Shown here: positions 1 to 56,930 of the stretch, piece by piece
How the letters are laid out: each line of letters begins with the position of its first letter
Position numbering within the stretch: the stretch's first letter is position 1
Origin: Candidatus Gastranaerophilales bacterium
Lineage (GTDB): Bacteria > Cyanobacteriota > Vampirovibrionia > Gastranaerophilales > Gastranaerophilaceae
Length of the DNA: 56,930 nucleotides
Reading direction: 5' to 3'
Assembly: GCA_944322895.1 (NCBI GenBank)
Contig: CALUQL010000004.1
Span: forward strand, 1-56,930
Position numbers and translations under genes: made by a program
The notes under the pieces: model-generated
Database searches by the model: none
The model's input: only the letters and a program-made list of their open reading frames with translations
Told to the model about the DNA's origin: nothing

Positions 1-696
1 CCAATAAATAATATGTTCGTACTTGATACTTGTATATCTGGAGAAAGACTTTCCAGTGCAAGAACTAAAGGTGAATTTGCAGAATACGGAATAAAAGAAG
101 GTTCGTTTTTATTTTTTGTATATGTAGCAGATAAATTAATAAAGAAAGGAATAGAAACAGCATCTGAAAAAATATTAAAAAGCCCAATAAAACTGGATGC
201 AAAATTTTTATCCACAAGCTTAGCAGAGAATATACTTAAACAAAAATCACTTCAAGATGAAATAAAGGACTTTAGTAAGAAATTCGGTAATAATTGTGAT
301 ACTAATGCTTTATATGAATATATATTTAAAAACCAAAACAGCACAGTTGTAGAAGCAGCAAAAAGTTCAGGAATTATTTCTACGATAAAAACAGGTCAAA
401 TTGACACAAGAAAATATATAGACGTAAAGAGAATGCAAGAACTTGCAGAAAATCTGCAAAAATTCATATCATCTTCAACCAATTCGAATAATACAAAATC
501 ATATCTAAACAAAATTAAAGCATTAAAAGTAGGTTCAACAATACTTAACATAGGAGTATGTTGTTTATTCTTAGGTTATGTTGTTCCCAAAATGATGTAT
601 GACTATAGAAAAAAACAACAAAACGGTAAAAACGATTTTCACGTAAAAACAGAATATGAAAAAGAACTTGCAACAAAACATGTGAAATCACTTTAA
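1..696 (+). CDS. Unknown membrane-anchored protein, 5' end outside window
   Basis: The reading frame is open from base 1. The first ATG (position 13) has no ribosome binding site in front of it, so the protein probably begins upstream and is cut by the window edge. The visible part is 227 or more residues, rich in Lys and Asn. It has a helical middle section, one hydrophobic segment near the C terminus (about residues 175-195 from that ATG), and then a basic tail containing YRKKQQNGK. This suggests a single membrane anchor with a short cytoplasmic tail. I do not recognise the family and assign no function. Confidence 0.6.
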   Translation, partial: PINNMFVLDTCISGERLSSARTKGEFAEYGIKEGSFLFFVYVADKLIKKGIETASEKILKSPIKLDAKFLSTSLAENILKQKSLQDEIKDFSKKFGNNCDTNALYEYIFKNQNSTVVEAAKSSGIISTIKTGQIDTRKYIDVKRMQELAENLQKFISSSTNSNNTKSYLNKIKALKVGSTILNIGVCCLFLGYVVPKMMYDYRKKQQNGKNDFHVKTEYEKELATKHVKSL

Positions 697-710
697 ATAA
701 GAAAAATATA

Positions 711-719
711 TGCTATAAT
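711..719 (+). promoter_or_regulatory. Extended -10 promoter element
   Basis: The sequence TGCTATAAT is a perfect extended -10 box (TGnTATAAT). It lies about 25 bases before the start codon of the small gene at 745. No good -35 box is seen at 17 bases, as expected for the extended -10 class. Confidence 0.55.
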
Positions 720-744
720 ATTAGTAGTAAGGAGTGTAAAAGAA

Positions 745-1029
745 ATGTTGACATCATATTTAGCGATGCAAAATGCTATTTTGGCTCAAAATATTGCTAC
801 ATCAAGGATGATGCAGAATGCTGACAATATGATGGCATCTGTAAGTTTTGGAAACAGTTTACCGCTTCGTCCATCTTTTGCACAAGCAAATGATGTTGAA
901 CTTCAAACAAAAGCAGATGAAACCAAAGTATCTATCCTGCAAAAAATCATTGAGGCAATTCAGAAGAAATTAGGCAAAGATATTGAGAAATCAACACCAA
1001 AATATGTTGGTGTTAATTACGTTGCTTAA
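745..1029 (+). CDS. Small unknown protein (94 aa)
   Basis: A clear AAGGAG ribosome binding site lies about 9 bases before the ATG, and an extended -10 box lies upstream, so this looks like a real single gene. The N-terminal half is rich in Met, Ala and Asn and predicted helical. It has no hydrophobic signal peptide. The middle carries SVSFGNSLPLRPSF, and the C-terminal half is a charged helix (about residues 60-80). The gene is followed by its neighbour's own promoter, so it is probably monocistronic. The function is unknown. Confidence 0.6.
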   Translation: MLTSYLAMQNAILAQNIATSRMMQNADNMMASVSFGNSLPLRPSFAQANDVELQTKADETKVSILQKIIEAIQKKLGKDIEKSTPKYVGVNYVA

Positions 1030-1048
1030 TTTCATCTTCTTAATACTT

Positions 1049-1077
1049 TTGAGCTTCTAGATTAAACATGGTATAAT
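1049..1077 (+). promoter_or_regulatory. Sigma70-type promoter of the zincin-like gene
   Basis: TTGAGC at 1049-1054 and TATAAT at 1072-1077 are separated by 17 bases. The predicted transcript would start near 1084, giving a short leader that contains the AAGG ribosome binding site of the gene at 1100. Confidence 0.65.
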
Positions 1078-1099
1078 TTGCCTGTGAAAGGTAAGTTCA

Positions 1100-2731
1100 A
1101 TGTATAATAGGAAAGAAAATCATATTTCTTTAAAATTTATATTTTTCTTATTAGTTATTTTTTCAATAATTATTTATTATATTAGTCAGCCAAGCGGGAA
1201 TCAAAACGTTAACAAAACAAAAACGTTCGAAGAAATGCTAGAATATTCTAATGCAACATCATACCCAACAAAAAAAGATATTACAGAAAAAGAACTCAAA
1301 AATTCTATAGAAATCAAAAACAATAGAAGTACCCAACAAATATCTAAAGTTTATAAAAATAAAGAAGAAGTTGTCACTGCCAAGAATACAGAAGCAGACT
1401 ACAATAAGATACTTGATATTATTTCTCAGTACCCCGCAAAAAGTATAGATTCTGCAAGAAATATAGTTAACAGACTATTAGTTTATAAAGGATATCCTCA
1501 AAACTGCATAAGAGTGATTCCAAGTGATATTGACCAATCAAAATCAAAAACCGAAGGAAATTATATGGTTGCAAATTTTGATTTTAACACCGGAAACTTA
1601 TATATAAGCAGTAAAATGTTATACGAACTTGATACAAAAAAATTAATTGCAGTATTAGCTCACGAACTCGATCATTTTGACAAATTAGCAAAAATATGCA
1701 AATACATGGGAATAACAGAGTTTGAACAACTATTTAAAGACAATAACATAAAATATATTGATACATCTTTCTGGAAAAGGGTAGCCACATATGCAAATAC
1801 AGAAAATTTCAATGGAAAATTCTATCAAGAAGCCTTAACAAGATTTTTAACACAAAACAATCTTGAATTAACAAGTTCTTATTCAGATTTTTACAGATTA
1901 TCAGAAAATATGAGAAACCCACTAGAAATAAGTGCATATGAAGAATCTGATTATGTATACAAGTATTTTAATATAGAAATAAAAGATGGTCCAATGAAAG
2001 TTCTTACTAAAACATTTAATGATGTAGATTGGGAAATTTATAATACAATTTCAAAAAATGAATATGTAAAAGATGAACGTATTGCCATTTTTGATTATTT
2101 CTTTTTAGAAGCAATACTAAAAACATTTCCTGATTTAAAAACAGAATACAACATATGCCAAAATCAAAAAAATGGAGATTTAACATATTTTTGGCTTACA
2201 TTTGAAAATAGTGTAAAAAGCTTCTATCAAAAAGGTAAGATGGATAATAATACTTATATAAAAATGCTAAATCTTCTAAAAACAACAGAAGAAGAAGTAA
2301 AAAAAGGGATTACAGATAATGAGATTGCTACAGCATTAAAATATAAAATTAATACTCTTGCTTCTAATTTGGTATATCCAAATGTCTTGGATAATTTGAA
2401 AAAGACAACAATTAGCTACTTAAAATACACAAAAGAAAAAAATATCCAAGATTCCGAACAAGAATTAAGAAGTATTATAACTTTGATAAACATTGAGAAT
2501 GAAATTTTTACAACATCCACAAATAAAAATATTTCTCTATATTATATAAAAATACCGGAAATTCTTACAAAAATATATGGAATAAAAGAAAAGAAAAAAT
2601 TTTTAGTATATATATATAATAATGAAGCATTTAAAGCTCAAAAGAATAGCAATCAAACAGAACAAGAACTATTGCAAGAACTTATAGAAAAAAATATTCT
2701 TAATATAAGAATACAAAAAACTAATCAATAA
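1100..2731 (+). CDS. Membrane-anchored zincin-like putative metalloprotease
   Basis: The 543-residue protein starts with a short basic stretch and one transmembrane helix (about residues 11-29), so most of it is likely outside the inner membrane. At about residues 188-194 it has HELDHFD, the HExxH zinc-binding and catalytic motif of zincins. About 90 residues later comes NPLEISAYEESDY, where a glutamate could be the third zinc ligand, as in several zincin families. The remainder is helical and not recognised. This is seen directly as a motif; peptidase activity is inferred. It has its own promoter, and no partner gene is evident. Confidence 0.6.
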   Translation: MYNRKENHISLKFIFFLLVIFSIIIYYISQPSGNQNVNKTKTFEEMLEYSNATSYPTKKDITEKELKNSIEIKNNRSTQQISKVYKNKEEVVTAKNTEADYNKILDIISQYPAKSIDSARNIVNRLLVYKGYPQNCIRVIPSDIDQSKSKTEGNYMVANFDFNTGNLYISSKMLYELDTKKLIAVLAHELDHFDKLAKICKYMGITEFEQLFKDNNIKYIDTSFWKRVATYANTENFNGKFYQEALTRFLTQNNLELTSSYSDFYRLSENMRNPLEISAYEESDYVYKYFNIEIKDGPMKVLTKTFNDVDWEIYNTISKNEYVKDERIAIFDYFFLEAILKTFPDLKTEYNICQNQKNGDLTYFWLTFENSVKSFYQKGKMDNNTYIKMLNLLKTTEEEVKKGITDNEIATALKYKINTLASNLVYPNVLDNLKKTTISYLKYTKEKNIQDSEQELRSIITLINIENEIFTTSTNKNISLYYIKIPEILTKIYGIKEKKKFLVYIYNNEAFKAQKNSNQTEQELLQELIEKNILNIRIQKTNQ

Positions 2732-2858
2732 ATTATGAAAAATAAAAAACTTTAATTAAACTTATAACATCGAATTATCTCAACTAAATATATGGTAATA
2801 CTTCCAATATAATAGAATTTATGCTTTAATTGACATATAGCAATCAGAGAATAGAACT

Positions 2859-3806
2859 ATGATAAAGATACTAAAATCGGAAGACAATAAAAAACTTCTA
2901 AAACTAAGTATAAGTGAAGCTGTGTCAGGTTCATGGTTCAGTTTGATTGCCCCAAATGAAGAAGAAATAAAACAAGTTTCATTAGTTCTTGGCTTAGATG
3001 AAGATTTTCTTTTAAATTCATTAGACTTAGATGAACGCTCACGTATAGAAATTGAAGATGGGAACACTCTCATAATTACTAACCTACCAATTATGACAGA
3101 AGATGGATGTTTTGATACTCTGCCATTAGGTATAATATATACTCCAACATCAATAATAACTGTATGTTCAAAAGATAATAATATCCTTTCATCTTTCAAT
3201 GAAACGACTGCTTATGCATTTGATACAAGAAATAAAACAGAGTTTATGCTAAAAATTCTATATCGTTCTGTAAAATTTTATTTGAAATATTTAGACATTA
3301 TTAATAGAACTACAGAAAATATAGAAGTAGAACTACAAAAAGCAACAAACAATAAAGCTCTATTTCAACTAATGGAAATACAAAAAACATTGGTATATTT
3401 TTCAACAGCGTTAAAAGATAATGATATAGTATTGCAGAAAATAATGAGAATGACAAAATCATCAACAAATCTTTTAAAAACGACAGAAGAGGACATTGAC
3501 CTGTTAGAAGATGTTATCATTGATACAAGACAGGCTATAGAAATGGTAGATATGCATAGAATGATTTTAGAAGCAATGATGGAAGGTTTTGCATCTATAA
3601 TCAATAATAACTTAAACTTAGTAATGAAATTTTTAGCAGCAATAACAATAATTATGTCTATACCTACAATGATTGGCGGCTTGTGGGGTATGAATGTTAA
3701 AGTTCCCTATGGTGATAATCCGTACGGATTTCTTATTGTTGTAGCTTTATCAATAATAACGTCAACAGTGGTTGTTTTTTATTTCAGAAAAAAAGGTATG
3801 TTTTAA
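2859..3806 (+). CDS. corA: CorA-family divalent metal (Mg2+/Co2+) transporter
   Basis: The 315 residues fit the usual CorA length. The N-terminal two thirds form a soluble, charged, alpha/beta then helical domain. The C terminus has two transmembrane helices, and the first ends in the signature GMN (about residues 277-279, in the context GLWGMNVKVP), which forms the selectivity filter of the pentameric CorA channel in the inner membrane. The tail is basic (FRKKGMF), as in the family. The gene is followed 18 bases later by a receiver/GGDEF-like gene, so the two may be co-transcribed. Magnesium uptake is the family role; cobalt or nickel is possible. Confidence 0.9.
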   Translation: MIKILKSEDNKKLLKLSISEAVSGSWFSLIAPNEEEIKQVSLVLGLDEDFLLNSLDLDERSRIEIEDGNTLIITNLPIMTEDGCFDTLPLGIIYTPTSIITVCSKDNNILSSFNETTAYAFDTRNKTEFMLKILYRSVKFYLKYLDIINRTTENIEVELQKATNNKALFQLMEIQKTLVYFSTALKDNDIVLQKIMRMTKSSTNLLKTTEEDIDLLEDVIIDTRQAIEMVDMHRMILEAMMEGFASIINNNLNLVMKFLAAITIIMSIPTMIGGLWGMNVKVPYGDNPYGFLIVVALSIITSTVVVFYFRKKGMF

Positions 3807-3824
3807 AAATAGAAGGTGAATTAA

Positions 3825-5093
3825 TTGAAAAACGGTTCAATACTAATAATATCAAATGATAATAAAATTGGAATTCATATATCAGAAAAAATAAAATTAT
3901 TAAGAGAATGTGATACTATAAAAATTGTTACTTATATTGAAGCTATCTCCGTTCTGAATTCTACACAACCGTCTTTGATACTGGTTTATTGCGCGAACTC
4001 TGATTCTATAAGCATAATAAAAGAAATAAGAACAATAAAAGCATTGGATAAAGTTCCAATAATTTTTGTAATGGACTCATTGGTCGAAGATTTATTAATG
4101 TATGCTTTTGATAATGGAATAGACGACTTTTTCTTCTTAACAGATACTGATTCAGTTATATTAATGAGAATATTCCTAACATTGCAAAAATCAATATTAT
4201 ATAAACAAATAGATATACACAATGAGATATTAATCTCTGCCAATATAATTGATAAACAAACAGGAATATATAGAAAAGAACAAGCACCTGTTGCTTTAAG
4301 AAACTTTTTTAGTAAAAGCATAGAAGAAAATCTTGAAAACACAGTATTTATGTATTTGAAACCTATTCAAATAGATAATAAAAGATTAAATCTTTCTAAA
4401 ATAGCATCAGTGGTAAAAGCTATCCCAAGAGGAAATGATATTGTAGCATATGGAAAAAGTTCAGGATTTTATCTAATACTATATAATGCAGGTATAGCAG
4501 GTGCTAAATCAGTAGCCTCAAGAATAAGGAATACGCTTGCAAGCACCTGTAAAATTTATGCAATTGCAGCGGAAATAACAACATCATTTGAAGAAATGGA
4601 ACCAATACTATACCAAAGTTTAAAAGATCAAATTGCAGCAGGAAAAGAATTCAATTATTTATATGACCTAACATTTAATGAAGCTGCAGAAGTAATAGAA
4701 GTACGTGATGAAAACGGAAAGAAATTTAAAGATTTTAAAAAAGAGTTCCACAATAACTTTGAAAAAATAGTCGCTCCTGTTTTCTACCAAATTCAAACAG
4801 CAAACGCGGAAAAGTTTCCAAATGCCAAAATTGATTTTTCCATAGAAGAAACAGAAAGTAAGTTTACGATTTCACAAGATAATATATCGAGTGAACTTAT
4901 AATTACATATCCAACATATATAAAGTTACTTATGGATATAAAGCATAATGAAGAAGAAAAGCAGCCGGAAATAAGAAGATTAACATTTGACTTTGAAGAC
5001 TTTTCAGCAGAGAAACTTACATCAATACTAAATGATGTAATCAGTGAATTTTCGGCGAGATTAAATCTAAACATAATGCACACAGCGGAATAA
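3825..5093 (+). CDS. Degenerate receiver plus degenerate GGDEF-like protein
   Basis: The start is TTG, chosen because AGAAGGTG lies at a proper distance just upstream. Residues about 1-125 resemble a response-regulator receiver fold, but the strand that should carry the phosphoacceptor Asp reads LILVYCANSD, without it. Residues about 140-275 resemble a diguanylate cyclase domain: an opening like DKQTGIYRKE, and AYGKSSGFYLIL where the RYGGDEF catalytic loop should be. Both active sites appear lost, so this is probably a binding or scaffold protein rather than a c-di-GMP synthase. The last third is unrecognised. It nearly abuts the TIM-barrel gene downstream. Confidence 0.55.
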   Translation: MKNGSILIISNDNKIGIHISEKIKLLRECDTIKIVTYIEAISVLNSTQPSLILVYCANSDSISIIKEIRTIKALDKVPIIFVMDSLVEDLLMYAFDNGIDDFFFLTDTDSVILMRIFLTLQKSILYKQIDIHNEILISANIIDKQTGIYRKEQAPVALRNFFSKSIEENLENTVFMYLKPIQIDNKRLNLSKIASVVKAIPRGNDIVAYGKSSGFYLILYNAGIAGAKSVASRIRNTLASTCKIYAIAAEITTSFEEMEPILYQSLKDQIAAGKEFNYLYDLTFNEAAEVIEVRDENGKKFKDFKKEFHNNFEKIVAPVFYQIQTANAEKFPNAKIDFSIEETESKFTISQDNISSELIITYPTYIKLLMDIKHNEEEKQPEIRRLTFDFEDFSAEKLTSILNDVISEFSARLNLNIMHTAE

Positions 5094-5096
5094 ATT

Positions 5097-5885
5097 ATGG
5101 CAAACAAAAATAAATTATTAATATCATCCTCAGCCAAAAAGACAATAAGAGACTCTGTACTTTTAGCGCAAGAACTTGGAACAGGTATTGAAATCAGCAG
5201 AGTTCCATTATTTAAAGACAAAAATCTTACCGTAAATGATACTATTGAAATTTTAAATAAAGATTTAGCAGATTTTAAAGATAGAGTAACACTGCATGCA
5301 ATGTTTTCAGATGTAAATATTGCAAGTTCAGATTGTCTATTAAGAGAAATTGCCCAACAAAGATGTATTGAATCATTGGAAATAGGTAAAGGAATAAAAG
5401 CAGATACAGTATTATTTCATACTGGAAACAAAGGCACAAAGCATTATGGTTCTATTGAAATATTTAAAAAGAATTTTATCTCTTTCTGGAGAGAATTTAT
5501 AAAAGAGTTTGAAAAGGCGAATATTATAGCAGTAATAGAAAATGTATTTGAAACATCACCTCAATTTTGTCTTGATTTATTTGAACAGATAGATTCTCCT
5601 TATTTAAAGCTTGCCTTAGATTGCGGACACGTAAATTTATATGCACATGATACAAATGTAATTGAATGGTTGGATGCATATGGTAAAAATTTATATCATC
5701 TGCACATACACAACAATTTTAGAGAAAATGATGACCATTCTAACTTAAACAATGGAACATTAGATTACGATACTATTCTAAGAAGGATAAAAGAATCAAA
5801 AATAGACCCAACATTTGTTCTAGAGATGTTTACTGAAGAAGATATAAGAAAGAGTGTAAAAATATATAACTCTATTATGTTCTAA
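5097..5885 (+). CDS. Xylose isomerase-like TIM-barrel protein (AP endonuclease/sugar epimerase superfamily)
   Basis: The 262-residue protein shows the metal-site pattern of the AP_endonuc_2/xylose isomerase-like barrel: LFHTG, VIENV, LALDCGH, HLHIHNN and a final VLEMF supply His, Glu, Asp/His, His and Glu ligands in strand order. Members include endonuclease IV, sugar epimerases and inosose dehydratases. Length and motif spacing fit either an epimerase/isomerase or a nuclease-like enzyme, and the substrate cannot be told. It starts three bases after the stop of the receiver/GGDEF-like gene, so the two are likely translationally linked. Confidence 0.75.
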   Translation: MANKNKLLISSSAKKTIRDSVLLAQELGTGIEISRVPLFKDKNLTVNDTIEILNKDLADFKDRVTLHAMFSDVNIASSDCLLREIAQQRCIESLEIGKGIKADTVLFHTGNKGTKHYGSIEIFKKNFISFWREFIKEFEKANIIAVIENVFETSPQFCLDLFEQIDSPYLKLALDCGHVNLYAHDTNVIEWLDAYGKNLYHLHIHNNFRENDDHSNLNNGTLDYDTILRRIKESKIDPTFVLEMFTEEDIRKSVKIYNSIMF

Positions 5886-5903
5886 ACACTATAGGAATCT
5901 TAA

Positions 5904-6719
5904 ATGAATATAAAAACAGAATTATTAAATGAAAATATTTTAAAAATAACGTCAAAAAGGACACTTCCATTTTCAGTAATAACAAATATATCATTTATTA
6001 TTATATTCTTCATTTCATTATATGCCTTTCATAATTTTATTGAATCATATCAAGAAGTATCTATAGGAATAATAAAAGATAAAAAGCTTTGCAACATAGA
6101 GCAAGATTTTTTCATATATGGAAAGAAAAATACAAAAGCCGAATACATAGAAATGAAGCAAGCAAAATTATATACACATTATAATAGAGGCATAGCAAAT
6201 TATTGTGTTGAATTACCTTGTGAAATAGACCATTCAAAATTTATACTATATAAAAACTATACAATAAATAGAAACCTAACAAAATGGATTACAAATAAAT
6301 TTAATGAATTGAATAATGATACCTCTCTTAATTCCTTTAAAATAGATATACAAAGAGGTGATTTTTATAAAAGTTCATATTTCTTGTTTGATATATCAAG
6401 TGCTATTATATTATTTATTTTTTCATTTTTAATTTTTGGTTCTATCCCATACAGAAGTGAACTATTAATAGATAAAGAAAAAAACATAATTCAAATAAAT
6501 AATTCTACATTTCTTTTTAAAAATTTTCCGAAATTTCACAAAATAGAATTTGAAATTTCGAAAATAAAGAACATAGATAAAAAAGACATAGGAAAACTAT
6601 TTCAACCAATAATATTTACAACAGAAAATGGCAAAATATATAGTTTCAATATATTACAATTATCACAAAAAGGAATAGAAGAACCTTTGAGCATAATAAA
6701 AAACTTTTTAAATATCTAA
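5904..6719 (+). CDS. Unknown two-helix membrane protein
   Basis: The 271-residue protein has one transmembrane segment near the N terminus (about residues 25-45) and another near residue 170-190. About 120 mostly polar residues lie between them, probably outside the cytoplasm, and the C-terminal domain of about 80 residues is basic and beta-rich. This layout resembles membrane proteins with a bacterial PH-like C-terminal domain, but I cannot confirm it. It follows the TIM-barrel gene by 18 bases on the same strand and is convergent with the gene at 6732. The function is unknown. Confidence 0.5.
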   Translation: MNIKTELLNENILKITSKRTLPFSVITNISFIIIFFISLYAFHNFIESYQEVSIGIIKDKKLCNIEQDFFIYGKKNTKAEYIEMKQAKLYTHYNRGIANYCVELPCEIDHSKFILYKNYTINRNLTKWITNKFNELNNDTSLNSFKIDIQRGDFYKSSYFLFDISSAIILFIFSFLIFGSIPYRSELLIDKEKNIIQINNSTFLFKNFPKFHKIEFEISKIKNIDKKDIGKLFQPIIFTTENGKIYSFNILQLSQKGIEEPLSIIKNFLNI

Positions 6720-6731
6720 CATAGTAAAAGT

Positions 6732-7793
6732 TTAGTGCTCAAACTTAATTTCTTTTAGCCCGAATCCATTCAAATCAATTTGAACATTAGTAGAATCAAT
6801 AGAAATCAATTCTGATTTTTCTTCATTATAGTCTATACTCCAAGTTCCAAGAAAAAGTGGTTTATCTTTAGTAAAAGCATAGGCATATACAATTAATCTG
6901 TCAGGATTATTTTTATCCCAACCAATTGGGAAAATATCCCATAAATAATCTTTTAATTCAATCTGTTTATTTTGACGCCACCAATATATTATAGCTTCTC
7001 TTACAGCAGTTAATCTTTTCCAAGATTTTGATTTAAAATCATAAATAATAACATTAGTCTGCCAAGTTTCATATAAATTAGAACCTATTTTTTCTTTAAA
7101 GGCAATCTTTGTACTATCTTTAGACCAATCTATCGGGAAAAGTGTTTTAAATTGATATTCTTGTAAATAATCCATTCCAACAGTAACAATAGGTTTTACA
7201 TCACCTTGCATAACATTTGTTTTAAATAAAGCTTCATATGCATCATTAATATTTTCTTTAACGGGAATATAATAAGCCGATGATGCTGTTTGAGAATATT
7301 TTGGATAAAAGAAACATTTAGTATACACCATTTTTTTATTATCTGGAGACAATATCCCTGGGGACGCAATTGTCCTTTGAGCAACAAGTTTTGTTAAGTC
7401 AATATTTCTTTGACCGGGAGGTGAATTATAACTCACAACTCTATAATGAGGATCAGGTAAAATAATTTCACTATTTTGTTCAAAAGATGGTTCAGGTATT
7501 ATAAAATCTTTTCTCTTTTTTTCAGCTGATAGCTTATAATAATCGTCCATTGTAATAGGCATATTAGATTTATCAATATTATGATAATAAGTCTTCTTTG
7601 ATGGTGGTAAATGAAGTTTTTCTCTAACCTTTTCTTGCAAAGTTCTAGGGTCATATTCCTTTTCAGGTTCTTCAACTTTAGATGAATCTAATACTTCAGA
7701 ATTTAAATATAAAGGATCAGGAATAACCTTTTCAGCTTTTACAAAAGAAGATGCCAGTATTAAACAAAATAATAAAATTAAATAATTTCTCAT
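6732..7793 (-). CDS. Secreted protein, possible TolB/propeller-like repeats
   Basis: The 353-residue protein has a clear Sec signal peptide (hydrophobic residues about 4-19, cleavage likely after SFVKA). The mature part begins with Pro-rich low-complexity sequence. It then carries elements such as SPDNKKMVYT and WSKDSTKIAF, which recall the repeated S-x-D-G/S-x-x-I-A-F/Y strands of TolB-type beta-propellers. The ATG overlaps the stop of the NarL-type regulator gene (TAATG), so it is the third gene of the two-component operon and may be the sensor's envelope partner or an output. The family is not identified. Confidence 0.5.
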   Translation of the reverse strand: MRNYLILLFCLILASSFVKAEKVIPDPLYLNSEVLDSSKVEEPEKEYDPRTLQEKVREKLHLPPSKKTYYHNIDKSNMPITMDDYYKLSAEKKRKDFIIPEPSFEQNSEIILPDPHYRVVSYNSPPGQRNIDLTKLVAQRTIASPGILSPDNKKMVYTKCFFYPKYSQTASSAYYIPVKENINDAYEALFKTNVMQGDVKPIVTVGMDYLQEYQFKTLFPIDWSKDSTKIAFKEKIGSNLYETWQTNVIIYDFKSKSWKRLTAVREAIIYWWRQNKQIELKDYLWDIFPIGWDKNNPDRLIVYAYAFTKDKPLFLGTWSIDYNEEKSELISIDSTNVQIDLNGFGLKEIKFEH

Positions 7794-8467
7794 TAAACAA
7801 GACCTTCTTTAACAGCTTGAATTGTCGCTTGAGTTCTATTTGTAACATATAACTTTTGCAAAATACTATGAACATGCGCTTTCGCTGTAGAAAGAGTAAT
7901 AACAAGTCTTTTCGCAATTTGAGAGTTATTTAGCCCTTCAACAATTAAAGCTAACACTTCAATTTCTCTGTCTGTAAGTCCATAAACATTCTTTGCATTT
8001 TTATTTACTGATGAGATATTGTTATCAACAGATGTCGAAGTTTGCCTTTTTACACTTGATAAAACCAACCTTGCAATAGCAGGGTCTAACCAAGCCGTAC
8101 CTTCTGCTATAGCTTTGATAGCAGAAATCATTTGTTCTTCATTAGCACCCTTCATAATATAACCATCAGCTCCGGCAGATAAAGAATCAAATACATCATC
8201 TTCTGATTCTCTTGAAGTAAATATCAAAACTTTTATATTAGGATTAGACTTCTTAATTAAAGAAGTGGCTTGAATACCATCCATTTCCGGAAGCCCTATA
8301 TCCATAAGAACAACATCTGGATTCAGCTTCAAAGCAAGTTCCACTCCTTTTTTCCCATTTTCAGCCTCCCCTATTAAATTAATGTCCTTCGAATTTTCAA
8401 AGACTAGAGAAAGCCCAAGCCTTACCATAGTATGATCTTCTACAAGTAAAACCTTTATACCGTCCAT
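7793..8467 (-). CDS. NarL/FixJ-family response regulator
   Basis: The 224 residues fit a receiver followed by a LuxR-type DNA-binding domain. The receiver has the acidic pair E10/D11, the phosphoacceptor D56 in VVLMDIGLP, and the switch and lysine regions (TSRES, IMKGA). Residues about 160-215 form the LuxR/NarL helix-turn-helix (GLTDREIEVL through AKAHVHSIL). The start overlaps the end of the histidine kinase gene by 13 bases, so the pair is almost certainly cognate. It is a transcription regulator; its targets are unknown, but the downstream secreted protein is a candidate. Confidence 0.9.
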   Translation of the reverse strand: MDGIKVLLVEDHTMVRLGLSLVFENSKDINLIGEAENGKKGVELALKLNPDVVLMDIGLPEMDGIQATSLIKKSNPNIKVLIFTSRESEDDVFDSLSAGADGYIMKGANEEQMISAIKAIAEGTAWLDPAIARLVLSSVKRQTSTSVDNNISSVNKNAKNVYGLTDREIEVLALIVEGLNNSQIAKRLVITLSTAKAHVHSILQKLYVTNRTQATIQAVKEGLV

Positions 8468-9999
8468 AATTTATCCTCATTTTTTAACATAACGGAATCA
8501 AGAAGAACAAAGAAAAATTCACTACCTTTGCCTTTATCACTTTCAAGCCAAATTTTACCGCCATGTGCATCTATAATTTGTTTAGACAAATAAAGTCCCA
8601 AACCGGTACTGATAGAACGTTTTTCCTGAGTCCCTTGTGAAAAACGTTTGAATAACTTAGGAATATCCTTCTTGTAAATACCTTCTCCGTTATCTTTTAC
8701 AGAGAAATGCAAGTCATTTGACTCAATTTCTGCTTTTACTTCAATGTATCCGCCATCTTGAGTATATTTAACAGCATTACCTAGTAAATTTATAATAACT
8801 CTTCTTATTTCATTTCTATCAGCCAAGACTTCTGCATAATCTAAATTTTTATATACTTTCTCAATTTTTTGATGTTTTGAATCAGCAATTGGTAAAACTT
8901 GTTCAATACATTCATCAAGAAGTAAGGAAAAATCAAAAGGTGTTTTAACTAATTTTAAACGACCGGCTTCGTACTTATAAACTTCTAATAATGTATTAAC
9001 TAAGCCAAGCATGTCTTCATGACTTTTTTTCATTGTTTTTAGGAGCATTTGCTGTTTTTCATTCAACTCCCCAAGTTTCCCGTTCAAGAAATATTCTAAG
9101 GTTTGTATTGAAGCTACAGAAGGCGTTCTAAGATCATGAGTCAAAGTTGCAATAAAATCTTCTCTAAGTCTGTCCATTTCTTTTTGAAAATGAACATTTC
9201 TTATCACAAACACATATTTTTCTTGTTCATTCTCTGATTTAGCAGGTATATAGGCACAACTAATCTCAACAGGAATTTTATTACCATTAACAACATTTAT
9301 AACATTAATTTCTCTGAGCAAATTTTCATCTTTACTCGAGAATACTTTATTCCAATCAATTTCTTTTGCTTCAAAAAGATCTTTTACATTTTTTGTTTTT
9401 AAAATTTCTTCAGACAAACCAAATAACAACTCACAGGCAGGATTTACATCCAAAACAAATCCATTAGAGGAAAGAAGTATTATTCCATCAGCACAATTAT
9501 TAATTATTGCAGACAATCTTTCATTCATTTCGATAATGTCAGCTGTTTTTTCTTTTACAAGTTCCTCTAAATTTTGAGAATATTTTGTCAATTGATTATT
9601 TGTTTCTTCCAATTTTTCTATCAAATGAGCTCTTTCATAGGCATTTTTTATATTTATAATAAGTTCATCATTATCCCAAGGTTTTTCAATATATTTATAA
9701 AGACCAACCTCATTTATAGCTCTAATAGCATTTTCTTTATCTGCATAACCTGTAAGTAAAATCATACTTGCATTTGGATACATTGCTTTTGCTTTTGAAA
9801 GAAACTCTAGTCCATTCATTTGAGGCATCATAAAATCAGAAATTATTACATCTCTAGAGTTTTTTTCTAAATATTTAAGCGCCTCAATAGGATCATTAAA
9901 AAAAGCAGCATCACAAAATCCTTCTAACATAAATAAAGATTTTAATGAAGAAGTAACAAGTTTATCATCATCAAGAACTAGTATTTTATATTTTTGCAT
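8455..9999 (-). CDS. Soluble hybrid sensor kinase: REC-PAS-HisKA-HATPase
   Basis: The 514 residues have an N-terminal receiver (D11/D12, phosphoacceptor D55 in IISDFMMP), a coiled linker (about 125-160), a PAS domain (about 160-270), HisKA with H288 in LTHDLRTP, and a HATPase domain with the N box around N408 (LLGNAVKYTQ), G1 DNGEG (436-440) and G2 TGLGLYL (465-471). There is no transmembrane helix, so it senses from the cytoplasm. Having the receiver at the N terminus suggests it is itself an acceptor in a phosphorelay, feeding into the NarL-type regulator encoded next. The operon order is kinase, regulator, secreted protein. Confidence 0.88.
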   Translation of the reverse strand: MQKYKILVLDDDKLVTSSLKSLFMLEGFCDAAFFNDPIEALKYLEKNSRDVIISDFMMPQMNGLEFLSKAKAMYPNASMILLTGYADKENAIRAINEVGLYKYIEKPWDNDELIINIKNAYERAHLIEKLEETNNQLTKYSQNLEELVKEKTADIIEMNERLSAIINNCADGIILLSSNGFVLDVNPACELLFGLSEEILKTKNVKDLFEAKEIDWNKVFSSKDENLLREINVINVVNGNKIPVEISCAYIPAKSENEQEKYVFVIRNVHFQKEMDRLREDFIATLTHDLRTPSVASIQTLEYFLNGKLGELNEKQQMLLKTMKKSHEDMLGLVNTLLEVYKYEAGRLKLVKTPFDFSLLLDECIEQVLPIADSKHQKIEKVYKNLDYAEVLADRNEIRRVIINLLGNAVKYTQDGGYIEVKAEIESNDLHFSVKDNGEGIYKKDIPKLFKRFSQGTQEKRSISTGLGLYLSKQIIDAHGGKIWLESDKGKGSEFFFVLLDSVMLKNEDKLWTV

Positions 10000-10059
10000 A
10001 CACGCTCCCTAATAAAATGATAGTTTAAAATGGTCAAAGAAACAAATATTGTTACAATA

Positions 10060-11979
10060 TTAAGATTGAGTTTCTCTAAGTTTTTCAATATCAAGTTGCT
10101 TAACTTCTAAATCTTTAATAGTAGACTGAAGTAATATAATTTCAGCCTTTAGAGCAGAAATAACAGATGGCAATTTGAGATAAGCTTGTTTATCATTTAT
10201 ACGCCTAATATGAGCAGCCAAAGATTGAGACTCTAATTGAGAATCTTCTAATGTCTTTCCACCAGTAACTTTCAAATAATTTTCAATATTTTTTTCAGAA
10301 GAACTAATTTGTTTTTTTAACTCAGATTCTTGCCTTTTCAAAGAATCAAGCTCAGATTGAAATTCCTTACGTTTCAGAGCATCATTTGCAGTTATTACTA
10401 TATTCGATTGTAATAATTCAGAAATTTCAGCATCAATTGAATTTTTTGCAGCAATATTGATAATTGCTTTCAAGCCATTACCGGCAGAATGTGCTTCAAT
10501 ATACTTAGCAGCTTCTACAAGAGAAAGGTATCTTTGATAAAGAGCTTGCTCATCTTCTGAAAATAAAGAAGGATCAAAGTCATTTTCAGGATACTTCAAA
10601 ATTTCAGCTTCTATATTAGAAATTCCTTGCTGGCAAGACAATAAAGAACTATTTAGCTGTTCTAAATTAGCCTTTTCAGCCCCAAGTTTTAAGTGTGCAG
10701 AAATTATAGCATCAACCTTGTTTTTGGAAACTTGTAACATTTCTAAAGTAGGGAATTGCTCATCAAGCATCATTATTTCAAGTTCTATGTCATCTTTACG
10801 AGATTCTTGCAACTCTATATCTTGATTCAAAGCAGCAATTGAATCTTTATAAGTTTGTATTTTTGCTTCTTTCTCAGTATCGGTCATATTAACTTTAGGA
10901 TTTTTTTTTGCTTTTTTAGGGGGATTTCTCAAATCATTTAATGCAGAGCTAATATTACTTCTTCTATCCCTAAGAGCCTGTATTGCATTTATCAACTGAT
11001 CACGTTGATTAACTTTTTGTATTCTTTTAATCAAGGCTTGATATTCCTCGTCAGAAGAAATAGAGTCCAATTTGGCTTGCAGTGTTTGAATTTCTAACTG
11101 TTTAGCTTCAATTTCATCTTTGCAATTTTGAACACTGGTTGAGACAGAAGAATTAGCTTCTAATATTCTAAAATCAATACTTCCAAGACGAGAAACAGCC
11201 TCTTCTCTTTGACCAAAAAGCCTTTGGACATATTTTAGTAAATTTGTAGCAGACATCCTGCTCAATATACTAGATGCTGAAGAAGACATCAAATTCGAAT
11301 GAGCATAATGAAATTTATCAGGTGGCATGTTTTCTTTTATTGAGGGAAACATTGCGTAGAATTCTGGAAAAGACATTCCTTTTTTTAAATCGTGATTACA
11401 ACAATAACAAGCCTCAACTAAATTAATATCAGAATTATTATTTTCCTCCTCTAAATTTTGCGGTGAAACATGGTCAACAGTCCTAGTTAACGGTCGCATG
11501 TTCCTTTTCAAAACTTCAAACGCATCATCTGACTCTAGATGATATATTTGCTCAAATATAGCCTCACCTTTTAAGAACGATTTATCTTCTGCAAATTTTA
11601 GAAATTTCCTAAAAAAATCAATTTCATCATGATTTTCCAATTTTTTGGCAAAAGTCAATTCTTCAGAGCGAACAGCAGATTCAAGTTTTTCTAATACACT
11701 TTTAATATCACCTTGTAAACGATGTGATTTTGAACTCAACATACTTTTTGCAAGTGCTTCAATTTGAGCCTCGCTATATACCTTACATCCACAATACGCA
11801 CAGTGATTAGTAGGATTAATAATAGAATCTATGTCATATTTTTTCGCCCGAAAAGAAATTATATCTCCAAAAGAATTTTGAGTACTTTTACTCAATTGGG
11901 AATAATATGCACTGGATTGGTTAGCAAATAAACTTTTCCTAAAAGGATTATTAAAATTACTTACACATTGAATTTTCAC
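10060..11979 (-). CDS. HNH-nuclease-like zinc domain fused to long coiled coil
   Basis: I choose the GTG at 11979 (639 aa), because GAGAG lies in front of it and the extra upstream codons look non-coding. Residues about 65-205 carry paired cysteines CAYCG and CYCCN around RTVDHVSPQN, the CxxC / DH...P / CxxCN pattern of HNH endonucleases. From about residue 260 to the end the protein is almost entirely heptad-rich coiled coil. A Lys-rich hinge (PPKKAKKNPK) lies near the middle. No signal peptide is seen. Nuclease activity is inferred from the motif only. A hairpin overlaps the ribosome binding site. A structural role for the zinc domain is an alternative. Confidence 0.55.
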   Translation of the reverse strand: MKIQCVSNFNNPFRKSLFANQSSAYYSQLSKSTQNSFGDIISFRAKKYDIDSIINPTNHCAYCGCKVYSEAQIEALAKSMLSSKSHRLQGDIKSVLEKLESAVRSEELTFAKKLENHDEIDFFRKFLKFAEDKSFLKGEAIFEQIYHLESDDAFEVLKRNMRPLTRTVDHVSPQNLEEENNNSDINLVEACYCCNHDLKKGMSFPEFYAMFPSIKENMPPDKFHYAHSNLMSSSASSILSRMSATNLLKYVQRLFGQREEAVSRLGSIDFRILEANSSVSTSVQNCKDEIEAKQLEIQTLQAKLDSISSDEEYQALIKRIQKVNQRDQLINAIQALRDRRSNISSALNDLRNPPKKAKKNPKVNMTDTEKEAKIQTYKDSIAALNQDIELQESRKDDIELEIMMLDEQFPTLEMLQVSKNKVDAIISAHLKLGAEKANLEQLNSSLLSCQQGISNIEAEILKYPENDFDPSLFSEDEQALYQRYLSLVEAAKYIEAHSAGNGLKAIINIAAKNSIDAEISELLQSNIVITANDALKRKEFQSELDSLKRQESELKKQISSSEKNIENYLKVTGGKTLEDSQLESQSLAAHIRRINDKQAYLKLPSVISALKAEIILLQSTIKDLEVKQLDIEKLRETQS

Positions 11980-11985
11980 TGTAAT

Positions 11986-12009
11986 TCTCTCTAATGTACT
12001 AATTAGAGA
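11986..12009 (-). promoter_or_regulatory. Hairpin over the Shine-Dalgarno of the HNH/coiled-coil gene
   Basis: TCTCTAAT and ATTAGAGA form an 8-bp inverted repeat with a 6-base loop (11988-12009). On the minus-strand mRNA one arm includes the GAGAG that serves as ribosome binding site for the GTG start at 11979. This could limit translation, but it may be chance in AT-rich DNA. Confidence 0.3.
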
Positions 12010-12063
12010 AAATTTGAATATAATATTTTTTGTTAATATATTAAAAAAGATTAACACAAAAAG

Positions 12064-12093
12064 AAAAGACCGTAATTTCTATTACGGTCTTTT
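12064..12093 (-). terminator. Rho-independent terminator of the tuf transcription unit
   Basis: A perfect 13-bp inverted repeat (AAAAGACCGTAAT / ATTACGGTCTTTT) with a 4-base loop is followed on the minus strand by a T-rich tract. It lies about 25 bases after the tuf stop codon. Confidence 0.9.
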
Positions 12094-12116
12094 CAATATA
12101 AGAAAACGAATCAAAA

Positions 12117-13325
12117 TTATTCTGTAATCTTATCAACAACGCCAGCACCAACTGTACGACCACCTTCTCTGATAGCAAATCTCATACCTTGTTCGATAGC
12201 TACAGGAGAAATAAGTTCAACATCCATAACTACGTTATCACCAGGCATTACCATTTCACCGTCAAATTTAATAGAACCTGTTACGTCAGTTGTTCTGATA
12301 TAGAATTGAGGTCTGTAACCTGGGAAGAATGGAGTGTGACGACCACCTTCATCTTTTGTTAATACATAAACGTTAGCAGTAAATTTAGTATGTGGCTTAA
12401 TAGAACCAGGAGCTGCTAATACTTGACCTCTTTGTACTTCAGATTTGTCAACACCTCTTAATAAAGCACCGATATTATCACCGGCAATACCTTCATCAAG
12501 AAGTTTTCTGAACATTTCAACACCTGTTACAGTTGTCTTTTTAGTTTCACCGAAACCAACAATTTCAACTTCTTGACCAACTTTAACTTTACCACGTTCA
12601 ACTCTACCTGTAGCAACAGTACCACGACCTGTGATAGAGAATACGTCTTCAACTGGCATTAAGAATGGTTGATCAACATCACGTTCAGGAGTTGGAATCC
12701 AAGAATCAACTGCATCCATAAGTTCCCAAATCTTGTCAACCCATTTATCTTGACCACGACCAATTGTTGGATTAGCTTGAACTGCTTCTAAAGCTTTTAA
12801 AGCAGAACCTCTGATGAAAGGAGTATTGTCGCCATCGAATTCATAGCTTGATAATAATTCTCTAGCTTCCATTTCAACTAATTCTAACAATTCTTCGTCT
12901 TCGACCATATCACATTTATTTAAGAATACAACTAATTTTGGAACACCAACTTGTCTTGCAAGTAAGATGTGTTCTCTTGTTTGAGGCATTGCACCATCTG
13001 TAGCTGCAATAACTAAGATACCACCATCCATTTGAGCTGCACCAGTAATCATATTTTTTACATAGTCAGCGTGTCCAGGACAGTCAACGTGAGCATAGTG
13101 TCTTGCATCTGTTTCATATTCTACGTGAGCTGTAGAGATTGTTATACCTCTTGCTTTTTCTTCTGGAGCTGCGTCGATTTCATCAAACTTTTTAGCTTGA
13201 GCCTTACCAACAGCTGCCATACAAGATGTGATTGCTGCAGTTAATGTTGTTTTACCGTGGTCAACGTGACCTACAGTACCAATATTAACGTGCGGTTTAG
13301 TTCTTTCAAACTTTTCGCGTGCCAT
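12117..13325 (-). CDS. tuf: Elongation factor Tu
   Basis: The 402-residue protein is full length for EF-Tu. It has the P loop GHVDHGKT, the DCPGHAD switch II motif, NKCD for guanine recognition, and the two beta-barrel domains ending in [10 protein letters not shown]. It delivers aminoacyl-tRNA to the ribosome as a GTP complex in the cytoplasm. The gene is the last member of a unit that begins with three tRNA genes and a strong promoter at 13776-13804, the classical thr-tyr-(gly)-thr-tuf arrangement, and it ends at a strong terminator. An AAGGAG site lies just before the ATG. Confidence 0.98.
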
Positions 13326-13384
13326 GAGTTTAAACTCCTTTTTCTTTAATATGTCTACTTTTTGATTTCTATCATATACATTTT

Positions 13385-13456
13385 AGCCCTTGATGGGACT
13401 TGAACCCATGACCTTTCCCTTACCAAGGGAATGCGCTACCTCTGCGCCACAAGGGC
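13385..13456 (-). tRNA. tRNA-Thr (GGT)
   Basis: The minus strand folds as a complete 72-base cloverleaf with acceptor GCCCTTG/CAAGGGC. The anticodon loop TTGGTAA between TTCCC and GGGAA gives anticodon GGT (threonine, ACC/ACU). The T loop is GTTCAAG. No CCA is encoded. It lies directly upstream of tuf in the same transcription unit. Confidence 0.95.
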
Positions 13457-13474
13457 ATGAATGCTTGCCCAAAA

Positions 13475-13560
13475 TTATGCGCCTTCCCAACGGGAATGCT
13501 ACCTCTCCTGAAACGATAATTAATCGTTTCACTCGGCAGAGTCTCTGCGCCACAAGGGCT
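13475..13560 (-). pseudogene. Broken tRNA-Thr-like copy interrupted by a hairpin insertion
   Basis: On the minus strand the first 17 bases, GCCCTTGTGGCGCAGAG, are identical to the 5' end of the neighbouring tRNA-Thr(GGT). A 36-base segment follows, and then the sequence resumes as AGAGGTAGCATTCCC, again matching tRNA-Thr. AGAG stands on both sides of the segment, like a 4-bp target duplication. The insert contains the 8-bp stem GAAACGAT/ATCGTTTC. The anticodon arm has collapsed (TTCCC-GTT-GGGAA) and no normal T arm follows, so this cannot be a working tRNA. It sits where tRNA-Gly is found in the E. coli thrU-tyrU-glyT-thrT-tufB order. Confidence 0.6.
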
Positions 13561-13569
13561 CATAAAAAA

Positions 13570-13652
13570 TGGGCAGAGGTGGATTCGAACCACCGTACAC
13601 TCTCGTGAACAGATTTACAGTCTGTCGCCTTTAGCCACTCGGCCATCTACCC
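13570..13652 (-). tRNA. tRNA-Tyr (GTA)
   Basis: An 83-base type II tRNA with a long variable arm is read on the minus strand. The anticodon stem-loop CAGACTGTAAATCTG gives GTA (tyrosine). Acceptor GGGTAGA pairs with TCTGCCC, and the T loop is GTTCGAA. It is co-transcribed with the two tRNA-Thr genes and tuf. Confidence 0.95.
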
Positions 13653-13683
13653 ATATGTTATCTATAATGTACAATCTAGAAAA

Positions 13684-13755
13684 AGCCGGTGATAGGAATC
13701 GAACCTACAACCTACGGTTTACAAAACCGTTGCTCTACCGTTGAGCTACACCGGC
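13684..13755 (-). tRNA. tRNA-Thr (TGT)
   Basis: A 72-base cloverleaf is read on the minus strand with acceptor GCCGGTG/CACCGGC. The anticodon stem-loop ACGGTTTTGTAAACCGT gives TGT (threonine, ACA/ACG). It is the first gene after the strong promoter at 13776-13804. Confidence 0.95.
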
Positions 13756-13775
13756 ATAATTTCTATGCTTCTTGT

Positions 13776-13804
13776 ATAATATAAGGGACATAACTCATTG
13801 TCAA
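13776..13804 (-). promoter_or_regulatory. Strong sigma70-type promoter of the tRNA-tuf unit
   Basis: On the minus strand a perfect TTGACA (13799-13804) and TATTAT (13776-13781) are separated by exactly 17 bases, about 20 bases upstream of tRNA-Thr(TGT). This is the best promoter in the window, as expected for a stable-RNA/tuf operon. Confidence 0.88.
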
Positions 13805-13851
13805 GAACTTTTTTATAATTTTTATTTTGCATCTTATTTAATTATAATTTT

Positions 13852-13860
13852 TGCTATTAT
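13852..13860 (+). promoter_or_regulatory. Extended -10 promoter before thioredoxin
   Basis: TGCTATTAT matches an extended -10 box and lies about 75 bases before the thioredoxin start codon. No convincing -35 is seen at 17 bases. Confidence 0.45.
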
Positions 13861-13935
13861 ATAAATGAACTATTTACCAATTTAATATTAAGGTTTATCA
13901 TAAATAAATAAATATTGAATAGGAAGGATATTATA

Positions 13936-14259
13936 ATGTCAAATGTATTAGAGATTACTGATGGAACATTTGAAGCAGAAGTTTTAAAAGAGGAAAAACT
14001 AACTCTTGTAGATTTCTGGGCAACTTGGTGCGGACCTTGCAGAAAACTTTCCCCTGTTATTGACGAATTAGCAAATGAATTTGAAGACAAAGTCAAATTT
14101 GTAAAAATAAAAGCTGATGAAAACCTTGATACTGCGCAAAAATACTCAATAAGTGGTGTTCCTTGTCTTCTAATTTTTAAAAATGGCGAACCGGTTGAAA
14201 GAATTGTGAACATTGTTCCAAAATCAATAATAATAAACAATCTAAACAAACATTTATAG
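13936..14259 (+). CDS. trxA: Thioredoxin
   Basis: The start is the ATG at 13936, with AGGAAGG in front. An in-frame TTG 21 bases upstream has no ribosome binding site. The 107-residue protein is a classical small thioredoxin: VDFWATWCGPC places the redox pair around residues 29-32, and the cis-proline loop SGVPCLLIF follows. It has no signal peptide, so it is a cytoplasmic disulfide reductase. It begins a short plus-strand run with two DUF805-like membrane proteins and a ketopantoate-reductase-like gene. No thioredoxin reductase is adjacent. Confidence 0.95.
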   Translation: MSNVLEITDGTFEAEVLKEEKLTLVDFWATWCGPCRKLSPVIDELANEFEDKVKFVKIKADENLDTAQKYSISGVPCLLIFKNGEPVERIVNIVPKSIIINNLNKHL

Positions 14260-14267
14260 GTAGAACC

Positions 14268-14729
14268 ATGTCGCATAAACAGTACAATAACAATTTTTTC
14301 AGCTACCAAGGTACAATTAATAGAAAAGACTATGTTATTAATATGTTAATAGTAGTTGCGCTACTAATTGGAATATATTTTATAAGATTTGATAATTTTG
14401 CATCTTATATAAGACCAGAATTTTTATATAAAATTCTGCTGTTTATGGTTAATTTATTCCAATTTGTAATGCTAATGTCTGCAATTTCTCTTGTTTATAG
14501 AAGAATTGCTGATTTTTCAGATACAAAATCCATTACATTTAATAATTGTATGAAAAATTTCTTTTTCTTTTTATTTATTTTTCCAATATTATATTTATTT
14601 TGCATAAGATATTTTATAGATATCATACCAATAATCAGAAATGTTATAGATTTAATTGTTATTTTTATAATTGTACCGATAGGAATTATTTCATCAATTA
14701 TACTTGCATTTATAAAAGGAAGCCAATAA
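14268..14729 (+). CDS. DUF805-family membrane protein
   Basis: The 153-residue protein has four hydrophobic segments. The N terminus FFSYQGTINRKDYV recalls the opening of DUF805 proteins (a Gly-x-x-x-Arg-x-x-[FY] motif before helix 1). VYRRIADFSDTKS after helix 2 matches the family's ARRLHD-like loop. It starts 8 bases after the thioredoxin stop, so it is likely co-transcribed. The function of the family is not known. Confidence 0.6.
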   Translation: MSHKQYNNNFFSYQGTINRKDYVINMLIVVALLIGIYFIRFDNFASYIRPEFLYKILLFMVNLFQFVMLMSAISLVYRRIADFSDTKSITFNNCMKNFFFFLFIFPILYLFCIRYFIDIIPIIRNVIDLIVIFIIVPIGIISSIILAFIKGSQ

Positions 14730-14781
14730 ATCAAATTGATATTTAATATATAATAATTTATAATCAAAAAAAGAGGATATT

Positions 14782-15270
14782 ATGAGCGACGATAGATTAT
14801 TTGCATCTAATAATGCAATAGGAAGGAAATGGTATTGTATTAATATAATTATACTTACCCTAATTGCTTTTGTAACACAATATATATTTACTGAGCATAT
14901 CATTCCAAATGTAATTACAGATGTTTACGTCCTTATATCAAAAGGAATGTTATATTTTCTATACTTGATTTTTTTAATAACATTTTTTGCTTTAATAGAA
15001 AGAAGACTCTTTGACATTTGTGGAACAAGAGATACACACGGTTATAAAAATACATCTTCTATACTTAAATTTGCCGTTTTTTGGCAAATTTTGTTACTAT
15101 ATTGCCAATGGCAAAAACCACAAATTCCTATTTCATATTCAACAATAGAGTTTATAGCAATGGTGATGGATTTAATATTTTTAGCTATTGTATTTTCTTT
15201 ATGCTTTATAAAGGGGAAAATTTCTTGCCTAACATACGAAGAATACAGAAAAAAAATCAGATACGAATAA
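14782..15270 (+). CDS. DUF805-like membrane protein
   Basis: The 162-residue protein has four predicted transmembrane helices. Its organisation matches the preceding gene, including AIGRKWYCIN before helix 1 and ERRLFDICGTRD in the position of the RRLHD-like loop, so it looks like a diverged tandem paralogue. AGAGGAT precedes the ATG. The C terminus is basic and cytoplasmic-looking. The gene ends 4 bases before the ketopantoate-reductase-like gene. The function is unknown. Confidence 0.5.
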   Translation: MSDDRLFASNNAIGRKWYCINIIILTLIAFVTQYIFTEHIIPNVITDVYVLISKGMLYFLYLIFLITFFALIERRLFDICGTRDTHGYKNTSSILKFAVFWQILLLYCQWQKPQIPISYSTIEFIAMVMDLIFLAIVFSLCFIKGKISCLTYEEYRKKIRYE

Positions 15271-15274
15271 TAAT

Positions 15275-16192
15275 ATGAGCAAAATTAATAACGTAATTAT
15301 ATGTGGGTTAGGAGGACTGGGATGTATATGTGCTGCTGCAATAAAAGATAGTAATATTGCAAACTTAAAAATATTACTGGATGAAGACAGATATAGAAAA
15401 TACAATAATCAACCAACGTTCTTTAATAAAAAGGAATATTATTTTGATTATATACTACCGGATGAAACAAACTTCAATGCGGATTTAGTAATAATAGCTA
15501 CAAAAAATGACGGCTTAGATTTTGCAATAACAAATATAAAAAATTTCGTAAATGATAATACAATTATTATTTCCTTATTGAACGGAATAAATAGTGAAAA
15601 AGAGATAACAAAAATATACAGCCCCCATAATATAATTACATCTTTTTATATTGGACATTCTTGCATACGTAACAATAGAAATATATTTCAAGATGGAATT
15701 TATGAATTTGTTATAGGTGCAGAAAATAAAAGCAAAGAATATGCATTAAATAGCTTAAGCTCATTTCTAAAAGAATCCAATATAAAATACAAAATTTCCA
15801 ATTCGATAGAAGAAGAATACTGGAAAAAATTCATGATTAATGTTGGTGTAAATCAATTATGTGCAATAACGGGATTAACACTAAAAGAGATAAAAAAAGA
15901 TACTTTTCTAACAAAACGACTAAAAGATATAATACAAGAAGTAAAATTAATAGCTCAGAGAGAAGGAATAAAAAACTATAATAAGATATATAAAGAAGCA
16001 TTATATTTTCTTTTAGAAGAAATAGAAGATGCAACTCCCTCAATGCTCCAAGATATAAAAGCAGGAAGAAAAACTGAAGTTGCAATATTTGCAGGAGAAA
16101 TAATAAAATTAGGACAAAAACATAATATAGAAACACCATTAAACAAAGAAATTTACAATAAAATAAAAGAACTTGAGCAAATGAATAACTAA
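15275..16192 (+). CDS. Ketopantoate reductase-family (ApbA/PanE) dehydrogenase
   Basis: The 305-residue protein has an N-terminal Rossmann fold with GLGGLGC (about residues 11-17), the nucleotide-binding Gly motif of PanE. It then has LLNGINSE (about 89-96), matching the family's conserved N-G loop. The helical C-terminal domain carries a Lys-Asn segment (EEYWKKFMINVGVNQLC) with the catalytic-type Lys and Asn. Family members reduce 2-dehydropantoate to pantoate with NADPH for pantothenate/CoA synthesis, though many paralogues act on other 2-keto acids. No other pantothenate gene is nearby, so the substrate is uncertain. Confidence 0.75.
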   Translation: MSKINNVIICGLGGLGCICAAAIKDSNIANLKILLDEDRYRKYNNQPTFFNKKEYYFDYILPDETNFNADLVIIATKNDGLDFAITNIKNFVNDNTIIISLLNGINSEKEITKIYSPHNIITSFYIGHSCIRNNRNIFQDGIYEFVIGAENKSKEYALNSLSSFLKESNIKYKISNSIEEEYWKKFMINVGVNQLCAITGLTLKEIKKDTFLTKRLKDIIQEVKLIAQREGIKNYNKIYKEALYFLLEEIEDATPSMLQDIKAGRKTEVAIFAGEIIKLGQKHNIETPLNKEIYNKIKELEQMNN

Positions 16193-16203
16193 TATGAAAT
16201 ATA

Positions 16204-16212
16204 TGCTATAAT
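16204..16212 (+). promoter_or_regulatory. Extended -10 promoter of the citrate/2-oxoglutarate operon
   Basis: TGCTATAAT is a perfect extended -10 box 31 bases before the ATG at 16243, with GAGGGAAA as ribosome binding site. The identical element precedes the gene at 745. Confidence 0.55.
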
Positions 16213-16242
16213 GGTTTTCAAGATTTATATGAGGGAAATAGA

Positions 16243-17553
16243 ATGCCGAAAAAGTATATTTATTTTGTAGATGTAACAAACCGAGACGGTGTACAAACAT
16301 CAAGATTAGGATTAGCAAAACTACAAAAAACAATCATCAACCTAATGTTAGATGACTTAGGTATAACACAGTCAGAATTTGGATTCCCGACAACAAAGCA
16401 CGAAATAAATTATTTAAACGGGAACCTAGAGCTCGTAGATAGAGGAGTTATAACAAAAACCAAGTTATCAGGCTGGATGAGAGGAATAGAAGAAGATGTA
16501 CTTCTTTCATTTCAAAATGTACCAAGGTTAAAAAACATAAACCTCTCAGTATCAACCTCAGATCAAATGATAAAAGGAAAATATGGCGGTAAAAAAACAC
16601 GTGAAGATATAATAAAATCAACAGTAAAAGCATTAGATACTGCTGTTACTTGTGGAGCACAAATAATTGGTGTAAATGCAGAAGATGCATCAAGAACAGA
16701 TATCAACTATTTAATAGAATTTGCATTAGAATCAAAGAAACACGGTGCACAAAGATTTAGATACTGTGACACATTGGGATATGATGATCCAATAAGTGCA
16801 TATGAAAGAATTTCAAAAATTGCCCAAGAAACAAAGATGGATATAGAATTGCACTTTCATAACGATTTAGGAATGGCTGCAGGAAATTCAGTAATAGGCG
16901 CAAAAGCAGCAATAGATGCAGGAGTTAATGCTTATATAAATACAGCTATAAACGGAATGGGAGAAAGAGCTGGTAACGCAGATTTAATATCTTGTCTACT
17001 TGGAGTTTTAAAATCAAGTGGTATGCATGGAAAGTATGAAATTGATCCAAACATAGATTTATCAAAAACTTGGAAACTTGCAAAATATACTTCATATGCA
17101 TTTAATGTTCCGATACCTATAAATCAACCTGCAACTGGCGATAATGCATTTGCACACGAATCGGGAATCCACGCAGATGGGGCGTTAAAAGATAGGCTAA
17201 ATTATGAATTATATGATTTTGAGGAACTTGGAAGAGGCGAACCAGAAATAGTTGAAACAGGTAGAATGATAACAACAGGCGAATATGGTGGTATAAAAGG
17301 TTTTAGAAACGTATACGAAAAAATGGAAATAGAATTCCAAGATGAAGACGAAGCAAGAAATATCCTAGAACTTGCAAGGTATGCAAATGTACATACTCAA
17401 AAACCTTTAACACAAAGTGAATTAAAGTTTATATATTATTATCCTGATATTGCTGCAAAAATTATGACAGTTACGCCGTATTATATGCCTACAGGAAATT
17501 TAAAGAAAAGAGTTGACAACAACTTCATTACACAACCACACCTATTTGTATAA
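16243..17553 (+). CDS. Re-citrate/homocitrate synthase-type enzyme (HMGL-like)
   Basis: The 436-residue protein is a DRE-TIM metallolyase of the isopropylmalate/homocitrate synthase superfamily. It shows DVTNRDGVQ at the start (metal Asp and catalytic Arg), ELHFHNDLG (HxH metal ligands), and NGMGERAGNADL, the glycine-rich signature. AHESGIHADG follows. It condenses acetyl-CoA with a 2-oxo acid. The two downstream steps are a LeuCD-type hydratase with a tricarboxylate-recognition arginine and a true isocitrate dehydrogenase, so the most likely reaction is oxaloacetate + acetyl-CoA to citrate (Re-type citrate synthase). Homocitrate synthesis is the main alternative. It lacks the LeuA regulatory domain. 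Confidence 0.72.
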   Translation: MPKKYIYFVDVTNRDGVQTSRLGLAKLQKTIINLMLDDLGITQSEFGFPTTKHEINYLNGNLELVDRGVITKTKLSGWMRGIEEDVLLSFQNVPRLKNINLSVSTSDQMIKGKYGGKKTREDIIKSTVKALDTAVTCGAQIIGVNAEDASRTDINYLIEFALESKKHGAQRFRYCDTLGYDDPISAYERISKIAQETKMDIELHFHNDLGMAAGNSVIGAKAAIDAGVNAYINTAINGMGERAGNADLISCLLGVLKSSGMHGKYEIDPNIDLSKTWKLAKYTSYAFNVPIPINQPATGDNAFAHESGIHADGALKDRLNYELYDFEELGRGEPEIVETGRMITTGEYGGIKGFRNVYEKMEIEFQDEDEARNILELARYANVHTQKPLTQSELKFIYYYPDIAAKIMTVTPYYMPTGNLKKRVDNNFITQPHLFV

Positions 17554-17564
17554 AGGAAAAAGAT

Positions 17565-18818
17565 ATGGGACAAACAATTGCAGAAAAGATATTATCTGCA
17601 CATGCAGGAAAAGAAGTAAAACCGGGAGAACTGGTTATTTCTAATATAGATGTAGTAATGGTTCAAGATGGTACTGGTCCATTAGCAGTAAGTGAGTTCA
17701 AAAAGCTAGGTAAAACAAAACTAAATAATCCACAAAGAACGATTATGTTTATAGACCATGCTGCACCAAGTCCAAGAAAAGAGTTATCTAACTCACATAA
17801 AGTCTTAAGAGATTTTGCAAAAGATTATGGTGCAATTCTATCAGAAGTAGGTGAAGGAGTATGTCACCAAAGACTTATAGAAAGTTATGTAAATCCAGGA
17901 GAAACATTACTAGGAGCTGATTCTCATACTTGTACATCTGGTGCATTGGGAGCTTTTGCAACAGGTGCGGGTTCTACTGACATTGCGGTAGTAATGGGAT
18001 TAGGAAGAACCTGGTTAAAGGTTCCATCAACATTTAAAATTTTTGTAGAAGGAAGTTTTCCTAAAGGCGTATATGCAAAAGATTTAATTTTACACTTAAT
18101 TGGATTAATTGGCGCAGATGGTGCAACATATAAAGCATTGGAATTTACAGGTCCAGGTGTAAAAAATATGACAATGGCTGATAGATTTACAATATCAAAT
18201 ATGGCAGTTGAAGCCGGAGCAAAAGTCGGATTATTTGAAACTGATGAAAAAACATATGAATACTTAAAAGAACAAGGCAGAGCAGATAAATATAAAGAAA
18301 TAAAAGCAGATGAAGATGCCGTTTATGAAAGAGTAATAAATATTAATTTGAATGATTTAAAACCAACTATTTCCTGCCCTCATACAGTTGATAATACAAA
18401 AACCATAGATAAAATGGAAAAAGTAAAAGTTGACCAAGTATATATAGGAACATGTACAAACGGAAGAATAGAAGATCTTCGAATTGCAGCTAAAATATTA
18501 AAAGGTCAAAAAGTGAATAAAGATGTAAGATTATTAGTAGCACCGGCTTCAAGGAAAGTCTTTATGCAAGCATTAGAAGAAGGTTTAATTTCTACGTTCG
18601 TAGAAGCAGGTGCAGCAATAGTAACATCTGGATGTGGAGCTTGCGTAGGTGTGCATGCCGGAATTTTAGGTGATGGTGAAGTTTGTTTAGCCACTCAAAA
18701 TAGAAACTTTAGAGGAAGAATGGGAAATACTGAAGGCTTCATATATTTATCATCTCCTGCAACAGCAGCATACAGTGCAATTAAAGGGTATATAGCCGAT
18801 GTAAGGGAGGTTTTATAA
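17565..18818 (+). CDS. Aconitase/homoaconitase large subunit (LeuC type)
   Basis: The 417-residue protein matches the short LeuC type. Cluster cysteines are visible at about 297 (GTCTNG) and at 357 and 360 (SGCGAC), ligating one [4Fe-4S] cluster, with the ADSHTCTSG active-site loop near 119. Together with the small subunit encoded next it isomerises a 2-hydroxy acid via dehydration and rehydration. Context (citrate synthase-like gene before, isocitrate dehydrogenase after) points to citrate to isocitrate rather than isopropylmalate. The start lies 12 bases after the upstream stop, and the end overlaps the small-subunit gene. Confidence 0.85.
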   Translation: MGQTIAEKILSAHAGKEVKPGELVISNIDVVMVQDGTGPLAVSEFKKLGKTKLNNPQRTIMFIDHAAPSPRKELSNSHKVLRDFAKDYGAILSEVGEGVCHQRLIESYVNPGETLLGADSHTCTSGALGAFATGAGSTDIAVVMGLGRTWLKVPSTFKIFVEGSFPKGVYAKDLILHLIGLIGADGATYKALEFTGPGVKNMTMADRFTISNMAVEAGAKVGLFETDEKTYEYLKEQGRADKYKEIKADEDAVYERVININLNDLKPTISCPHTVDNTKTIDKMEKVKVDQVYIGTCTNGRIEDLRIAAKILKGQKVNKDVRLLVAPASRKVFMQALEEGLISTFVEAGAAIVTSGCGACVGVHAGILGDGEVCLATQNRNFRGRMGNTEGFIYLSSPATAAYSAIKGYIADVREVL

Positions 18819-19318
18819 TGGAATTAAAAGGTAAAGCATTCAAATTTGGAGACGACATATCAACAGACCACATCGCTCCAGGTAGATTATTCCATTTACG
18901 TTCAAATCTTCCGGAATTAGCAAAACATGTTTTAGAAGACGCAGACCCTGAATTTGCATCAAAAATGAATAAAGGCGACTTTGTCGTAGCAGGCAATAAT
19001 TTTGGACTTGGTTCATCTAGAGAACATGCTCCTCAAATAATAAAGATTGCAGGAGTTGGGGCTGTTTTAGCGAAAAGTTTTGCAAGAATTTTTTATCGTA
19101 ATGCAATAAATATTGGTTTATTATTAATCGAATGTGATACAGACAAGATTGATGCAGGTGATGAACTTGAAATAGATGTAAAACAAGGTTTTGTTAATAA
19201 TAAAACAAAGAATATAAAATTACCGTTTGCACCATTACCTGATGTAATGATCAAACTACTTAATGAAGGTGGTCTAATTGAACATCTGAAAATACATGGT
19301 GATTTTGATTTAGTCTAG
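18818..19318 (+). CDS. Aconitase/homoaconitase small subunit (LeuD type)
   Basis: The 166-residue protein is a LeuD swivelling domain. DDISTDHIAPGR at the N terminus and the GLGSSREHAP phosphate/carboxylate-binding loop (about 64-73) are intact. The substrate-selecting loop reads HLRS (residues 26-29), which resembles the YLRT of methanogen homoaconitase, where the arginine reads an extra carboxylate. Isopropylmalate isomerases have a hydrophobic loop there. The enzyme therefore probably takes a tricarboxylate (citrate or homocitrate). The ATG overlaps the large-subunit stop (TAATG), showing translational coupling. Confidence 0.85.
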   Translation: MELKGKAFKFGDDISTDHIAPGRLFHLRSNLPELAKHVLEDADPEFASKMNKGDFVVAGNNFGLGSSREHAPQIIKIAGVGAVLAKSFARIFYRNAINIGLLLIECDTDKIDAGDELEIDVKQGFVNNKTKNIKLPFAPLPDVMIKLLNEGGLIEHLKIHGDFDLV

Positions 19319-19328
19319 GAGAAAACAA

Positions 19329-20324
19329 ATGCAAACAGTAACATTAATTCCCGGAGATGGAATAGGACCGGAAATAACGGAATCAGTTACCCAAATATTA
19401 GAATCAGCTGGTGCTCAGATTAATTGGGATATACAATCAGCAGGGGCAGATGTGGCTGAAACAGAAGGTTCACCACTTCCGGATAGAGTTATTGAATCAA
19501 TAAAGAAGACAAAAGTAGCATTAAAAGCACCGGTTACAACTCCCATCGGTAAAGGTTTTAGGAGTGTAAATGTAGCATTAAGAAAATCGCTTGATTTATA
19601 TGCAAACTTACGACCTTGTAAAAATATAGAAGGAATAAAAACCCGCTTTGAAAATGTAGACATAGTAATAGTAAGAGAGAATACAGAAGATTTATATGCT
19701 GGTATTGAAAGACAGATTGATAATGATACAGCTGAGTCAATAAAAATAATTACAAGAAAAGCTTCAACAAGAATAGTTGAATTTGCATTTGAATATGCAA
19801 TAAAAAATGACAGAAAACTTGTAACTGCTGTTTCAAAAGCCAATATATGCAAATTATCTGACGGATTATTCTTAGAATGCGCAAGAGAAGTTGCAAAGAA
19901 ATATCCGCAAATAGAATATAAAGAAATTTTAGTAGATAATCTTTGCATGCAATTAGTTCAAAAACCTGAGCAGTTTGATGTTCTAGTTCTACCGAATTTA
20001 TATGGAGATATAGTATCAGATTTATGCGCAGGTCTAATAGGTGGTTTAGGTATTGCACAAGGAGCAAATATAGGTAAAGATGCTGCTATATTTGAACCAG
20101 TACATGGCAGTGCACCAGATATAAAAGGACAAAATAAAGCAAATCCGACAGCACTTTTACTATCTGCTATTGAAATGTTAAAATATATAAATCAGAATGA
20201 CATTGCAGAAAAAATAGAAAAAGCTCTTTTTAAAACAATAAAAGACAGAAAAGTCCTGACTTTTGATTTAGGTGGAATTGCAACAACAATAGATTTTACA
20301 AATGAAATAATAAAAAACATGTGA
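19329..20324 (+). CDS. NAD-dependent isocitrate dehydrogenase
   Basis: The 331-residue beta-decarboxylating dehydrogenase carries the isocitrate signature: PIGKGFRSVNVALRK supplies S79, N81 and R85, equivalent to S113/N115/R119 of E. coli Icd. Isopropylmalate and homoisocitrate dehydrogenases lack this Ser-x-Asn. VRENTEDLYAGIE and the metal-binding Asp residues (GDIVSDL) are present. At the cofactor site HGSAPDIKG puts D264 and I265 where NADP enzymes have Lys-Tyr, so NAD+ is expected. It yields 2-oxoglutarate and closes the four-gene operon, which ends at a terminator. Its likely role is glutamate-family carbon supply. Confidence 0.85.
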   Translation: MQTVTLIPGDGIGPEITESVTQILESAGAQINWDIQSAGADVAETEGSPLPDRVIESIKKTKVALKAPVTTPIGKGFRSVNVALRKSLDLYANLRPCKNIEGIKTRFENVDIVIVRENTEDLYAGIERQIDNDTAESIKIITRKASTRIVEFAFEYAIKNDRKLVTAVSKANICKLSDGLFLECAREVAKKYPQIEYKEILVDNLCMQLVQKPEQFDVLVLPNLYGDIVSDLCAGLIGGLGIAQGANIGKDAAIFEPVHGSAPDIKGQNKANPTALLLSAIEMLKYINQNDIAEKIEKALFKTIKDRKVLTFDLGGIATTIDFTNEIIKNM

Positions 20325-20357
20325 AAATTTATTAATTTTTTTATATATAAAAATGAT

Positions 20358-20389
20358 ATACAAGTCAATTTTTACTTGTATTTTTTTTT
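20358..20389 (+). terminator. Rho-independent terminator after the isocitrate dehydrogenase gene
   Basis: ATACAAGT and ACTTGTAT form an 8-bp stem with an 8-base loop, followed by eight or more Ts. It separates the 2-oxoglutarate operon from the EF-hand/coiled-coil gene. Confidence 0.8.
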
Positions 20390-20411
20390 ATATATATAGC
20401 GAGGATTATAA

Positions 20412-22424
20412 ATGAATATCTCATCACTAATACAAGGATTTTCATCATATTTAGAGAGTTTGAATGAAGTATCTCCAAAGGAATACAATACAAACTCATC
20501 AAGTATTAGTATTTTTATGTATTCTTCAGAATTCAAGACATACCTATCAGAAGAACTTGAGATATCAGATTCATCAATATTTTCAAAAAGTATAAATGAT
20601 ATTTTATCTATGGATGTCGTTAATGGTAAATTAGTTGAGACTAATGATGATAATACAGATTCATTTATTTCATCGAGTGAAGGAAATGAAAATTCAACTG
20701 AGCAACAAATAACTGATGGACAAGAAAACGAAACAATACAAATGCCTGAAGATATTGTTTTACCTCAAGAAAACATTCAAAGTGAAGATGCTGCATCTGA
20801 TACAACAAATATGAATGCAGAAGACATAGAAACAACAAATGAAAGCTTAACAGAATTACTTAACAATCTTTTCCAAGATCAAACAGTTATTTCAGCTCTT
20901 GACGCTAATGAAAGTGGAGATTTAGATAAAGATGAGATTGCTAATTTTCTAAATGATATAAATAAATTTGATGGCGATTCCAATAATCTTTCCCTAAATG
21001 ATATCTTAGCAGGTATTGAACAAATAAAAGAAAAAGTAGAATCTGAAAAAGCAGAAAACATAGATGAAGAAACACCAGATGTTGAAGAAACTAATGAACA
21101 AGAAAGTATTCCAACAAATACTACTACACCATCAAGTTCTTCAAATAACTTTTCAAATGGTTCAATAGGAAACAGTGGCTCCACGTCATCTTCTGTTGGT
21201 ACAGAAACAATACAAGAAAAATCTCTTGATAATATGACAAGAGAAGAATTAAATACTGAACTTACTACAGCAGAAGGCGAATTAACAGAGAAGCAAGATA
21301 TTTTATCTTCTATATTAAATGGTTCAGAAGAAAATATTCAAGCAATGACTGAAGATATGGAAAATATGTATGATGCATATTTGTCTGAACTTAAAACAGT
21401 TGACGAAGATATGGCAACGCAAGTTGATTCTCTAAAAGGAAATATTGATGATCAAGAAAAATTAATAGATACAAAAGATCAAGAAATAGCTAATCAGGAA
21501 AATGTTGTTGCTGATTCAGAAAATGCATATAATAATGCTGTTGCTAACACACAACAACTTAAGGCATCTTTATCTGCATTACAATCAACAGACACATCAA
21601 ATATGGATGATTCCCAAATTGCAGAATTAAATTCAAAGATAGCTGAATTACAAGCAAAAATAACAGAGTCAGAACAAGCAGAAGCAGAAGCTGAACAAGC
21701 ATTAAATGATGCAAAAGATAGATTAGATACTCTTAATACAGAAAGAGAATCATACCAAACAGAACTTGATAATTTAAACCAACAAATGACAGAACTTGAA
21801 GCTAAAATAGTAGAAGCATATCCTCAAGTTCAAGAATCACTAAATGCATATAAAGAGGCAAAACAATTACGAGATTCATATAAAGCAGAGGCAACTTCTG
21901 CAATTAAATCAGAAATTAGCACAGCTCAAAACTATGTTAACGAAATAAATACAGCAATAAATAATTTAGATAATAAAGAAAATTCAAAAGAATATAGTAT
22001 AAACCAATATGACGAAGAAGAAGGCAATAGACTTGTTGATGTAGCGAGACAAATGCTTGCACAATATGGATCTTCAACAGGATATTGTGCAACCGGCGTA
22101 AGTAGAACAATATCTATGGCATATGGAATAAGTATGGGTGGCAATGGTTGTGACTGGGATACTAATATGGAAAAAATGGTTGAACAAGGAATGTTCACAG
22201 AAGTAACAAGTGACTACCCAACATCCGGAGACTTATCAAATTTACCGGCAGGTGCAGTTGTATGTTGGGAAGCAACAGGAGGAACAAACGGCGGTGGAGC
22301 TCAATACGGTCACGTAACAATCGCCGACGGTAACGGTGGCGAAATTTCTGACCACTATGCTCCTAATATATATACAAGTGTTGGCGGAAGAAGTGATACT
22401 TATAGAGTATTTATCCCAGTTTAA
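20412..22424 (+). CDS. EF-hand/coiled-coil protein with C-terminal CHAP-like Cys/His domain (paralogue A)
   Basis: This 670-residue acidic protein has no Sec signal peptide. Residues 1-75 form a conserved N-terminal domain shared with the next gene. Residues 164-175 are a canonical EF-hand loop (DANESGDLDKDE), with a weaker second one near 187. A Ser/Asn-rich linker (235-265) is followed by about 250 residues of coiled coil (270-525). The last 130 residues have C559 in GYCATG, H634 in QYGHVTIADG and D647, a Cys-His order as in CHAP/NlpC-type peptidoglycan amidases. Hydrolase activity is inferred. The binding partner and export route are unknown. Confidence 0.6.
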   Translation: MNISSLIQGFSSYLESLNEVSPKEYNTNSSSISIFMYSSEFKTYLSEELEISDSSIFSKSINDILSMDVVNGKLVETNDDNTDSFISSSEGNENSTEQQITDGQENETIQMPEDIVLPQENIQSEDAASDTTNMNAEDIETTNESLTELLNNLFQDQTVISALDANESGDLDKDEIANFLNDINKFDGDSNNLSLNDILAGIEQIKEKVESEKAENIDEETPDVEETNEQESIPTNTTTPSSSSNNFSNGSIGNSGSTSSSVGTETIQEKSLDNMTREELNTELTTAEGELTEKQDILSSILNGSEENIQAMTEDMENMYDAYLSELKTVDEDMATQVDSLKGNIDDQEKLIDTKDQEIANQENVVADSENAYNNAVANTQQLKASLSALQSTDTSNMDDSQIAELNSKIAELQAKITESEQAEAEAEQALNDAKDRLDTLNTERESYQTELDNLNQQMTELEAKIVEAYPQVQESLNAYKEAKQLRDSYKAEATSAIKSEISTAQNYVNEINTAINNLDNKENSKEYSINQYDEEEGNRLVDVARQMLAQYGSSTGYCATGVSRTISMAYGISMGGNGCDWDTNMEKMVEQGMFTEVTSDYPTSGDLSNLPAGAVVCWEATGGTNGGGAQYGHVTIADGNGGEISDHYAPNIYTSVGGRSDTYRVFIPV

Positions 22425-22562
22425 TATTCTTTTTTATAGTAAATTTAGTAAATTTTAAACTAATATAATAATTTTTGTAAAATTATTAAAATTAAAGGAA
22501 AAACTATTAAAGATTTAATTTGTCTATACCGAAAATAATAATATTACTAATAAAGGTTGACA

Positions 22563-24533
22563 ATGAATTTTGAACTACTAAAAATTAAGTTTAAAACTTA
22601 TCTTGAAGGAATAAACCAAGAATCAGGAAGTGACTATAAACTTGATGATTCCGAGATTAGTATTTTTATGTATGCGGATGAATTTAAAGATTATATTACT
22701 GATGAACTAAACCTAGATTATACTCTTTATTCAGAAGATATTAATGAGCTTTTACGTTTAGAATTAGTTAATGGAAAACTAACACATCCTGATGAAGAAA
22801 AAGAAGAGAAGGTTGAAGGAAAAGAATCAGAATTGGAAACCCAATCAAATATAAATCTGGAAGACACTGAAATCATTACTGAAATGTTAAATGATTTACT
22901 CCAAGATAAAACATTTCAAAAAAGCATAGACTTAGATGGCAACGGAGAAATAAATAATGAAGAATTAACAAGCTTCTTTAATACAATAAAAGGGTTCGAT
23001 GCAAATGAAGAGAATATATCAATAGATGACATTTTGAATGCAACTAAAGATATTCAAGATGGAACATTCCAAATAACAACAACCGAATCAATAAAAGAAA
23101 GTATTGAAGAATCCAAACCAATAACAACAGGAGCGAGAAGTGTAAGTAGAAGCGGAGGTTCAAGCGGAAGTAGTAGATCCCAACAAACTGAACCGTCTAC
23201 TCAAGAAAAAACTCTTGATAACATGACCAAAAGTGAATTGAATACTGAACTCACAACTGCACAATCTACATTAACTGAAAAACAAAATATTTTGTCATCT
23301 CTTCTTGATGGTTCTGAAGAAAATCTACAAGCAATGAATGAGAATATGGAAACTCTATATTCTACATATCAAGAAGAACTAAAAAAAGTTGATGAAGATT
23401 TGGCTGAACAAGTTGATTCTTTGGAGCAGAGTATTAGTTCTCAAGAAGATTTAATAAACTTAAAAGAGCAAGAAATTGCAAATCAGGAAGGAATTGTCTC
23501 AGAATCAGAAACTGCATATAAAAATAGTGTTTCAACAAGACAAACATTAGAAGATTCACTTGCTACACTGCAAAGTGCAAATAGCACTGAAATGGATAGT
23601 GATAAAAGAGCTGAATTAAATTCAAAAATTGCTGAACTACAATCCAGAATCTCAGAAGCTGAACAAGCAGAGAGAGATGCAGAACAAGCTTGGAACGATG
23701 CTCAAGATAAGCTAGAAACCTTAAACGCAGAAAAACAAACCCTTCAAAGCGAGTTAGATGAATTAAATAATCAAATGACGGAACTTGAAGCTCAAATTGC
23801 AGAGAAATATCCTGAAATACAGAAATACCAGGATGCATATAATGAAGCAAAAGATGAATACAATGAATATAAAGAAGCAGCAACAACTGCTATAAAATCT
23901 GAAATCAAAACTGCACAAAATTATGTTAATGAAATAAACACAGCAATAAACAACTTATCAAATAAAGAAATAGCAAAAGAATACGTACTGGATGGTTTAA
24001 CAGATTTGACAAGAACGGCAATTGAACTTGCCTATTCGCAGCTTGGAGTATACGAAGATGGCGGCGATAACAGAGGAACAATGGAAAAATATGGTGGAGG
24101 AGCGGGGGTACCGTGGTGTGCAGCCTTCGTTTCTTGGCTATACGGCAAAGGACAAGAAGGAACAGCAAGTCCACTTAACTTTGATGCAAGTGTATCAGGT
24201 TTAAGAGCTCAAGCAAAAGAAGCCGGATATTATTCGGAAGTAGGAACATATACACCTGTACCAGGCGATATTATGATACAAAAAAGTAACGGAGCATCCC
24301 ATACCGGCATTGTAGTTGGAGTCGATGATAAATATATTTATACAATAGAAGGTAATTCCGGAGATGCGGTAAGAGAGCGAAAATATGAAATCGGCTCAGG
24401 TTCTTACAGCAAAATATCCGGTTGGATACGTATGAACGAATGGAGCGGTGGTTCAAGTGATATTCCAAGAGATACCTACTTGGCAAACAACAATAGTGAA
24501 GACGCAAATGAAAAAGAACGTTCAACCAGATAA
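22563..24533 (+). CDS. EF-hand/coiled-coil protein with C-terminal CHAP amidase domain (paralogue B)
   Basis: The ATG at 22563 is chosen because AAAGG sits 6 bases before it; an in-frame TTG six bases upstream would overlap that site. The 656-residue protein parallels its neighbour: an N-terminal domain (1-73), an EF-hand DLDGNGEINNEE (123-134), a Ser/Arg/Gly-rich linker, and coiled coil with near-identical stretches (QNYVNEINTAINNL). The end is a clear CHAP domain with C519 in VPWCAAFVSW, H580 in GASHTGIVVG and E596 in IEGNSG. CHAP enzymes cut peptidoglycan amide bonds. With no signal peptide, it needs another route to reach the wall. Confidence 0.72.
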   Translation: MNFELLKIKFKTYLEGINQESGSDYKLDDSEISIFMYADEFKDYITDELNLDYTLYSEDINELLRLELVNGKLTHPDEEKEEKVEGKESELETQSNINLEDTEIITEMLNDLLQDKTFQKSIDLDGNGEINNEELTSFFNTIKGFDANEENISIDDILNATKDIQDGTFQITTTESIKESIEESKPITTGARSVSRSGGSSGSSRSQQTEPSTQEKTLDNMTKSELNTELTTAQSTLTEKQNILSSLLDGSEENLQAMNENMETLYSTYQEELKKVDEDLAEQVDSLEQSISSQEDLINLKEQEIANQEGIVSESETAYKNSVSTRQTLEDSLATLQSANSTEMDSDKRAELNSKIAELQSRISEAEQAERDAEQAWNDAQDKLETLNAEKQTLQSELDELNNQMTELEAQIAEKYPEIQKYQDAYNEAKDEYNEYKEAATTAIKSEIKTAQNYVNEINTAINNLSNKEIAKEYVLDGLTDLTRTAIELAYSQLGVYEDGGDNRGTMEKYGGGAGVPWCAAFVSWLYGKGQEGTASPLNFDASVSGLRAQAKEAGYYSEVGTYTPVPGDIMIQKSNGASHTGIVVGVDDKYIYTIEGNSGDAVRERKYEIGSGSYSKISGWIRMNEWSGGSSDIPRDTYLANNNSEDANEKERSTR

Positions 24534-24536
24534 GAA

Positions 24537-24572
24537 AAAGAGCATACTCGTCAGTATGCTCTTTCTTCTTTT
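24537..24572 (+). terminator. Bidirectional-looking terminator
   Basis: AAAGAGCATACT and AGTATGCTCTTT form a 12-bp stem with a CGTC loop, followed by a T-rich run. It lies between the converging paralogue B and PEP carboxykinase genes and may serve both strands. Confidence 0.85.
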
Positions 24573-24621
24573 GTCAACCAATGTCTTGGTCTTCAAAATT
24601 TATTATAAAACTAGGAATTAA

Positions 24622-26283
24622 TTAAACACCAACGCCAACTTTAGCTTGTGAAACAACTTTTTCCAAAGCTTCCAAAGCATCAGCAGGAAGTTTATCAATA
24701 CCAGCTTTTTCAGTTTCTCTTGATTTTACGAAATTAATTCTATCGTTCATACGAGCAACAAATTGAGAAGCATATTCTTTGTTACTGAATGAAGCATCAA
24801 AGCCTTCAACATCCATAATTTCGATATCAGAGAAGTTTTCCCATTTATGGAATTTAGCACTTCCTTCAACAATAGCTTCGATTACGCCTAGAGTATGAGC
24901 AGGTTTAACCTTTGTACCCATAAATTCACCAGTATTCAATATATAACAATCAACACCATCTTCTATTAATTGTTTAAATCTTGTATAATCAACAGCTAAA
25001 GGATAAACTCTGAATGGGTTAGCATATGGTTCAACAACTAAAGCATTCGGATCAACACCCTTAGCAAGTCTTTCAGCAGATGAACGTTTAGTAGCAAGAG
25101 TAGCACCCATTGCAGAACCTAAAGAAGCACCTGATAATTTCAATACAGGAGGTATAGTAGGATCTTTCATCAACCAGAAAATAGCATTGATAGGTTGATC
25201 AATTCTATCAACTCTATTTGGTGACCATAATTTAGATTTAACAGCACGACCATTACCGTTTCTGATATCTTCTGTTACAGAAACAATTTTACCGTCAGCC
25301 ATTGCGATCACACCATTATTTTGTTGAGTCAAAATATATTTGTTATCATCACAACCTATCGGATAATCTGCAGTTTTGTCAAAATAAGCAGGTTCCAATG
25401 CGATTGTATATTTATCTTCAACATTGATAATAAATGCATCATCGTGAAGAACAGTAATATCATATTTGTTATTGTGTTTAGCGTGAGTAATTGTAGATTT
25501 ACCACTTCCTGATAGACCAAATACAGCAACTTGGAAAGATTTACCATCAGCAAGGTTATATCTCTTCATACCACCGTGGCAAGAAGCATAACCATTTCTA
25601 GCAGCAGCACCCCAAGCAAGAGTTAATGTACCTTTTTTATGTTCACCAAAATATCTCATACCTAAAATAGCTGCACAGTTATGTTCAGGATCAAAGAATG
25701 TTAAACCATATGGGAAATCAGGGTGACTCCAATCAGGATCAGAGAATACATAAATATCACCTTCATTGATTTTTCTTGAATCTGCATACATTTGTGCATA
25801 TACTTCGTTAATGTATTGGAAGTTTAACATCCAAGAATACATAACATTTTCAAAACCTTCAGGAATTAATAAATGAGCTTTAATCATAAAGTCATTTTCT
25901 AATCCAACAACAACTTCTGTTGAATACATTAAACGGTCACGAGTGTTGTATACAGCTTCTCTGATAATTGGTAATAAATAAGCCAAATCACAATTTGGTT
26001 CACCAACAATTTTTCTGGCAGCAGCACAACGACCAACTACAGTACCATCATTGAATAATAATTGGTTAGCACCTTGAGGCAAACCTAATTTTTCAGGCAT
26101 ATATACAGGCATACCTGTCAATTCTACAGTACCCGGGCTGTTTTTTGCTAATTTATAAGCTTCAGCTACAGATTTTACATGTTCTACATTGTTTCCGAAG
26201 AATGGAGCAGTTAACGTTGCTCTTGCAGGAGACATCATTTTATGCAATTCTTCTGAGTTTGAAAAATATTCAATTGTACTCAT
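24622..26283 (-). CDS. pckA: Phosphoenolpyruvate carboxykinase (ATP)
   Basis: The start is the ATG at 26283; the in-frame GTG 18 bases upstream would contain the AAGGAG ribosome binding site. The 553-residue protein has the P-loop FGLSGSGKST (kinase-1a), LHDDAF (kinase-2, metal binding) and the RxxDQP-like region typical of the ATP/GTP-independent PckA fold. It interconverts oxaloacetate + ATP with PEP + CO2 + ADP in the cytoplasm. Next to a sodium-pump oxaloacetate decarboxylase it forms part of an oxaloacetate switch. In fermenters it often runs towards oxaloacetate and gains ATP, which fits here but is inference. Confidence 0.92.
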   Translation of the reverse strand: MSTIEYFSNSEELHKMMSPARATLTAPFFGNNVEHVKSVAEAYKLAKNSPGTVELTGMPVYMPEKLGLPQGANQLLFNDGTVVGRCAAARKIVGEPNCDLAYLLPIIREAVYNTRDRLMYSTEVVVGLENDFMIKAHLLIPEGFENVMYSWMLNFQYINEVYAQMYADSRKINEGDIYVFSDPDWSHPDFPYGLTFFDPEHNCAAILGMRYFGEHKKGTLTLAWGAAARNGYASCHGGMKRYNLADGKSFQVAVFGLSGSGKSTITHAKHNNKYDITVLHDDAFIINVEDKYTIALEPAYFDKTADYPIGCDDNKYILTQQNNGVIAMADGKIVSVTEDIRNGNGRAVKSKLWSPNRVDRIDQPINAIFWLMKDPTIPPVLKLSGASLGSAMGATLATKRSSAERLAKGVDPNALVVEPYANPFRVYPLAVDYTRFKQLIEDGVDCYILNTGEFMGTKVKPAHTLGVIEAIVEGSAKFHKWENFSDIEIMDVEGFDASFSNKEYASQFVARMNDRINFVKSRETEKAGIDKLPADALEALEKVVSQAKVGVGV

Positions 26284-26340
26284 TTTCTTTTCTCCTTTCA
26301 CTTGAGTATATATTTTTACAACCTTTAATTTTATTTAAAA

Positions 26341-26366
26341 TTCTCGGAGGTTTAAACCTCCGAGAA
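26341..26366 (-). terminator. Terminator after oadB
   Basis: A perfect palindrome, TTCTCGGAGGTTT/AAACCTCCGAGAA, gives a stem of 11-13 bp and is followed on the minus strand by a T-rich stretch. It separates the birA-oadGAB operon from pckA. Confidence 0.8.
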
Positions 26367-26375
26367 AACTATTTT

Positions 26376-27563
26376 TTAGTGCGGGATTAAAGCAAGTAAT
26401 ACACCAGCAGCAACTGCAGAACCGATTACACCTGCAACATTTGGACCCATTGCGTGCATCAATAAGAAGTTTTGAGGATTTGCTTCTAAACCTAATTTAT
26501 TAGATACACGTGCAGCCATTGGTACTGCAGATACACCTGCTGAACCAATAAGCGGATTGATTTTTTCTTTTAAGAATAAATTCATTATCTTCGCCATTAT
26601 TACACCAGCAGCCGTAGCTAATGAGAATGCAACAATACCTAAGAATAATATCTTCAAAGTTTCAATTGTTAAGAAATGATCTGCTTGCAATTTTGAACCA
26701 ACAGTCAATCCTAAGAAGATAGTAACTATATTAATTAAGGCATTTTGCATTGTATCAGACAATCTATCAACAACAGCACATTCTTTACATAGATTACCAA
26801 ATGTTAAAGCCCCAACTAATGGACAAGCTGAAGGTAAGAATATCAAACAAAGAACAAGAACTGCAATAGGGAATACAATTTTTTCTCTTTTTGAGACTTC
26901 TCTTAGCTGAGTCATTTGAATTTTACGTTCAGCTTCAGTAGTTAATAATTTCATAATAGGTGGTTGAATAACCGGAACCAAAGCCATATAAGAATATGCA
27001 GCCACTGCTATTGAACCTAATAATTCTTGTTTAAGTTTTGTTGTTACATATATAGATGTAGGACCATCAGCACCGCCAATTATACCAATTGAACCAGCAG
27101 CTTGCATATCAAAACCTAAAACTAAAGCAAGTAATAAAGCACCAAAAATACCAAATTGTGCAGCACCACCTAAAAGTAAAGTTTTAGGATTTGCAATTAA
27201 AGGACCGAAATCGGTCATTGCACCAACACCCATAAATATAATTAATGGGAATAAACCTTTATCAATACCGGCAGCAAAGATTATACCTAAGAATCCGTTT
27301 GGACCGGCTATTTCTTCACCCAATGGCATCGGAATATTTGATAATAAACCACCAAAAGCAATCGGTACCAATAGTAATGGTTCAAACTGTTTTTTGATTC
27401 CAAGCCACAATAAGAAGCAACAAATAAGAATCATAATAGGCTGACCGAAATGAGTCAAAAATTGATCAACACAAGTACCATCTACATGTTCAGTAGCTGT
27501 TTTAATGAAATTATAAATACCTGTTGATTGCCAAAGTTGTTCTAAACCTTCTGTTAATTGCAT
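26376..27563 (-). CDS. oadB: Oxaloacetate decarboxylase beta subunit (sodium pump)
   Basis: The 395-residue protein has about ten hydrophobic segments and matches the family length. Typical conserved features include GGLLSNIP, the GGADGPT(S/A)I membrane loop (region with the functional Asp), and [12 protein letters not shown] near the C terminus. In the inner membrane it takes carboxybiotin from the alpha subunit, decarboxylates it and pumps two Na+ outward. It is the last gene of birA-oadG-oadA-oadB, starts 10 bases after oadA, and ends at a terminator. Confidence 0.95.
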
Positions 27564-27573
27564 TTAAAACCTC

Positions 27574-29382
27574 CTAACCTACAGTTGCCAATACTTGACC
27601 TGTAGCAATTTTATCATTTTGAGCAACTGCCAATGAAGTTATAGTTCCGGCAACAGGAGCTTTAATAGGAGTTTCCATTTTCATTGCCTCAATAACCAAA
27701 ATTTCTTCATTTTCGTCTACTGTATCACCAACTGATTTTAGAACTCTTAATACAGCGCCAGGCATTGGAGCTTTAACTTCTGTACTTTCACCACTTGCAG
27801 AAGCAGAAGATACTTCTTCAATACCATCTTTAACGTCAACATTATATTCTTTACCATTAACAACTGCTTTGCCATTTTGGAATTTAACAGCATATTTTTT
27901 GCCGTTAACAGTAACTGTACAACCATCAGAAGAACCTGCAGCTGGTGCTGAAGCTTGCGCTTTTGCAGCAGTTTTATTAACGGAAACTTGACCTTTACCC
28001 AATAAGAAATCTATACCTTTATCAACATTTCCATCTTTACAAGCAGCTGCAATAAACAGATTTTCATCAGTTACAGGAAGACCTGCAGCTATTAATCTCT
28101 TTTCAGCAGCTTTTAAGCCTTTTTCAGGATCTTTTTCATTCAAGTCAACAACTTTTTCAGTAGTTGGTTGCATATTTAATTTTTCACTAGCCCATTTAAC
28201 TAATTCAGGATCAGGTTCACAAGGAGTTTTACCAAAATATCCTAACAACATTTTAGCGTAACCGGGATTTGCTTGTACCCAAGGTCCTTGAACTGCATTT
28301 AAGAAAGCTTGTTGTGCATAGAATTGAGAAACAGGTGTTACAGAAGTTGCGAAACCGCCTCTTTCAACACATTCTTTCATAGCAGCAATAAGAGCCGGGA
28401 ATTTATCAAGCATACCCATATCTTTTAATTGATTTACAGTAGTTGCTGTTGCACCACCCGGTAATGGAGCTTGAATCAAAATCGGGTTAACTGCTAAAGA
28501 AATAGGATCTAAAGGATAATCTTTCATACATTCTTTAAAGATTTCTTCTGTTTCCATAACTTTCTTTATGTCTAGACCAAGATCATATTCAGTACCTTTT
28601 AATGCATGCCACATAGAGATAATATCAGGTTGACCGGTACCGCCTGAAACAGGTTTCATAGCCAAGTCTATACCATCAGCACCACCATCTAAAGCAGCCA
28701 AATATGCAGCCAAACCTGTACCGGCTGTTTCGTGTGAATGGAATCTGATATGGAAGTTTTCACCTAATATTTCACGAGCCATTTTTACAGTTTCATATAC
28801 TTTTCTTGGATTTGAAGTACCTGATGCATCTTTAAATGCTAATGAATCAAACGGCAATCCTGAATTTAATATGTTTCTTAAAACTTTTTCATAGAAAGCT
28901 ACATCATGAGCACCTTCACAACCAAAAGGTAATTCCATCATTGTAATAGTAACTTCATGTTGTAAACCATGTTTTTTAATACTATTTGCTGAATCAATCA
29001 AATTATTAACATCATTCAATGCATCAAAGTTTCTTATTACATTTACACCATGTTTTGCAAACATTTTTGCGTGTAAGTCAATAACATCTCTTGGTTGAGA
29101 ATTTAAACCAACAACATTAACACCACGAGAAAGTGATTGTAATTTTACATCCGGACCAACAGCTGCTCTGATTTTATCCATAGTTTCAAATGCATTTTCA
29201 TTACAAAAGAATATAGGAGCTTGAAATCTAGCACCACCTGCAGTTTCAAAATGTTTAATTCCTGCATTTACAGCAGCTTGAAGAGCCGGAATAAAGTCAT
29301 CTACTAAAACTTTAGCACCGTAAATTGATTGAAATCCATCTCTAAAAGATGTATCCATAACTTTAATAAGTTTTTTTGCCAT
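27574..29382 (-). CDS. oadA: Oxaloacetate decarboxylase alpha subunit (biotin carboxyltransferase)
   Basis: The 602-residue protein has an N-terminal carboxyltransferase TIM barrel (VMDTSFRDGFQS, metal HxH in RFHSHET, about residues 1-300). A PYC/OADA conserved domain follows to about residue 450, then an Ala/Ser-rich linker, and finally a biotinyl domain with EAMKMET and biotin lysine about K568. It transfers the carboxyl of oxaloacetate to biotin, releasing pyruvate. The gamma and beta subunits are encoded on either side and biotin ligase is in the same operon. Pyruvate carboxylase subunit B is the related alternative, but the subunit set argues for the sodium pump. Confidence 0.95.
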   Translation of the reverse strand: MAKKLIKVMDTSFRDGFQSIYGAKVLVDDFIPALQAAVNAGIKHFETAGGARFQAPIFFCNENAFETMDKIRAAVGPDVKLQSLSRGVNVVGLNSQPRDVIDLHAKMFAKHGVNVIRNFDALNDVNNLIDSANSIKKHGLQHEVTITMMELPFGCEGAHDVAFYEKVLRNILNSGLPFDSLAFKDASGTSNPRKVYETVKMAREILGENFHIRFHSHETAGTGLAAYLAALDGGADGIDLAMKPVSGGTGQPDIISMWHALKGTEYDLGLDIKKVMETEEIFKECMKDYPLDPISLAVNPILIQAPLPGGATATTVNQLKDMGMLDKFPALIAAMKECVERGGFATSVTPVSQFYAQQAFLNAVQGPWVQANPGYAKMLLGYFGKTPCEPDPELVKWASEKLNMQPTTEKVVDLNEKDPEKGLKAAEKRLIAAGLPVTDENLFIAAACKDGNVDKGIDFLLGKGQVSVNKTAAKAQASAPAAGSSDGCTVTVNGKKYAVKFQNGKAVVNGKEYNVDVKDGIEEVSSASASGESTEVKAPMPGAVLRVLKSVGDTVDENEEILVIEAMKMETPIKAPVAGTITSLAVAQNDKIATGQVLATVG

Positions 29383-29413
29383 GTTTTTTCCCTCTTATGT
29401 GTCTATCTTCCAA

Positions 29414-29632
29414 TTATTTTTTAAATTTAGCAGCAGCAACGGCTATAGCCACTTCTAAATCACCCGTAGCGGCTTTTACAGCTGTTTTTACAGCTTGTAT
29501 TTCCGCAGGGAACAGCTTGTTCAAATAGCTGACAACCATTCCCAAGAAACAAACAACAGCCCAAAGAACAACCAAGAAACCAAATACGGTTCCCATTCCA
29601 ACAGCCATTGTTGCTAAACCATCATTTAACAT
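29414..29632 (-). CDS. oadG: Oxaloacetate decarboxylase gamma subunit
   Basis: The 72-residue protein has one N-terminal transmembrane helix (about residues 8-38, GMGTVFGFLVVLWAVV, a typical OadG pattern) and a short alanine-rich polar tail. OadG anchors the alpha subunit to the beta subunit and helps assembly. It overlaps the 3' end of birA by 7 bases and precedes oadA by 31 bases, so its identity is firm from context. Confidence 0.9.
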   Translation of the reverse strand: MLNDGLATMAVGMGTVFGFLVVLWAVVCFLGMVVSYLNKLFPAEIQAVKTAVKAATGDLEVAIAVAAAKFKK

Positions 29633-30357
29633 AACACATCTCCTGTTATTATCCTACATTCGTTATTTTGTTTATCTAATACTACCAATAAACCTTCATC
29701 ATCAATTGATTTGGCATAATAATTCCTTACTTCTTCTGCTTCTCTTATAGAAATATTTTGTCCTAAGAAATTACATCTTTTTATATATTCATCTTTGATA
29801 TAACTAAAGCCTGAATCAATAAACTTTTCATATTCAAAAAAGAATTTTTCACAAATCATTTTTACAATATTTTCTATGTCATAATTTTTGTTTTTCAATA
29901 CATAAATTGAAGTAGCTTTTTGATCAATTTTGTCTATAGTTTCTTGTTTCAGGTTAACATTCAAACCAAGCCCAAGTACAACTCCATCAATTTTATTATT
30001 AGACATGCCTGTCTCTGCTAAAATTCCTGATATTTTGGAACCACCCACTAAAATATCATTTGGCCATTTAATACTGGGGTTAATACCAAAGTTTTCTTCT
30101 AGCACTTTGCATAATATTACAGATAAATATTGTGTTAAATTCGGGAAAGGAAAAGATTTTTTTTCTGGTTTAAGAACAATTGACATGTATAAATTTTCAG
30201 TATCATCACATATCCATTTTCTGTTATATCTACCTCGTCCGCAATGTTGATGTGGTGTATAAATTACGGTTCTATCATCAAAAGATGATAAATATTCAAG
30301 TGCATAACTATTCGTTGAATGTACTTCTTCCAGTGGTACTATAGTATATTTCGACAT
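29626..30357 (-). CDS. birA: Biotin-[carboxyl carrier protein] ligase
   Basis: I choose the ATG at 30357 (243 aa), giving MSKYTIVPLEEVHSTN with GGTGA upstream; longer starts exist. The catalytic domain shows HSTNSYA, the biotinyl-AMP loop CGRGRYNRKW (GRGRxxRxW), SIKWPNDI and GGSKISGIL with the conserved lysine. The N-terminal DNA-binding domain of E. coli BirA is absent, so it is a ligase only. It overlaps oadG, and its obvious substrate is the EAMKM lysine of OadA in the same operon. No biotin synthesis genes are in view. Confidence 0.93.
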   Translation of the reverse strand: MSKYTIVPLEEVHSTNSYALEYLSSFDDRTVIYTPHQHCGRGRYNRKWICDDTENLYMSIVLKPEKKSFPFPNLTQYLSVILCKVLEENFGINPSIKWPNDILVGGSKISGILAETGMSNNKIDGVVLGLGLNVNLKQETIDKIDQKATSIYVLKNKNYDIENIVKMICEKFFFEYEKFIDSGFSYIKDEYIKRCNFLGQNISIREAEEVRNYYAKSIDDEGLLVVLDKQNNECRIITGDVLC

Positions 30358-30428
30358 GTCTAAGTTCACCATAATCAAGTTTATACTAACACAAACAAAA
30401 TTTTATTTACATTCAAAAATAGATGAAA

Positions 30429-30845
30429 TCAATTAAGATTCTTTAAAAAAGGCATTAATTTTTCTAACATAAATTTCATCAAAAGTTTATTTCTAATTAA
30501 AATTGTTTTTGATATACATTCCACATTTAATCTTTTCGCAATTTGTTCAATATCATACATTGCAGAAACAATTACAATCTTACAAAATGTATATTCATGA
30601 TTTTTTTTAATTTGTTCTACCAACCACTCACCAGCCAATTTGGGTTCATAATCAGTCTCCATTTGCAAGTCAGTTATTATAATTGAAAAGGGATTATCTA
30701 TATTATGTCTTATTATATTTAAAGCCTCTGTTGCTGAACTTGCAACTGTTATATCAAATATTTCTCCATATAGCTGCTTAATAAGCTCAATATGAAACAG
30801 TCTCCATGATTTTGTATCATCAACTATTAATATTTTTTTATACAT
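30429..30845 (-). CDS. Single-domain response regulator (receiver only)
   Basis: The 138-residue protein is a stand-alone receiver: D9/D10, phosphoacceptor D59 in IIITDLQM, a Ser in VIVSAMYD and a lysine in CISKT. The loop after D59 (about 8 residues, METDYEPK) is longer than usual. There is no output domain, so it probably acts as a phosphorelay link or binds a partner protein. It may partner the orphan-type N-terminal receiver kinase at 8455-9999, but that is only a suggestion. It is a single gene with no neighbour on the same strand within 200 bases. Confidence 0.85.
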   Translation of the reverse strand: MYKKILIVDDTKSWRLFHIELIKQLYGEIFDITVASSATEALNIIRHNIDNPFSIIITDLQMETDYEPKLAGEWLVEQIKKNHEYTFCKIVIVSAMYDIEQIAKRLNVECISKTILIRNKLLMKFMLEKLMPFLKNLN

Positions 30846-30955
30846 ATGTCCATTATACTACAGCATAATATTTAAGTACAAGATTGATATTTAGAGGGTT
30901 ATTTTGCCATATCAAACTATCTATAATCATAAAGGAAATAGTTGGAAAATAGAAT

Positions 30956-31111
30956 ATGAATATCTTTATTTACTTCAATAATATAATGAAAAGAATAAAT
31001 AATATTAATTCTTTTATATCAAACCCTATAAATCATAAAGACATAAATAGCCCTTTTGCATCAATATTACCAAAGACTTATGTTTGGATCGAAGACGAAA
31101 AGAATTATTAA
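30956..31111 (+). CDS. Possible small ORF (51 aa), doubtful
   Basis: An ATG-started frame of 51 codons runs in the otherwise empty stretch 30846-31107 and overlaps the 3' end of the glycosyltransferase gene by a few bases. The product is Asn/Ile-rich with no motif, and only a weak GGAAAAT lies in front. AT-rich chance sequence is equally likely. No other feature was seen in this gap. Confidence 0.2.
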   Translation: MNIFIYFNNIMKRINNINSFISNPINHKDINSPFASILPKTYVWIEDEKNY

Positions 31112-32064
31112 CCAATCTTTTTTTCAATTATGTATCGGGGTCTTGATTTTACTTCCTGGAATAATTGTCCCAGGTATTCAGCAATTATTCCCATACAAAG
31201 AACCTGTATCCCACTTATAAAACCAATTGCAGCTACTATTGTTGTCCATCCGGGTACAGTATTATGTCTTATAAACTTATCTATAAATGCACTAATACCA
31301 AGTAGAAAACTTAGAAACGACATCATAAAGCCAATAAAAGTAACTATTCTTAATGGAACAATACTAAATGATGTAATACCGCTAATAGCTAAAGATAATA
31401 ATGAAACAGGAGTAAATTTTGTTTTTCCCTTTTCTCGTGCTTTTACATCAAAGTAAACAAAATCATTGGTAAAACCCAATTCATTAAAAATTCCCCTTAA
31501 AAAAAGATTAGTTTCAGGAAATTTTTTTAATGATTCAACAACTTGCCTACTTACAAGTCTATAGTCAGAATGATTTACTTTTATTTTAACCCCAAGTAAA
31601 TTCATTAATCTATAGAACGTCAAAGCTGTATACTTTTTAAACAAGCCGTCAGTATTTCTGTCGTTTCTTATACCAGCAACTATTTGAGCACCATCTTTAT
31701 ACTTTTTTATAAATTCAGGTATTTTGGTCTCATCTTGTTGCAAATCAGCATCTATTGAGATGAAACAATCTGCGTTATAATTTAAAGCTTCAAATAGTCC
31801 TGCCAATATTGCTTTCTGATTTCCAAAATTACGACTAAAACTGACTCCTTTTACTTTTCCGTTTGTTTCGTTATTATATTTTTCAATTAATTGCCAAGTA
31901 TAATCATTACTTCCATCATCGATGTATAAAATAAAACTATTTAAAGAAATTTCTTCTTTATTTTCCAAATCACATAATATTTCAAGAAGCCTTCCTGTAG
32001 TTGAAGATATACATTCTTCTTCGTTCAGACAAGGCACTATTATTGCTAAAACAGGCAAATTCAT
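31108..32064 (-). CDS. GT2 glycosyltransferase (DPM1/GtrB-like) with membrane domain
   Basis: The ATG at 32064 is preferred, with AAGG upstream; a GTG three codons earlier sits too close to that site. The 318-residue protein opens with LAIIVPCLNEEE, has DDGSNDYT (nucleotide-sugar binding) and ISIDADLQQD with the metal DxD, then RLVSR. Two transmembrane helices follow at about 230-255 and 270-295. Such enzymes move a sugar from a nucleotide to undecaprenyl phosphate on the cytoplasmic face. The divergent YdjC-type deacetylase gene suggests a linked role in modifying envelope glycans or lipids. The exact sugar is unknown. Confidence 0.88.
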   Translation of the reverse strand: MNLPVLAIIVPCLNEEECISSTTGRLLEILCDLENKEEISLNSFILYIDDGSNDYTWQLIEKYNNETNGKVKGVSFSRNFGNQKAILAGLFEALNYNADCFISIDADLQQDETKIPEFIKKYKDGAQIVAGIRNDRNTDGLFKKYTALTFYRLMNLLGVKIKVNHSDYRLVSRQVVESLKKFPETNLFLRGIFNELGFTNDFVYFDVKAREKGKTKFTPVSLLSLAISGITSFSIVPLRIVTFIGFMMSFLSFLLGISAFIDKFIRHNTVPGWTTIVAAIGFISGIQVLCMGIIAEYLGQLFQEVKSRPRYIIEKKIG

Positions 32065-32125
32065 ATCAAACACAACCTTATTATGTTAAAATTTATATGA
32101 AAATAATAAAATATATTCGGACTTT

Positions 32126-32956
32126 ATGCAAATGAAAAAAGTAATTATCAACGCAGATGATTTTGGCTATTCACAAGAAAATAATGAAGCTATAAAAATT
32201 GGATATAAAAATGGAATAATAACATCTTGCAGTTTATTGACAAACTTAAACGGATTTGAAAATGCAATATTAACAATTTTGCCTGAGATAAATGACATTG
32301 ATTTAGGCTTCCATTTTAATATAGTCGAAGGTCAAAGTATTACAAAATCAACTTTATTATGTAATGACCAAAATTATTTTAATAACAACTATTTGCAACT
32401 TATACACAAATCAAAAGAGTCTAAATTTTTAAGAGCAGTAGAAAATGAGTTCAGAGCACAAATAGAAAGAATTTTACCATACCACAATATCTCACATATA
32501 GACTCACATATGCACACACACGCAATTCCAGAAATTTTCAATATTACAATTAAATTGGCAGAAGAATACAAAATCAAATACATAAGAAGCCAAAAAGAAA
32601 TACCCTATTTCGTATTTTCAAAAGCACTTTGTCCAAAGTTTTCATTAAATATAATAAAGAATATTCTTTTAAACAGCTATACGAATATAAACATAAAAAC
32701 ACTTAAAGAAACAAATACATATACAAACAACAACTTTATAGGAGTGTTATATACCGGAATGATGGATGAAAAAACAATATTACAAGGCCTAAAAAAGATA
32801 AAAGAAGATAATTCTATAACAGAAATTATCTTCCATCCGACAGTTGATACATCAAAAAAGGAGAACTACATAGAATTTTTGATAACACAAAATCATAATT
32901 TAATTAATGAAATAAAAAAACTTGGTTTTGTTTTATCAAAATATTCGAAAAATTAA
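32126..32956 (+). CDS. YdjC/ChbG-family carbohydrate deacetylase
   Basis: The 276-residue protein begins KKVIINADDFGYSQ, with the catalytic/metal Asp pair of the YdjC family. It continues with HFNIVEG (metal His) and HIDSHMHTH (further metal His residues) around residue 120. Family members remove acetyl groups from N-acetylated sugars; known examples act on chitooligosaccharides or, as HpnK, in hopanoid metabolism. Two ATGs (32126 and 32132) are possible starts. It is divergent from the glycosyltransferase with only about 60 bases between, so they may share control. Confidence 0.85.
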   Translation: MQMKKVIINADDFGYSQENNEAIKIGYKNGIITSCSLLTNLNGFENAILTILPEINDIDLGFHFNIVEGQSITKSTLLCNDQNYFNNNYLQLIHKSKESKFLRAVENEFRAQIERILPYHNISHIDSHMHTHAIPEIFNITIKLAEEYKIKYIRSQKEIPYFVFSKALCPKFSLNIIKNILLNSYTNINIKTLKETNTYTNNNFIGVLYTGMMDEKTILQGLKKIKEDNSITEIIFHPTVDTSKKENYIEFLITQNHNLINEIKKLGFVLSKYSKN

Positions 32957-34941
32957 TTCATTTTCTTTATATAATCAATAACTTTATCTTGAGGATAACC
33001 TTTTTCAAATAAGGATATTAAACTGTCAGCTCTCATATTATCAATATCACCATCTTTTGTTTTACAAAACTCAATAGCAGTTTTTATATCTGGGATTTGA
33101 GTTTTTCCAACACTTAACTCCCATAATATTTCAGATAATTTACTATTAATTTCACCTGAGGAATCTTTACATTGCTGAAGCATAAATAGAATATCCTCAT
33201 AACGTTCACCATTCTGACACATTATAGAACAGATGCCTGCCCCTTCATCATTAACATTTGTTTCATCTTCATTCATAGCAGCATATATAATATCATTTGC
33301 GTTCTGAACAAATTCTTCTTCATTCATTGGTTCAGCAGATGAAACTAAGAAATTATGAGCAAGAACATAAAGTACATCCATTGCATTTTCATCAATATTT
33401 CCATATTCATCTTTTATCAATGGTAAAAGTTTTAATAAATTAGATTTATCTTCAAAGAATTGTGAGAAATATACAAAAAATGCTTTTATATTTTCATTTC
33501 CTCGAACTTCAGGCAACAATGCCGCAACTTCTTTCCCCCCAATAACTGAAGAACTCAACTCACAAATATTTTGAATATCTTCTGAAGAATAAGAACCATC
33601 ATCATCTTTTCTTACAATGCTCAATAAAGGAAGAATATCAATACCTAAAGCCCCTGACGATTTAATTTGTGCAATTGTATTCAACTTATAAGCATTAATA
33701 CTACCTTCATCTATACAGAATTCTGTCATATTCAATAACTGATCATAAGGGATACCATTATTTCTCAATACAGAGATGATACGGAGATATTTAGAATCTA
33801 TTTCACCATTCTTGTCACGATATTTTTTTACATATTCCAATAACAAATTATCTTCAATGTTAGAAATTACTTCAGCATACTCTTTACTAAGATCATGAAT
33901 AGTCTCACCTTCAATAGGAGAGATATATGTAACTTTATTATCTTTCATAATCATTACATCATTACCAAACTTAACAGTAATAACTCCCAAATGATTAATA
34001 GGATTATCTCTTTCAGCTTTTTCATTAGATCTTGTAGTAACCAATGCTTTTTTCAAAGAAATGACCGACTTGACTGCAGAATCAGAAATAGTCCGAAGAG
34101 AAGTATCAGGAGTTTTTACAGCCAATGAATCTAATATTTTTATTATCGAATCAGTAGAAATACCAGCTTTTTTCATTTTATAAATATTGGCTTCAACTGA
34201 ATCTTTATTTTCAAAATCAGAACTTAAAAATTTTACAAGTTTCAAGGCTTCAAAATCATTAAAATCAGCCTTTTTTAAATCTGCAATTTTACTGCACATA
34301 GATAAATTAAAAACATCTTTTCCCGAATCATTTTCAGTTACTATTGATTCTAAAATCTGAGGAATAATAACAGGTTTGACCGATGCTTTTCCAAGAATTG
34401 TAACCGCCTGAGTAATATCTTCAGGGATTACACCATCATCATCTCGACATTTTTTTAGAAGAGAAGATAACGAATACTCGTCAACAAGAGATGAATCAAA
34501 TGCAGTAATAATTGCCTTTGCATTTTCATCAATGGTACCATCAGATTTTTTACATAATTCTAATATTTTCAAATTATCAATATTCTCATCAGGATTAAAT
34601 ACCTTATATTTAGTTGATATTCCTTTGAATGAAGGTGTAGGATAATCAGATAATTCTACCGCCTTTACTTGGTCTGCAAGTATATTTTGTATTTCCGTAA
34701 TTCTTTTATCAATCCAATTTTGTTCATTTTCGAGATTCTCGTTCTTTGCAGCATTACTTAATTTTTGAAGCAATTCATATTCTTTCTCCATCATAACAGG
34801 AGAATTAGCCATATCTGATTTAGCTGCTTTCTTTTTAAAAGAATTATATTCTTTTTTAAGACTTGCAAACTGTGATTTTGAAGATACACTATTATCAGAT
34901 ATAAATCCTTCTGATGCTTTTCTTATTGAAATATCAGCCAT
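32953..34941 (-). CDS. Unknown helical-repeat protein with DxxGxID loops
   Basis: The ATG at 34941 (662 aa, MADISIRK) is chosen because AAGGTG lies 5 bases before it; the longer frame lacks a site. No signal peptide is seen. After a coiled, Lys-rich N terminus (about 1-95) the protein is built from at least seven diverged units, each a helix ending in C/V-K/R, a turn such as KSDGTID, KDEYGNID, RDKNGEID, KDSSGEIN or KTKDGDID, and then a second helix. This looks like an alpha-solenoid for protein binding. The turn vaguely resembles half an EF-hand. The family was not recognised. It is convergent with the deacetylase gene and overlaps its end by 4 bases. Confidence 0.6.
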   Translation of the reverse strand: MADISIRKASEGFISDNSVSSKSQFASLKKEYNSFKKKAAKSDMANSPVMMEKEYELLQKLSNAAKNENLENEQNWIDKRITEIQNILADQVKAVELSDYPTPSFKGISTKYKVFNPDENIDNLKILELCKKSDGTIDENAKAIITAFDSSLVDEYSLSSLLKKCRDDDGVIPEDITQAVTILGKASVKPVIIPQILESIVTENDSGKDVFNLSMCSKIADLKKADFNDFEALKLVKFLSSDFENKDSVEANIYKMKKAGISTDSIIKILDSLAVKTPDTSLRTISDSAVKSVISLKKALVTTRSNEKAERDNPINHLGVITVKFGNDVMIMKDNKVTYISPIEGETIHDLSKEYAEVISNIEDNLLLEYVKKYRDKNGEIDSKYLRIISVLRNNGIPYDQLLNMTEFCIDEGSINAYKLNTIAQIKSSGALGIDILPLLSIVRKDDDGSYSSEDIQNICELSSSVIGGKEVAALLPEVRGNENIKAFFVYFSQFFEDKSNLLKLLPLIKDEYGNIDENAMDVLYVLAHNFLVSSAEPMNEEEFVQNANDIIYAAMNEDETNVNDEGAGICSIMCQNGERYEDILFMLQQCKDSSGEINSKLSEILWELSVGKTQIPDIKTAIEFCKTKDGDIDNMRADSLISLFEKGYPQDKVIDYIKKMN

Positions 34942-35198
34942 ATTACACCTTTTCCCGCGATTAAACACGTAATTTTATATAATTAATTCCGAATATGTTT
35001 TATTACGGTAAAAAAAAAATCAACTTTAATTTATTGCTAAAAAAAAACATTATAAAGTTACATATATTTACAATAAAATATTTACTATTTGTTTTTGTAA
35101 ACTAATGTAACGTTTGTTCTTTTTTTTGTAAATTCAAAAAATTCAGTTTACTTTCTTACCACGGAAGATAAATTAAATCGGAATAAAAGGTAAGTAAA

Positions 35199-35546
35199 AT
35201 GTTAAACGCAGAAAAAAAAGTAACAGTAGAATGGATTAATGACAATCAAGAAGAAGACAAAGACACAAACAAACTTTTGTGTTATAGAAAAACGTCAAAT
35301 CCTATATACATTTCTCATAATACAGACAACTTATCACAAATGATAACAAGTGTTTTGGATAAAGAATTACCCATGCTAAAAAATAACTCTCTCCTGCACG
35401 ATTTGGTTTTATACACTTTAATGGAAAAGATGAAGACTGTACAAACAGTAAAAAATGTTTTATCATATATAAAGGGGAACCGTGCGAAAAAAGTTCAAGA
35501 TGTATATTTTGAAAATGGAGAAGTTCGTATAAAATGTTCGGTTTAA
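35199..35546 (+). CDS. Small unknown protein (115 aa)
   Basis: AAAAGGTAAG precedes the ATG. The protein is polar, without signal peptide or membrane segment. Residues about 46-80 (SQMITSVLDKEL... then LVLYTLMEKMK) form a helical pair that resembles part of the next small protein. The last 13 bases overlap the start of that gene, so the two are translationally coupled. The upstream 230 bases (34969-35198) are very AT-rich with A/T runs and no clear promoter. The function is unknown; position before an Hsp20 gene could mean a stress role, which is speculative. Confidence 0.6.
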   Translation: MLNAEKKVTVEWINDNQEEDKDTNKLLCYRKTSNPIYISHNTDNLSQMITSVLDKELPMLKNNSLLHDLVLYTLMEKMKTVQTVKNVLSYIKGNRAKKVQDVYFENGEVRIKCSV

Positions 35547-35836
35547 AACATTTTAAACTTGTTAAAAAATTAAAAAATATTCAGCCACAATTAGATTGGC
35601 TTCAGTTCTCTTCATCTAAAAACAGTAAAAAAGATAAGCTTCTAAGTTCAATAATAGCAGATAATAAATTTATTGCTGAGGATTTAAAAATCAGAGCAAT
35701 GGTCGAAGATATGCTAAAAAAAGAATTTTCTGAAGAAATTACTAAAATGAAATCATATGATTTTCTTGTTGATTCTGTTGTTAATAAATTAAAGCAAAAG
35801 CAACTTGCAGCTTCACAAACAGAAGACATTGATTAA
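35534..35836 (+). CDS. Small unknown basic protein (100 aa)
   Basis: The gene overlaps the preceding one by 13 bases. The product has a basic N terminus (KLVKKLKNIQ) and, at about residues 55-87, a helical segment with the same pattern of Met, Leu, Lys-Glu and final Lys-Leu-Lys as the preceding protein. This suggests the two are distant paralogues that could pair. No enzyme motif is seen. About 105 bases separate it from the Hsp20 gene, including an imperfect inverted repeat. Confidence 0.55.
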   Translation: MFGLKHFKLVKKLKNIQPQLDWLQFSSSKNSKKDKLLSSIIADNKFIAEDLKIRAMVEDMLKKEFSEEITKMKSYDFLVDSVVNKLKQKQLAASQTEDID

Positions 35837-35901
35837 TTTTTCTTTATACAAAACAAATTACCCTATTAGGGAATGTTGGTATGTATTTTTTCCTGCAAAA
35901 T

Positions 35902-35923
35902 AATATCGGTTTTACACCGTATT
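35902..35923 (+). promoter_or_regulatory. Imperfect inverted repeat before hsp20
   Basis: AATATCGGT and CACCGTATT form an imperfect stem around TTTA, about 20 bases before the Hsp20 start codon, and a short T run follows. It could be an operator, an RNA thermometer element or a weak attenuator. It is not the CIRCE sequence. Confidence 0.3.
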
Positions 35924-35942
35924 TTTGTATAGGAGAAAAGAG

Positions 35943-36401
35943 ATGAAATACTTAATAAAAAAGCCTGATACTTTTTTAAACACATTGAATGAAGATATTA
36001 ATGCAATTCTTCAAAAAAGTTTTGACAATTTATTTCCGGAATACATTTTTCATCAAGAATTAAAAGGAATGGCAATGCCTGTTGATGTAAAAGAGTATGA
36101 TGATAAATATTGCGTAAAAGTAGAATTACCTGGGATAGATAAAAAAGACATTAATGTTGATATAAATAAATCATATATAAAAATTGAAGCAAAAAAAGAA
36201 ACCGAAAAAGAAGAAGAACAAAAACACAAATACCATAAAACAGAATTCCGATATGGCACATATTCAAGAACACTATATTTTCCATATGAAATAGATGTAG
36301 AGAAATCCTCAGCAGAGCTAAAAAAAGGGATTTTAGAACTTTATTTGCCTAAATTACACGCTGATAATAAAGAAACAAAAAAACTTGAGATAAAAGATTA
36401 A
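35943..36401 (+). CDS. Small heat shock protein, Hsp20 family
   Basis: The ATG at 35943 follows AGGAGAAAAG; a longer TTG-started frame would run through that site. The 152-residue protein has the alpha-crystallin domain from about residue 42: PVDVKEYDDKY, VELPGIDKKDI, and the closing KGILELYLPK, close to the family A-x-x-x-n-G-v-L motif. It binds unfolding proteins without ATP and forms oligomers in the cytoplasm. It is followed 5 bases later by a small ACT-like gene and then a flavoprotein, so a stress or redox operon is likely. Confidence 0.93.
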   Translation: MKYLIKKPDTFLNTLNEDINAILQKSFDNLFPEYIFHQELKGMAMPVDVKEYDDKYCVKVELPGIDKKDINVDINKSYIKIEAKKETEKEEEQKHKYHKTEFRYGTYSRTLYFPYEIDVEKSSAELKKGILELYLPKLHADNKETKKLEIKD

Positions 36402-36406
36402 CTATA

Positions 36407-36646
36407 ATGACAGTTATAATCGGAATCAAACTTCCAGATAAATTGGATAATGCAGTTGAATTACAAAAAATACTAACAAAATTCAACTGCATTATAAAAA
36501 TGCGTATAGGAATAAATAATTCATCAATATTTTGTTCTTCAAAAGGAATAATACTATTACAAGTAGAAAGTACAGAAGACTCCATTGATTTAGAACGAGC
36601 TTTGCTCGAAATCAGCGGAATAGAAACCCAAAGAATGATTTTTTGA
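36407..36646 (+). CDS. ACT-like small protein, TM1266-type
   Basis: The 79-residue protein has the beta-alpha-beta-beta-alpha-beta pattern of an ACT domain: an opening strand VIIGIKL, a helix with ELQKILTKF, KMRIGI, a strand GIILLQVES, a helix DSIDLERALLEI, and a closing strand. This resembles the TM1266-type proteins named iron-only hydrogenase system regulator. No hydrogenase gene is in the window. It lies between hsp20 and a CoA-disulfide-reductase-like gene with short gaps. The ligand is unknown. Confidence 0.5.
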   Translation: MTVIIGIKLPDKLDNAVELQKILTKFNCIIKMRIGINNSSIFCSSKGIILLQVESTEDSIDLERALLEISGIETQRMIF

Positions 36647-36658
36647 GAAGGAATAAAA

Positions 36659-38023
36659 ATGAGTGAAAAAGTTGTAATAATAGGTGGCGGGGCCGCAGGA
36701 CCCAAAACAGCTGCAAAACTTAGACGAGAACGCTCAGATATGCAAATAGACTTATACACACAAGAAGAAATTATTTCATATTCTGCATGCGGTCTTCCAT
36801 ATTTTATAGAAGACATAATAAAATCTCCGGATACATTAATTATGCGAACTCCTGAAGATTTTAGAAAACAAAATATAAATATTCATACTAATCAAAAATG
36901 TATAAAAGTAGATACAAGGGGGAAAAAAGTTCTAATCGAAGACTTAAGAACATCAGAGGTATATGAAGTATTCTACGATATTCTTGTCATTGCAACAGGC
37001 GCAATTCCAGAAATTCCTAACATTAAAAATGTTGATTTAAAGAACATTTTCACATTAAGAACAATTCAAGATGGAATAAACATTAAAGAAAAAATGTTTA
37101 AATCCAAGAAAGCCGTATTAATTGGCGGAGGCTACATTTCAATAGAAGTAATGGAAGCTTTTGTTAAAAATAATATTCAAGTTACATTAATTGAAAGAAA
37201 TCCACATATATTAAAAATGTTTGATGATGACTTTGCTAAGCTAATTACAGACTACATAATAGGTAGAAATCCAGGTCAAGTTAATATACTAACAAATGAA
37301 GAAGTAGTAATGTTTCAAGGTAATGAGAAGGGCGAAGTAACTAAAGTTATAACCGCATCAGGGAAACAAATTGAAACAGATCTTGTTGTTCTGGGTACAG
37401 GGGTTCGTCCAAATACAGACTTTCTTATAGGAAGTGATATCAATCTAAGCGTAAAAAACAGTATAAAAGTAGGAAATACAATGCGAACTTCAAAGCTCAA
37501 TGTATACGCTGTTGGAGACTGTACAGATAATTTTAATTTAATAACAAACCGATACACCTGGGTACCTATGGGTTCAACAGCAAATAAAGAAGGGAGATGT
37601 GCTGCAATTAATATAGCCGGTGGAAATTGTTTATTTGAAGGTATTTTAAATTCAACAATTACTAAATATTTTGATTTTACAATTTCGATAATCGGAATAA
37701 GTTACCAAGAAGCTTTAAAACTTGGATTTCAACCCGAATATGCTATAGTTACCAAAAGAGATAAAGCTGGATACATGCCAAATCATGGAATATTAACCTT
37801 AAAATTAATTGCAGATAGAAATACTCATACAATACTCGGTATACAAGGTATTGGAGAAGGTGAAGTTAATCAAAGAATAAATACTGTAATTCCGGCAATT
37901 CTAAGTAAAACGAAATTAGAATCTTTTATGAACTTAGATTTGCCATATTCTCCACCATATTCACCGGCTATAGATCCGGTATTGAATGCAGCACAAATTG
38001 TTTACCATAAAATTAATTGTTAA
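36659..38023 (+). CDS. FAD pyridine nucleotide-disulfide oxidoreductase, CoA-disulfide reductase/NADH oxidase type
   Basis: The 454 residues show VVIIGGGAAG (FAD), a single redox Cys in SYSACGLPYFI (about residue 43), IATGAIPEIP, a second Rossmann VLIGGGYIS for NAD(P)H, VYAVGDCTD for FAD, and a C-terminal dimer domain. The lone Cys in SxxCGLPY is the hallmark of CoA-disulfide reductases, water-forming NADH oxidases and related persulfide reductases. Its role is probably oxygen or disulfide detoxification in an anaerobe. It is the last gene in the hsp20 run, with GAGAAGGA as ribosome binding site. Confidence 0.88.
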   Translation: MSEKVVIIGGGAAGPKTAAKLRRERSDMQIDLYTQEEIISYSACGLPYFIEDIIKSPDTLIMRTPEDFRKQNINIHTNQKCIKVDTRGKKVLIEDLRTSEVYEVFYDILVIATGAIPEIPNIKNVDLKNIFTLRTIQDGINIKEKMFKSKKAVLIGGGYISIEVMEAFVKNNIQVTLIERNPHILKMFDDDFAKLITDYIIGRNPGQVNILTNEEVVMFQGNEKGEVTKVITASGKQIETDLVVLGTGVRPNTDFLIGSDINLSVKNSIKVGNTMRTSKLNVYAVGDCTDNFNLITNRYTWVPMGSTANKEGRCAAINIAGGNCLFEGILNSTITKYFDFTISIIGISYQEALKLGFQPEYAIVTKRDKAGYMPNHGILTLKLIADRNTHTILGIQGIGEGEVNQRINTVIPAILSKTKLESFMNLDLPYSPPYSPAIDPVLNAAQIVYHKINC

Positions 38024-38128
38024 TAATATTTAATTTTGAAGATTAAAAATCTTCATATGTATTAGAGAATCAGATTTTCATATAGATTCTAATAAAAATA
38101 TATAAAAGAATTACACATTATGAAATAG

Positions 38129-38158
38129 AAGCCGATATATTATTACATATACCGGCTT
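38129..38158. terminator. Terminator-like hairpin between converging genes
   Basis: AAGCCGATATAT and ATATACCGGCTT form a 12-bp stem with one mismatch and a 6-base loop. It lies between the flavoprotein gene (plus) and the protease gene (minus). A smaller GAAGATT/AATCTTC hairpin sits at 38038-38054. Confidence 0.55.
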
Positions 38159-38199
38159 TATTAAGCTATACTATAAAAGACATAAAATTGCATTTTATA

Positions 38200-39429
38200 T
38201 TAACGATTAGCAGACATTTTTTCATTTTGAATCATCTGTAACAAAACTTCTTGTGCTTTTTTCAATTGTACATCATTTTGTGCTTTTATATCTTCTTCTG
38301 TAATTTTCACTTCAATATCAGGCGCAATTCCTTTTTTATTTATATCCACACCATTTGGAGTTAAATATTTTTGTACAGTAATATTAAGACCCGCACCAAA
38401 TGGACTCAATGGTTTTACTTCTTGAACTAAACCTTTTCCAAAAGTATTTTCACCAATTAGAATTGCTCTTTGGTTATCCTTTAAAGCACCTGACATAATC
38501 TCACTAGCCGAAGCACTTCCTTTGTTAATTAATACAACCAAAGGTTGAGTTGAAAAATATCTTTTAGATGAACGAGAAGTATCTTTGTAACCATCTCTAT
38601 CTACAGTACTTACTATTATCTCATCATCTAAAAATAAATCAGATATTTCAATAGCATTTGTTAATAATCCACCAGTATTAGCTCTAAGGTCAATAATTAT
38701 ACCTTCTTTATTTTTATAAGATTCCATAATATTCTTAAAATCAGTACTTACATTTCTACCCATAAATGAGCTCAAACGTATATAACCTATTCTATCATCC
38801 AGTTTAAAATTATCGGGCAGTTTTTGAGAAATAGATTTTATTTGGATTTCATCTCTGACAATTTTATATGTCTTATTTGGCACACCCTTTCTCTTAATAA
38901 GAAGCTCAACCGTAGTACCTTTTTTTCCTCTAATTTTATCAGCTGCTTTATCTATTGACATATCCTTAGTAGACACACCATCAATAGCTAGAATTTCATC
39001 TTCTGCAAGAAGACCGGCTTTTTCTCCGGGAGTATCTTCTATTGGAGAAATAACCAAAATTTTTCCATCTCTAAGTCCCATTTGAATTCCGATACCACAT
39101 AAAGAACCTTTAATCATATTCTTTTCTTCTTCAAACTCTTTTGGGGTTACAAAACGAGTATATTTATCATTCAAGCTGGCGACCATAGTATCTATAGCAA
39201 CATAAGCATCTTCTGGAGTTTTAATTTTATCGTCATATTTATGACGCCATTTGTTCCAATCTTGACCATTATTTGTTTGATCTAAAAATCTTGAATTAAC
39301 TATTTTCCATACCATATCATATAATACAGTTTCGGATTCTGCCATTGCTGTATTACTTCTAGTCCAAGTGATGCAAACCATAACTAATAAAAGTGTTATT
39401 AATGCAGTATTTTTTAAAATTTTTTTCAC
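38200..39429 (-). CDS. ctpA: S41-family C-terminal processing peptidase
   Basis: The start is GTG, with AAGGAG 6 bases upstream. The 409-residue protein has a signal peptide or N-terminal anchor (about 1-29), a Tsp N-terminal helical part, a PDZ domain (about 105-180, GIGIQMGLRDG to VELLIKRKG), and the S41 core. The catalytic serine lies in KGSASASE (about 303-310) and the general-base lysine is K332 in TFGKGLV. It cuts exported proteins near their C termini in the periplasm; in cyanobacteria a homologue matures photosystem D1, which is not relevant to a non-photosynthetic cell. It is a single gene. Confidence 0.93.
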   Translation of the reverse strand: MKKILKNTALITLLLVMVCITWTRSNTAMAESETVLYDMVWKIVNSRFLDQTNNGQDWNKWRHKYDDKIKTPEDAYVAIDTMVASLNDKYTRFVTPKEFEEEKNMIKGSLCGIGIQMGLRDGKILVISPIEDTPGEKAGLLAEDEILAIDGVSTKDMSIDKAADKIRGKKGTTVELLIKRKGVPNKTYKIVRDEIQIKSISQKLPDNFKLDDRIGYIRLSSFMGRNVSTDFKNIMESYKNKEGIIIDLRANTGGLLTNAIEISDLFLDDEIIVSTVDRDGYKDTSRSSKRYFSTQPLVVLINKGSASASEIMSGALKDNQRAILIGENTFGKGLVQEVKPLSPFGAGLNITVQKYLTPNGVDINKKGIAPDIEVKITEEDIKAQNDVQLKKAQEVLLQMIQNEKMSANR

Positions 39430-39610
39430 AACTCTCTCCTTGTTAATCTAATTATAATATAAAATCACATATTTGTTCATTACCTCTCAAGAGTATAAGA
39501 CTAAAACGAACGAATAAAGTTTCCTTGAACTTGAAATACCTCTTTATTCTAAACACTAAGAGAATGAAAATAGCAAAAACGGGAATTAGAATAACAAAAA
39601 AGGAGAAAAT

Positions 39611-40051
39611 ATGCATTACTTAGATATAGAATTAGACGGTATTGATAAAAATGGAGAAAAAAAGAAATTTAGACTTTCCGAATTAAAAGGTAACAATCTA
39701 ATTGTTTATTTCTACCCTCAAGATGACACTCCGGTATGCACAAAAGAGGCTCAAGAATTTCAAGAGGCAATAAACAAAATTCAAAAATTTGCTCAAATAA
39801 TAGGTGTAAGCAACAACAATATAAACGATCATCTAGATTTTCAAAAAAAATACGAATTAAATTTTATATTACTTTCTGATTCTAATAACGAATTAAAAAA
39901 AGCATTTGAAGGATACGATATTCATCTCCAAAATTTACACAGAGCAACTTTTATACTTGATAAAGAAGGTCAAATTATAAAATATTGGAATAAAGTTGAT
40001 GTTGATGAACATATAACTGATATTCTTAAATTCTTTAGGGATAAAGAATAA
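39611..40051 (+). CDS. bcp: Peroxiredoxin, BCP/PrxQ type
   Basis: The 146-residue protein has the Prx motif FYPQDDTPVCTKEA with peroxidatic C43. No second Cys is found in the usual PrxQ positions, so it would act as a 1-Cys enzyme needing an external thiol. It has no signal peptide. It reduces peroxides in the cytoplasm, possibly with the thioredoxin at 13936. An AAAAAGGAG site lies 7 bases before the ATG. It stands about 100 bases before the Tat/aldo-keto reductase operon on the same strand, so co-transcription is possible. Confidence 0.92.
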   Translation: MHYLDIELDGIDKNGEKKKFRLSELKGNNLIVYFYPQDDTPVCTKEAQEFQEAINKIQKFAQIIGVSNNNINDHLDFQKKYELNFILLSDSNNELKKAFEGYDIHLQNLHRATFILDKEGQIIKYWNKVDVDEHITDILKFFRDKE

Positions 40052-40154
40052 AACTCAAATAAAAAAGGAATATTGTCTGATATACTTCTTATAAAAATTC
40101 TGATAAAATTAAGTAAAACATATATAAATCTTTTTAATTTATAAGAGGGATAAT

Positions 40155-41396
40155 ATGAAAAGACGAGCATTCATAATAAATTCTGCATTAACGCTAGGTG
40201 GAACTATACTATTATCAGGATGTGGAAAAAATGAAATAAAAAAATCCAAAGATCAAGTAGTAAGAAGAAAGTTTGCTAACACAGATACTCCATTAATAGC
40301 ACTAGGCTGTATGAGACTTCCTATGCTCAATGGAAAGATAGATATGGCTGAACTTGATAAAATGGTAGAGTATGCTATGTCTCATGGTGCAAATTACTTT
40401 GATACAGCATATATGTATGTTGATGGAAAGTCAGAGAATGCAATTGGTGAAGTATTAAAAAAATATCCCAGAGAAAGTTTTATATTAGCAGATAAATGCC
40501 CTGCATATCTCGTCAAAACTCAAACAGATACAAGAAGACTATGTGAAGAACAGCTCAAAAAATGTCAAGTTAAATATTTTGACAATTATATGGTTCACAA
40601 TATTAATAAAAACACTATAAACAATTATCGTGATAATAAAATGTACGATGAACTTGTCAAACTAAAAAAAGATGGTTTGGTAAAACATATAGGTTTTTCT
40701 TTCCATGGCGACCCTCAAATGCTAAGGGAAGTTATAAATGAACACAAATGGGATTTTTGCCAATTACAAATCAACTATCTTGATTGGGAAGTTGTTAATG
40801 CAGATGAATTATACGATATAGCAGATAAAGCAGGTGTTCCTATCATAGTTATGGAGCCTTTAAGAGGCGGAGTTCTATGCAATCTTCCAACGAAAGCTGC
40901 TGAGAAATTAAAACAAGAATGTCCTAATGATACACAAGCTTCATTTGGTTTAAGATGGGTCGCAAATAAGAAAAGAGTATTCACAATCTTAAGCGGAATG
41001 AGCAATTTACAACAACTTAAAGAAAATGTTAATACATTTGTGAATTACAAAGCAATAACAGAAAAAGAAGAACGAGTAGCATATGAAATTGCACAGATTA
41101 TACAATCAGGGGGAGCAATAAGTTGCACGGCGTGCAAATACTGTTTAGAAGTTTGTCCTAGAGGAATAAATATACCGGCAATATTTGGTTTATACAATAT
41201 GTATAAAGGAAGTAAAGCTCCAAACGCAAAATTTATGTTTGTATATAATTATAATGCCCTTGAAGAATCAACAAGGGCAGACAAGTGTATAAAATGCGGT
41301 TTGTGCAATAAAAACTGCCCGCAAAGCCTTGATATTCCCAAACTTTTAGAAAAAGTAGACAAAACAGTAAAAGAAGTTGAAAAGAGTATGAACTAA
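40155..41396 (+). CDS. Tat-signal lipoprotein: aldo/keto reductase fused to ferredoxin domains
   Basis: The 413-residue protein opens MKRRAFIINSALTLGG, a twin-arginine signal, and ends the signal at LLSGCG, a lipobox, so it should be exported folded and lipid-anchored. Residues about 40-300 form an aldo/keto reductase barrel with the tetrad visible in NYFDTAYMY, LADKC and MVHNI. The C terminus has two 4Fe-4S motifs, CTACKYCLEVCP and CIKCGLCNKNCP. It probably reduces a carbonyl outside the inner membrane with electrons from the polyferredoxin encoded next (1-base overlap). The substrate is unknown. It heads an operon containing tatA and tatC. Confidence 0.82.
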   Translation: MKRRAFIINSALTLGGTILLSGCGKNEIKKSKDQVVRRKFANTDTPLIALGCMRLPMLNGKIDMAELDKMVEYAMSHGANYFDTAYMYVDGKSENAIGEVLKKYPRESFILADKCPAYLVKTQTDTRRLCEEQLKKCQVKYFDNYMVHNINKNTINNYRDNKMYDELVKLKKDGLVKHIGFSFHGDPQMLREVINEHKWDFCQLQINYLDWEVVNADELYDIADKAGVPIIVMEPLRGGVLCNLPTKAAEKLKQECPNDTQASFGLRWVANKKRVFTILSGMSNLQQLKENVNTFVNYKAITEKEERVAYEIAQIIQSGGAISCTACKYCLEVCPRGINIPAIFGLYNMYKGSKAPNAKFMFVYNYNALEESTRADKCIKCGLCNKNCPQSLDIPKLLEKVDKTVKEVEKSMN

Positions 41397-42673
41397 TGAA
41401 AAATGTATATAAAACAAGATTAATAATAGGTATTATTGTTTTATTACTGGCTATTTTAGGCATATATGGAGTTTTTTATTCTGCAAAAATATTTGATATC
41501 CAGATTTTACCATTATTGCAAAGATGCATTATTGATTTTTCAATTCTTGCATTATCATTACTTACAGGAATTATAATATTAACTGTTTTATTCGGACGTA
41601 TATACTGCTCTCTACTCTGCCCATTGGGAATTATTCAAGAACTGGCAGGTATGTTCTTTTTTAGAGGAAAAAGAAAAAATAAATATACAAAAAATTATCC
41701 AATAAAATATTTTATATTAGCGATTTCATTAGGCATTTTATTGGGGGGAAGTGCATTATTTATAAGATACATAGAACCATATACTTATTTTAGTTCAGCT
41801 TTTACTTTTTCAATGGTAGGCCTCATTGCATTATTAGCAATAATCTTTCTTACATTTTTCAAAAACAGTTTTTTTTGTACAAATATTTGTCCGGCAGGAA
41901 CTATACTCGGACTTATATCAAATTTTTCAAGAAATAAAATCTATATAGAGAAACATAATTGTGTTTCCTGTAGCAACTGCGAGAGCAAATGCCCAGCTGG
42001 CTGTATCGATTCAAAAAATAAAACAGTTAATAATGAAACCTGTATAAAATGTTTAAAATGTATTGAAATATGTCCCAAAGGTGGTATCAAATACGTAAAA
42101 GAACCAAAAGAACAAATAAATTTTAGTATACAAAGACGAAAAATAATAATAAGTACAGCGCTCATAGCCGTTTTTGGAACAATGATTAAAACAGGAATAA
42201 TAATAAAAGATAAAATTGCAGAAAAATACAGAGACATAATTTTACCCCCAGGAGCAGAAAGCGAAGAAAGATTAATAAATACATGTTATAATTGCAATCT
42301 TTGTGTTGAAAATTGCCCTGCCCAAATTATAGTAAAAGCAAATAATGATTTCCCTACAATTCACATTGATTATAAAAACGGAAGTTGTGATAAAAACTGT
42401 AATAAGTGTTCACAAGTATGTCCGACCGGTGCTATAAAAAGGCTCAGTATAGAAGAAAAACAAAAAACAAGAATAGCAATGGCAATGATAAAAAAAGAAA
42501 GTTGTACTGAATGTGGATTATGTCAAACATCATGCCCATATGGGGCAATAATTATAACCAAAGAAGGAACAAACATTAATGCAGAAAAATGTATAGGCTG
42601 CGGAGCTTGTAAAAAAGCATGTAACACTGATGCAATAGAAATTTATGCCGTAAAAAAACAAAATATAATATAG
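41396..42673 (+). CDS. Membrane polyferredoxin (NapH-like) with internal twin-arginine segment
   Basis: The 425-residue protein has four N-terminal transmembrane helices with NapH-style CxxxCP pairs (C71/C75 and C161/C165), then two 4Fe-4S motifs (CVSCSNCESKCP, CIKCLKCIEICP). Next comes IQRRKIIISTALI (R247/R248) leading into a fifth helix. Beyond it are four more cysteine motifs of 4Fe-4S type (CYNCNLCVENCP, CDKNCNKCSQVCP, CTECGLCQTSCP, CIGCGACKKAC). The layout reads as a NapH-like part fused to a NapG/NrfC-like part whose folded Fe-S domain would cross by Tat. It likely passes electrons from the cytoplasmic side to the exported reductase. Confidence 0.82.
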   Translation: MKNVYKTRLIIGIIVLLLAILGIYGVFYSAKIFDIQILPLLQRCIIDFSILALSLLTGIIILTVLFGRIYCSLLCPLGIIQELAGMFFFRGKRKNKYTKNYPIKYFILAISLGILLGGSALFIRYIEPYTYFSSAFTFSMVGLIALLAIIFLTFFKNSFFCTNICPAGTILGLISNFSRNKIYIEKHNCVSCSNCESKCPAGCIDSKNKTVNNETCIKCLKCIEICPKGGIKYVKEPKEQINFSIQRRKIIISTALIAVFGTMIKTGIIIKDKIAEKYRDIILPPGAESEERLINTCYNCNLCVENCPAQIIVKANNDFPTIHIDYKNGSCDKNCNKCSQVCPTGAIKRLSIEEKQKTRIAMAMIKKESCTECGLCQTSCPYGAIIITKEGTNINAEKCIGCGACKKACNTDAIEIYAVKKQNII

Positions 42674-42692
42674 TAGAAAGGAGAATAATAAA

Positions 42693-42908
42693 ATGTCACT
42701 GGGAATAACAGAAATAATATTAATTTTAGTTGTTATAATTTTACTTTTCGGAGGAAAGAGGATTCCGGAAATAGCTAGAGCACTTGGCAGGGCGTCATAT
42801 GAATATAAAAAAGCAAAAGACGTTATAAAAAAAGAAACAGAAGAACTTAAAAATGAAATAGAAGACGCACAAGAAAAACCGGAAGAATATAAACCGCAAG
42901 ACGTATAA
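42693..42908 (+). CDS. tatA: Twin-arginine translocase subunit TatA
   Basis: The 71-residue protein has one short N-terminal transmembrane helix (ITEIILILVVIILLFGG), the FG-x-K-x-[IL]-P hinge (FGGKRIPE), an amphipathic helix and an acidic tail. This is the complete TatA/TatE pattern. TatA oligomers form the transport path for folded, cofactor-containing proteins. AAAGGAG precedes the ATG. It is immediately followed by tatC, and no tatB is present, so this is a minimal TatAC system next to its likely substrates. Confidence 0.95.
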   Translation: MSLGITEIILILVVIILLFGGKRIPEIARALGRASYEYKKAKDVIKKETEELKNEIEDAQEKPEEYKPQDV

Positions 42909-42909
42909 A

Positions 42910-43644
42910 ATGAGCGATATGGAAGATAAAGACGAAAATATAATTTCTCATATTGAAGCATTCAGAGAAATGTTGTTAAAAAGTTTTATTTGTTTGGGAA
43001 TATTTATAATTCCGATGCTTTTTATTGCGCCTAAATGCTTAGATTTACTGATACAATTACTAATTAAGGATAATAATATATCTCTTAATTATTTTTCGCC
43101 TGTAGAAGTATTCATAATACAAATAAAACTGGCATTTATTCTTGATATAATACTTTGTTTTCCATATATAGCAAGACAAATATGGAAATTTTTTGCTCCG
43201 GCACTTTATCAACACGAAAGAAAATTTATAAAATCAATAGTATTCATATCAACAACTTTATTTATATTCGGCGTATTTTTTTGTTTGTTCATTATTTTAC
43301 CGCTTATTATAGATTTTGGGATGAGTTTTACATCTCAGAAGATAAACGCAGTATTAGGAATTTCAAATATAATTAACTTATCGTTCTGGCTTACATTATC
43401 CTTCGGGTTAATGTTTCAAATGCCAATCATAACATATTCTCTAATAAAATCAGGATTTGTAGAATACAAAACATTTGAAAATATGAGACCTTATGTTGTT
43501 GTAATAATACTCATTATAGCAGGAATACTAACACCGCCTGATATTATAAGCCAAATATTACTATTTACACCTACATATATGCTATTTGAGGCAGGATTAT
43601 TATTTTCAAAATTAAGAATTAAGAAAGACCCCAATAATGGATAA
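42910..43644 (+). CDS. tatC: Twin-arginine translocase subunit TatC
   Basis: The 244-residue protein has six hydrophobic segments. The N terminus ISHIEAFREML corresponds to the signal-recognition stretch of TatC, and the family's FxPxE-like region reads FSPVEVFIIQIK. LTPPDIISQILL near the end is also typical. TatC binds the twin-arginine signal in the inner membrane. It starts 1 base after tatA and overlaps larB by 8 bases, binding the export genes and the nickel-cofactor genes into one transcript. Confidence 0.95.
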   Translation: MSDMEDKDENIISHIEAFREMLLKSFICLGIFIIPMLFIAPKCLDLLIQLLIKDNNISLNYFSPVEVFIIQIKLAFILDIILCFPYIARQIWKFFAPALYQHERKFIKSIVFISTTLFIFGVFFCLFIILPLIIDFGMSFTSQKINAVLGISNIINLSFWLTLSFGLMFQMPIITYSLIKSGFVEYKTFENMRPYVVVIILIIAGILTPPDIISQILLFTPTYMLFEAGLLFSKLRIKKDPNNG

Positions 43645-44317
43645 ATATATAGAACTTGATTTTGCAAAACTTGATACAGATAGAGTAAAAAGACGAGGTT
43701 ACTCAGAAGCTGTTTTTTGTGAATGTAAAAATGATGAGCAACTAATAAAAATATTCCAATCATTCAAAGATATTGGTTCCAATGTAATAGGAACACGTTG
43801 TTCCAAGAATCAATATGAAATACTAAAAAATAAATTTGGAGAAATTATCAAATACAATGAACAAGGAAGAGTTGTAACACTAATACAAAAAGAAATCGAA
43901 AGAATTGGAGAAATTGCCATTTGTACAGGAGGAACTGGTGATATACCCGTGGCAGAAGAAGCTGCAGAAACAGCTGAATTTTACGGAAGCAATGTAAAAA
44001 AATATTATGATATAGGTATTGCAGGCATACACAGACTTTTTGATAAAATTGATGAAATAAAAAAAGCAAATGCAATAATAGTAGCAGCCGGAATGGAAGG
44101 TGCATTAGGAGGAATCATTGCAGGACTTGTAGATATACCTGTTATAGCACTACCGACTTCTGTAGGTTATGGAAGCAGTTTTAAAGGACTTTCAGCACTT
44201 CTTACAATGTTAAACTCTTGTGCAGAAGGAATGAGTGTTGTAAATATTGATAATGGCTATAATGCGGGATATAGCGCCTGTCAAATAAACAGATTAATTG
44301 AAAGGAAAAATAAATGA
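43637..44317 (+). CDS. larB: LarB: pyridinium-3,5-biscarboxylate mononucleotide synthase
   Basis: The 226-residue protein has the PurE-like fold signatures of LarB: AICTGGTGDIPVAEEA, IVAAGMEGALGGIIAGL and ALPTSVGYGSSFKG. LarB carboxylates and hydrolyses nicotinic acid adenine dinucleotide in the first step of nickel-pincer nucleotide (NPN) synthesis, the cofactor of lactate racemase LarA. It overlaps tatC (8 bases) and larC (4 bases). The N-terminal part before the PurE-like core (about 1-85) is of normal length. Confidence 0.93.
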   Translation: MDKYIELDFAKLDTDRVKRRGYSEAVFCECKNDEQLIKIFQSFKDIGSNVIGTRCSKNQYEILKNKFGEIIKYNEQGRVVTLIQKEIERIGEIAICTGGTGDIPVAEEAAETAEFYGSNVKKYYDIGIAGIHRLFDKIDEIKKANAIIVAAGMEGALGGIIAGLVDIPVIALPTSVGYGSSFKGLSALLTMLNSCAEGMSVVNIDNGYNAGYSACQINRLIERKNK

Positions 44318-45057
44318 ATTTATATTTTGAATGTAATTCGGGTATTTCGGGTGATATGTCTGTTGGTGCATTATTAGACTTGATAGATAACGAAAATATT
44401 TTAGATAATGCTCTTTCATCAATGAAACTTGATAATGAATTCCAATACAAAATTACAAAGAAAATGGTAAATGCAATCTCAACTACAGATTTCGATGTTA
44501 TTTTACCTTTACACAATCATCACGAGCACCACCATGAACATCACCACGAGCACAGAAATCTGGATGATGTAAATAAAATTATTGACAAAGCAAATATTAA
44601 TCAAAATGCAAAAACTTTAGCTAAAAAAATCTTTAGAATAGTAGCAGAAGCCGAAAGTAAAGTTCATAATAAAGATCTTTCAGAAGTTCATTTTCATGAA
44701 GTTGGTGCAATTGATTCAATTGTGGATATTGTAAGTTTTGCAGTTTTATATGATTATCTGAACCCGAATAAAACATATTTTTCAACACTAACAGAAGGAC
44801 AAGGAACCATTACATGCCAGCACGGCGCACTATCAGTACCGGTTCCGGCAGTTTGTGAAATAGTTTCAAAGTATAAAATTCCAATTAAAATAACAAATAA
44901 TGAAGGAGAAATGATAACCCCAACAGGTGCGGCAATTGTTGCAGCATTATATACAGGTGAACAACTCCCTGCGAAAATCATTATAGAAAAAGTAGGATAT
45001 GGAAGAGGTAAAAGACCCTATAAAAATCCTATTTTAAGAGTTATGGAAATAAACTAA
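44314..45057 (+). CDS. larC: LarC N-terminal half (nickel-pincer nickel insertase, LarC1-like)
   Basis: The 247-residue protein starts NLYFECNSGISGDM, the LarC hallmark. It has a His-rich insert (H67-H80, HNHHEHHHEHHHEH type) suited to nickel storage, then VHFHEVGAIDSIVD and ITPTGAAIVAAL. LarC installs nickel in the NPN cofactor in a CTP-dependent reaction. Full LarC is about 400 residues, or LarC1 plus LarC2 joined by frameshift. Here the frame stops after VMEIN, and the transporter gene begins 10 bases later with its own ribosome binding site, so the LarC2 half is missing from this locus. Confidence 0.88.
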   Translation: MNLYFECNSGISGDMSVGALLDLIDNENILDNALSSMKLDNEFQYKITKKMVNAISTTDFDVILPLHNHHEHHHEHHHEHRNLDDVNKIIDKANINQNAKTLAKKIFRIVAEAESKVHNKDLSEVHFHEVGAIDSIVDIVSFAVLYDYLNPNKTYFSTLTEGQGTITCQHGALSVPVPAVCEIVSKYKIPIKITNNEGEMITPTGAAIVAALYTGEQLPAKIIIEKVGYGRGKRPYKNPILRVMEIN

Positions 45058-45067
45058 AGGAGATATT

Positions 45068-45970
45068 ATGCATTTAGGAAATGGAATAATTTGCCCGGCA
45101 ACAGGAATTCCTATGATAATGTTAGCAGGAATAACAGCTTATTATGCTTTTAAAAAAGCTAAAACTGATTTTAACAAAGAGAAAATCTTATATACAATAA
45201 CTTTAACTATTTTAGTATTTACTCTGCAAATGATAAATTTTTCAATACCGCACACAGGTTCAAGCGGGCACATAATAGGAGCAATGTTACTTGCCGTATT
45301 AATTGGTCCTTATGCGGGATTTCTTGCAATGTGTAGTATTCTACTTGTTCAAGGAATATTCTTTGCAGACGGAAGCCTTTTAGCACTTGGCTGTAACATA
45401 ATAAATATGGGTGCTTTTGCTAGTTTCGCAGCATATCCTTTAATTTATAAACCATTTTCAAAAAACAATAAAGAATTTATAGGAGCAATACTATCTTCGA
45501 TTTTGGCATTACAACTAGGAGCATTGGCTGTCGTAATAGAAGGATTATTATCAGGAACAATAGCATTAAATTCAATAGCAAACTTCACAGGTTTAATGCA
45601 AATAATCCATCTTCCTATTGGTATAATAGAAGGTATTATAACAGGAATAGTAATTCTTGCAGTAAAGAAAACCAATTACAAAAAAGCATCTATTTCCTTT
45701 AGTTTGTTATCTTTATTATTTGCTTCTTTTATATTTAAATTTGCTTCTACAAAACCTGATGGACTTGAATGGTCATTATTAAAAATAGAAGATTCAATTA
45801 TTCCACAAATTCAAAGTCAAATATTCATAATATCTGAAACATTACAAAATAAAACAGCAATTTTGACCAATATAGAACCTGTATATTCAAATTTATCAGG
45901 CATCTTAATACTTGGTTTTATAATGTATTTACTATGTTTCTTTATGAATAAACAAAAAGCTGAAAATTAA
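45068..45970 (+). CDS. CbiM-type nickel/cobalt ECF transporter component with PDGLE domain
   Basis: The 300-residue membrane protein starts Met-His (MHLGNGIICP), the metal-binding N terminus of CbiM/NikM/LarM. It has GSSGHIIGAMLLAVLIGP and FADGSLLALGCN, typical of CbiM. A C-terminal part carries KPDGLEW, the PDGLE motif of CbiN/NikN-like subunits, then one more helix, so M and N functions are fused. In this operon the metal is most likely nickel for LarC. The ECF ATPase and the T subunit are not encoded in the window. AAAGGAG precedes the ATG. Confidence 0.9.
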   Translation: MHLGNGIICPATGIPMIMLAGITAYYAFKKAKTDFNKEKILYTITLTILVFTLQMINFSIPHTGSSGHIIGAMLLAVLIGPYAGFLAMCSILLVQGIFFADGSLLALGCNIINMGAFASFAAYPLIYKPFSKNNKEFIGAILSSILALQLGALAVVIEGLLSGTIALNSIANFTGLMQIIHLPIGIIEGIITGIVILAVKKTNYKKASISFSLLSLLFASFIFKFASTKPDGLEWSLLKIEDSIIPQIQSQIFIISETLQNKTAILTNIEPVYSNLSGILILGFIMYLLCFFMNKQKAEN

Positions 45971-46744
45971 ATGAAAGAAAAATTTGATAAATTAAAACAA
46001 TATTTAAGAGAACTGGATAAGCAAGGCCTATGTCTTGCTTTTTCAGGCGGAATAGACAGCTGTGCACTTTTATATTTATGTAAAGATTTAAATGTTATAG
46101 CCGTTACATTTAAATCAATTTTTCAAACAGAACAAGAAATTAATGAAGCAAAAGAATTTTGCAATTTTTATGGAATAAAACAAAAAATAATAGAATATTA
46201 TCCGCTTGAAAATAACCTAATAAAAAATAACCCAAAAGATAGATGCTACCATTGTAAAAAACTTATTTTTTCAGAGTTAAAAAAATATGCGGGAAATAAA
46301 ATTATAATAGACGGAACTAATGCAGATGATATAAAAACATATAGACCAGGACTTAAAGCATTGAAAGAATTAGAAATTTATTCCCCATTTGCTGATTTTG
46401 GAATTACAAAAAAAGAAATCATAGATTTTTCAAAAGAAGAAAGTATAAAGAACTATGCGAAACCGTCTTCACCTTGTATGGCAACACGGTTTCCATATAA
46501 CACTTTATTGAATGAAGAACTAATAGAAAAAGCAAAAAAAGGTGAAGAAATAATAAAAAATTTCGGTTTTTCAAACTGCAGATTTAGAATCCACGATAAT
46601 ATAGCCAGAATTGAAATTAATCAAGAAGAAATTGAAAAATTCATAAGATATAGAAAAGATTTTTTGAATAAATTAAAAGCTCTGGATATAAAATATATAA
46701 CCTTAGATTTAGAATGTCTACGCAGCGGAAGTATGGATATATAA
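45971..46744 (+). CDS. larE: LarE: ATP-dependent sulfur-transfer enzyme for NPN synthesis
   Basis: The 257-residue protein is a PP-loop ATPase (SGGIDS, residues 25-30) with DRCYHCKK (C92/C95) and SSPCMATRFPY. C169 in the last motif matches the position of the sacrificial cysteine of Lactobacillus plantarum LarE. It thiolates the pyridinium dicarboxylate before nickel insertion. It begins directly after the transporter stop and ends the operon that started with the Tat-signal aldo/keto reductase. No larA (lactate racemase) is seen in the window. Confidence 0.93.
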   Translation: MKEKFDKLKQYLRELDKQGLCLAFSGGIDSCALLYLCKDLNVIAVTFKSIFQTEQEINEAKEFCNFYGIKQKIIEYYPLENNLIKNNPKDRCYHCKKLIFSELKKYAGNKIIIDGTNADDIKTYRPGLKALKELEIYSPFADFGITKKEIIDFSKEESIKNYAKPSSPCMATRFPYNTLLNEELIEKAKKGEEIIKNFGFSNCRFRIHDNIARIEINQEEIEKFIRYRKDFLNKLKALDIKYITLDLECLRSGSMDI

Positions 46745-46794
46745 AGCCGAATCAATAAATTATATATCACAGCTTATTTATATTCTATGAATAT

Positions 46795-47001
46795 TTAAGA
46801 TAAAGTATTATTGTCTTCTTCTAACTCAGACATTATTTGAGAGAATGGCATATTAGTCTTTTCAGCTTTAATTTTTATTGTTTCAATTAACCAATTCGGA
46901 TTAAATACGTACCATTGTCTCAGTTTGGGATAATTTTGTTGATTATCTCTAAGAATAGCCTCTATTTCTTGTTTAATTTGCTCTTCAGTTAATGCTAACA
47001 T
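46795..47001 (-). CDS. Small unknown protein (68 aa)
   Basis: A GAGGT site lies 7 bases before the ATG. The sequence is acidic and helical, with a WYVFNPNWLIETIKIKAE segment in the middle and SQIMSELEEDN at the end. No known motif is seen. It resembles accessory small proteins of gut bacteria. It lies minus-strand against the Lar operon and downstream of another small ORF, so the two may form a short operon. Confidence 0.5.
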   Translation of the reverse strand: MLALTEEQIKQEIEAILRDNQQNYPKLRQWYVFNPNWLIETIKIKAEKTNMPFSQIMSELEEDNNTLS

Positions 47002-47116
47002 AAATACCTCGTTTTTGTCTTACAACCAATCCTCTTTTTTATATATTATTCCCATTCTCAAAAATTCTTCAACATATAAGCATTTATATTTATTCATAAT
47101 TAAATCTAAATAATAC

Positions 47117-47326
47117 TTAAAAGTTATATGAATTAACTTTTTTGTGTCTGCCCATCGGAGTATTTGACATAATTTTCTCAAGTTTAGATTTTTCATCTGC
47201 AGGAAGTTTCTCTTGTTCTTGCAATAATTTTGATAAAGCATACAAAATTTCTGTTTTTGATTTTGCTCTTTGTAAGTCCTTGTAATAAGGCTTTAGCTGT
47301 TCTGGAAGATCCTTTAAATTCGCCAT
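47117..47326 (-). CDS. Small unknown protein (69 aa)
   Basis: AGGA lies 8 bases before the ATG. The product is charged and helical (LPEQLKPYYKDLQRAKSK, LSKLLQEQEKLPADEKSKLEKI) with a polar tail. No domain is recognised. An overlapping frame (47020-47241) has no ribosome binding site and is probably spurious. It is upstream of the 68-aa gene on the same strand. Confidence 0.45.
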   Translation of the reverse strand: MANLKDLPEQLKPYYKDLQRAKSKTEILYALSKLLQEQEKLPADEKSKLEKIMSNTPMGRHKKVNSYNF

Positions 47327-47660
47327 TTTTATAATCCTATATTATTTTTTCTTCTTATAAAGTATACATATTATCCATTAAATATTTAATCTAAGTCTAA
47401 TACGTGCTTTTGTAATTTTTGTTTTCATAAGGTTATGTATATGTTTCGAAAAACGTTTTTTTCATTTTTAAATTAACATATTTCGCATTTTAATTATTAT
47501 ATTTCATTCAAATTATATTATTTTTGAAGAAATACATAAAAATAATTTATGAATCGTAAAATAAATAAAAATATGCTAAAAAAGCTTAATACATCGTCCA
47601 AATAAGTCTTTGCGCAGTGGAGTTCTAATCTCGAAACTTACAAAATATAAAACAAAATAA
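47327..47660. other. Intergenic stretch without recognisable gene
   Basis: This very AT-rich stretch lies between the small minus-strand genes and the tRNA-Asp terminator. I see no open frame with a ribosome binding site, no clear promoter pair and no RNA fold I can name. The segment around 47615-47660 (GTGGAGTTCTAATCTCG and following) resembles the flank beside the pseudo-tRNA at 54497. Confidence 0.4.
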
Positions 47661-47682
47661 AAAGACACCCGAAGGTGTCTTT
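47661..47682 (-). terminator. Terminator of tRNA-Asp
   Basis: AAAGACACC and GGTGTCTTT pair perfectly around a tetraloop that reads TTCG on the minus strand. A T-rich run follows. It lies 7 bases after the tRNA. Confidence 0.92.
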
Positions 47683-47689
47683 AAAATGG

Positions 47690-47764
47690 CGGGACCGACG
47701 AGGCTCGAACTCGCGACCTTCTGCGTGACAGGCAGACACTCTAACCAAACTGAGCTACGATCCC
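47690..47764 (-). tRNA. tRNA-Asp (GTC)
   Basis: A 75-base cloverleaf is read on the minus strand, with acceptor GGGATCG/CGGTCCC and discriminator G as usual for Asp. Anticodon stem-loop TCTGCCTGTCACGCAGA gives GTC. The T loop is GTTCGAG. No CCA is encoded. Confidence 0.96.
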
Positions 47765-47776
47765 AACTGCAAAACT

Positions 47777-47805
47777 ATTATATGCGGAACAAAAAAAAAT
47801 TGCAA
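47777..47805 (-). promoter_or_regulatory. Promoter of tRNA-Asp
   Basis: On the minus strand TTGCAA (47800-47805) and TATAAT (47777-47782) are 17 bases apart, ending 12 bases before the tRNA. Confidence 0.8.
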
Positions 47806-47927
47806 CAATATTCTTCTTATTTTCTAATATTTTTTATTTTTTCTAAATTTACATAACATCAGAGCATTTTACTAATATTCTTTTTGCAATATAATTTAGA
47901 TAATAATAAAGGATTAAGAGGGAAATT

Positions 47928-49955
47928 ATGAATAAATATTTGTTGGAAATAGGAACAGAAGAACTTGCATACAAATTTATTCCTTCAGCAATGGAACAAT
48001 TAAAAATTGAATTTTCAAAAACATTAGAAGAAAATGAAATAAAGTTTTCAGATATAAAAGTATATGCAACACCAAGACGTTTAGCCGTAATAATAGAAAA
48101 TATAGCAGAAAAGCAAGAGGATATTGAAAAAACTATAAAAGGTCCTATTGCTAATATAGCATATGATGAAAACGGGAATTTAACAAATGCCGCAATTGGT
48201 TTTGCAAATAAAAACGGTATTAATCCTGAAAAATTATATAAACAAGATAATTATGTATGGGCCAAAATTGAGCAAAAAGGTAAAGATACAAAAGAACTTC
48301 TTAAATCAGCAGTACCTAATATTATTCTAAAGTTAAAAGGCACACACTTTATGAGATGGGCTGATTTAGATATAAAATTCCAACGTCCTATAAGATGGAT
48401 AGTTTCTTTATTTAATGAAGAAAAAGTTGAAATTGAAATAGCAAATATAAAATCTTCAAACATTACAAGAGGACACAGATTTTCCAAAACAGAAATTGAA
48501 ATAAAAAATCCTGATGAATATTTGGCAGTTTTAGAATCGGCAAATGTTATAGCGGATGTTCAAAAAAGGAAAGAAACTATAGTAAAACTTGCAAAAGAAA
48601 AAGCAAAAGAAATTGGAGCTGACATTGCAATTGATGAAGATTTACTGGATGAAGTAACTTTTATAACAGAATGGCCAATACCCGTAATATGTTCATTTGA
48701 AGAAAAATATCTTCAAATTCCTGAAAAAGTTGTAGTTACAGTAATGGCAGTACATCAAAGATATTTCCCATTATATAAAGAAGGAAAGTTATTAAATAAA
48801 TTTATAACAATAAGCAATTATGTTGGAGATACATTTGAAAATATAAAAGCAGGTAACGAAAGAGTAGTTAAGGCAAGACTTGAAGATGCTATTTTCTTCG
48901 TACAAGAAGACACACAAAAACCGCTTTTAGCATATTTAGAAGCTCTAAAGGGCGTTACCTTCCAAAAAGGATTCGGTTCTGTATATGATAAAACACAAAG
49001 AATTTGCCAATTATCAAAAAGTATAGCAAAAGAATTAAACATACCAACACAAACAATAGAAAGAACCGCACTTCTTTGTAAAGCAGATTTGGTAACAAAG
49101 CTTGTATTTGAGTTTACGGAACTTCAAGGATATATAGGAGCCGACTATGCTCTAAGAAGCGGAGAAACTAAAGAAGTTTCAAAAGGTATAATGGAACACT
49201 ATTTCCCTTTGAATGCAGATTCTGAAGTAGCAGAAAGTATTGAAGGTCAGGTTGTTGGTATTGCAGATAAAATAGATACCGTTGTGACAGTATTTGCTGA
49301 CGGAAAGAAAATATCAGGTTCACAAGACCCATTAGGTGTAAGACGCGCAACGCTTGGAATCTTAAAAACAATTTTAAATAAAGACTTAAAGATTAATCTT
49401 ACACAATTACTAAAACAAACTATTGAACTTCTACCTGTTCAAATTGAAGATAAAAATAAATTATTTGAAACAGTAAAGAGTTTTATGGAACAAAGATTAA
49501 TTATTTTGTTATCTGATAAATACAAACATGATATTCTTGAAGCTTGTATATCAGGAAAAGACGTACTTTCAGATTTAAAAGATTTAACAGTCAGACTTGA
49601 TATTGTTTCAGACATTGTTAATAAAGAAACATATTCACAATTCCATGAAAGTATCAACAGAATTATAAGACTTATAAAAACAGAGAATGATTTTACAGCT
49701 GTAAAAGAAGATTTATTTGTAATACAAGCAGAAAAAGACTTATATAATGAAGCAAAAAATATAAATGAAAATACACTTGATTATAATCAATTAGAAGAAA
49801 AATTAGTCAAAATAATTCCATTCATCACAGAATTTTTTGATAAAGTCTTAGTAATGGATAAAGATGAAAACATAAAGCAAAACAGGTTGAACTTACTATA
49901 CTCAATAAAGCAAAAGTTTGCAAAACTTGCAGATTTCAGCAAAATTGTTTTCTAA
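47928..49955 (+). CDS. glyS: Glycyl-tRNA synthetase beta subunit
   Basis: The 675-residue protein is a full-length GlyS: it opens YLLEIGTEELAYKFIP, followed by TPRRLAVI, RPIRWIVSLF, VTVMAVHQRYFPLY and a later HD-like and anticodon-binding region (ADKIDTV, GSQDPLGVRRA). With GlyQ it forms the alpha2beta2 glycyl-tRNA synthetase of bacteria. glyQ, usually adjacent, is not in the window. An AGAGGGA site precedes the ATG, and a TATAAT at 47890-47895 lies 33 bases upstream with a weak -35. The gene ends at a shared terminator. Confidence 0.96.
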   Translation: MNKYLLEIGTEELAYKFIPSAMEQLKIEFSKTLEENEIKFSDIKVYATPRRLAVIIENIAEKQEDIEKTIKGPIANIAYDENGNLTNAAIGFANKNGINPEKLYKQDNYVWAKIEQKGKDTKELLKSAVPNIILKLKGTHFMRWADLDIKFQRPIRWIVSLFNEEKVEIEIANIKSSNITRGHRFSKTEIEIKNPDEYLAVLESANVIADVQKRKETIVKLAKEKAKEIGADIAIDEDLLDEVTFITEWPIPVICSFEEKYLQIPEKVVVTVMAVHQRYFPLYKEGKLLNKFITISNYVGDTFENIKAGNERVVKARLEDAIFFVQEDTQKPLLAYLEALKGVTFQKGFGSVYDKTQRICQLSKSIAKELNIPTQTIERTALLCKADLVTKLVFEFTELQGYIGADYALRSGETKEVSKGIMEHYFPLNADSEVAESIEGQVVGIADKIDTVVTVFADGKKISGSQDPLGVRRATLGILKTILNKDLKINLTQLLKQTIELLPVQIEDKNKLFETVKSFMEQRLIILLSDKYKHDILEACISGKDVLSDLKDLTVRLDIVSDIVNKETYSQFHESINRIIRLIKTENDFTAVKEDLFVIQAEKDLYNEAKNINENTLDYNQLEEKLVKIIPFITEFFDKVLVMDKDENIKQNRLNLLYSIKQKFAKLADFSKIVF

Positions 49956-49986
49956 ATTACGAATAATAAAAATACAAAGAAAATAT

Positions 49987-50013
49987 AAAGCCTAAGTTTT
50001 AAACTTAGGCTTT
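49987..50013. terminator. Bidirectional terminator between glyS and the HEAT gene
   Basis: AAAGCCTAAGTT and AACTTAGGCTTT form a 12-bp stem with a 3-base loop and A/T runs on both sides. The stem contains the stop codon of the minus-strand HEAT gene. Confidence 0.85.
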
Positions 50014-51233
50014 ATATTTTCAATAACAGCTTTAATATTTGGATTTTTAATTTCTGCAATGATTTTATCAAAATTAATTCCTTCAAGTGAATTCAAAGAA
50101 TTCAAAGCAGTTAAGACCTCACATAATATAGTTTCATCATCAGACTCCAATAATAATTTTAAATCAGGAATCGCTTCTCTTAAATTATATTCTACAATCA
50201 CAGGAAGAACAGAATGGATATTATCTTTTGATTTTTTCAGTTCATTTAAAACAAAAGTTTTTTGTAATTTCCAAAAATCATCACCTTGAACCTGCAATAA
50301 CTTTAACACAGAAGAAATTTCATATTTAGTATCTTTACTTTCATCAAAAATATATTCTTGGTTTTCACAAAACATACTAAACTTAGAATATGCACTTAGC
50401 AAAATTTCGGCAATTTTACTGGAATTAACATTTTCTACCTTATTGGTATTTATTAGAAATTCTATAACTTCAAAAAGTTCAAATTGAAAAATATCAGAAA
50501 GAGGAAGAATTTCTCCAAAACCACTTAAAATGTTATCTATAGCAATAAGAGTATCGCTCATATATGAAGAAGATAATAAATTCAAAAGGCTATCCATATA
50601 AGGAATTTGTCCTGCAATATTTTCGGGCATTTTTGATGTTTTCATCGCCTTAAATATTGCATCAAGAGGATAATTTCTACCATAAGCGGAAAAGAATTTA
50701 ACTGCTTTTAATTTTTCAAAATCATCATCCGATTCTAACGTACTCAAAGCAATATCAAAAGATATATCATCTTGCATCTGCCCAAGGGCTTCAGCTGCAT
50801 TATAACTTAATAATTCATTATCTGAAAAAGCATACTTACTCAATAACTCTAATGCAACAGTATCAGGAATATAAGAAAAATACTTTGCAGCATATATTTT
50901 TTGTGATTCAGATCCTTTTTCAAGCATTTTAAAAATTTCATCAGTCAAATCTTGCGTAGCATGTTTTGCTAAAATACTTGCAAATAAATCATCATAATAT
51001 ACAGAATAAACATCAAAAAACTTTAAAATATTCAAATAGTTATCTTTAGATACTGCAGCTTCTATATATTTATAAATATTATTTCTAATAAAATCAAAAA
51101 GATAATCAGATTTTGCAACAAGCATTTCAAATAATTTAACATCTCCATTATTAACTAAATAACAGGCAGCTTCTTGCGCCTTATTTTTATCTTTAGAAGT
51201 TAAATCCTTAAAATACAATTCTAGATCATTCAT
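49992..51233 (-). CDS. HEAT-repeat protein
   Basis: The 413-residue protein is wholly helical and has no signal peptide. Units such as ALELLSKYAFSDNELLSYNAAEALGQM and later PDLKLLLESDDETILCEVLTAL show the paired-helix pattern of HEAT/PBS-lyase-like repeats with conserved Ala/Leu positions. Such solenoids bind other proteins; in cyanobacteria some act on phycobilins, which is unlikely here. It is convergent with glyS and has its own upstream region after the SLH gene's terminator. No partner is evident. Confidence 0.7.
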   Translation of the reverse strand: MNDLELYFKDLTSKDKNKAQEAACYLVNNGDVKLFEMLVAKSDYLFDFIRNNIYKYIEAAVSKDNYLNILKFFDVYSVYYDDLFASILAKHATQDLTDEIFKMLEKGSESQKIYAAKYFSYIPDTVALELLSKYAFSDNELLSYNAAEALGQMQDDISFDIALSTLESDDDFEKLKAVKFFSAYGRNYPLDAIFKAMKTSKMPENIAGQIPYMDSLLNLLSSSYMSDTLIAIDNILSGFGEILPLSDIFQFELFEVIEFLINTNKVENVNSSKIAEILLSAYSKFSMFCENQEYIFDESKDTKYEISSVLKLLQVQGDDFWKLQKTFVLNELKKSKDNIHSVLPVIVEYNLREAIPDLKLLLESDDETILCEVLTALNSLNSLEGINFDKIIAEIKNPNIKAVIENIKPKFKT

Positions 51234-51267
51234 ATTGCTATTATAAATTGAATCACAATGTTTTACA

Positions 51268-51301
51268 AGAAAAACCCTTGAAATAATTCAAGGGTTTTTC
51301 T
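51268..51301 (-). terminator. Terminator after the SLH-domain gene
   Basis: AGAAAAACCCTTGAA and TTCAAGGGTTTTTCT pair over 15 bp around a 4-base loop. On the minus strand it follows the SLH gene by about 25 bases. A/T runs make it possibly bidirectional. Confidence 0.88.
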
Positions 51302-51324
51302 TTTATAAATAATTCAATGAATTA

Positions 51325-52737
51325 CTATTGAGCAAATTGTTGAGGCGCTTCACTCGTTTGCGGAACAGTTCCTGGTGCAACAGGCTTATCGATAATAGTA
51401 GTTGTTGTATTTGAATATTGTTGAACATAATCATTATACAAACTACAATCAACCTTTAATTCAACAAGAACATCTTCACCTTCGCCAGCCTTGAAGTTTA
51501 CACCAGGTGTTAACCAACCAGTAGCAAGACCAACACCAGCACCAACTGGGAAACCAATTGCCATACCATCACCAGATCTATCATTAGCAGCACCAATTGG
51601 AAGACCTATAGCTGCACCACCAATAGCAGCACCAGCAACAGTGTATTCTAATGGTTTTAACCATTTATTTTCACTTAATACACCTTCTTGATTGTTTAGA
51701 ACTCTTGCAATAAATGGATATTCATGACCATTTGGGAATACCATTTTTGTGAAGTGTAGGTATACCTCTGCATTCTTGTTAACCCATTTTTTATCTCTAA
51801 GTTCTTCAATTGTTGCATACAATTTTGTATTTGCTGGAATAATTAAAGTACCTTCTTTAGTCACAACATCCTTTTTAAAATAGAAAGGAACAACATCACC
51901 TATTTGAGCTTTTGTTGAATTAAACTTTTCCAAGAAAGAAACCTTGAATACATTTTTAGCCAAAATAATTCTTCTTAAATTTGTAATGTTAACCCTATCA
52001 ACAACAGCTTTACCATAATTTTCTAAATGTTCAACAGACAAAATATATTCTTGAGGTTCAGCCGGAACCGCCTCTTCTATTGGTTCTTCAGCTTTGTAAT
52101 TAGAATCAACTAAATCCAAGGCTTTCATCAAGCGAGCAAGAAGAACAGCAGCTTCTGCTCTGTTTAACTCTCTATTCGGATTCAACTCTGTTTCCAATGG
52201 ATAATTAATATACAACCCATATTTAATCGCTTTTGAGAATGGAATAATACCCCAATTTGGTACTTCTTTAGCATCAGCGAACTGATTCAAAACAGATGTA
52301 TCAACTTCTGTATCTTTTGTTATATGGCTCATTATAGAAGCAGTCTCAACCTTAGTAATAAATCTTTGAGGTTTAAATTCACCATCTGTATAACCATAAA
52401 TCAAACCAAATTGATCAGATCTTGCAATTGAAGGATAACCAAATGTCTCTTGTGTAACATCCGAATAATTAGGCTCGGATGTAATAGGTGCTTGAGACAA
52501 ACCTAAAGCTCTTAAAAGCCATTCAGTCCAATCCACTCTTGTTACGGAATCCAATGGTCTATATGTATTATCTCCGTACAATGGGACAATATTTTTTGTT
52601 ACAACATCTTCAATTTCTTCCGCAGCCCAATAATCATCAGGTATATCAGTATATTCTTTTGCAAAAGCACCAGATACACCAATTAACAACAATGATAGAG
52701 ATAAGAATATTGCTGCTAAATTTTTTCTAATATTCAT
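51325..52737 (-). CDS. Secreted SLH-domain protein with C-terminal glycine-zipper segment
   Basis: The 470-residue protein has a Sec signal peptide (cleavage near SGAFAKE) and three SLH domains (about 28-82, 88-140, 145-205) with motifs such as IPDDYWAAEEI, LIYGYTDGEFKP and LNRAEAAVLLARL. SLH domains bind pyruvylated wall polymers. The next part (about 250-360) has IPANTKLYATIEE and looks like a beta domain. Residues about 385-430 are a Gly/Ala-rich zipper (AAIGGAAIGLPIGAAN) that could insert in or cross the outer membrane. A second SLH gene lies at 56326. It is probably a wall-to-outer-membrane linker. Confidence 0.85.
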   Translation of the reverse strand: MNIRKNLAAIFLSLSLLLIGVSGAFAKEYTDIPDDYWAAEEIEDVVTKNIVPLYGDNTYRPLDSVTRVDWTEWLLRALGLSQAPITSEPNYSDVTQETFGYPSIARSDQFGLIYGYTDGEFKPQRFITKVETASIMSHITKDTEVDTSVLNQFADAKEVPNWGIIPFSKAIKYGLYINYPLETELNPNRELNRAEAAVLLARLMKALDLVDSNYKAEEPIEEAVPAEPQEYILSVEHLENYGKAVVDRVNITNLRRIILAKNVFKVSFLEKFNSTKAQIGDVVPFYFKKDVVTKEGTLIIPANTKLYATIEELRDKKWVNKNAEVYLHFTKMVFPNGHEYPFIARVLNNQEGVLSENKWLKPLEYTVAGAAIGGAAIGLPIGAANDRSGDGMAIGFPVGAGVGLATGWLTPGVNFKAGEGEDVLVELKVDCSLYNDYVQQYSNTTTTIIDKPVAPGTVPQTSEAPQQFAQ

Positions 52738-53038
52738 TTGTACCTCACTTAAACTTATATTAATTCAATACTTTTCCACTCTTAACAGAATTATATGTTA
52801 AATTTCATTTTTAGGCAATAAAACTCAGCCTAATAGTTTATAAAATAATCATATAAACATATTCATTTTATAAATCCAAACATGATTTTTTTTGCCAATT
52901 TGACTTAAGCAAGAATAAACTATAAAATTTTTAAAATAAACGCTTTATTTTATATTCACAAGACAGTTACAATTTCACACTTTTGGGAACTTATAATTAT
53001 TATATTATTTTGTTGATTTTTTTAACTAAGGAGAACTT
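52738..53038. promoter_or_regulatory. Divergent intergenic region between the SLH and TPR genes
   Basis: This 301-base AT-rich stretch must hold promoters for both divergent genes. On the plus strand TTGACT (52900) and TATAAA (52921) are spaced 15 bases, which is short of ideal. AAGGAG lies just before the TPR start, and the SLH gene has GAGG before its ATG. I see no small gene and no repeat. Confidence 0.35.
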
Positions 53039-54406
53039 ATGCAGTCAAAATATTTTAAATTCAATAAAAAGATATTTATACTAACCATTGTATTAGTTTC
53101 AACAATACTACCTATATATGCAGAGAACAATTTTACTAACAAAGAAATTAGTGGATTTGTCAAAGAAATGAAAATGGATAATTTATCAACTCAATATTTA
53201 GATGAAGTTGAGAAGCTTTTTTATAAACAAAGAGATTTACAAGAATATAATACAGCATTAAAAACAGTAAACTACTTAATAAATGCTTCAATTAAATACA
53301 ATGGGGAGAACCACCCTCAAACAGGCTTCGCATACGTTGCAAGAGCAAGATACTATACAGAGCTTATAATGCCAGAACTTGCAAAAAAAGACTTGGATAA
53401 GGCTTATGAAATATATAAAAAAAATAATAAAAACTTAGATCTTAAAAGTAATATCTTATATAGTTATGCAGATTATTACTCAAATATTGAAGAATATTTT
53501 GAAGCATTAAAATATTTATCTGAAGCCATAGGAAGCGAACAACAAAGTCTTTGTGCATATAAAGCCTACGCCAAATTATATTTAAATTTGAGAAACAATA
53601 AAGTAGCAAAAGCATTCTTGGATAAATACCATGACAAAATATTGAAAAATGAAACAAACCAAGATATGGAAATGTTTGAATATCATCTTTTGATGTCAAT
53701 GTTATATCAAAATGAACAAAATATATCTCTTTTCAATGAAGAATTAAATAAAGCAGAAGATATTCTTAAAAAATACCAAAACTCAAATCCCGAGTTAGAA
53801 ATATTATTTAATATCAATAAAACACAATATTTATTAGATATAAAGGATTTTGATAAAGCTTTAACATTATTGAAGAAAAATAAAAAATTAATATCAAAAT
53901 ATGGAAAAGAATATCAAAAAACAAATATAACTCAACAATTTATAGATCTTTATAAAGATCAAAAAAAACTATTAAAATTCAATCTACACGCAAAAAAAAT
54001 GAATAGATTTTATAATTCATTACCCGATAATTCTCTATTATCTCTCTGCTTAATAGAAAAACAAATTGATTTATACAAAGAATTGGGTAAATATAATGAA
54101 GCAAATACCTATATTCAAGAAGCATTAAACAAAATTGAACCTGTAAAAGAATACACACCTAAACTCTACGGTAAATTTTTAAGAAAAGCAGCTGAAATTA
54201 AAATCACTGAAGGTAAAACTAAAGAAGCTAAAATCTTTTTAGACAAAGCATTAGAAAGTTATCAAAAAACAATACCTGAGGACTCTTTTGAATTCTACGA
54301 ACTTTATAATACTTATGGTAATTTAGAAAATCTTGTTCAAAATGAAAAAGAAGCAAATAACTACTACAAGAAAGCAAAAACAATAATAAAGAAAATCAAA
54401 GAATAG
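53039..54406 (+). CDS. Secreted TPR-repeat protein
   Basis: The 455-residue protein has a signal peptide with a basic start and a hydrophobic run at about 12-27 (cleavage near PIYAEN). The mature part is helical and rich in Lys, Asn and Tyr. TPR-type helix pairs are visible: HPQTGFAYVARARYYTE, YFEALKYLSEAIG, DKALTLLKKNKKL, YNEANTYIQEALNKIEP, TKEAKIFLDKALESY. It probably works in the periplasm as a protein-binding scaffold. It has AAGGAG before the ATG and no close same-strand neighbour. Confidence 0.75.
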   Translation: MQSKYFKFNKKIFILTIVLVSTILPIYAENNFTNKEISGFVKEMKMDNLSTQYLDEVEKLFYKQRDLQEYNTALKTVNYLINASIKYNGENHPQTGFAYVARARYYTELIMPELAKKDLDKAYEIYKKNNKNLDLKSNILYSYADYYSNIEEYFEALKYLSEAIGSEQQSLCAYKAYAKLYLNLRNNKVAKAFLDKYHDKILKNETNQDMEMFEYHLLMSMLYQNEQNISLFNEELNKAEDILKKYQNSNPELEILFNINKTQYLLDIKDFDKALTLLKKNKKLISKYGKEYQKTNITQQFIDLYKDQKKLLKFNLHAKKMNRFYNSLPDNSLLSLCLIEKQIDLYKELGKYNEANTYIQEALNKIEPVKEYTPKLYGKFLRKAAEIKITEGKTKEAKIFLDKALESYQKTIPEDSFEFYELYNTYGNLENLVQNEKEANNYYKKAKTIIKKIKE

Positions 54407-54526
54407 ATTTTGCAAAATGTAAATTACATACAGAATAACTAAATAATTTCCAACTTTATTAACTCACTCCGAACTCTATACAAAACTCCGTTTTGTGGAA
54501 TTCTCGTCTCTTTTTCTACAAAATAA

Positions 54527-54556
54527 AAAAGACAATAACTAAAGTTATTGTCTTTT
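54527..54556 (-). terminator. Terminator beside a pseudo-tRNA
   Basis: AAAAGACAATAACT and AGTTATTGTCTTTT give a stem of 13-14 bp. On the minus strand a T run follows. It lies directly after the tRNA-like 3' remnant, as genuine tRNA terminators do here (compare 47661-47682). Confidence 0.75.
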
Positions 54557-54562
54557 AATAAT

Positions 54563-54592
54563 ATGGTGGAGATAACGTCGCTACACTCGAAC
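54563..54592 (-). pseudogene. Probable tRNA-Ala-like 3' remnant
   Basis: The minus strand reads GTTCGAGT, then about 10 bases, then TTATCTCCACCA. GTTCGAGT is a T-loop sequence and TATCTCC-A-CCA is a typical tRNA-Ala 3' acceptor end with encoded CCA. The 5' strand of the T stem, the anticodon arm and the acceptor partner are absent. A terminator follows at once. It may be what is left after an element integrated into a tRNA gene. Confidence 0.35.
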
Positions 54593-54678
54593 TTTTTACT
54601 TCAACAATTTATTGATTCGTTATTAGATATTGTATTTGTCTCTGCTATTAAAAAATATAAAAAGTATATCTTAATAAA

Positions 54679-55536
54679 CTAGTCTTTTTTAGATATTTTT
54701 CCAAATGAGTTAGATTTTGCAATTTCTTTCTCATTTGTTTTAACTCTTCTAGCAAGTTTTTTAATGTCTTCTTCTGGAGGCAATTCTTCGGGTTTAATTC
54801 CACTTTTGCCTAACAACTCTCTTACTTCTTTATTATTTTTAACATGTTCATCTGTAATAGCTTTTTCGCCATATAAATTATTATTTTTCTTTACATTAAA
54901 ATTCGTAATTTCAGTTGCTAAATCCTTTGCTTTAATTGTAATAGTTGGTAAAAAATCTGCCAAAGGACGATTGTCAGGAATTCCTAATTTCCTTTTCATT
55001 TCAGCAGTATTATGACCACCGAATAGAGCACAATCTCCTTTACTCCTTATTTTGGCAAAGCCTTTATTATCAACACCCTTTTCGTAGATTAATTGCGACA
55101 ATTCAGTTTCTGTTGCTGTAAGTTTTTCTCTTGCTTCCAATCTTTCTGCTAATAGAATGCGTTCTTCAAGGATTTCTTGTTTTCTTGTTTGTATTGCAAA
55201 ATAACTTTGTGCAAATGCTATTTCTTCTTTCTTAGGGTCACCATTTTGTGCAATTAAATAACAAGCATATCTGGTAAGCAAAATATCGGAAATTTCTTTT
55301 TCTGCATTTTTAGGCATTTTAATCGTTTTGTTGACGTCAACAAAATGATTAAAAACATCTTGTTTAGCAGTTTTACAAGATTCTTTAGCTTTATTTATAA
55401 CATTTTCAAAATTACGCCATTCAGTATAATTTAGCAAGATTTGTAATTCTCTTGCTGACCAACATTCAATGCCTTGGTAGTCAAAAGCTGCTTCTTCAAA
55501 AGTCTTTCTTAGTTTAACAATTAATTCTTTTTTCAT
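54679..55536 (-). CDS. dinD: DinD-family DNA-damage-inducible protein
   Basis: The ATG at 55536 (285 aa) is preferred because AGAGGAAAGG lies just before it; a longer frame runs through that site. The sequence matches the DinD pattern: YQGIECWSARELQILLNY with WRNFENVI (BRO/KilA-like N domain, about 15-50), LTRYACYLIAQNGDP, AFAQSYFAIQTRKQE and GDCALFGGHNTAEMKRKLG. E. coli DinD is an SOS protein that inhibits RecA-mediated strand exchange. Homologues are scattered on mobile DNA, and here it lies between a tRNA remnant and a tRNA gene, suggesting horizontal gain. Confidence 0.88.
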   Translation of the reverse strand: MKKELIVKLRKTFEEAAFDYQGIECWSARELQILLNYTEWRNFENVINKAKESCKTAKQDVFNHFVDVNKTIKMPKNAEKEISDILLTRYACYLIAQNGDPKKEEIAFAQSYFAIQTRKQEILEERILLAERLEAREKLTATETELSQLIYEKGVDNKGFAKIRSKGDCALFGGHNTAEMKRKLGIPDNRPLADFLPTITIKAKDLATEITNFNVKKNNNLYGEKAITDEHVKNNKEVRELLGKSGIKPEELPPEEDIKKLARRVKTNEKEIAKSNSFGKISKKD

Positions 55537-55616
55537 GCCTTTCCTCTTTAAGCTTATTATAGCATAAAGGTTATATTTATGCGTATTTATGTACATTAAC
55601 AAGAAAGGAGAAAACT

Positions 55617-55820
55617 ATGACAAAGAAACACGGTTACATTATCAAAATGTCAACTGAACAAGCATCACCAGAAGAAATCGAGGAAAGAAAATCGAAACTC
55701 TACAATCTTCTTGCACGTTGGGCTTTCGAGGCATATTGCAAAGAAAATGATATGGAAGATGTCTTGAGGGGAGTCGAACTCATGAAACGCAATAATAGCA
55801 ATAATTTCGAGAGACGATAA
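55617..55820 (+). CDS. Small unknown protein (67 aa), divergent from dinD
   Basis: AGAAAGGAG lies 6 bases before the ATG. The product has ASPEEIEERKSKLYNLLARW as its core, a charged helix, then FEAYCKENDMED. Base use is slightly less AT-rich than in neighbours. I recall similar short proteins in mobile elements of gut bacteria but cannot verify it. It is followed by a terminator, so it is a single gene. It probably belongs to the same small island as dinD. Confidence 0.55.
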   Translation: MTKKHGYIIKMSTEQASPEEIEERKSKLYNLLARWAFEAYCKENDMEDVLRGVELMKRNNSNNFERR

Positions 55821-55849
55821 AAACTATTATTTTGCAGTAATGAACAAAT

Positions 55850-55884
55850 AAATCCTGTAAAGCATTGATTTTACAGGATTTTAT
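55850..55884 (+). terminator. Terminator after the 67-aa gene
   Basis: AAATCCTGTAAA and TTTACAGGATTT pair over 12 bp around an 8-base loop, followed by a T-rich run. Confidence 0.85.
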
Positions 55885-55910
55885 TATTATTTTAATTTTA
55901 CGACATAATC

Positions 55911-55991
55911 TGGGCGTGAAGAGACTCGAACTCCCATGCCGAAGGCGCTTGATCCTAAGTCAAGTGCGTCTACCAATTTCGCCACACGCCC
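55911..55991 (-). tRNA. tRNA-Leu (TAG)
   Basis: An 81-base type II tRNA is read on the minus strand. Acceptor GGGCGTG pairs with CACGCCC. Anticodon stem-loop CTTGACTTAGGATCAAG gives TAG (leucine, CUA/CUN). A variable arm CGCCTTCGGCATG-like segment and T loop GTTCGAG are present. No CCA is encoded. Confidence 0.93.
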
Positions 55992-56061
55992 ATATTTAAT
56001 TTTCAAGTTTCAATAAATACAATCTATAATAAGAGACATTAATTGTCAACTTACAAACAAA

Positions 56062-56134
<73 letters not shown>

Positions 56135-56144
56135 ATCTTTGATT

Positions 56145-56173
56145 ATTATAAAACAAAAAAAAATAATTTGTAA
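56145..56173 (-). promoter_or_regulatory. Promoter of the tRNA-Lys/tRNA-Leu pair
   Basis: On the minus strand TTACAA (56168-56173) and TATAAT (56145-56150) are 17 bases apart, 10 bases before tRNA-Lys. Confidence 0.75.
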
Positions 56174-56254
56174 ATTACATTTTTATAACACTTTTACTTT
56201 TTAAGCACAGTACAAGGAATCATCAACAATTGCAATGGTTTTGCCAAATAATTA

Positions 56255-56283
56255 TTGCATTAATGTTTTTATTATTATATAAT
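56255..56283 (+). promoter_or_regulatory. Sigma70-type promoter of the second SLH gene
   Basis: TTGCAT (56255-56260) and TATAAT (56278-56283) are separated by 17 bases, about 40 bases before the ATG at 56326. Confidence 0.82.
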
Positions 56284-56325
56284 TTGAATGATTAGTTTAG
56301 TTTTACTAAAAATATGGAGAGAAAA

Positions 56326-56930
56326 ATGAAAAAGATTTTAGCCATGCTTGCTGTATTTTTCATGATGTTAGCTTTCAATCCAGCAAATGCTGCTGTATAC
56401 AGCGATGTTCCTGCTGATTATTGGGCTAACAAAGAAATTTCAGCAGTTGTTAGTGACGGGGTTCTTCCTTTATTAGACAAAGAAGCTTTCTACCCTGAAA
56501 AAGAAGTTTCAAGATCAGATTTTAATTCTGCATTACTAAAAACATTAGGCCACAGAATGACAACTTTATCTGAAACAAACCCATTCTCAGATGTAGTTTC
56601 TTCAAGAGCTGACTATGGAAACATATTGTTATCACATAAATTAGGTTTAATTTATGGCTATAATGATGGCACATTCAAACCTGATAGAATTATGACTAAA
56701 TCAGAAGCAGCTTCTGTTATAAGTCATATTACAAAGGATTTTAAAGGTGATGTAAAATCTTTAAATGCTTTTACTGATAAAAACGCTGTTCCAGCTTGGG
56801 CAAAATTGCAATATGCCAAAACAATTGATCTTGGCATTTACGTAAATTATCCTGATGCTGACAAATTATTACCAAATAAAAACTTAAACAGAGCTGAAGC
56901 TGCAGTATTATTATACAAGCTAAAAGAAAA
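56326..56930 (+). CDS. Secreted SLH-domain protein, 3' end outside window
   Basis: The frame runs from the ATG at 56326, with GGAGAG in front, to the end of the window without a stop (about 201 codons). It starts with a Sec signal peptide (MKKILAMLAVFFMM, cleavage near ANAA) and has three SLH units: YSDVPADYWANKEI, LIYGYNDGTFKPDR and LNRAEAAVLLYKL. The order and wording closely parallel the SLH part of the protein at 51325-52737, so the two are paralogues. What follows the SLH region is not visible. Its role is probably envelope anchoring. Confidence 0.9.
   Translation, partial: MKKILAMLAVFFMMLAFNPANAAVYSDVPADYWANKEISAVVSDGVLPLLDKEAFYPEKEVSRSDFNSALLKTLGHRMTTLSETNPFSDVVSSRADYGNILLSHKLGLIYGYNDGTFKPDRIMTKSEAASVISHITKDFKGDVKSLNAFTDKNAVPAWAKLQYAKTIDLGIYVNYPDADKLLPNKNLNRAEAAVLLYKLKE

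Follow-up and report, generated by a model that had tools for sequence, protein, structure and literature searches.

A predicted Tat-exported aldo/keto reductase encoded beside lar cofactor genes in gut Melainabacteria

Results

Layout of the gene block

The window analyzed here, a stretch of 56,930 nucleotides from Candidatus Gastranaerophilales (gut Melainabacteria), harbors a block of eight open reading frames, all on the plus strand at 40155–46744 in an ORF check of the window. Neighboring ORFs overlap by 1, 8, or 4 bases or are separated by gaps of 0 to 19 bases. An earlier note, made from the letters of the window, had described eight tightly packed plus-strand genes, and the coordinates, overlaps, gaps, and Pfam/NCBIfam assignments confirm that description:

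40155..41396, plus strand: Tat lipoprotein aldo/keto reductase (AKR) with C-terminal 2x[4Fe-4S] (PF00248, 143 bits; export predicted)
41396..42673, plus strand: membrane polyferredoxin, NapH-NapG-like (Pfam/NCBIfam, hydropathy, Cys motifs)
42693..42908, plus strand: tatA (PF02416; TIGR01411 above cut-off)
42910..43644, plus strand: tatC (PF00902; TIGR00945 above cut-off)
43637..44317, plus strand: larB, pyridinium carboxylase/hydrolase (NF033503, 277 bits; cut-off 175)
44314..45057, plus strand: larC, N-terminal part only (LarC1), with a His-rich loop (PF01969, Ni_insertion/LarC)
45068..45970, plus strand: CbiM/NikM-type metal-uptake S component with a PDGLE domain (PF01891, PF13190)
45971..46744, plus strand: larE, sulfur transferase (TIGR00268, 251 bits; cut-off 150)

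The promoter scan returned 44 candidates against 54 in shuffled sequence, and the terminator scan 5 against 3, the sole plus-strand terminator lying inside the AKR gene. Some lineages carry extra genes between tatC and larB (one without a Pfam match, one CheR-like) that are absent from the window, and some relatives have a flavodoxin gene just upstream, mostly with an N-terminal hydrophobic segment.

Reductase, polyferredoxin, and translocase

Pfam and NCBIfam assign to the AKR an aldo/keto reductase domain followed by a C-terminal 4Fe-4S dicluster. The N-terminus bears a twin arginine at residues 3–4 and a lipobox cysteine at residue 23, together the marks of a Tat lipoprotein, and the protein is accordingly a predicted export substrate. 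Where lar-type is defined as more than 55% identity to the window AKR, a class in which linkage to lar genes was not checked for every member, the twin arginine is kept in 69/69 lar-type and 6/6 lar-free sequences, and the lipobox cysteine in 68/69 and 6/6. The residues that we take to be the AKR catalytic tetrad (D-Y-K-H; D83, Y88, K114, and H148) and the eight cluster cysteines are identical in all 69 and all 6. An AF2 model (pLDDT 86) has the AKR fold, and NADP-bound AKRs are among the folds closest to it. N291, presumably the asparagine that binds the adenine of NADP in other AKRs, is kept in the alignment of lar-type and lar-free sequences; a dinucleotide would therefore fit better than a mononucleotide, which counts against a pincer cofactor in this enzyme. 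The position that we take, by manual mapping, to be the phosphate-binding arginine of aldose reductase reads Q287.

Between the 69 lar-type and the 6 lar-free AKRs there are 47 fixed differences. At 19 of these, a divergent AKR linked to lar genes (genome G266) agrees with the lar-type group, and at 9 it agrees with the lar-free one; F183, N149, and D113, fixed differences at the expected nicotinamide end, are not kept in it. No set of residues marking a change of cofactor was found.

The polyferredoxin combines a NapH-like Fer4_5 domain with ferredoxin repeats. Hydropathy and cysteine motifs indicate four transmembrane segments with two CX3CP motifs and two cytosolic cluster motifs; an RR pair at 247–248, invariant in 12/12 aligned sequences, stands immediately before TM5 (250–268), and four cluster motifs follow that segment. 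A twin arginine abutting the fifth transmembrane segment, between a four-TM part and a four-cluster part of predicted export, is what would be expected of a dual Sec-Tat substrate, and the layout matches the dual Sec-Tat polyferredoxins in the available text of Tooke et al. (2017; PMC5449189). The window tatC is the sole TatC found in its own genome. Among 76 main-family genomes, TatC scores above cut-off in 26, and it is seen there only alongside the block or its remnant.

The lar genes and a truncated LarC

LarB conserves the cysteine of the NSCA motif and was aligned to the solved LarB 7mj0. Both LarB and LarE, proteins of the nickel-pincer nucleotide (NPN) pathway, score above their curated cut-offs in the window. 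A full-length LarC with its LarC2 part is missing: the window LarC matches PF01969 only over positions 1–233 of 375 (1–234 in the genome-wide scan), bearing out the earlier reading of larC as half a gene, and its own genome holds that one LarC match and no LarC2 piece elsewhere. The C-terminal part is likewise lacking in 25/25 cases (24 lar-type genomes and the remnant genome G042), while four related genomes from other families, none of which has the block, carry a complete LarC. The CbiM-type gene is present in 22/24 clusters. We take the CTP site to be held by LarC2, without which the known CTP-dependent nickel insertion might not occur here. With LarC truncated, true NPN is only a putative product of these genes. 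LarC uses CTP to cytidinylylate its substrate, according to the available text of PMC11796402. LarE carries its CXXC-C motif at C92, C95, and C169, as in the [4Fe-4S]-LarE of PMC9283937 (as far as the available text goes).

Co-occurrence across genomes

Conservation was assessed in sets of 98, 287, and 244 genomes, which overlap and are not independent (G106 is the G335 contig, and G118 the G340 contig). A near full-length AKR of the window type occurs in 24/98 genomes of the order, and larB lies in the fetched stretch of all 24; among 287 family genomes, 71 of the 76 bearing the AKR also have larB. The five exceptions comprise three decayed clusters (G340, G373, and G382, at loci L176, L138, and L137) and two on contigs ending in tatC. 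Gene order is the same in most fetched clusters, and three of the order's families have these genes as a group, a recurrence that goes beyond chance. The earlier note had named conserved order as support, and this holds in so far as the AKR and larB lie within 6 kb of one another in 58/71 genomes but fails in the other 13: two genomes have the genes on a single contig at distances of 18 and 45 kb, and 11 have them on different contigs, in some cases perhaps through contig breaks. Unrelated loci for the lar and tat/reductase genes, which that note had named as evidence against a joint system, are thus seen in a minority; all 13 nonetheless retain both gene sets.

Loss is uneven in some genomes. 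G370 keeps tatA, tatC, larB, larC1, and larE at a locus where the AKR and polyferredoxin are absent, and larB persists in seven further genomes whose AKR is broken or reduced to a remnant; frameshift and internal-deletion decay strikes both halves of the block. Protein distances correlate between all pairs of block genes (r 0.39–0.76, a range without an unlinked-gene control), and flanks are common to 62/1128 upstream and 41/820 downstream locus pairs, counts without a background control. In a profile search of genome contigs, those of the best 79 loci that are named to order belong to Gastranaerophilales except L165, labelled Elusimicrobium; no relative of the block was found on viral contigs. 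When 244 genomes of the phylum were searched, a single match beyond 1e-40 came from outside the main family (G129), an AKR without a Tat signal and without lar neighbors in the 10 kb fetched.

A sister block consists of AKR, polyferredoxin, and TatAC without lar genes, its AKR being 44–47% identical. In the 287-genome count this lar-free class, set by hand at full-length scores of 585–633 bits, covers 21 family genomes, and larB occurs in 0/21; neighborhoods were viewed for G041, G082, G086, G096, and G241 and loci L179 and L181 only. The occurrence of a sister AKR in 21 larB-less genomes implies that the cofactor is no general requirement of this enzyme type, and the arrangement shows that the export block can dispense with lar genes.

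Search for LarA and other clients

LarA (PF09861) has no match in the block's own genome and none above cut-off in the 98 order genomes. The 287 family genomes give five weak matches, one of them above cut-off, and all five prove to be DUF362 when rescanned; DUF362 proteins weakly match Lar_N. The exported LarA-like protein that the earlier note named as further support did not appear, and a LarA elsewhere in the genome is rejected as the client, which leaves that note's second option, some other use of NPN. DUF362 and the LarA domain share Pfam clan CL0471, according to the available text of PMC11770544. As a general client of the block DUF362 was also rejected: the block's own genome lacks it, only 6/24 lar-type genomes have it, and it also occurs in 5 genomes without larB. 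It remains a lead for the four genomes with full LarC, all of which have it.

Discussion

Our favored reading, held tentatively and with slightly less than even confidence, is that the block is a co-inherited unit making an extracytoplasmic redox enzyme, a Tat-exported AKR loaded with a pincer-type cofactor and fed by the polyferredoxin. LarB and a [4Fe-4S] LarE would make a dithiolated pyridinium mononucleotide, which LarC1 would metallate without LarC2, using metal supplied by the CbiM-type uptake component, to give a pincer-type cofactor or a variant. The folded Fe-S AKR would receive this cofactor while still in the cytosol, and TatAC would export the loaded enzyme as a lipoprotein and also complete Sec-Tat insertion of the polyferredoxin. 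Once exported, the AKR would meet no free NAD(P)H; electrons could instead pass from cytosolic ferredoxin through the polyferredoxin across the membrane to the AKR clusters, and the pincer cofactor could act as a built-in hydride carrier for reduction of a carbonyl compound outside the cytosol. Both the cofactor and its holder in the block are what we infer from sequence, and it counts against the reading that physical linkage alone would yield much of the AKR–larB co-occurrence. The earlier proposal that export and cofactor synthesis serve one system is supported in part, by linkage in most genomes, and weakened by the lack of LarA. More doubtful, though plausible, is the stronger claim that the exported Fe-S AKR is the missing non-LarA client of larBCE, with NPN or a variant replacing diffusible NAD(P)H, loaded in the cytosol, provided with its own Tat and fed by polyferredoxin, in presumed pure fermenters. 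The block possibly indicates a user of the cofactor beyond LarA, the sole enzyme family known to use it.

Alternatively, the AKR could be a reductase that is exported with NAD(P) or fed with electrons and needs no pincer cofactor, the lar genes serving another cytosolic protein and being linked only by regulation or metabolism. Zymomonas GFOR is Tat-exported with bound NADP, and the lar-free sister AKRs in 21 genomes without larB, the retained N291 and tetrad, and the NADP-bound AKRs among the closest folds all favor such an enzyme. A separate lar client is, however, hard to find: the own genome has neither LarA nor the LarA-clan DUF362, the latter occurs in only 6/24 lar-type genomes, and most genomes either retain or lack both the lar-type AKR and larB, even when the two genes lie apart. 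We consider this alternative unlikely, if a serious competitor. Neighboring operons that share no function and became frozen together in a single lineage would fit the confinement of the examined block genomes to one order by name or kinship (one locus is labelled Elusimicrobium), but flanks are seldom common while the block holds together, decay strikes both halves, and both are retained in the 13 genomes with separated loci; such chance or inherited linkage was already unlikely and seems to us very improbable.

It is also conceivable, though rather improbable, that the pathway without LarC2 has a different end product (non-nickel, with another metal, or an unmetallated dithio-pyridinium nucleotide) as the carrier for the exported module. 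The uniform truncation of LarC, against full LarC in the four related block-less genomes, and the CTP-dependent cytidinylylation ascribed to LarC point this way, but the His-rich loop of the window LarC1 and the CbiM-type gene in most clusters suggest that metal handling is kept.

The preferred reading, a pincer-loaded exported AKR, can be set beside several known systems. Homology to the LarABCE proteins (L. plantarum; Thermotoga LarE) is clear for LarB, for LarE, and for LarC in its N-terminal part, and LarE has the CXXC-C motif seen in [4Fe-4S] LarE; the block differs in that its genome lacks LarA and LarC2 and its genes sit beside an exported redox module. About 15% of surveyed genomes, including many cyanobacteria, have larB, larC, and larE without larA, their client yet to be identified in the available text of PMC11796402; cofactor genes without LarA are the likeness, and a physically linked candidate client together with a truncated LarC the difference. 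Relative to that survey text, the block offers a named, testable candidate client, linked in many genomes; its lar-free sister provides a natural control, and its truncated LarC tests the purpose of LarC2. No description of such a system was found in the available text of open-licence papers.

With NapGH and the dual Sec-Tat polyferredoxins (PMC5449189, available text) the block shares the four-TM, two-cluster NapH-like part, the RR before TM5, and the four-cluster NapG-like part; its partner, however, is an aldo/keto reductase lipoprotein rather than a nitrate reductase, and its hosts, as PMC3787301 (available text) describes them, have neither a respiratory chain nor quinone carriers. That text portrays Melainabacteria without respiratory chains and Rnf, and one gut genome in it may make vitamin K. 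If the preferred reading is true, these gut Melainabacteria, described there as being without respiration, would gain an electron route to an extracytoplasmic acceptor.

The AKR barrel with C-terminal 2x[4Fe-4S] is shared with Fe-S aldo/keto reductases of what we take to be the COG1453 group, from which the window AKR differs in its Tat lipoprotein signal, its own translocase, and its lar linkage. A cytosolic AKR with C-terminal 2x[4Fe-4S] lies at L067:2401-3546.

Gene content of the cluster

The eight plus-strand genes that an earlier note had placed at this site are present as it first described them; neighbouring genes overlap by 1, 8 or 4 bases or stand 0 to 19 bases apart:

40155-46744, plus strand: Tat-lipoprotein aldo/keto reductase (AKR), polyferredoxin, tatA, tatC, larB, larC1 (N-terminal part of larC), cbiM, larE
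35925-38023, upstream of the cluster: flavoprotein resembling CoA-disulfide reductase, beside a small ORF and an hsp20-like gene

Pfam and NCBIfam name the cluster products as aldo/keto reductase with a 4Fe-4S dicluster domain, NapH-like polyferredoxin, TatA, TatC, LarB, CbiM with PDGLE, and LarE; the LarC match covers only the first 233 of 375 profile positions. A peroxiredoxin gene lies 103 bases upstream. The window corresponds to contig 4 of a genome totalling 2.15 Mb in 159 contigs (93% complete), and its source is a gut Melainabacterium, because the nearest named loci among the matches listed are Candidatus Gastranaerophilales and Candidatus Avigastranaerophilus (AKR identity 93-95%). 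The neighbours of the upstream flavoprotein reappear in the closest relatives (loci L103-L105).

Conservation and co-inheritance

The AKR-Tat-lar block is a conserved gene unit, and no description of it was found in the open-licence literature searched. A nearly full-length AKR, at least about 60% identical, occurs in 24 of the 98 order genomes (in G021 and G047 with frame breaks near the N-terminus), and all 24 have larB over the cut-off. Every one of these clusters includes AKR, polyferredoxin, tatA, tatC, larB and larC1; cbiM is present in 22. In 23, larE falls within the retrieved sequence; three of them (L067, L084, L085) carry it as a divergent copy on the opposite strand. The only other order genomes with larB over the cut-off (G002, G004, G009, G011) belong to two other families and lack an AKR of this lar-type class. 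Some clusters have an insert of about 1 to 6 kb separating larB from tatC. A family of proteins of about 350 residues, recognized by eye from an N-terminal ETSSSxGMFARDTGGCL motif, occurs at 19 of 99 loci, duplicate genomes included, often between tatC and larB (e.g., L118:4783-5853, L119:13277-14332); a Pfam scan of one member gave no match.

The wider sample of 287 family genomes contains 76 in which the lar-type AKR is close to full length; larB exceeds the cut-off in 71 of the 76. Three of the five exceptions are decayed clusters (G340, G373 and G382, seen as L176, L138 and L137), and the other two (G288, G335) are contigs of 3.5 and 3.8 kb that end inside tatC. The conservation of gene order that the earlier note proposed to check holds in most genomes: no more than 6 kb separates AKR from larB in 58 of the 71, and the 13 in which they are apart retain both. 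The two halves are thus usually, not always, adjacent, being distant on one contig in G387 (45 kb) and G389 (18 kb) and on separate contigs in 11 genomes, where contig breaks are possible. AKR fragments occur in 18 of 287 genomes, and larB passes the cut-off in six of these. Two genomes have larB without an AKR match at 1e-50: G251, where AKR remnants adjoin larB, and G370, which retains tatA, tatC, larB, larC1 and larE at a locus without AKR or polyferredoxin. Partial larB below the cut-off was found in G042, G326 and G386. In an overlapping set, 23 genomes have an AKR stretch lacking larB, and in 17 of these larB lies elsewhere; of the remaining six, three have decayed clusters, two are lar-free types and one stretch stops at a contig end. 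G266 has two AKRs: the ordinary one, which adjoins cbiM, and at a separate site a divergent one (38% identical) that is the first gene of an AKR-polyferredoxin-tatAC-larB-larC1 cluster (L252:7650-13342).

Every gene pair shows correlated protein distances (r 0.39-0.76; permutation p 0.001-0.002; no background control) across 41 loci with ORFs covering at least 85% of AKR, polyferredoxin, TatC, LarB and LarC1; r is 0.40 for AKR-larB and 0.62 for polyferredoxin-larB. Non-core neighbours, likewise with no background control, are common to 62 of 1128 locus pairs within 5 kb upstream and 41 of 820 within 4 kb downstream.

Predicted export and electron transfer

The AKR has RR at positions 3-4 and a lipobox Cys, with a signal below the hydropathy threshold applied. 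Strong transmembrane hydropathy peaks in the polyferredoxin fall at 9-27, 48-66, 105-123, 136-154 and 250-268; its membrane part holds two CX3CP motifs, and two cluster motifs precede, and four follow, an RR at 247-248. This layout is the one for which Tooke et al. (PMC5449189) demonstrated a requirement for both Sec and Tat. Of the 98 genomes, 32 have a TatC that passes the cut-off. These are the 24 lar-type and four lar-free genomes, G076, which holds a lar-free remnant, and three from other families (G004, G006, G011). In the main family TatC passes in 26 of 76 genomes; the 50 others, among them several with AKR remnants, have none over the cut-off, and Tat therefore looks dedicated to the AKR module there. 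In G063, one of the 50, a TatC fragment scores too low to pass.

At 22 of the 76 loci L103-L178, a flavodoxin gene on the same strand precedes AKR by no more than about 60 bases; most of these flavodoxins have an N-terminal hydrophobic segment, and the one scanned matches PF12682. No flavodoxin was seen among the window ORFs. Some relatives (L130:75-713, L066) encode apparent Tat lipoproteins resembling FMN reductases, possible extra Tat substrates.

Putative cofactor synthesis

In the 24 genomes with the lar-type block and in G042, which holds a remnant, the LarC match ends at position 250 at most, no second LarC piece was found in any of these 25, and the missing part is presumably the CTP-binding one. 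The match extends to positions 369-375 in G002, G004, G009 and G011. Full LarC is described as cytidinylylating its substrate with CTP during nickel insertion (PMC11796402). LarB and LarE appear competent from their residues: C92, C95 and C169 of window LarE form the CXXC-C motif, as described for the [4Fe-4S] type, and window LarB aligns at full length to a solved LarB, keeping the NSCA cysteine that we take to be catalytic. L066:15020-15583 encodes a metal-chelating protein of CxxCxxCC (PF03692) type, and a similar-looking protein adjoins larE at L257:5969-6532.

Possible hydride carrier and cofactor client

Once exported, the AKR has no access to free NAD(P)H, so the enzyme must bring a built-in hydride carrier with it. 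This could be a tightly bound NADP: the AKR AF2 model (pLDDT 86) structurally matches AKRs, some NADP-bound, and N291, which we expect to hold adenine, is kept. All 69 lar-type and all six lar-free sequences share the tetrad D83, Y88, K114 and H148 and the eight cluster cysteines, and comparing the classes revealed no residue pattern marking a cofactor switch. The lar-free sister block is the main fact against a general AKR need for the pincer cofactor, and also a natural control. G041, G082, G086 and G096 have AKR (44-47% identical; internal stop in G096), polyferredoxin, tatA and tatC in identical order; the retrieved stretches hold no lar genes, and the genomes no larB. The sister AKR class occurs in 21 of 287 family genomes, none with larB.

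We nevertheless favour, as an inference, a pincer nucleotide from the neighbouring lar genes over bound NADP, because the lar genes accompany the lar-type AKR and degenerate along with it, and because no LarA-clan client was found in the window's own genome. LarA (PF09861) had no match there and none over the cut-off in the 98 genomes; five weak matches in the 287, one marginally over the cut-off, were all DUF362 on rescan (for example, 177 bits against 22 for Lar_N). DUF362, which is placed in the LarA clan (PMC11770544), is absent from the window's own genome and from 18 of the 24 lar-type genomes.

Beyond the observed genes, signals and distribution, we infer a sequence in which cofactor synthesis would be followed by loading, Tat export, electron feed and carbonyl reduction. 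Because Melainabacteria are described in PMC3787301 as having no respiratory chain, no quinone carriers and no Rnf, though vitamin K synthesis is possible in one gut genome, the electron source would be cytosolic ferredoxin. With this block, it becomes possible to examine directly at the bench whether a protein other than LarA uses the cofactor.

In genomes without LarA, DUF362 offers a lead to a cofactor client, because all four order genomes with full LarC and larB but no LarA have it. DUF362 proteins at L061, L062, L263, L264 and L266 match the later part of the Lar_N profile weakly but repeatedly. In one genome, G048, DUF362 genes lie on either side of the AKR-lar cluster (L073:2902-3759 and L073:12327-12899).

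Follow-up and report, generated by a model that had tools for sequence, protein, structure and literature searches.

A NapH-NapG fusion with an internal twin arginine, encoded beside tatA and tatC in Gastranaerophilales and probably assembled by Sec and Tat together

The locus and the fused polyferredoxin

The window, a stretch of 56,930 nucleotides from a Candidatus Gastranaerophilales bacterium, carries an operon in which an aldo-keto reductase (AKR) gene is followed by a polyferredoxin gene, tatA, tatC and a set of lar genes (Table 1). An earlier note on this DNA had named tatA and tatC as the next two genes after the polyferredoxin, and Pfam and NCBIfam models agree.

Table 1. Features of the operon, in positions of the window
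Feature	Position	Strand	Basis or remark
Aldo-keto reductase, Tat lipoprotein signal (MKRRAFIINSALTLGGTILLSGC), two C-terminal [4Fe-4S] motifs	40155..41396	+	
NapH-NapG fusion polyferredoxin, 425 aa	41396..42673	+	ORF; Pfam/NCBIfam; hhalign to E. coli NapH, NapG
NapH-like half, residues 1-240: four TM helices, two CxxxCP, two cytoplasmic [4Fe-4S] motifs	41396..42115	+	
Cytoplasmic-side [4Fe-4S] motifs C189-C199, C216-C226	41960..42073	+	Invariant Cys
Twin arginine R247-R248	42134..42139	+	84/84 distinct homologues; aligned with NapG Tat motif
TM5, residues 250-268, weakly hydrophobic	42143..42199	+	Least hydrophobic helix in 83/86 homologues
Positively charged segment after TM5 (KDKIAEKYR)	42206..42232	+	
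LPPGA motif, common to NapG	42242..42256	+	hhalign alignment
NapG-like domain, four [4Fe-4S] motifs (C297-C409), predicted extracytoplasmic	42284..42622	+	
tatA	42693..42908	+	PF02416, TIGR01411
tatC	42910..43644	+	PF00902, TIGR00945
larB, larC (N-terminal part only), cbiM-like transporter, larE	43637..46744	+	Linked in most Gastranaerophilales cassettes

The earlier note described the polyferredoxin as four helices and two cytoplasmic-side clusters, followed by a twin arginine, a fifth helix and four more clusters. The ORF, its motifs and its hydrophobicity bear this out. The hydrophobic minima fall at residues 9-27, 48-66, 105-123, 136-154 and 250-268, with sums of -4.3, -3.1, -1.0, -2.9 and +1.9 in that order on the Hessa 2005 scale and not from the dgpred server. 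The codons of R247 and R248 lie within the segment marked by the earlier note (42125-42180). Before the pair stand the cluster motifs C189/192/195/199 and C216/219/222/226; after it come C297/300/303/307, C331/335/338/342, C370/373/376/380 and C399/402/405/409, and none of these cysteines varies across 22 aligned homologues. The cytoplasmic side bears two further motifs, of the CxxxCP type (C71/C75 and C161/C165), which are likewise found in NapH.

We derived the topology from the hydrophobicity minima together with the loop charges. Lysine and arginine abound in the first Cys domain, in loop 2 and at the N terminus; loops 1 and 3 hold few of them. The protein is predicted to begin inside, cross the membrane four times, keep its first Fe-S domain in the cytoplasm and place its C-terminal domain outside after the fifth helix. 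The refuting outcome named in the earlier note, C-terminal clusters in the cytoplasm, did not appear: the charge distribution predicts the segment after TM4 to be cytoplasmic and the domain after TM5 to lie outside. The number of helices is even before the pair and exactly one after it. The AlphaFold model, with a pLDDT of 68.8 and a pTM of 0.45, is too weak to add much, and Foldseek gave only short ferredoxin-type matches.

Profile alignment with hhalign matches E. coli NapH to residues 45-232 (E 2.9e-16) and E. coli NapG to residues 244-420 (E 3.7e-20). The second alignment sets R247-R248 on the Tat motif of NapG and LPPGA on its LRPPGA. Judged by these profiles the ORF is a natural NapH-NapG fusion in one frame, and the homology to NapGH predicts that it oxidizes quinol and passes the electrons to a periplasmic acceptor. 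The same genome encodes a stand-alone NapH-like paralogue of 235 residues (contig C11) that ends just short of the RR position. This paralogue, having no RR, is a natural control.

Conservation of the twin arginine and assembly of the fusion

Our conservation set holds 90 full-length sequences, 84 of them distinct, from Gastranaerophilales and gut Alphaproteobacteria, at 38-95% identity to the query. The earlier note had asked for an alignment of homologues to see if the pair is strictly kept, and it is: RR stands there in all 84 distinct homologues, while the neighbouring positions vary. Not one of the 168 residues at the pair is lysine, in proteins whose basic residues are 73% Lys and 27% Arg (2.7 to 1). 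This conservation is more than chance. TM5 is the helix of lowest hydrophobicity in 83 of 86 proteins, with a median of five K/R at its C-terminal end. In a midpoint-rooted tree the fusions of Gastranaerophilales split into a Lar-linked and a Lar-free group, and those of Alphaproteobacteria make up a third.

Some fusion genes are irregular. Three loci from two genomes (G190 and G179) have an in-frame TAA in the Lys-rich TM2-TM3 loop (L069 near 4658, L010 near 6271, L104 near 4490), and this could be early decay, a sequence error or a tolerated break. The fusion of another genome (L062, G097) carries peptides of the type PHPNPPQxGMEQ inserted at various positions, and these resemble a mobile palindromic repeat within coding sequence. 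In L056 (G141) the fusion is two overlapping ORFs, broken near residue 188 in the NapH-like part.

Since the middle of the fusion carries a perfectly conserved RR signal, the last part of this membrane protein is probably handed from Sec to Tat. Sec would insert the four NapH helices. The first Fe-S domain would stay in the cytoplasm together with the RR segment, and there the NapG-like domain would fold and load its four [4Fe-4S] clusters. TM5 would be unfit for Sec, being too weakly hydrophobic and followed by too much positive charge, and R247-R248 would direct it to the Tat translocase of the neighbouring genes. Tat would then move the folded NapG-like domain outward, with TM5 remaining as its anchor. 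Quinol would give its electrons to the NapH part, which would relay them to the outer clusters and presumably on to the Tat-exported AKR lipoprotein encoded upstream; we infer the direction of this flow, the redox partner and the substrate. The tatAC pair of the order would be retained mainly for the fusion and the AKR. We consider it very likely that the fused quinol dehydrogenase is assembled by such a handover and that tatAC is kept mainly for these two proteins.

It could be argued that the RR pair is nothing but a positive-inside topology signal, so that Sec inserts TM5, the C-terminal domain is threaded through unfolded and the clusters are loaded outside. The pair does lie on the cytoplasmic side of the helix, where positive charge is expected. 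To our knowledge no extracytoplasmic cluster assembly is known for such ferredoxin domains. A topology signal should also tolerate lysine, yet lysine never occurs at the pair despite being the commoner basic residue of these proteins, and the pair falls on the Tat motif of NapG. In a related fusion, changing RR to KK abolishes export (PMC5449189). We regard the topology-signal explanation as highly improbable. Just as hard to credit is the proposal that TM5 is no real transmembrane helix and that all six clusters are cytoplasmic, as in soluble polyferredoxins, with tatAC serving the AKR only. It can draw on the weak hydrophobicity of TM5 (+1.9 against -4.3 for TM1) and on the fact that the PDB sequence matches are soluble ferredoxins. 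However, low hydrophobicity of the last helix is what marks dual Sec/Tat proteins as a class (PMC5449189), and the proposal leaves the invariance of RR without an explanation. The stand-alone NapH paralogue lacks the extension and lacks the RR motif as well, and the fusion vanishes from genomes along with tatC.

In our view dual Sec/Tat assembly explains this protein best; we infer the handover, which others have shown in a relative. The late Tat-dependent step that the earlier note thought plausible is supported by the invariant RR, by a topology that fits and by the published Tat dependence of a related fusion (PMC5449189).

The tatAC cassette, its substrates and the lar genes

Dozens of loci, among them nearly all those of Gastranaerophilales, preserve the gene order AKR, fusion, tatA, tatC; in the Alphaproteobacteria an AKR match was found in the fetched flanks of one locus only (L033). 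We scored the fusion as present where both halves were found. Across 192 genomes of the order, mostly metagenome-assembled and counted raw, without kinship correction, TatC and the fusion occur together in 64, TatC only in 5, the fusion only in 1 and neither in 122. Most of these exceptions are remnants. Three of the TatC-only genomes (G004, G006, G011) have a divergent TatC of other families, G076 (L053) has a truncated tatA adjoining a broken AKR, and G100 (L054) has a tatC fragment at a contig edge. The fusion-only genome (G069, L048) has an intact fusion but lacks tatAC, and its AKR is split. In the genome of L036, where the fusion breaks off near residue 241 and runs into a larE remnant, TatC has no match. 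A TatC is present in each of the 16 alphaproteobacterial genomes that encode the fusion.

After the fusion, the AKR is probably the second substrate of Tat, and it probably also serves the fusion as redox partner. All 61 AKR sequences that retain the N terminus carry the RRxF[IL] signal. The lipobox Cys occurs in 61 sequences out of the 62 having a residue at that position, and the catalytic tetrad in 65 of 65. In 64 genomes the AKR spans the greater part of the model; 63 of these genomes also have TatC, and a few have an AKR with internal stops or a missing N terminus. Twelve genomes have an AKR match and no TatC over the cut-off, and 11 of them show only AKR fragments or a broken frame. The sole TatC-free genome with a near-full-length AKR is G168 (L153), where the fusion, tatAC, larB and larC are deleted.

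Tat may have further clients, because this genome encodes at least one other RR-type N terminus, MKRRDFICGLSCLLAGFCLGNF of a radical SAM protein (L150 1501-2466, G000:C1:45959). A DNA pattern for M-[K/N]-R-R-x-F found the AKR and one radical SAM protein only in this genome, although it misses longer n-regions. The TIGR01409 Tat-signal model gave zero matches in the genome; it misses even the AKR signal, so it is unusable for counting Tat substrates. Flanking the alphaproteobacterial cassette of L033 are a DUF362 protein and one of the metallo-beta-lactamase fold (193-1197, 7640-8593), both with RR N termini.

Operon deletion alone could explain part of the co-occurrence of TatC and the fusion, since it takes out adjacent genes at one stroke whether or not they depend on each other. 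One might go further and hold that the link is mere neighbourhood, with Tat serving other substrates and the cassette being deleted as a block. The losses are indeed often internal deletions that take several genes together (L036, L049, L050, L051, L124, L131). The further RR N terminus in our own genome points the same way. Against this, Tat is absent from 123 of the 192 genomes, most of them more than 90% complete, and only three divergent TatC proteins lie outside the cassette. A near-full-length AKR without TatC exists in G168 alone. Deletion alone does not account for the broken AKR in 11 of 12 genomes, since this gene lies outside several of the deleted stretches. We find the neighbourhood account unlikely, though it deserves more weight than the two alternatives concerning TM5. 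Tat in Gastranaerophilales seems to be a dispensable cassette, inherited and lost together with the fusion and the AKR.

The lar genes accompany most of these cassettes. LarB is over the cut-off in 54 of 192 genomes: it is found in 48 of the 49 that combine TatC with a near-full-length Lar-linked AKR, and in none of the 14 with the Lar-free type. Lar genes are retained in some genomes after loss of the fusion and tatAC (L124, L131). LarA (PF09861) is over the cut-off in none of the 192 genomes of the order, our own included. The LarC of our genome matches 233 of the 375 positions of PF01969, its C-terminal part missing, which leaves the completeness of the nickel-pincer pathway in doubt; the alphaproteobacterial LarC (L033) spans nearly all of that model. 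The presence of larB, larC and larE without LarA raises the question of other users of the nickel-pincer cofactor (NPN) or a relative of it. In one scenario the cassette is a redox module outside the cytoplasm, complete in itself, in which a private Tat exports an NPN-dependent AKR lipoprotein and the NapH-NapG conduit that powers it, with larB, larC and larE supplying the cofactor in these LarA-free genomes. We think this improbable. A search of the AKR for an NPN-binding signature found no metal-ligand-like residue separating the Lar-linked from the Lar-free type, and both share the catalytic tetrad. The link between NPN and the AKR is therefore a guess from context.

DUF362 belongs to the same Pfam clan as LarA (PMC11770544). 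We rejected it as the NPN user: it occurs in only 28 of 192 genomes, our own not among them, and is absent from 37 of the 54 with LarB. At five loci of other families of the order (L125-L129; G002, G004, G009, G011) larB and larE adjoin a gene with a queA-like start, and neither a larC match nor the cassette was found there.

With its large and clean conservation set, this work widens the probable range of dual Sec/Tat assembly to Gastranaerophilales and Alphaproteobacteria of the gut. It also describes a two-gene translocase, TatA and TatC, naturally packaged with its likely substrates, and such packaging makes the minimal requirements of a Sec-to-Tat handover testable in one transplantable operon. 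We found no earlier description of the cassette in Gastranaerophilales in the open-licence literature. The kind of protein was already known; the novelty lies in this member, in its clean conservation set and in a Tat translocase linked to its substrates in the order.

Comparison with known Sec/Tat systems

The actinobacterial Rieske proteins, such as Sco2149, are polytopic proteins with a late Tat-dependent last helix and an Fe-S domain outside. They have fewer TM helices than the fusion and a single Rieske domain, and we know of no homology between the two. E. coli NapG and NapH, the quinol dehydrogenase of the periplasmic nitrate reductase, are homologous to both halves of the fusion. They are two separate proteins serving the Nap system, whereas here a single chain stands beside an aldo-keto reductase.

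The closest architecture is already published, so the proposed assembly is less novel than the earlier note supposed (PMC5449189). Tooke et al. 2017 described polytopic polyferredoxins with RR before TM5, and named Q1NSB0 of the delta-proteobacterium MLMS-1 as a NapH-NapG fusion (PMC5449189). With that fusion MBP and AmiA reporters were exported Tat-dependently, export being lost on the RR to KK change, and the handover is governed by low TM5 hydrophobicity and positive charge behind TM5 (PMC5449189). The testable sequence features of this class are all present in the protein encoded at 41396-42673. By its published description Q1NSB0, like our protein, is a NapH-NapG fusion with five TM helices, RR just before a weak TM5, positive charge behind it and four clusters after it. 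Q1NSB0 is longer, its TM5 being predicted at 338-359 while here the RR is at 247, and three cytoplasmic clusters are reported for it where we count two canonical ones. Unlike Q1NSB0, the fusion described here shares its operon with a Tat-lipoprotein AKR and tatAC.
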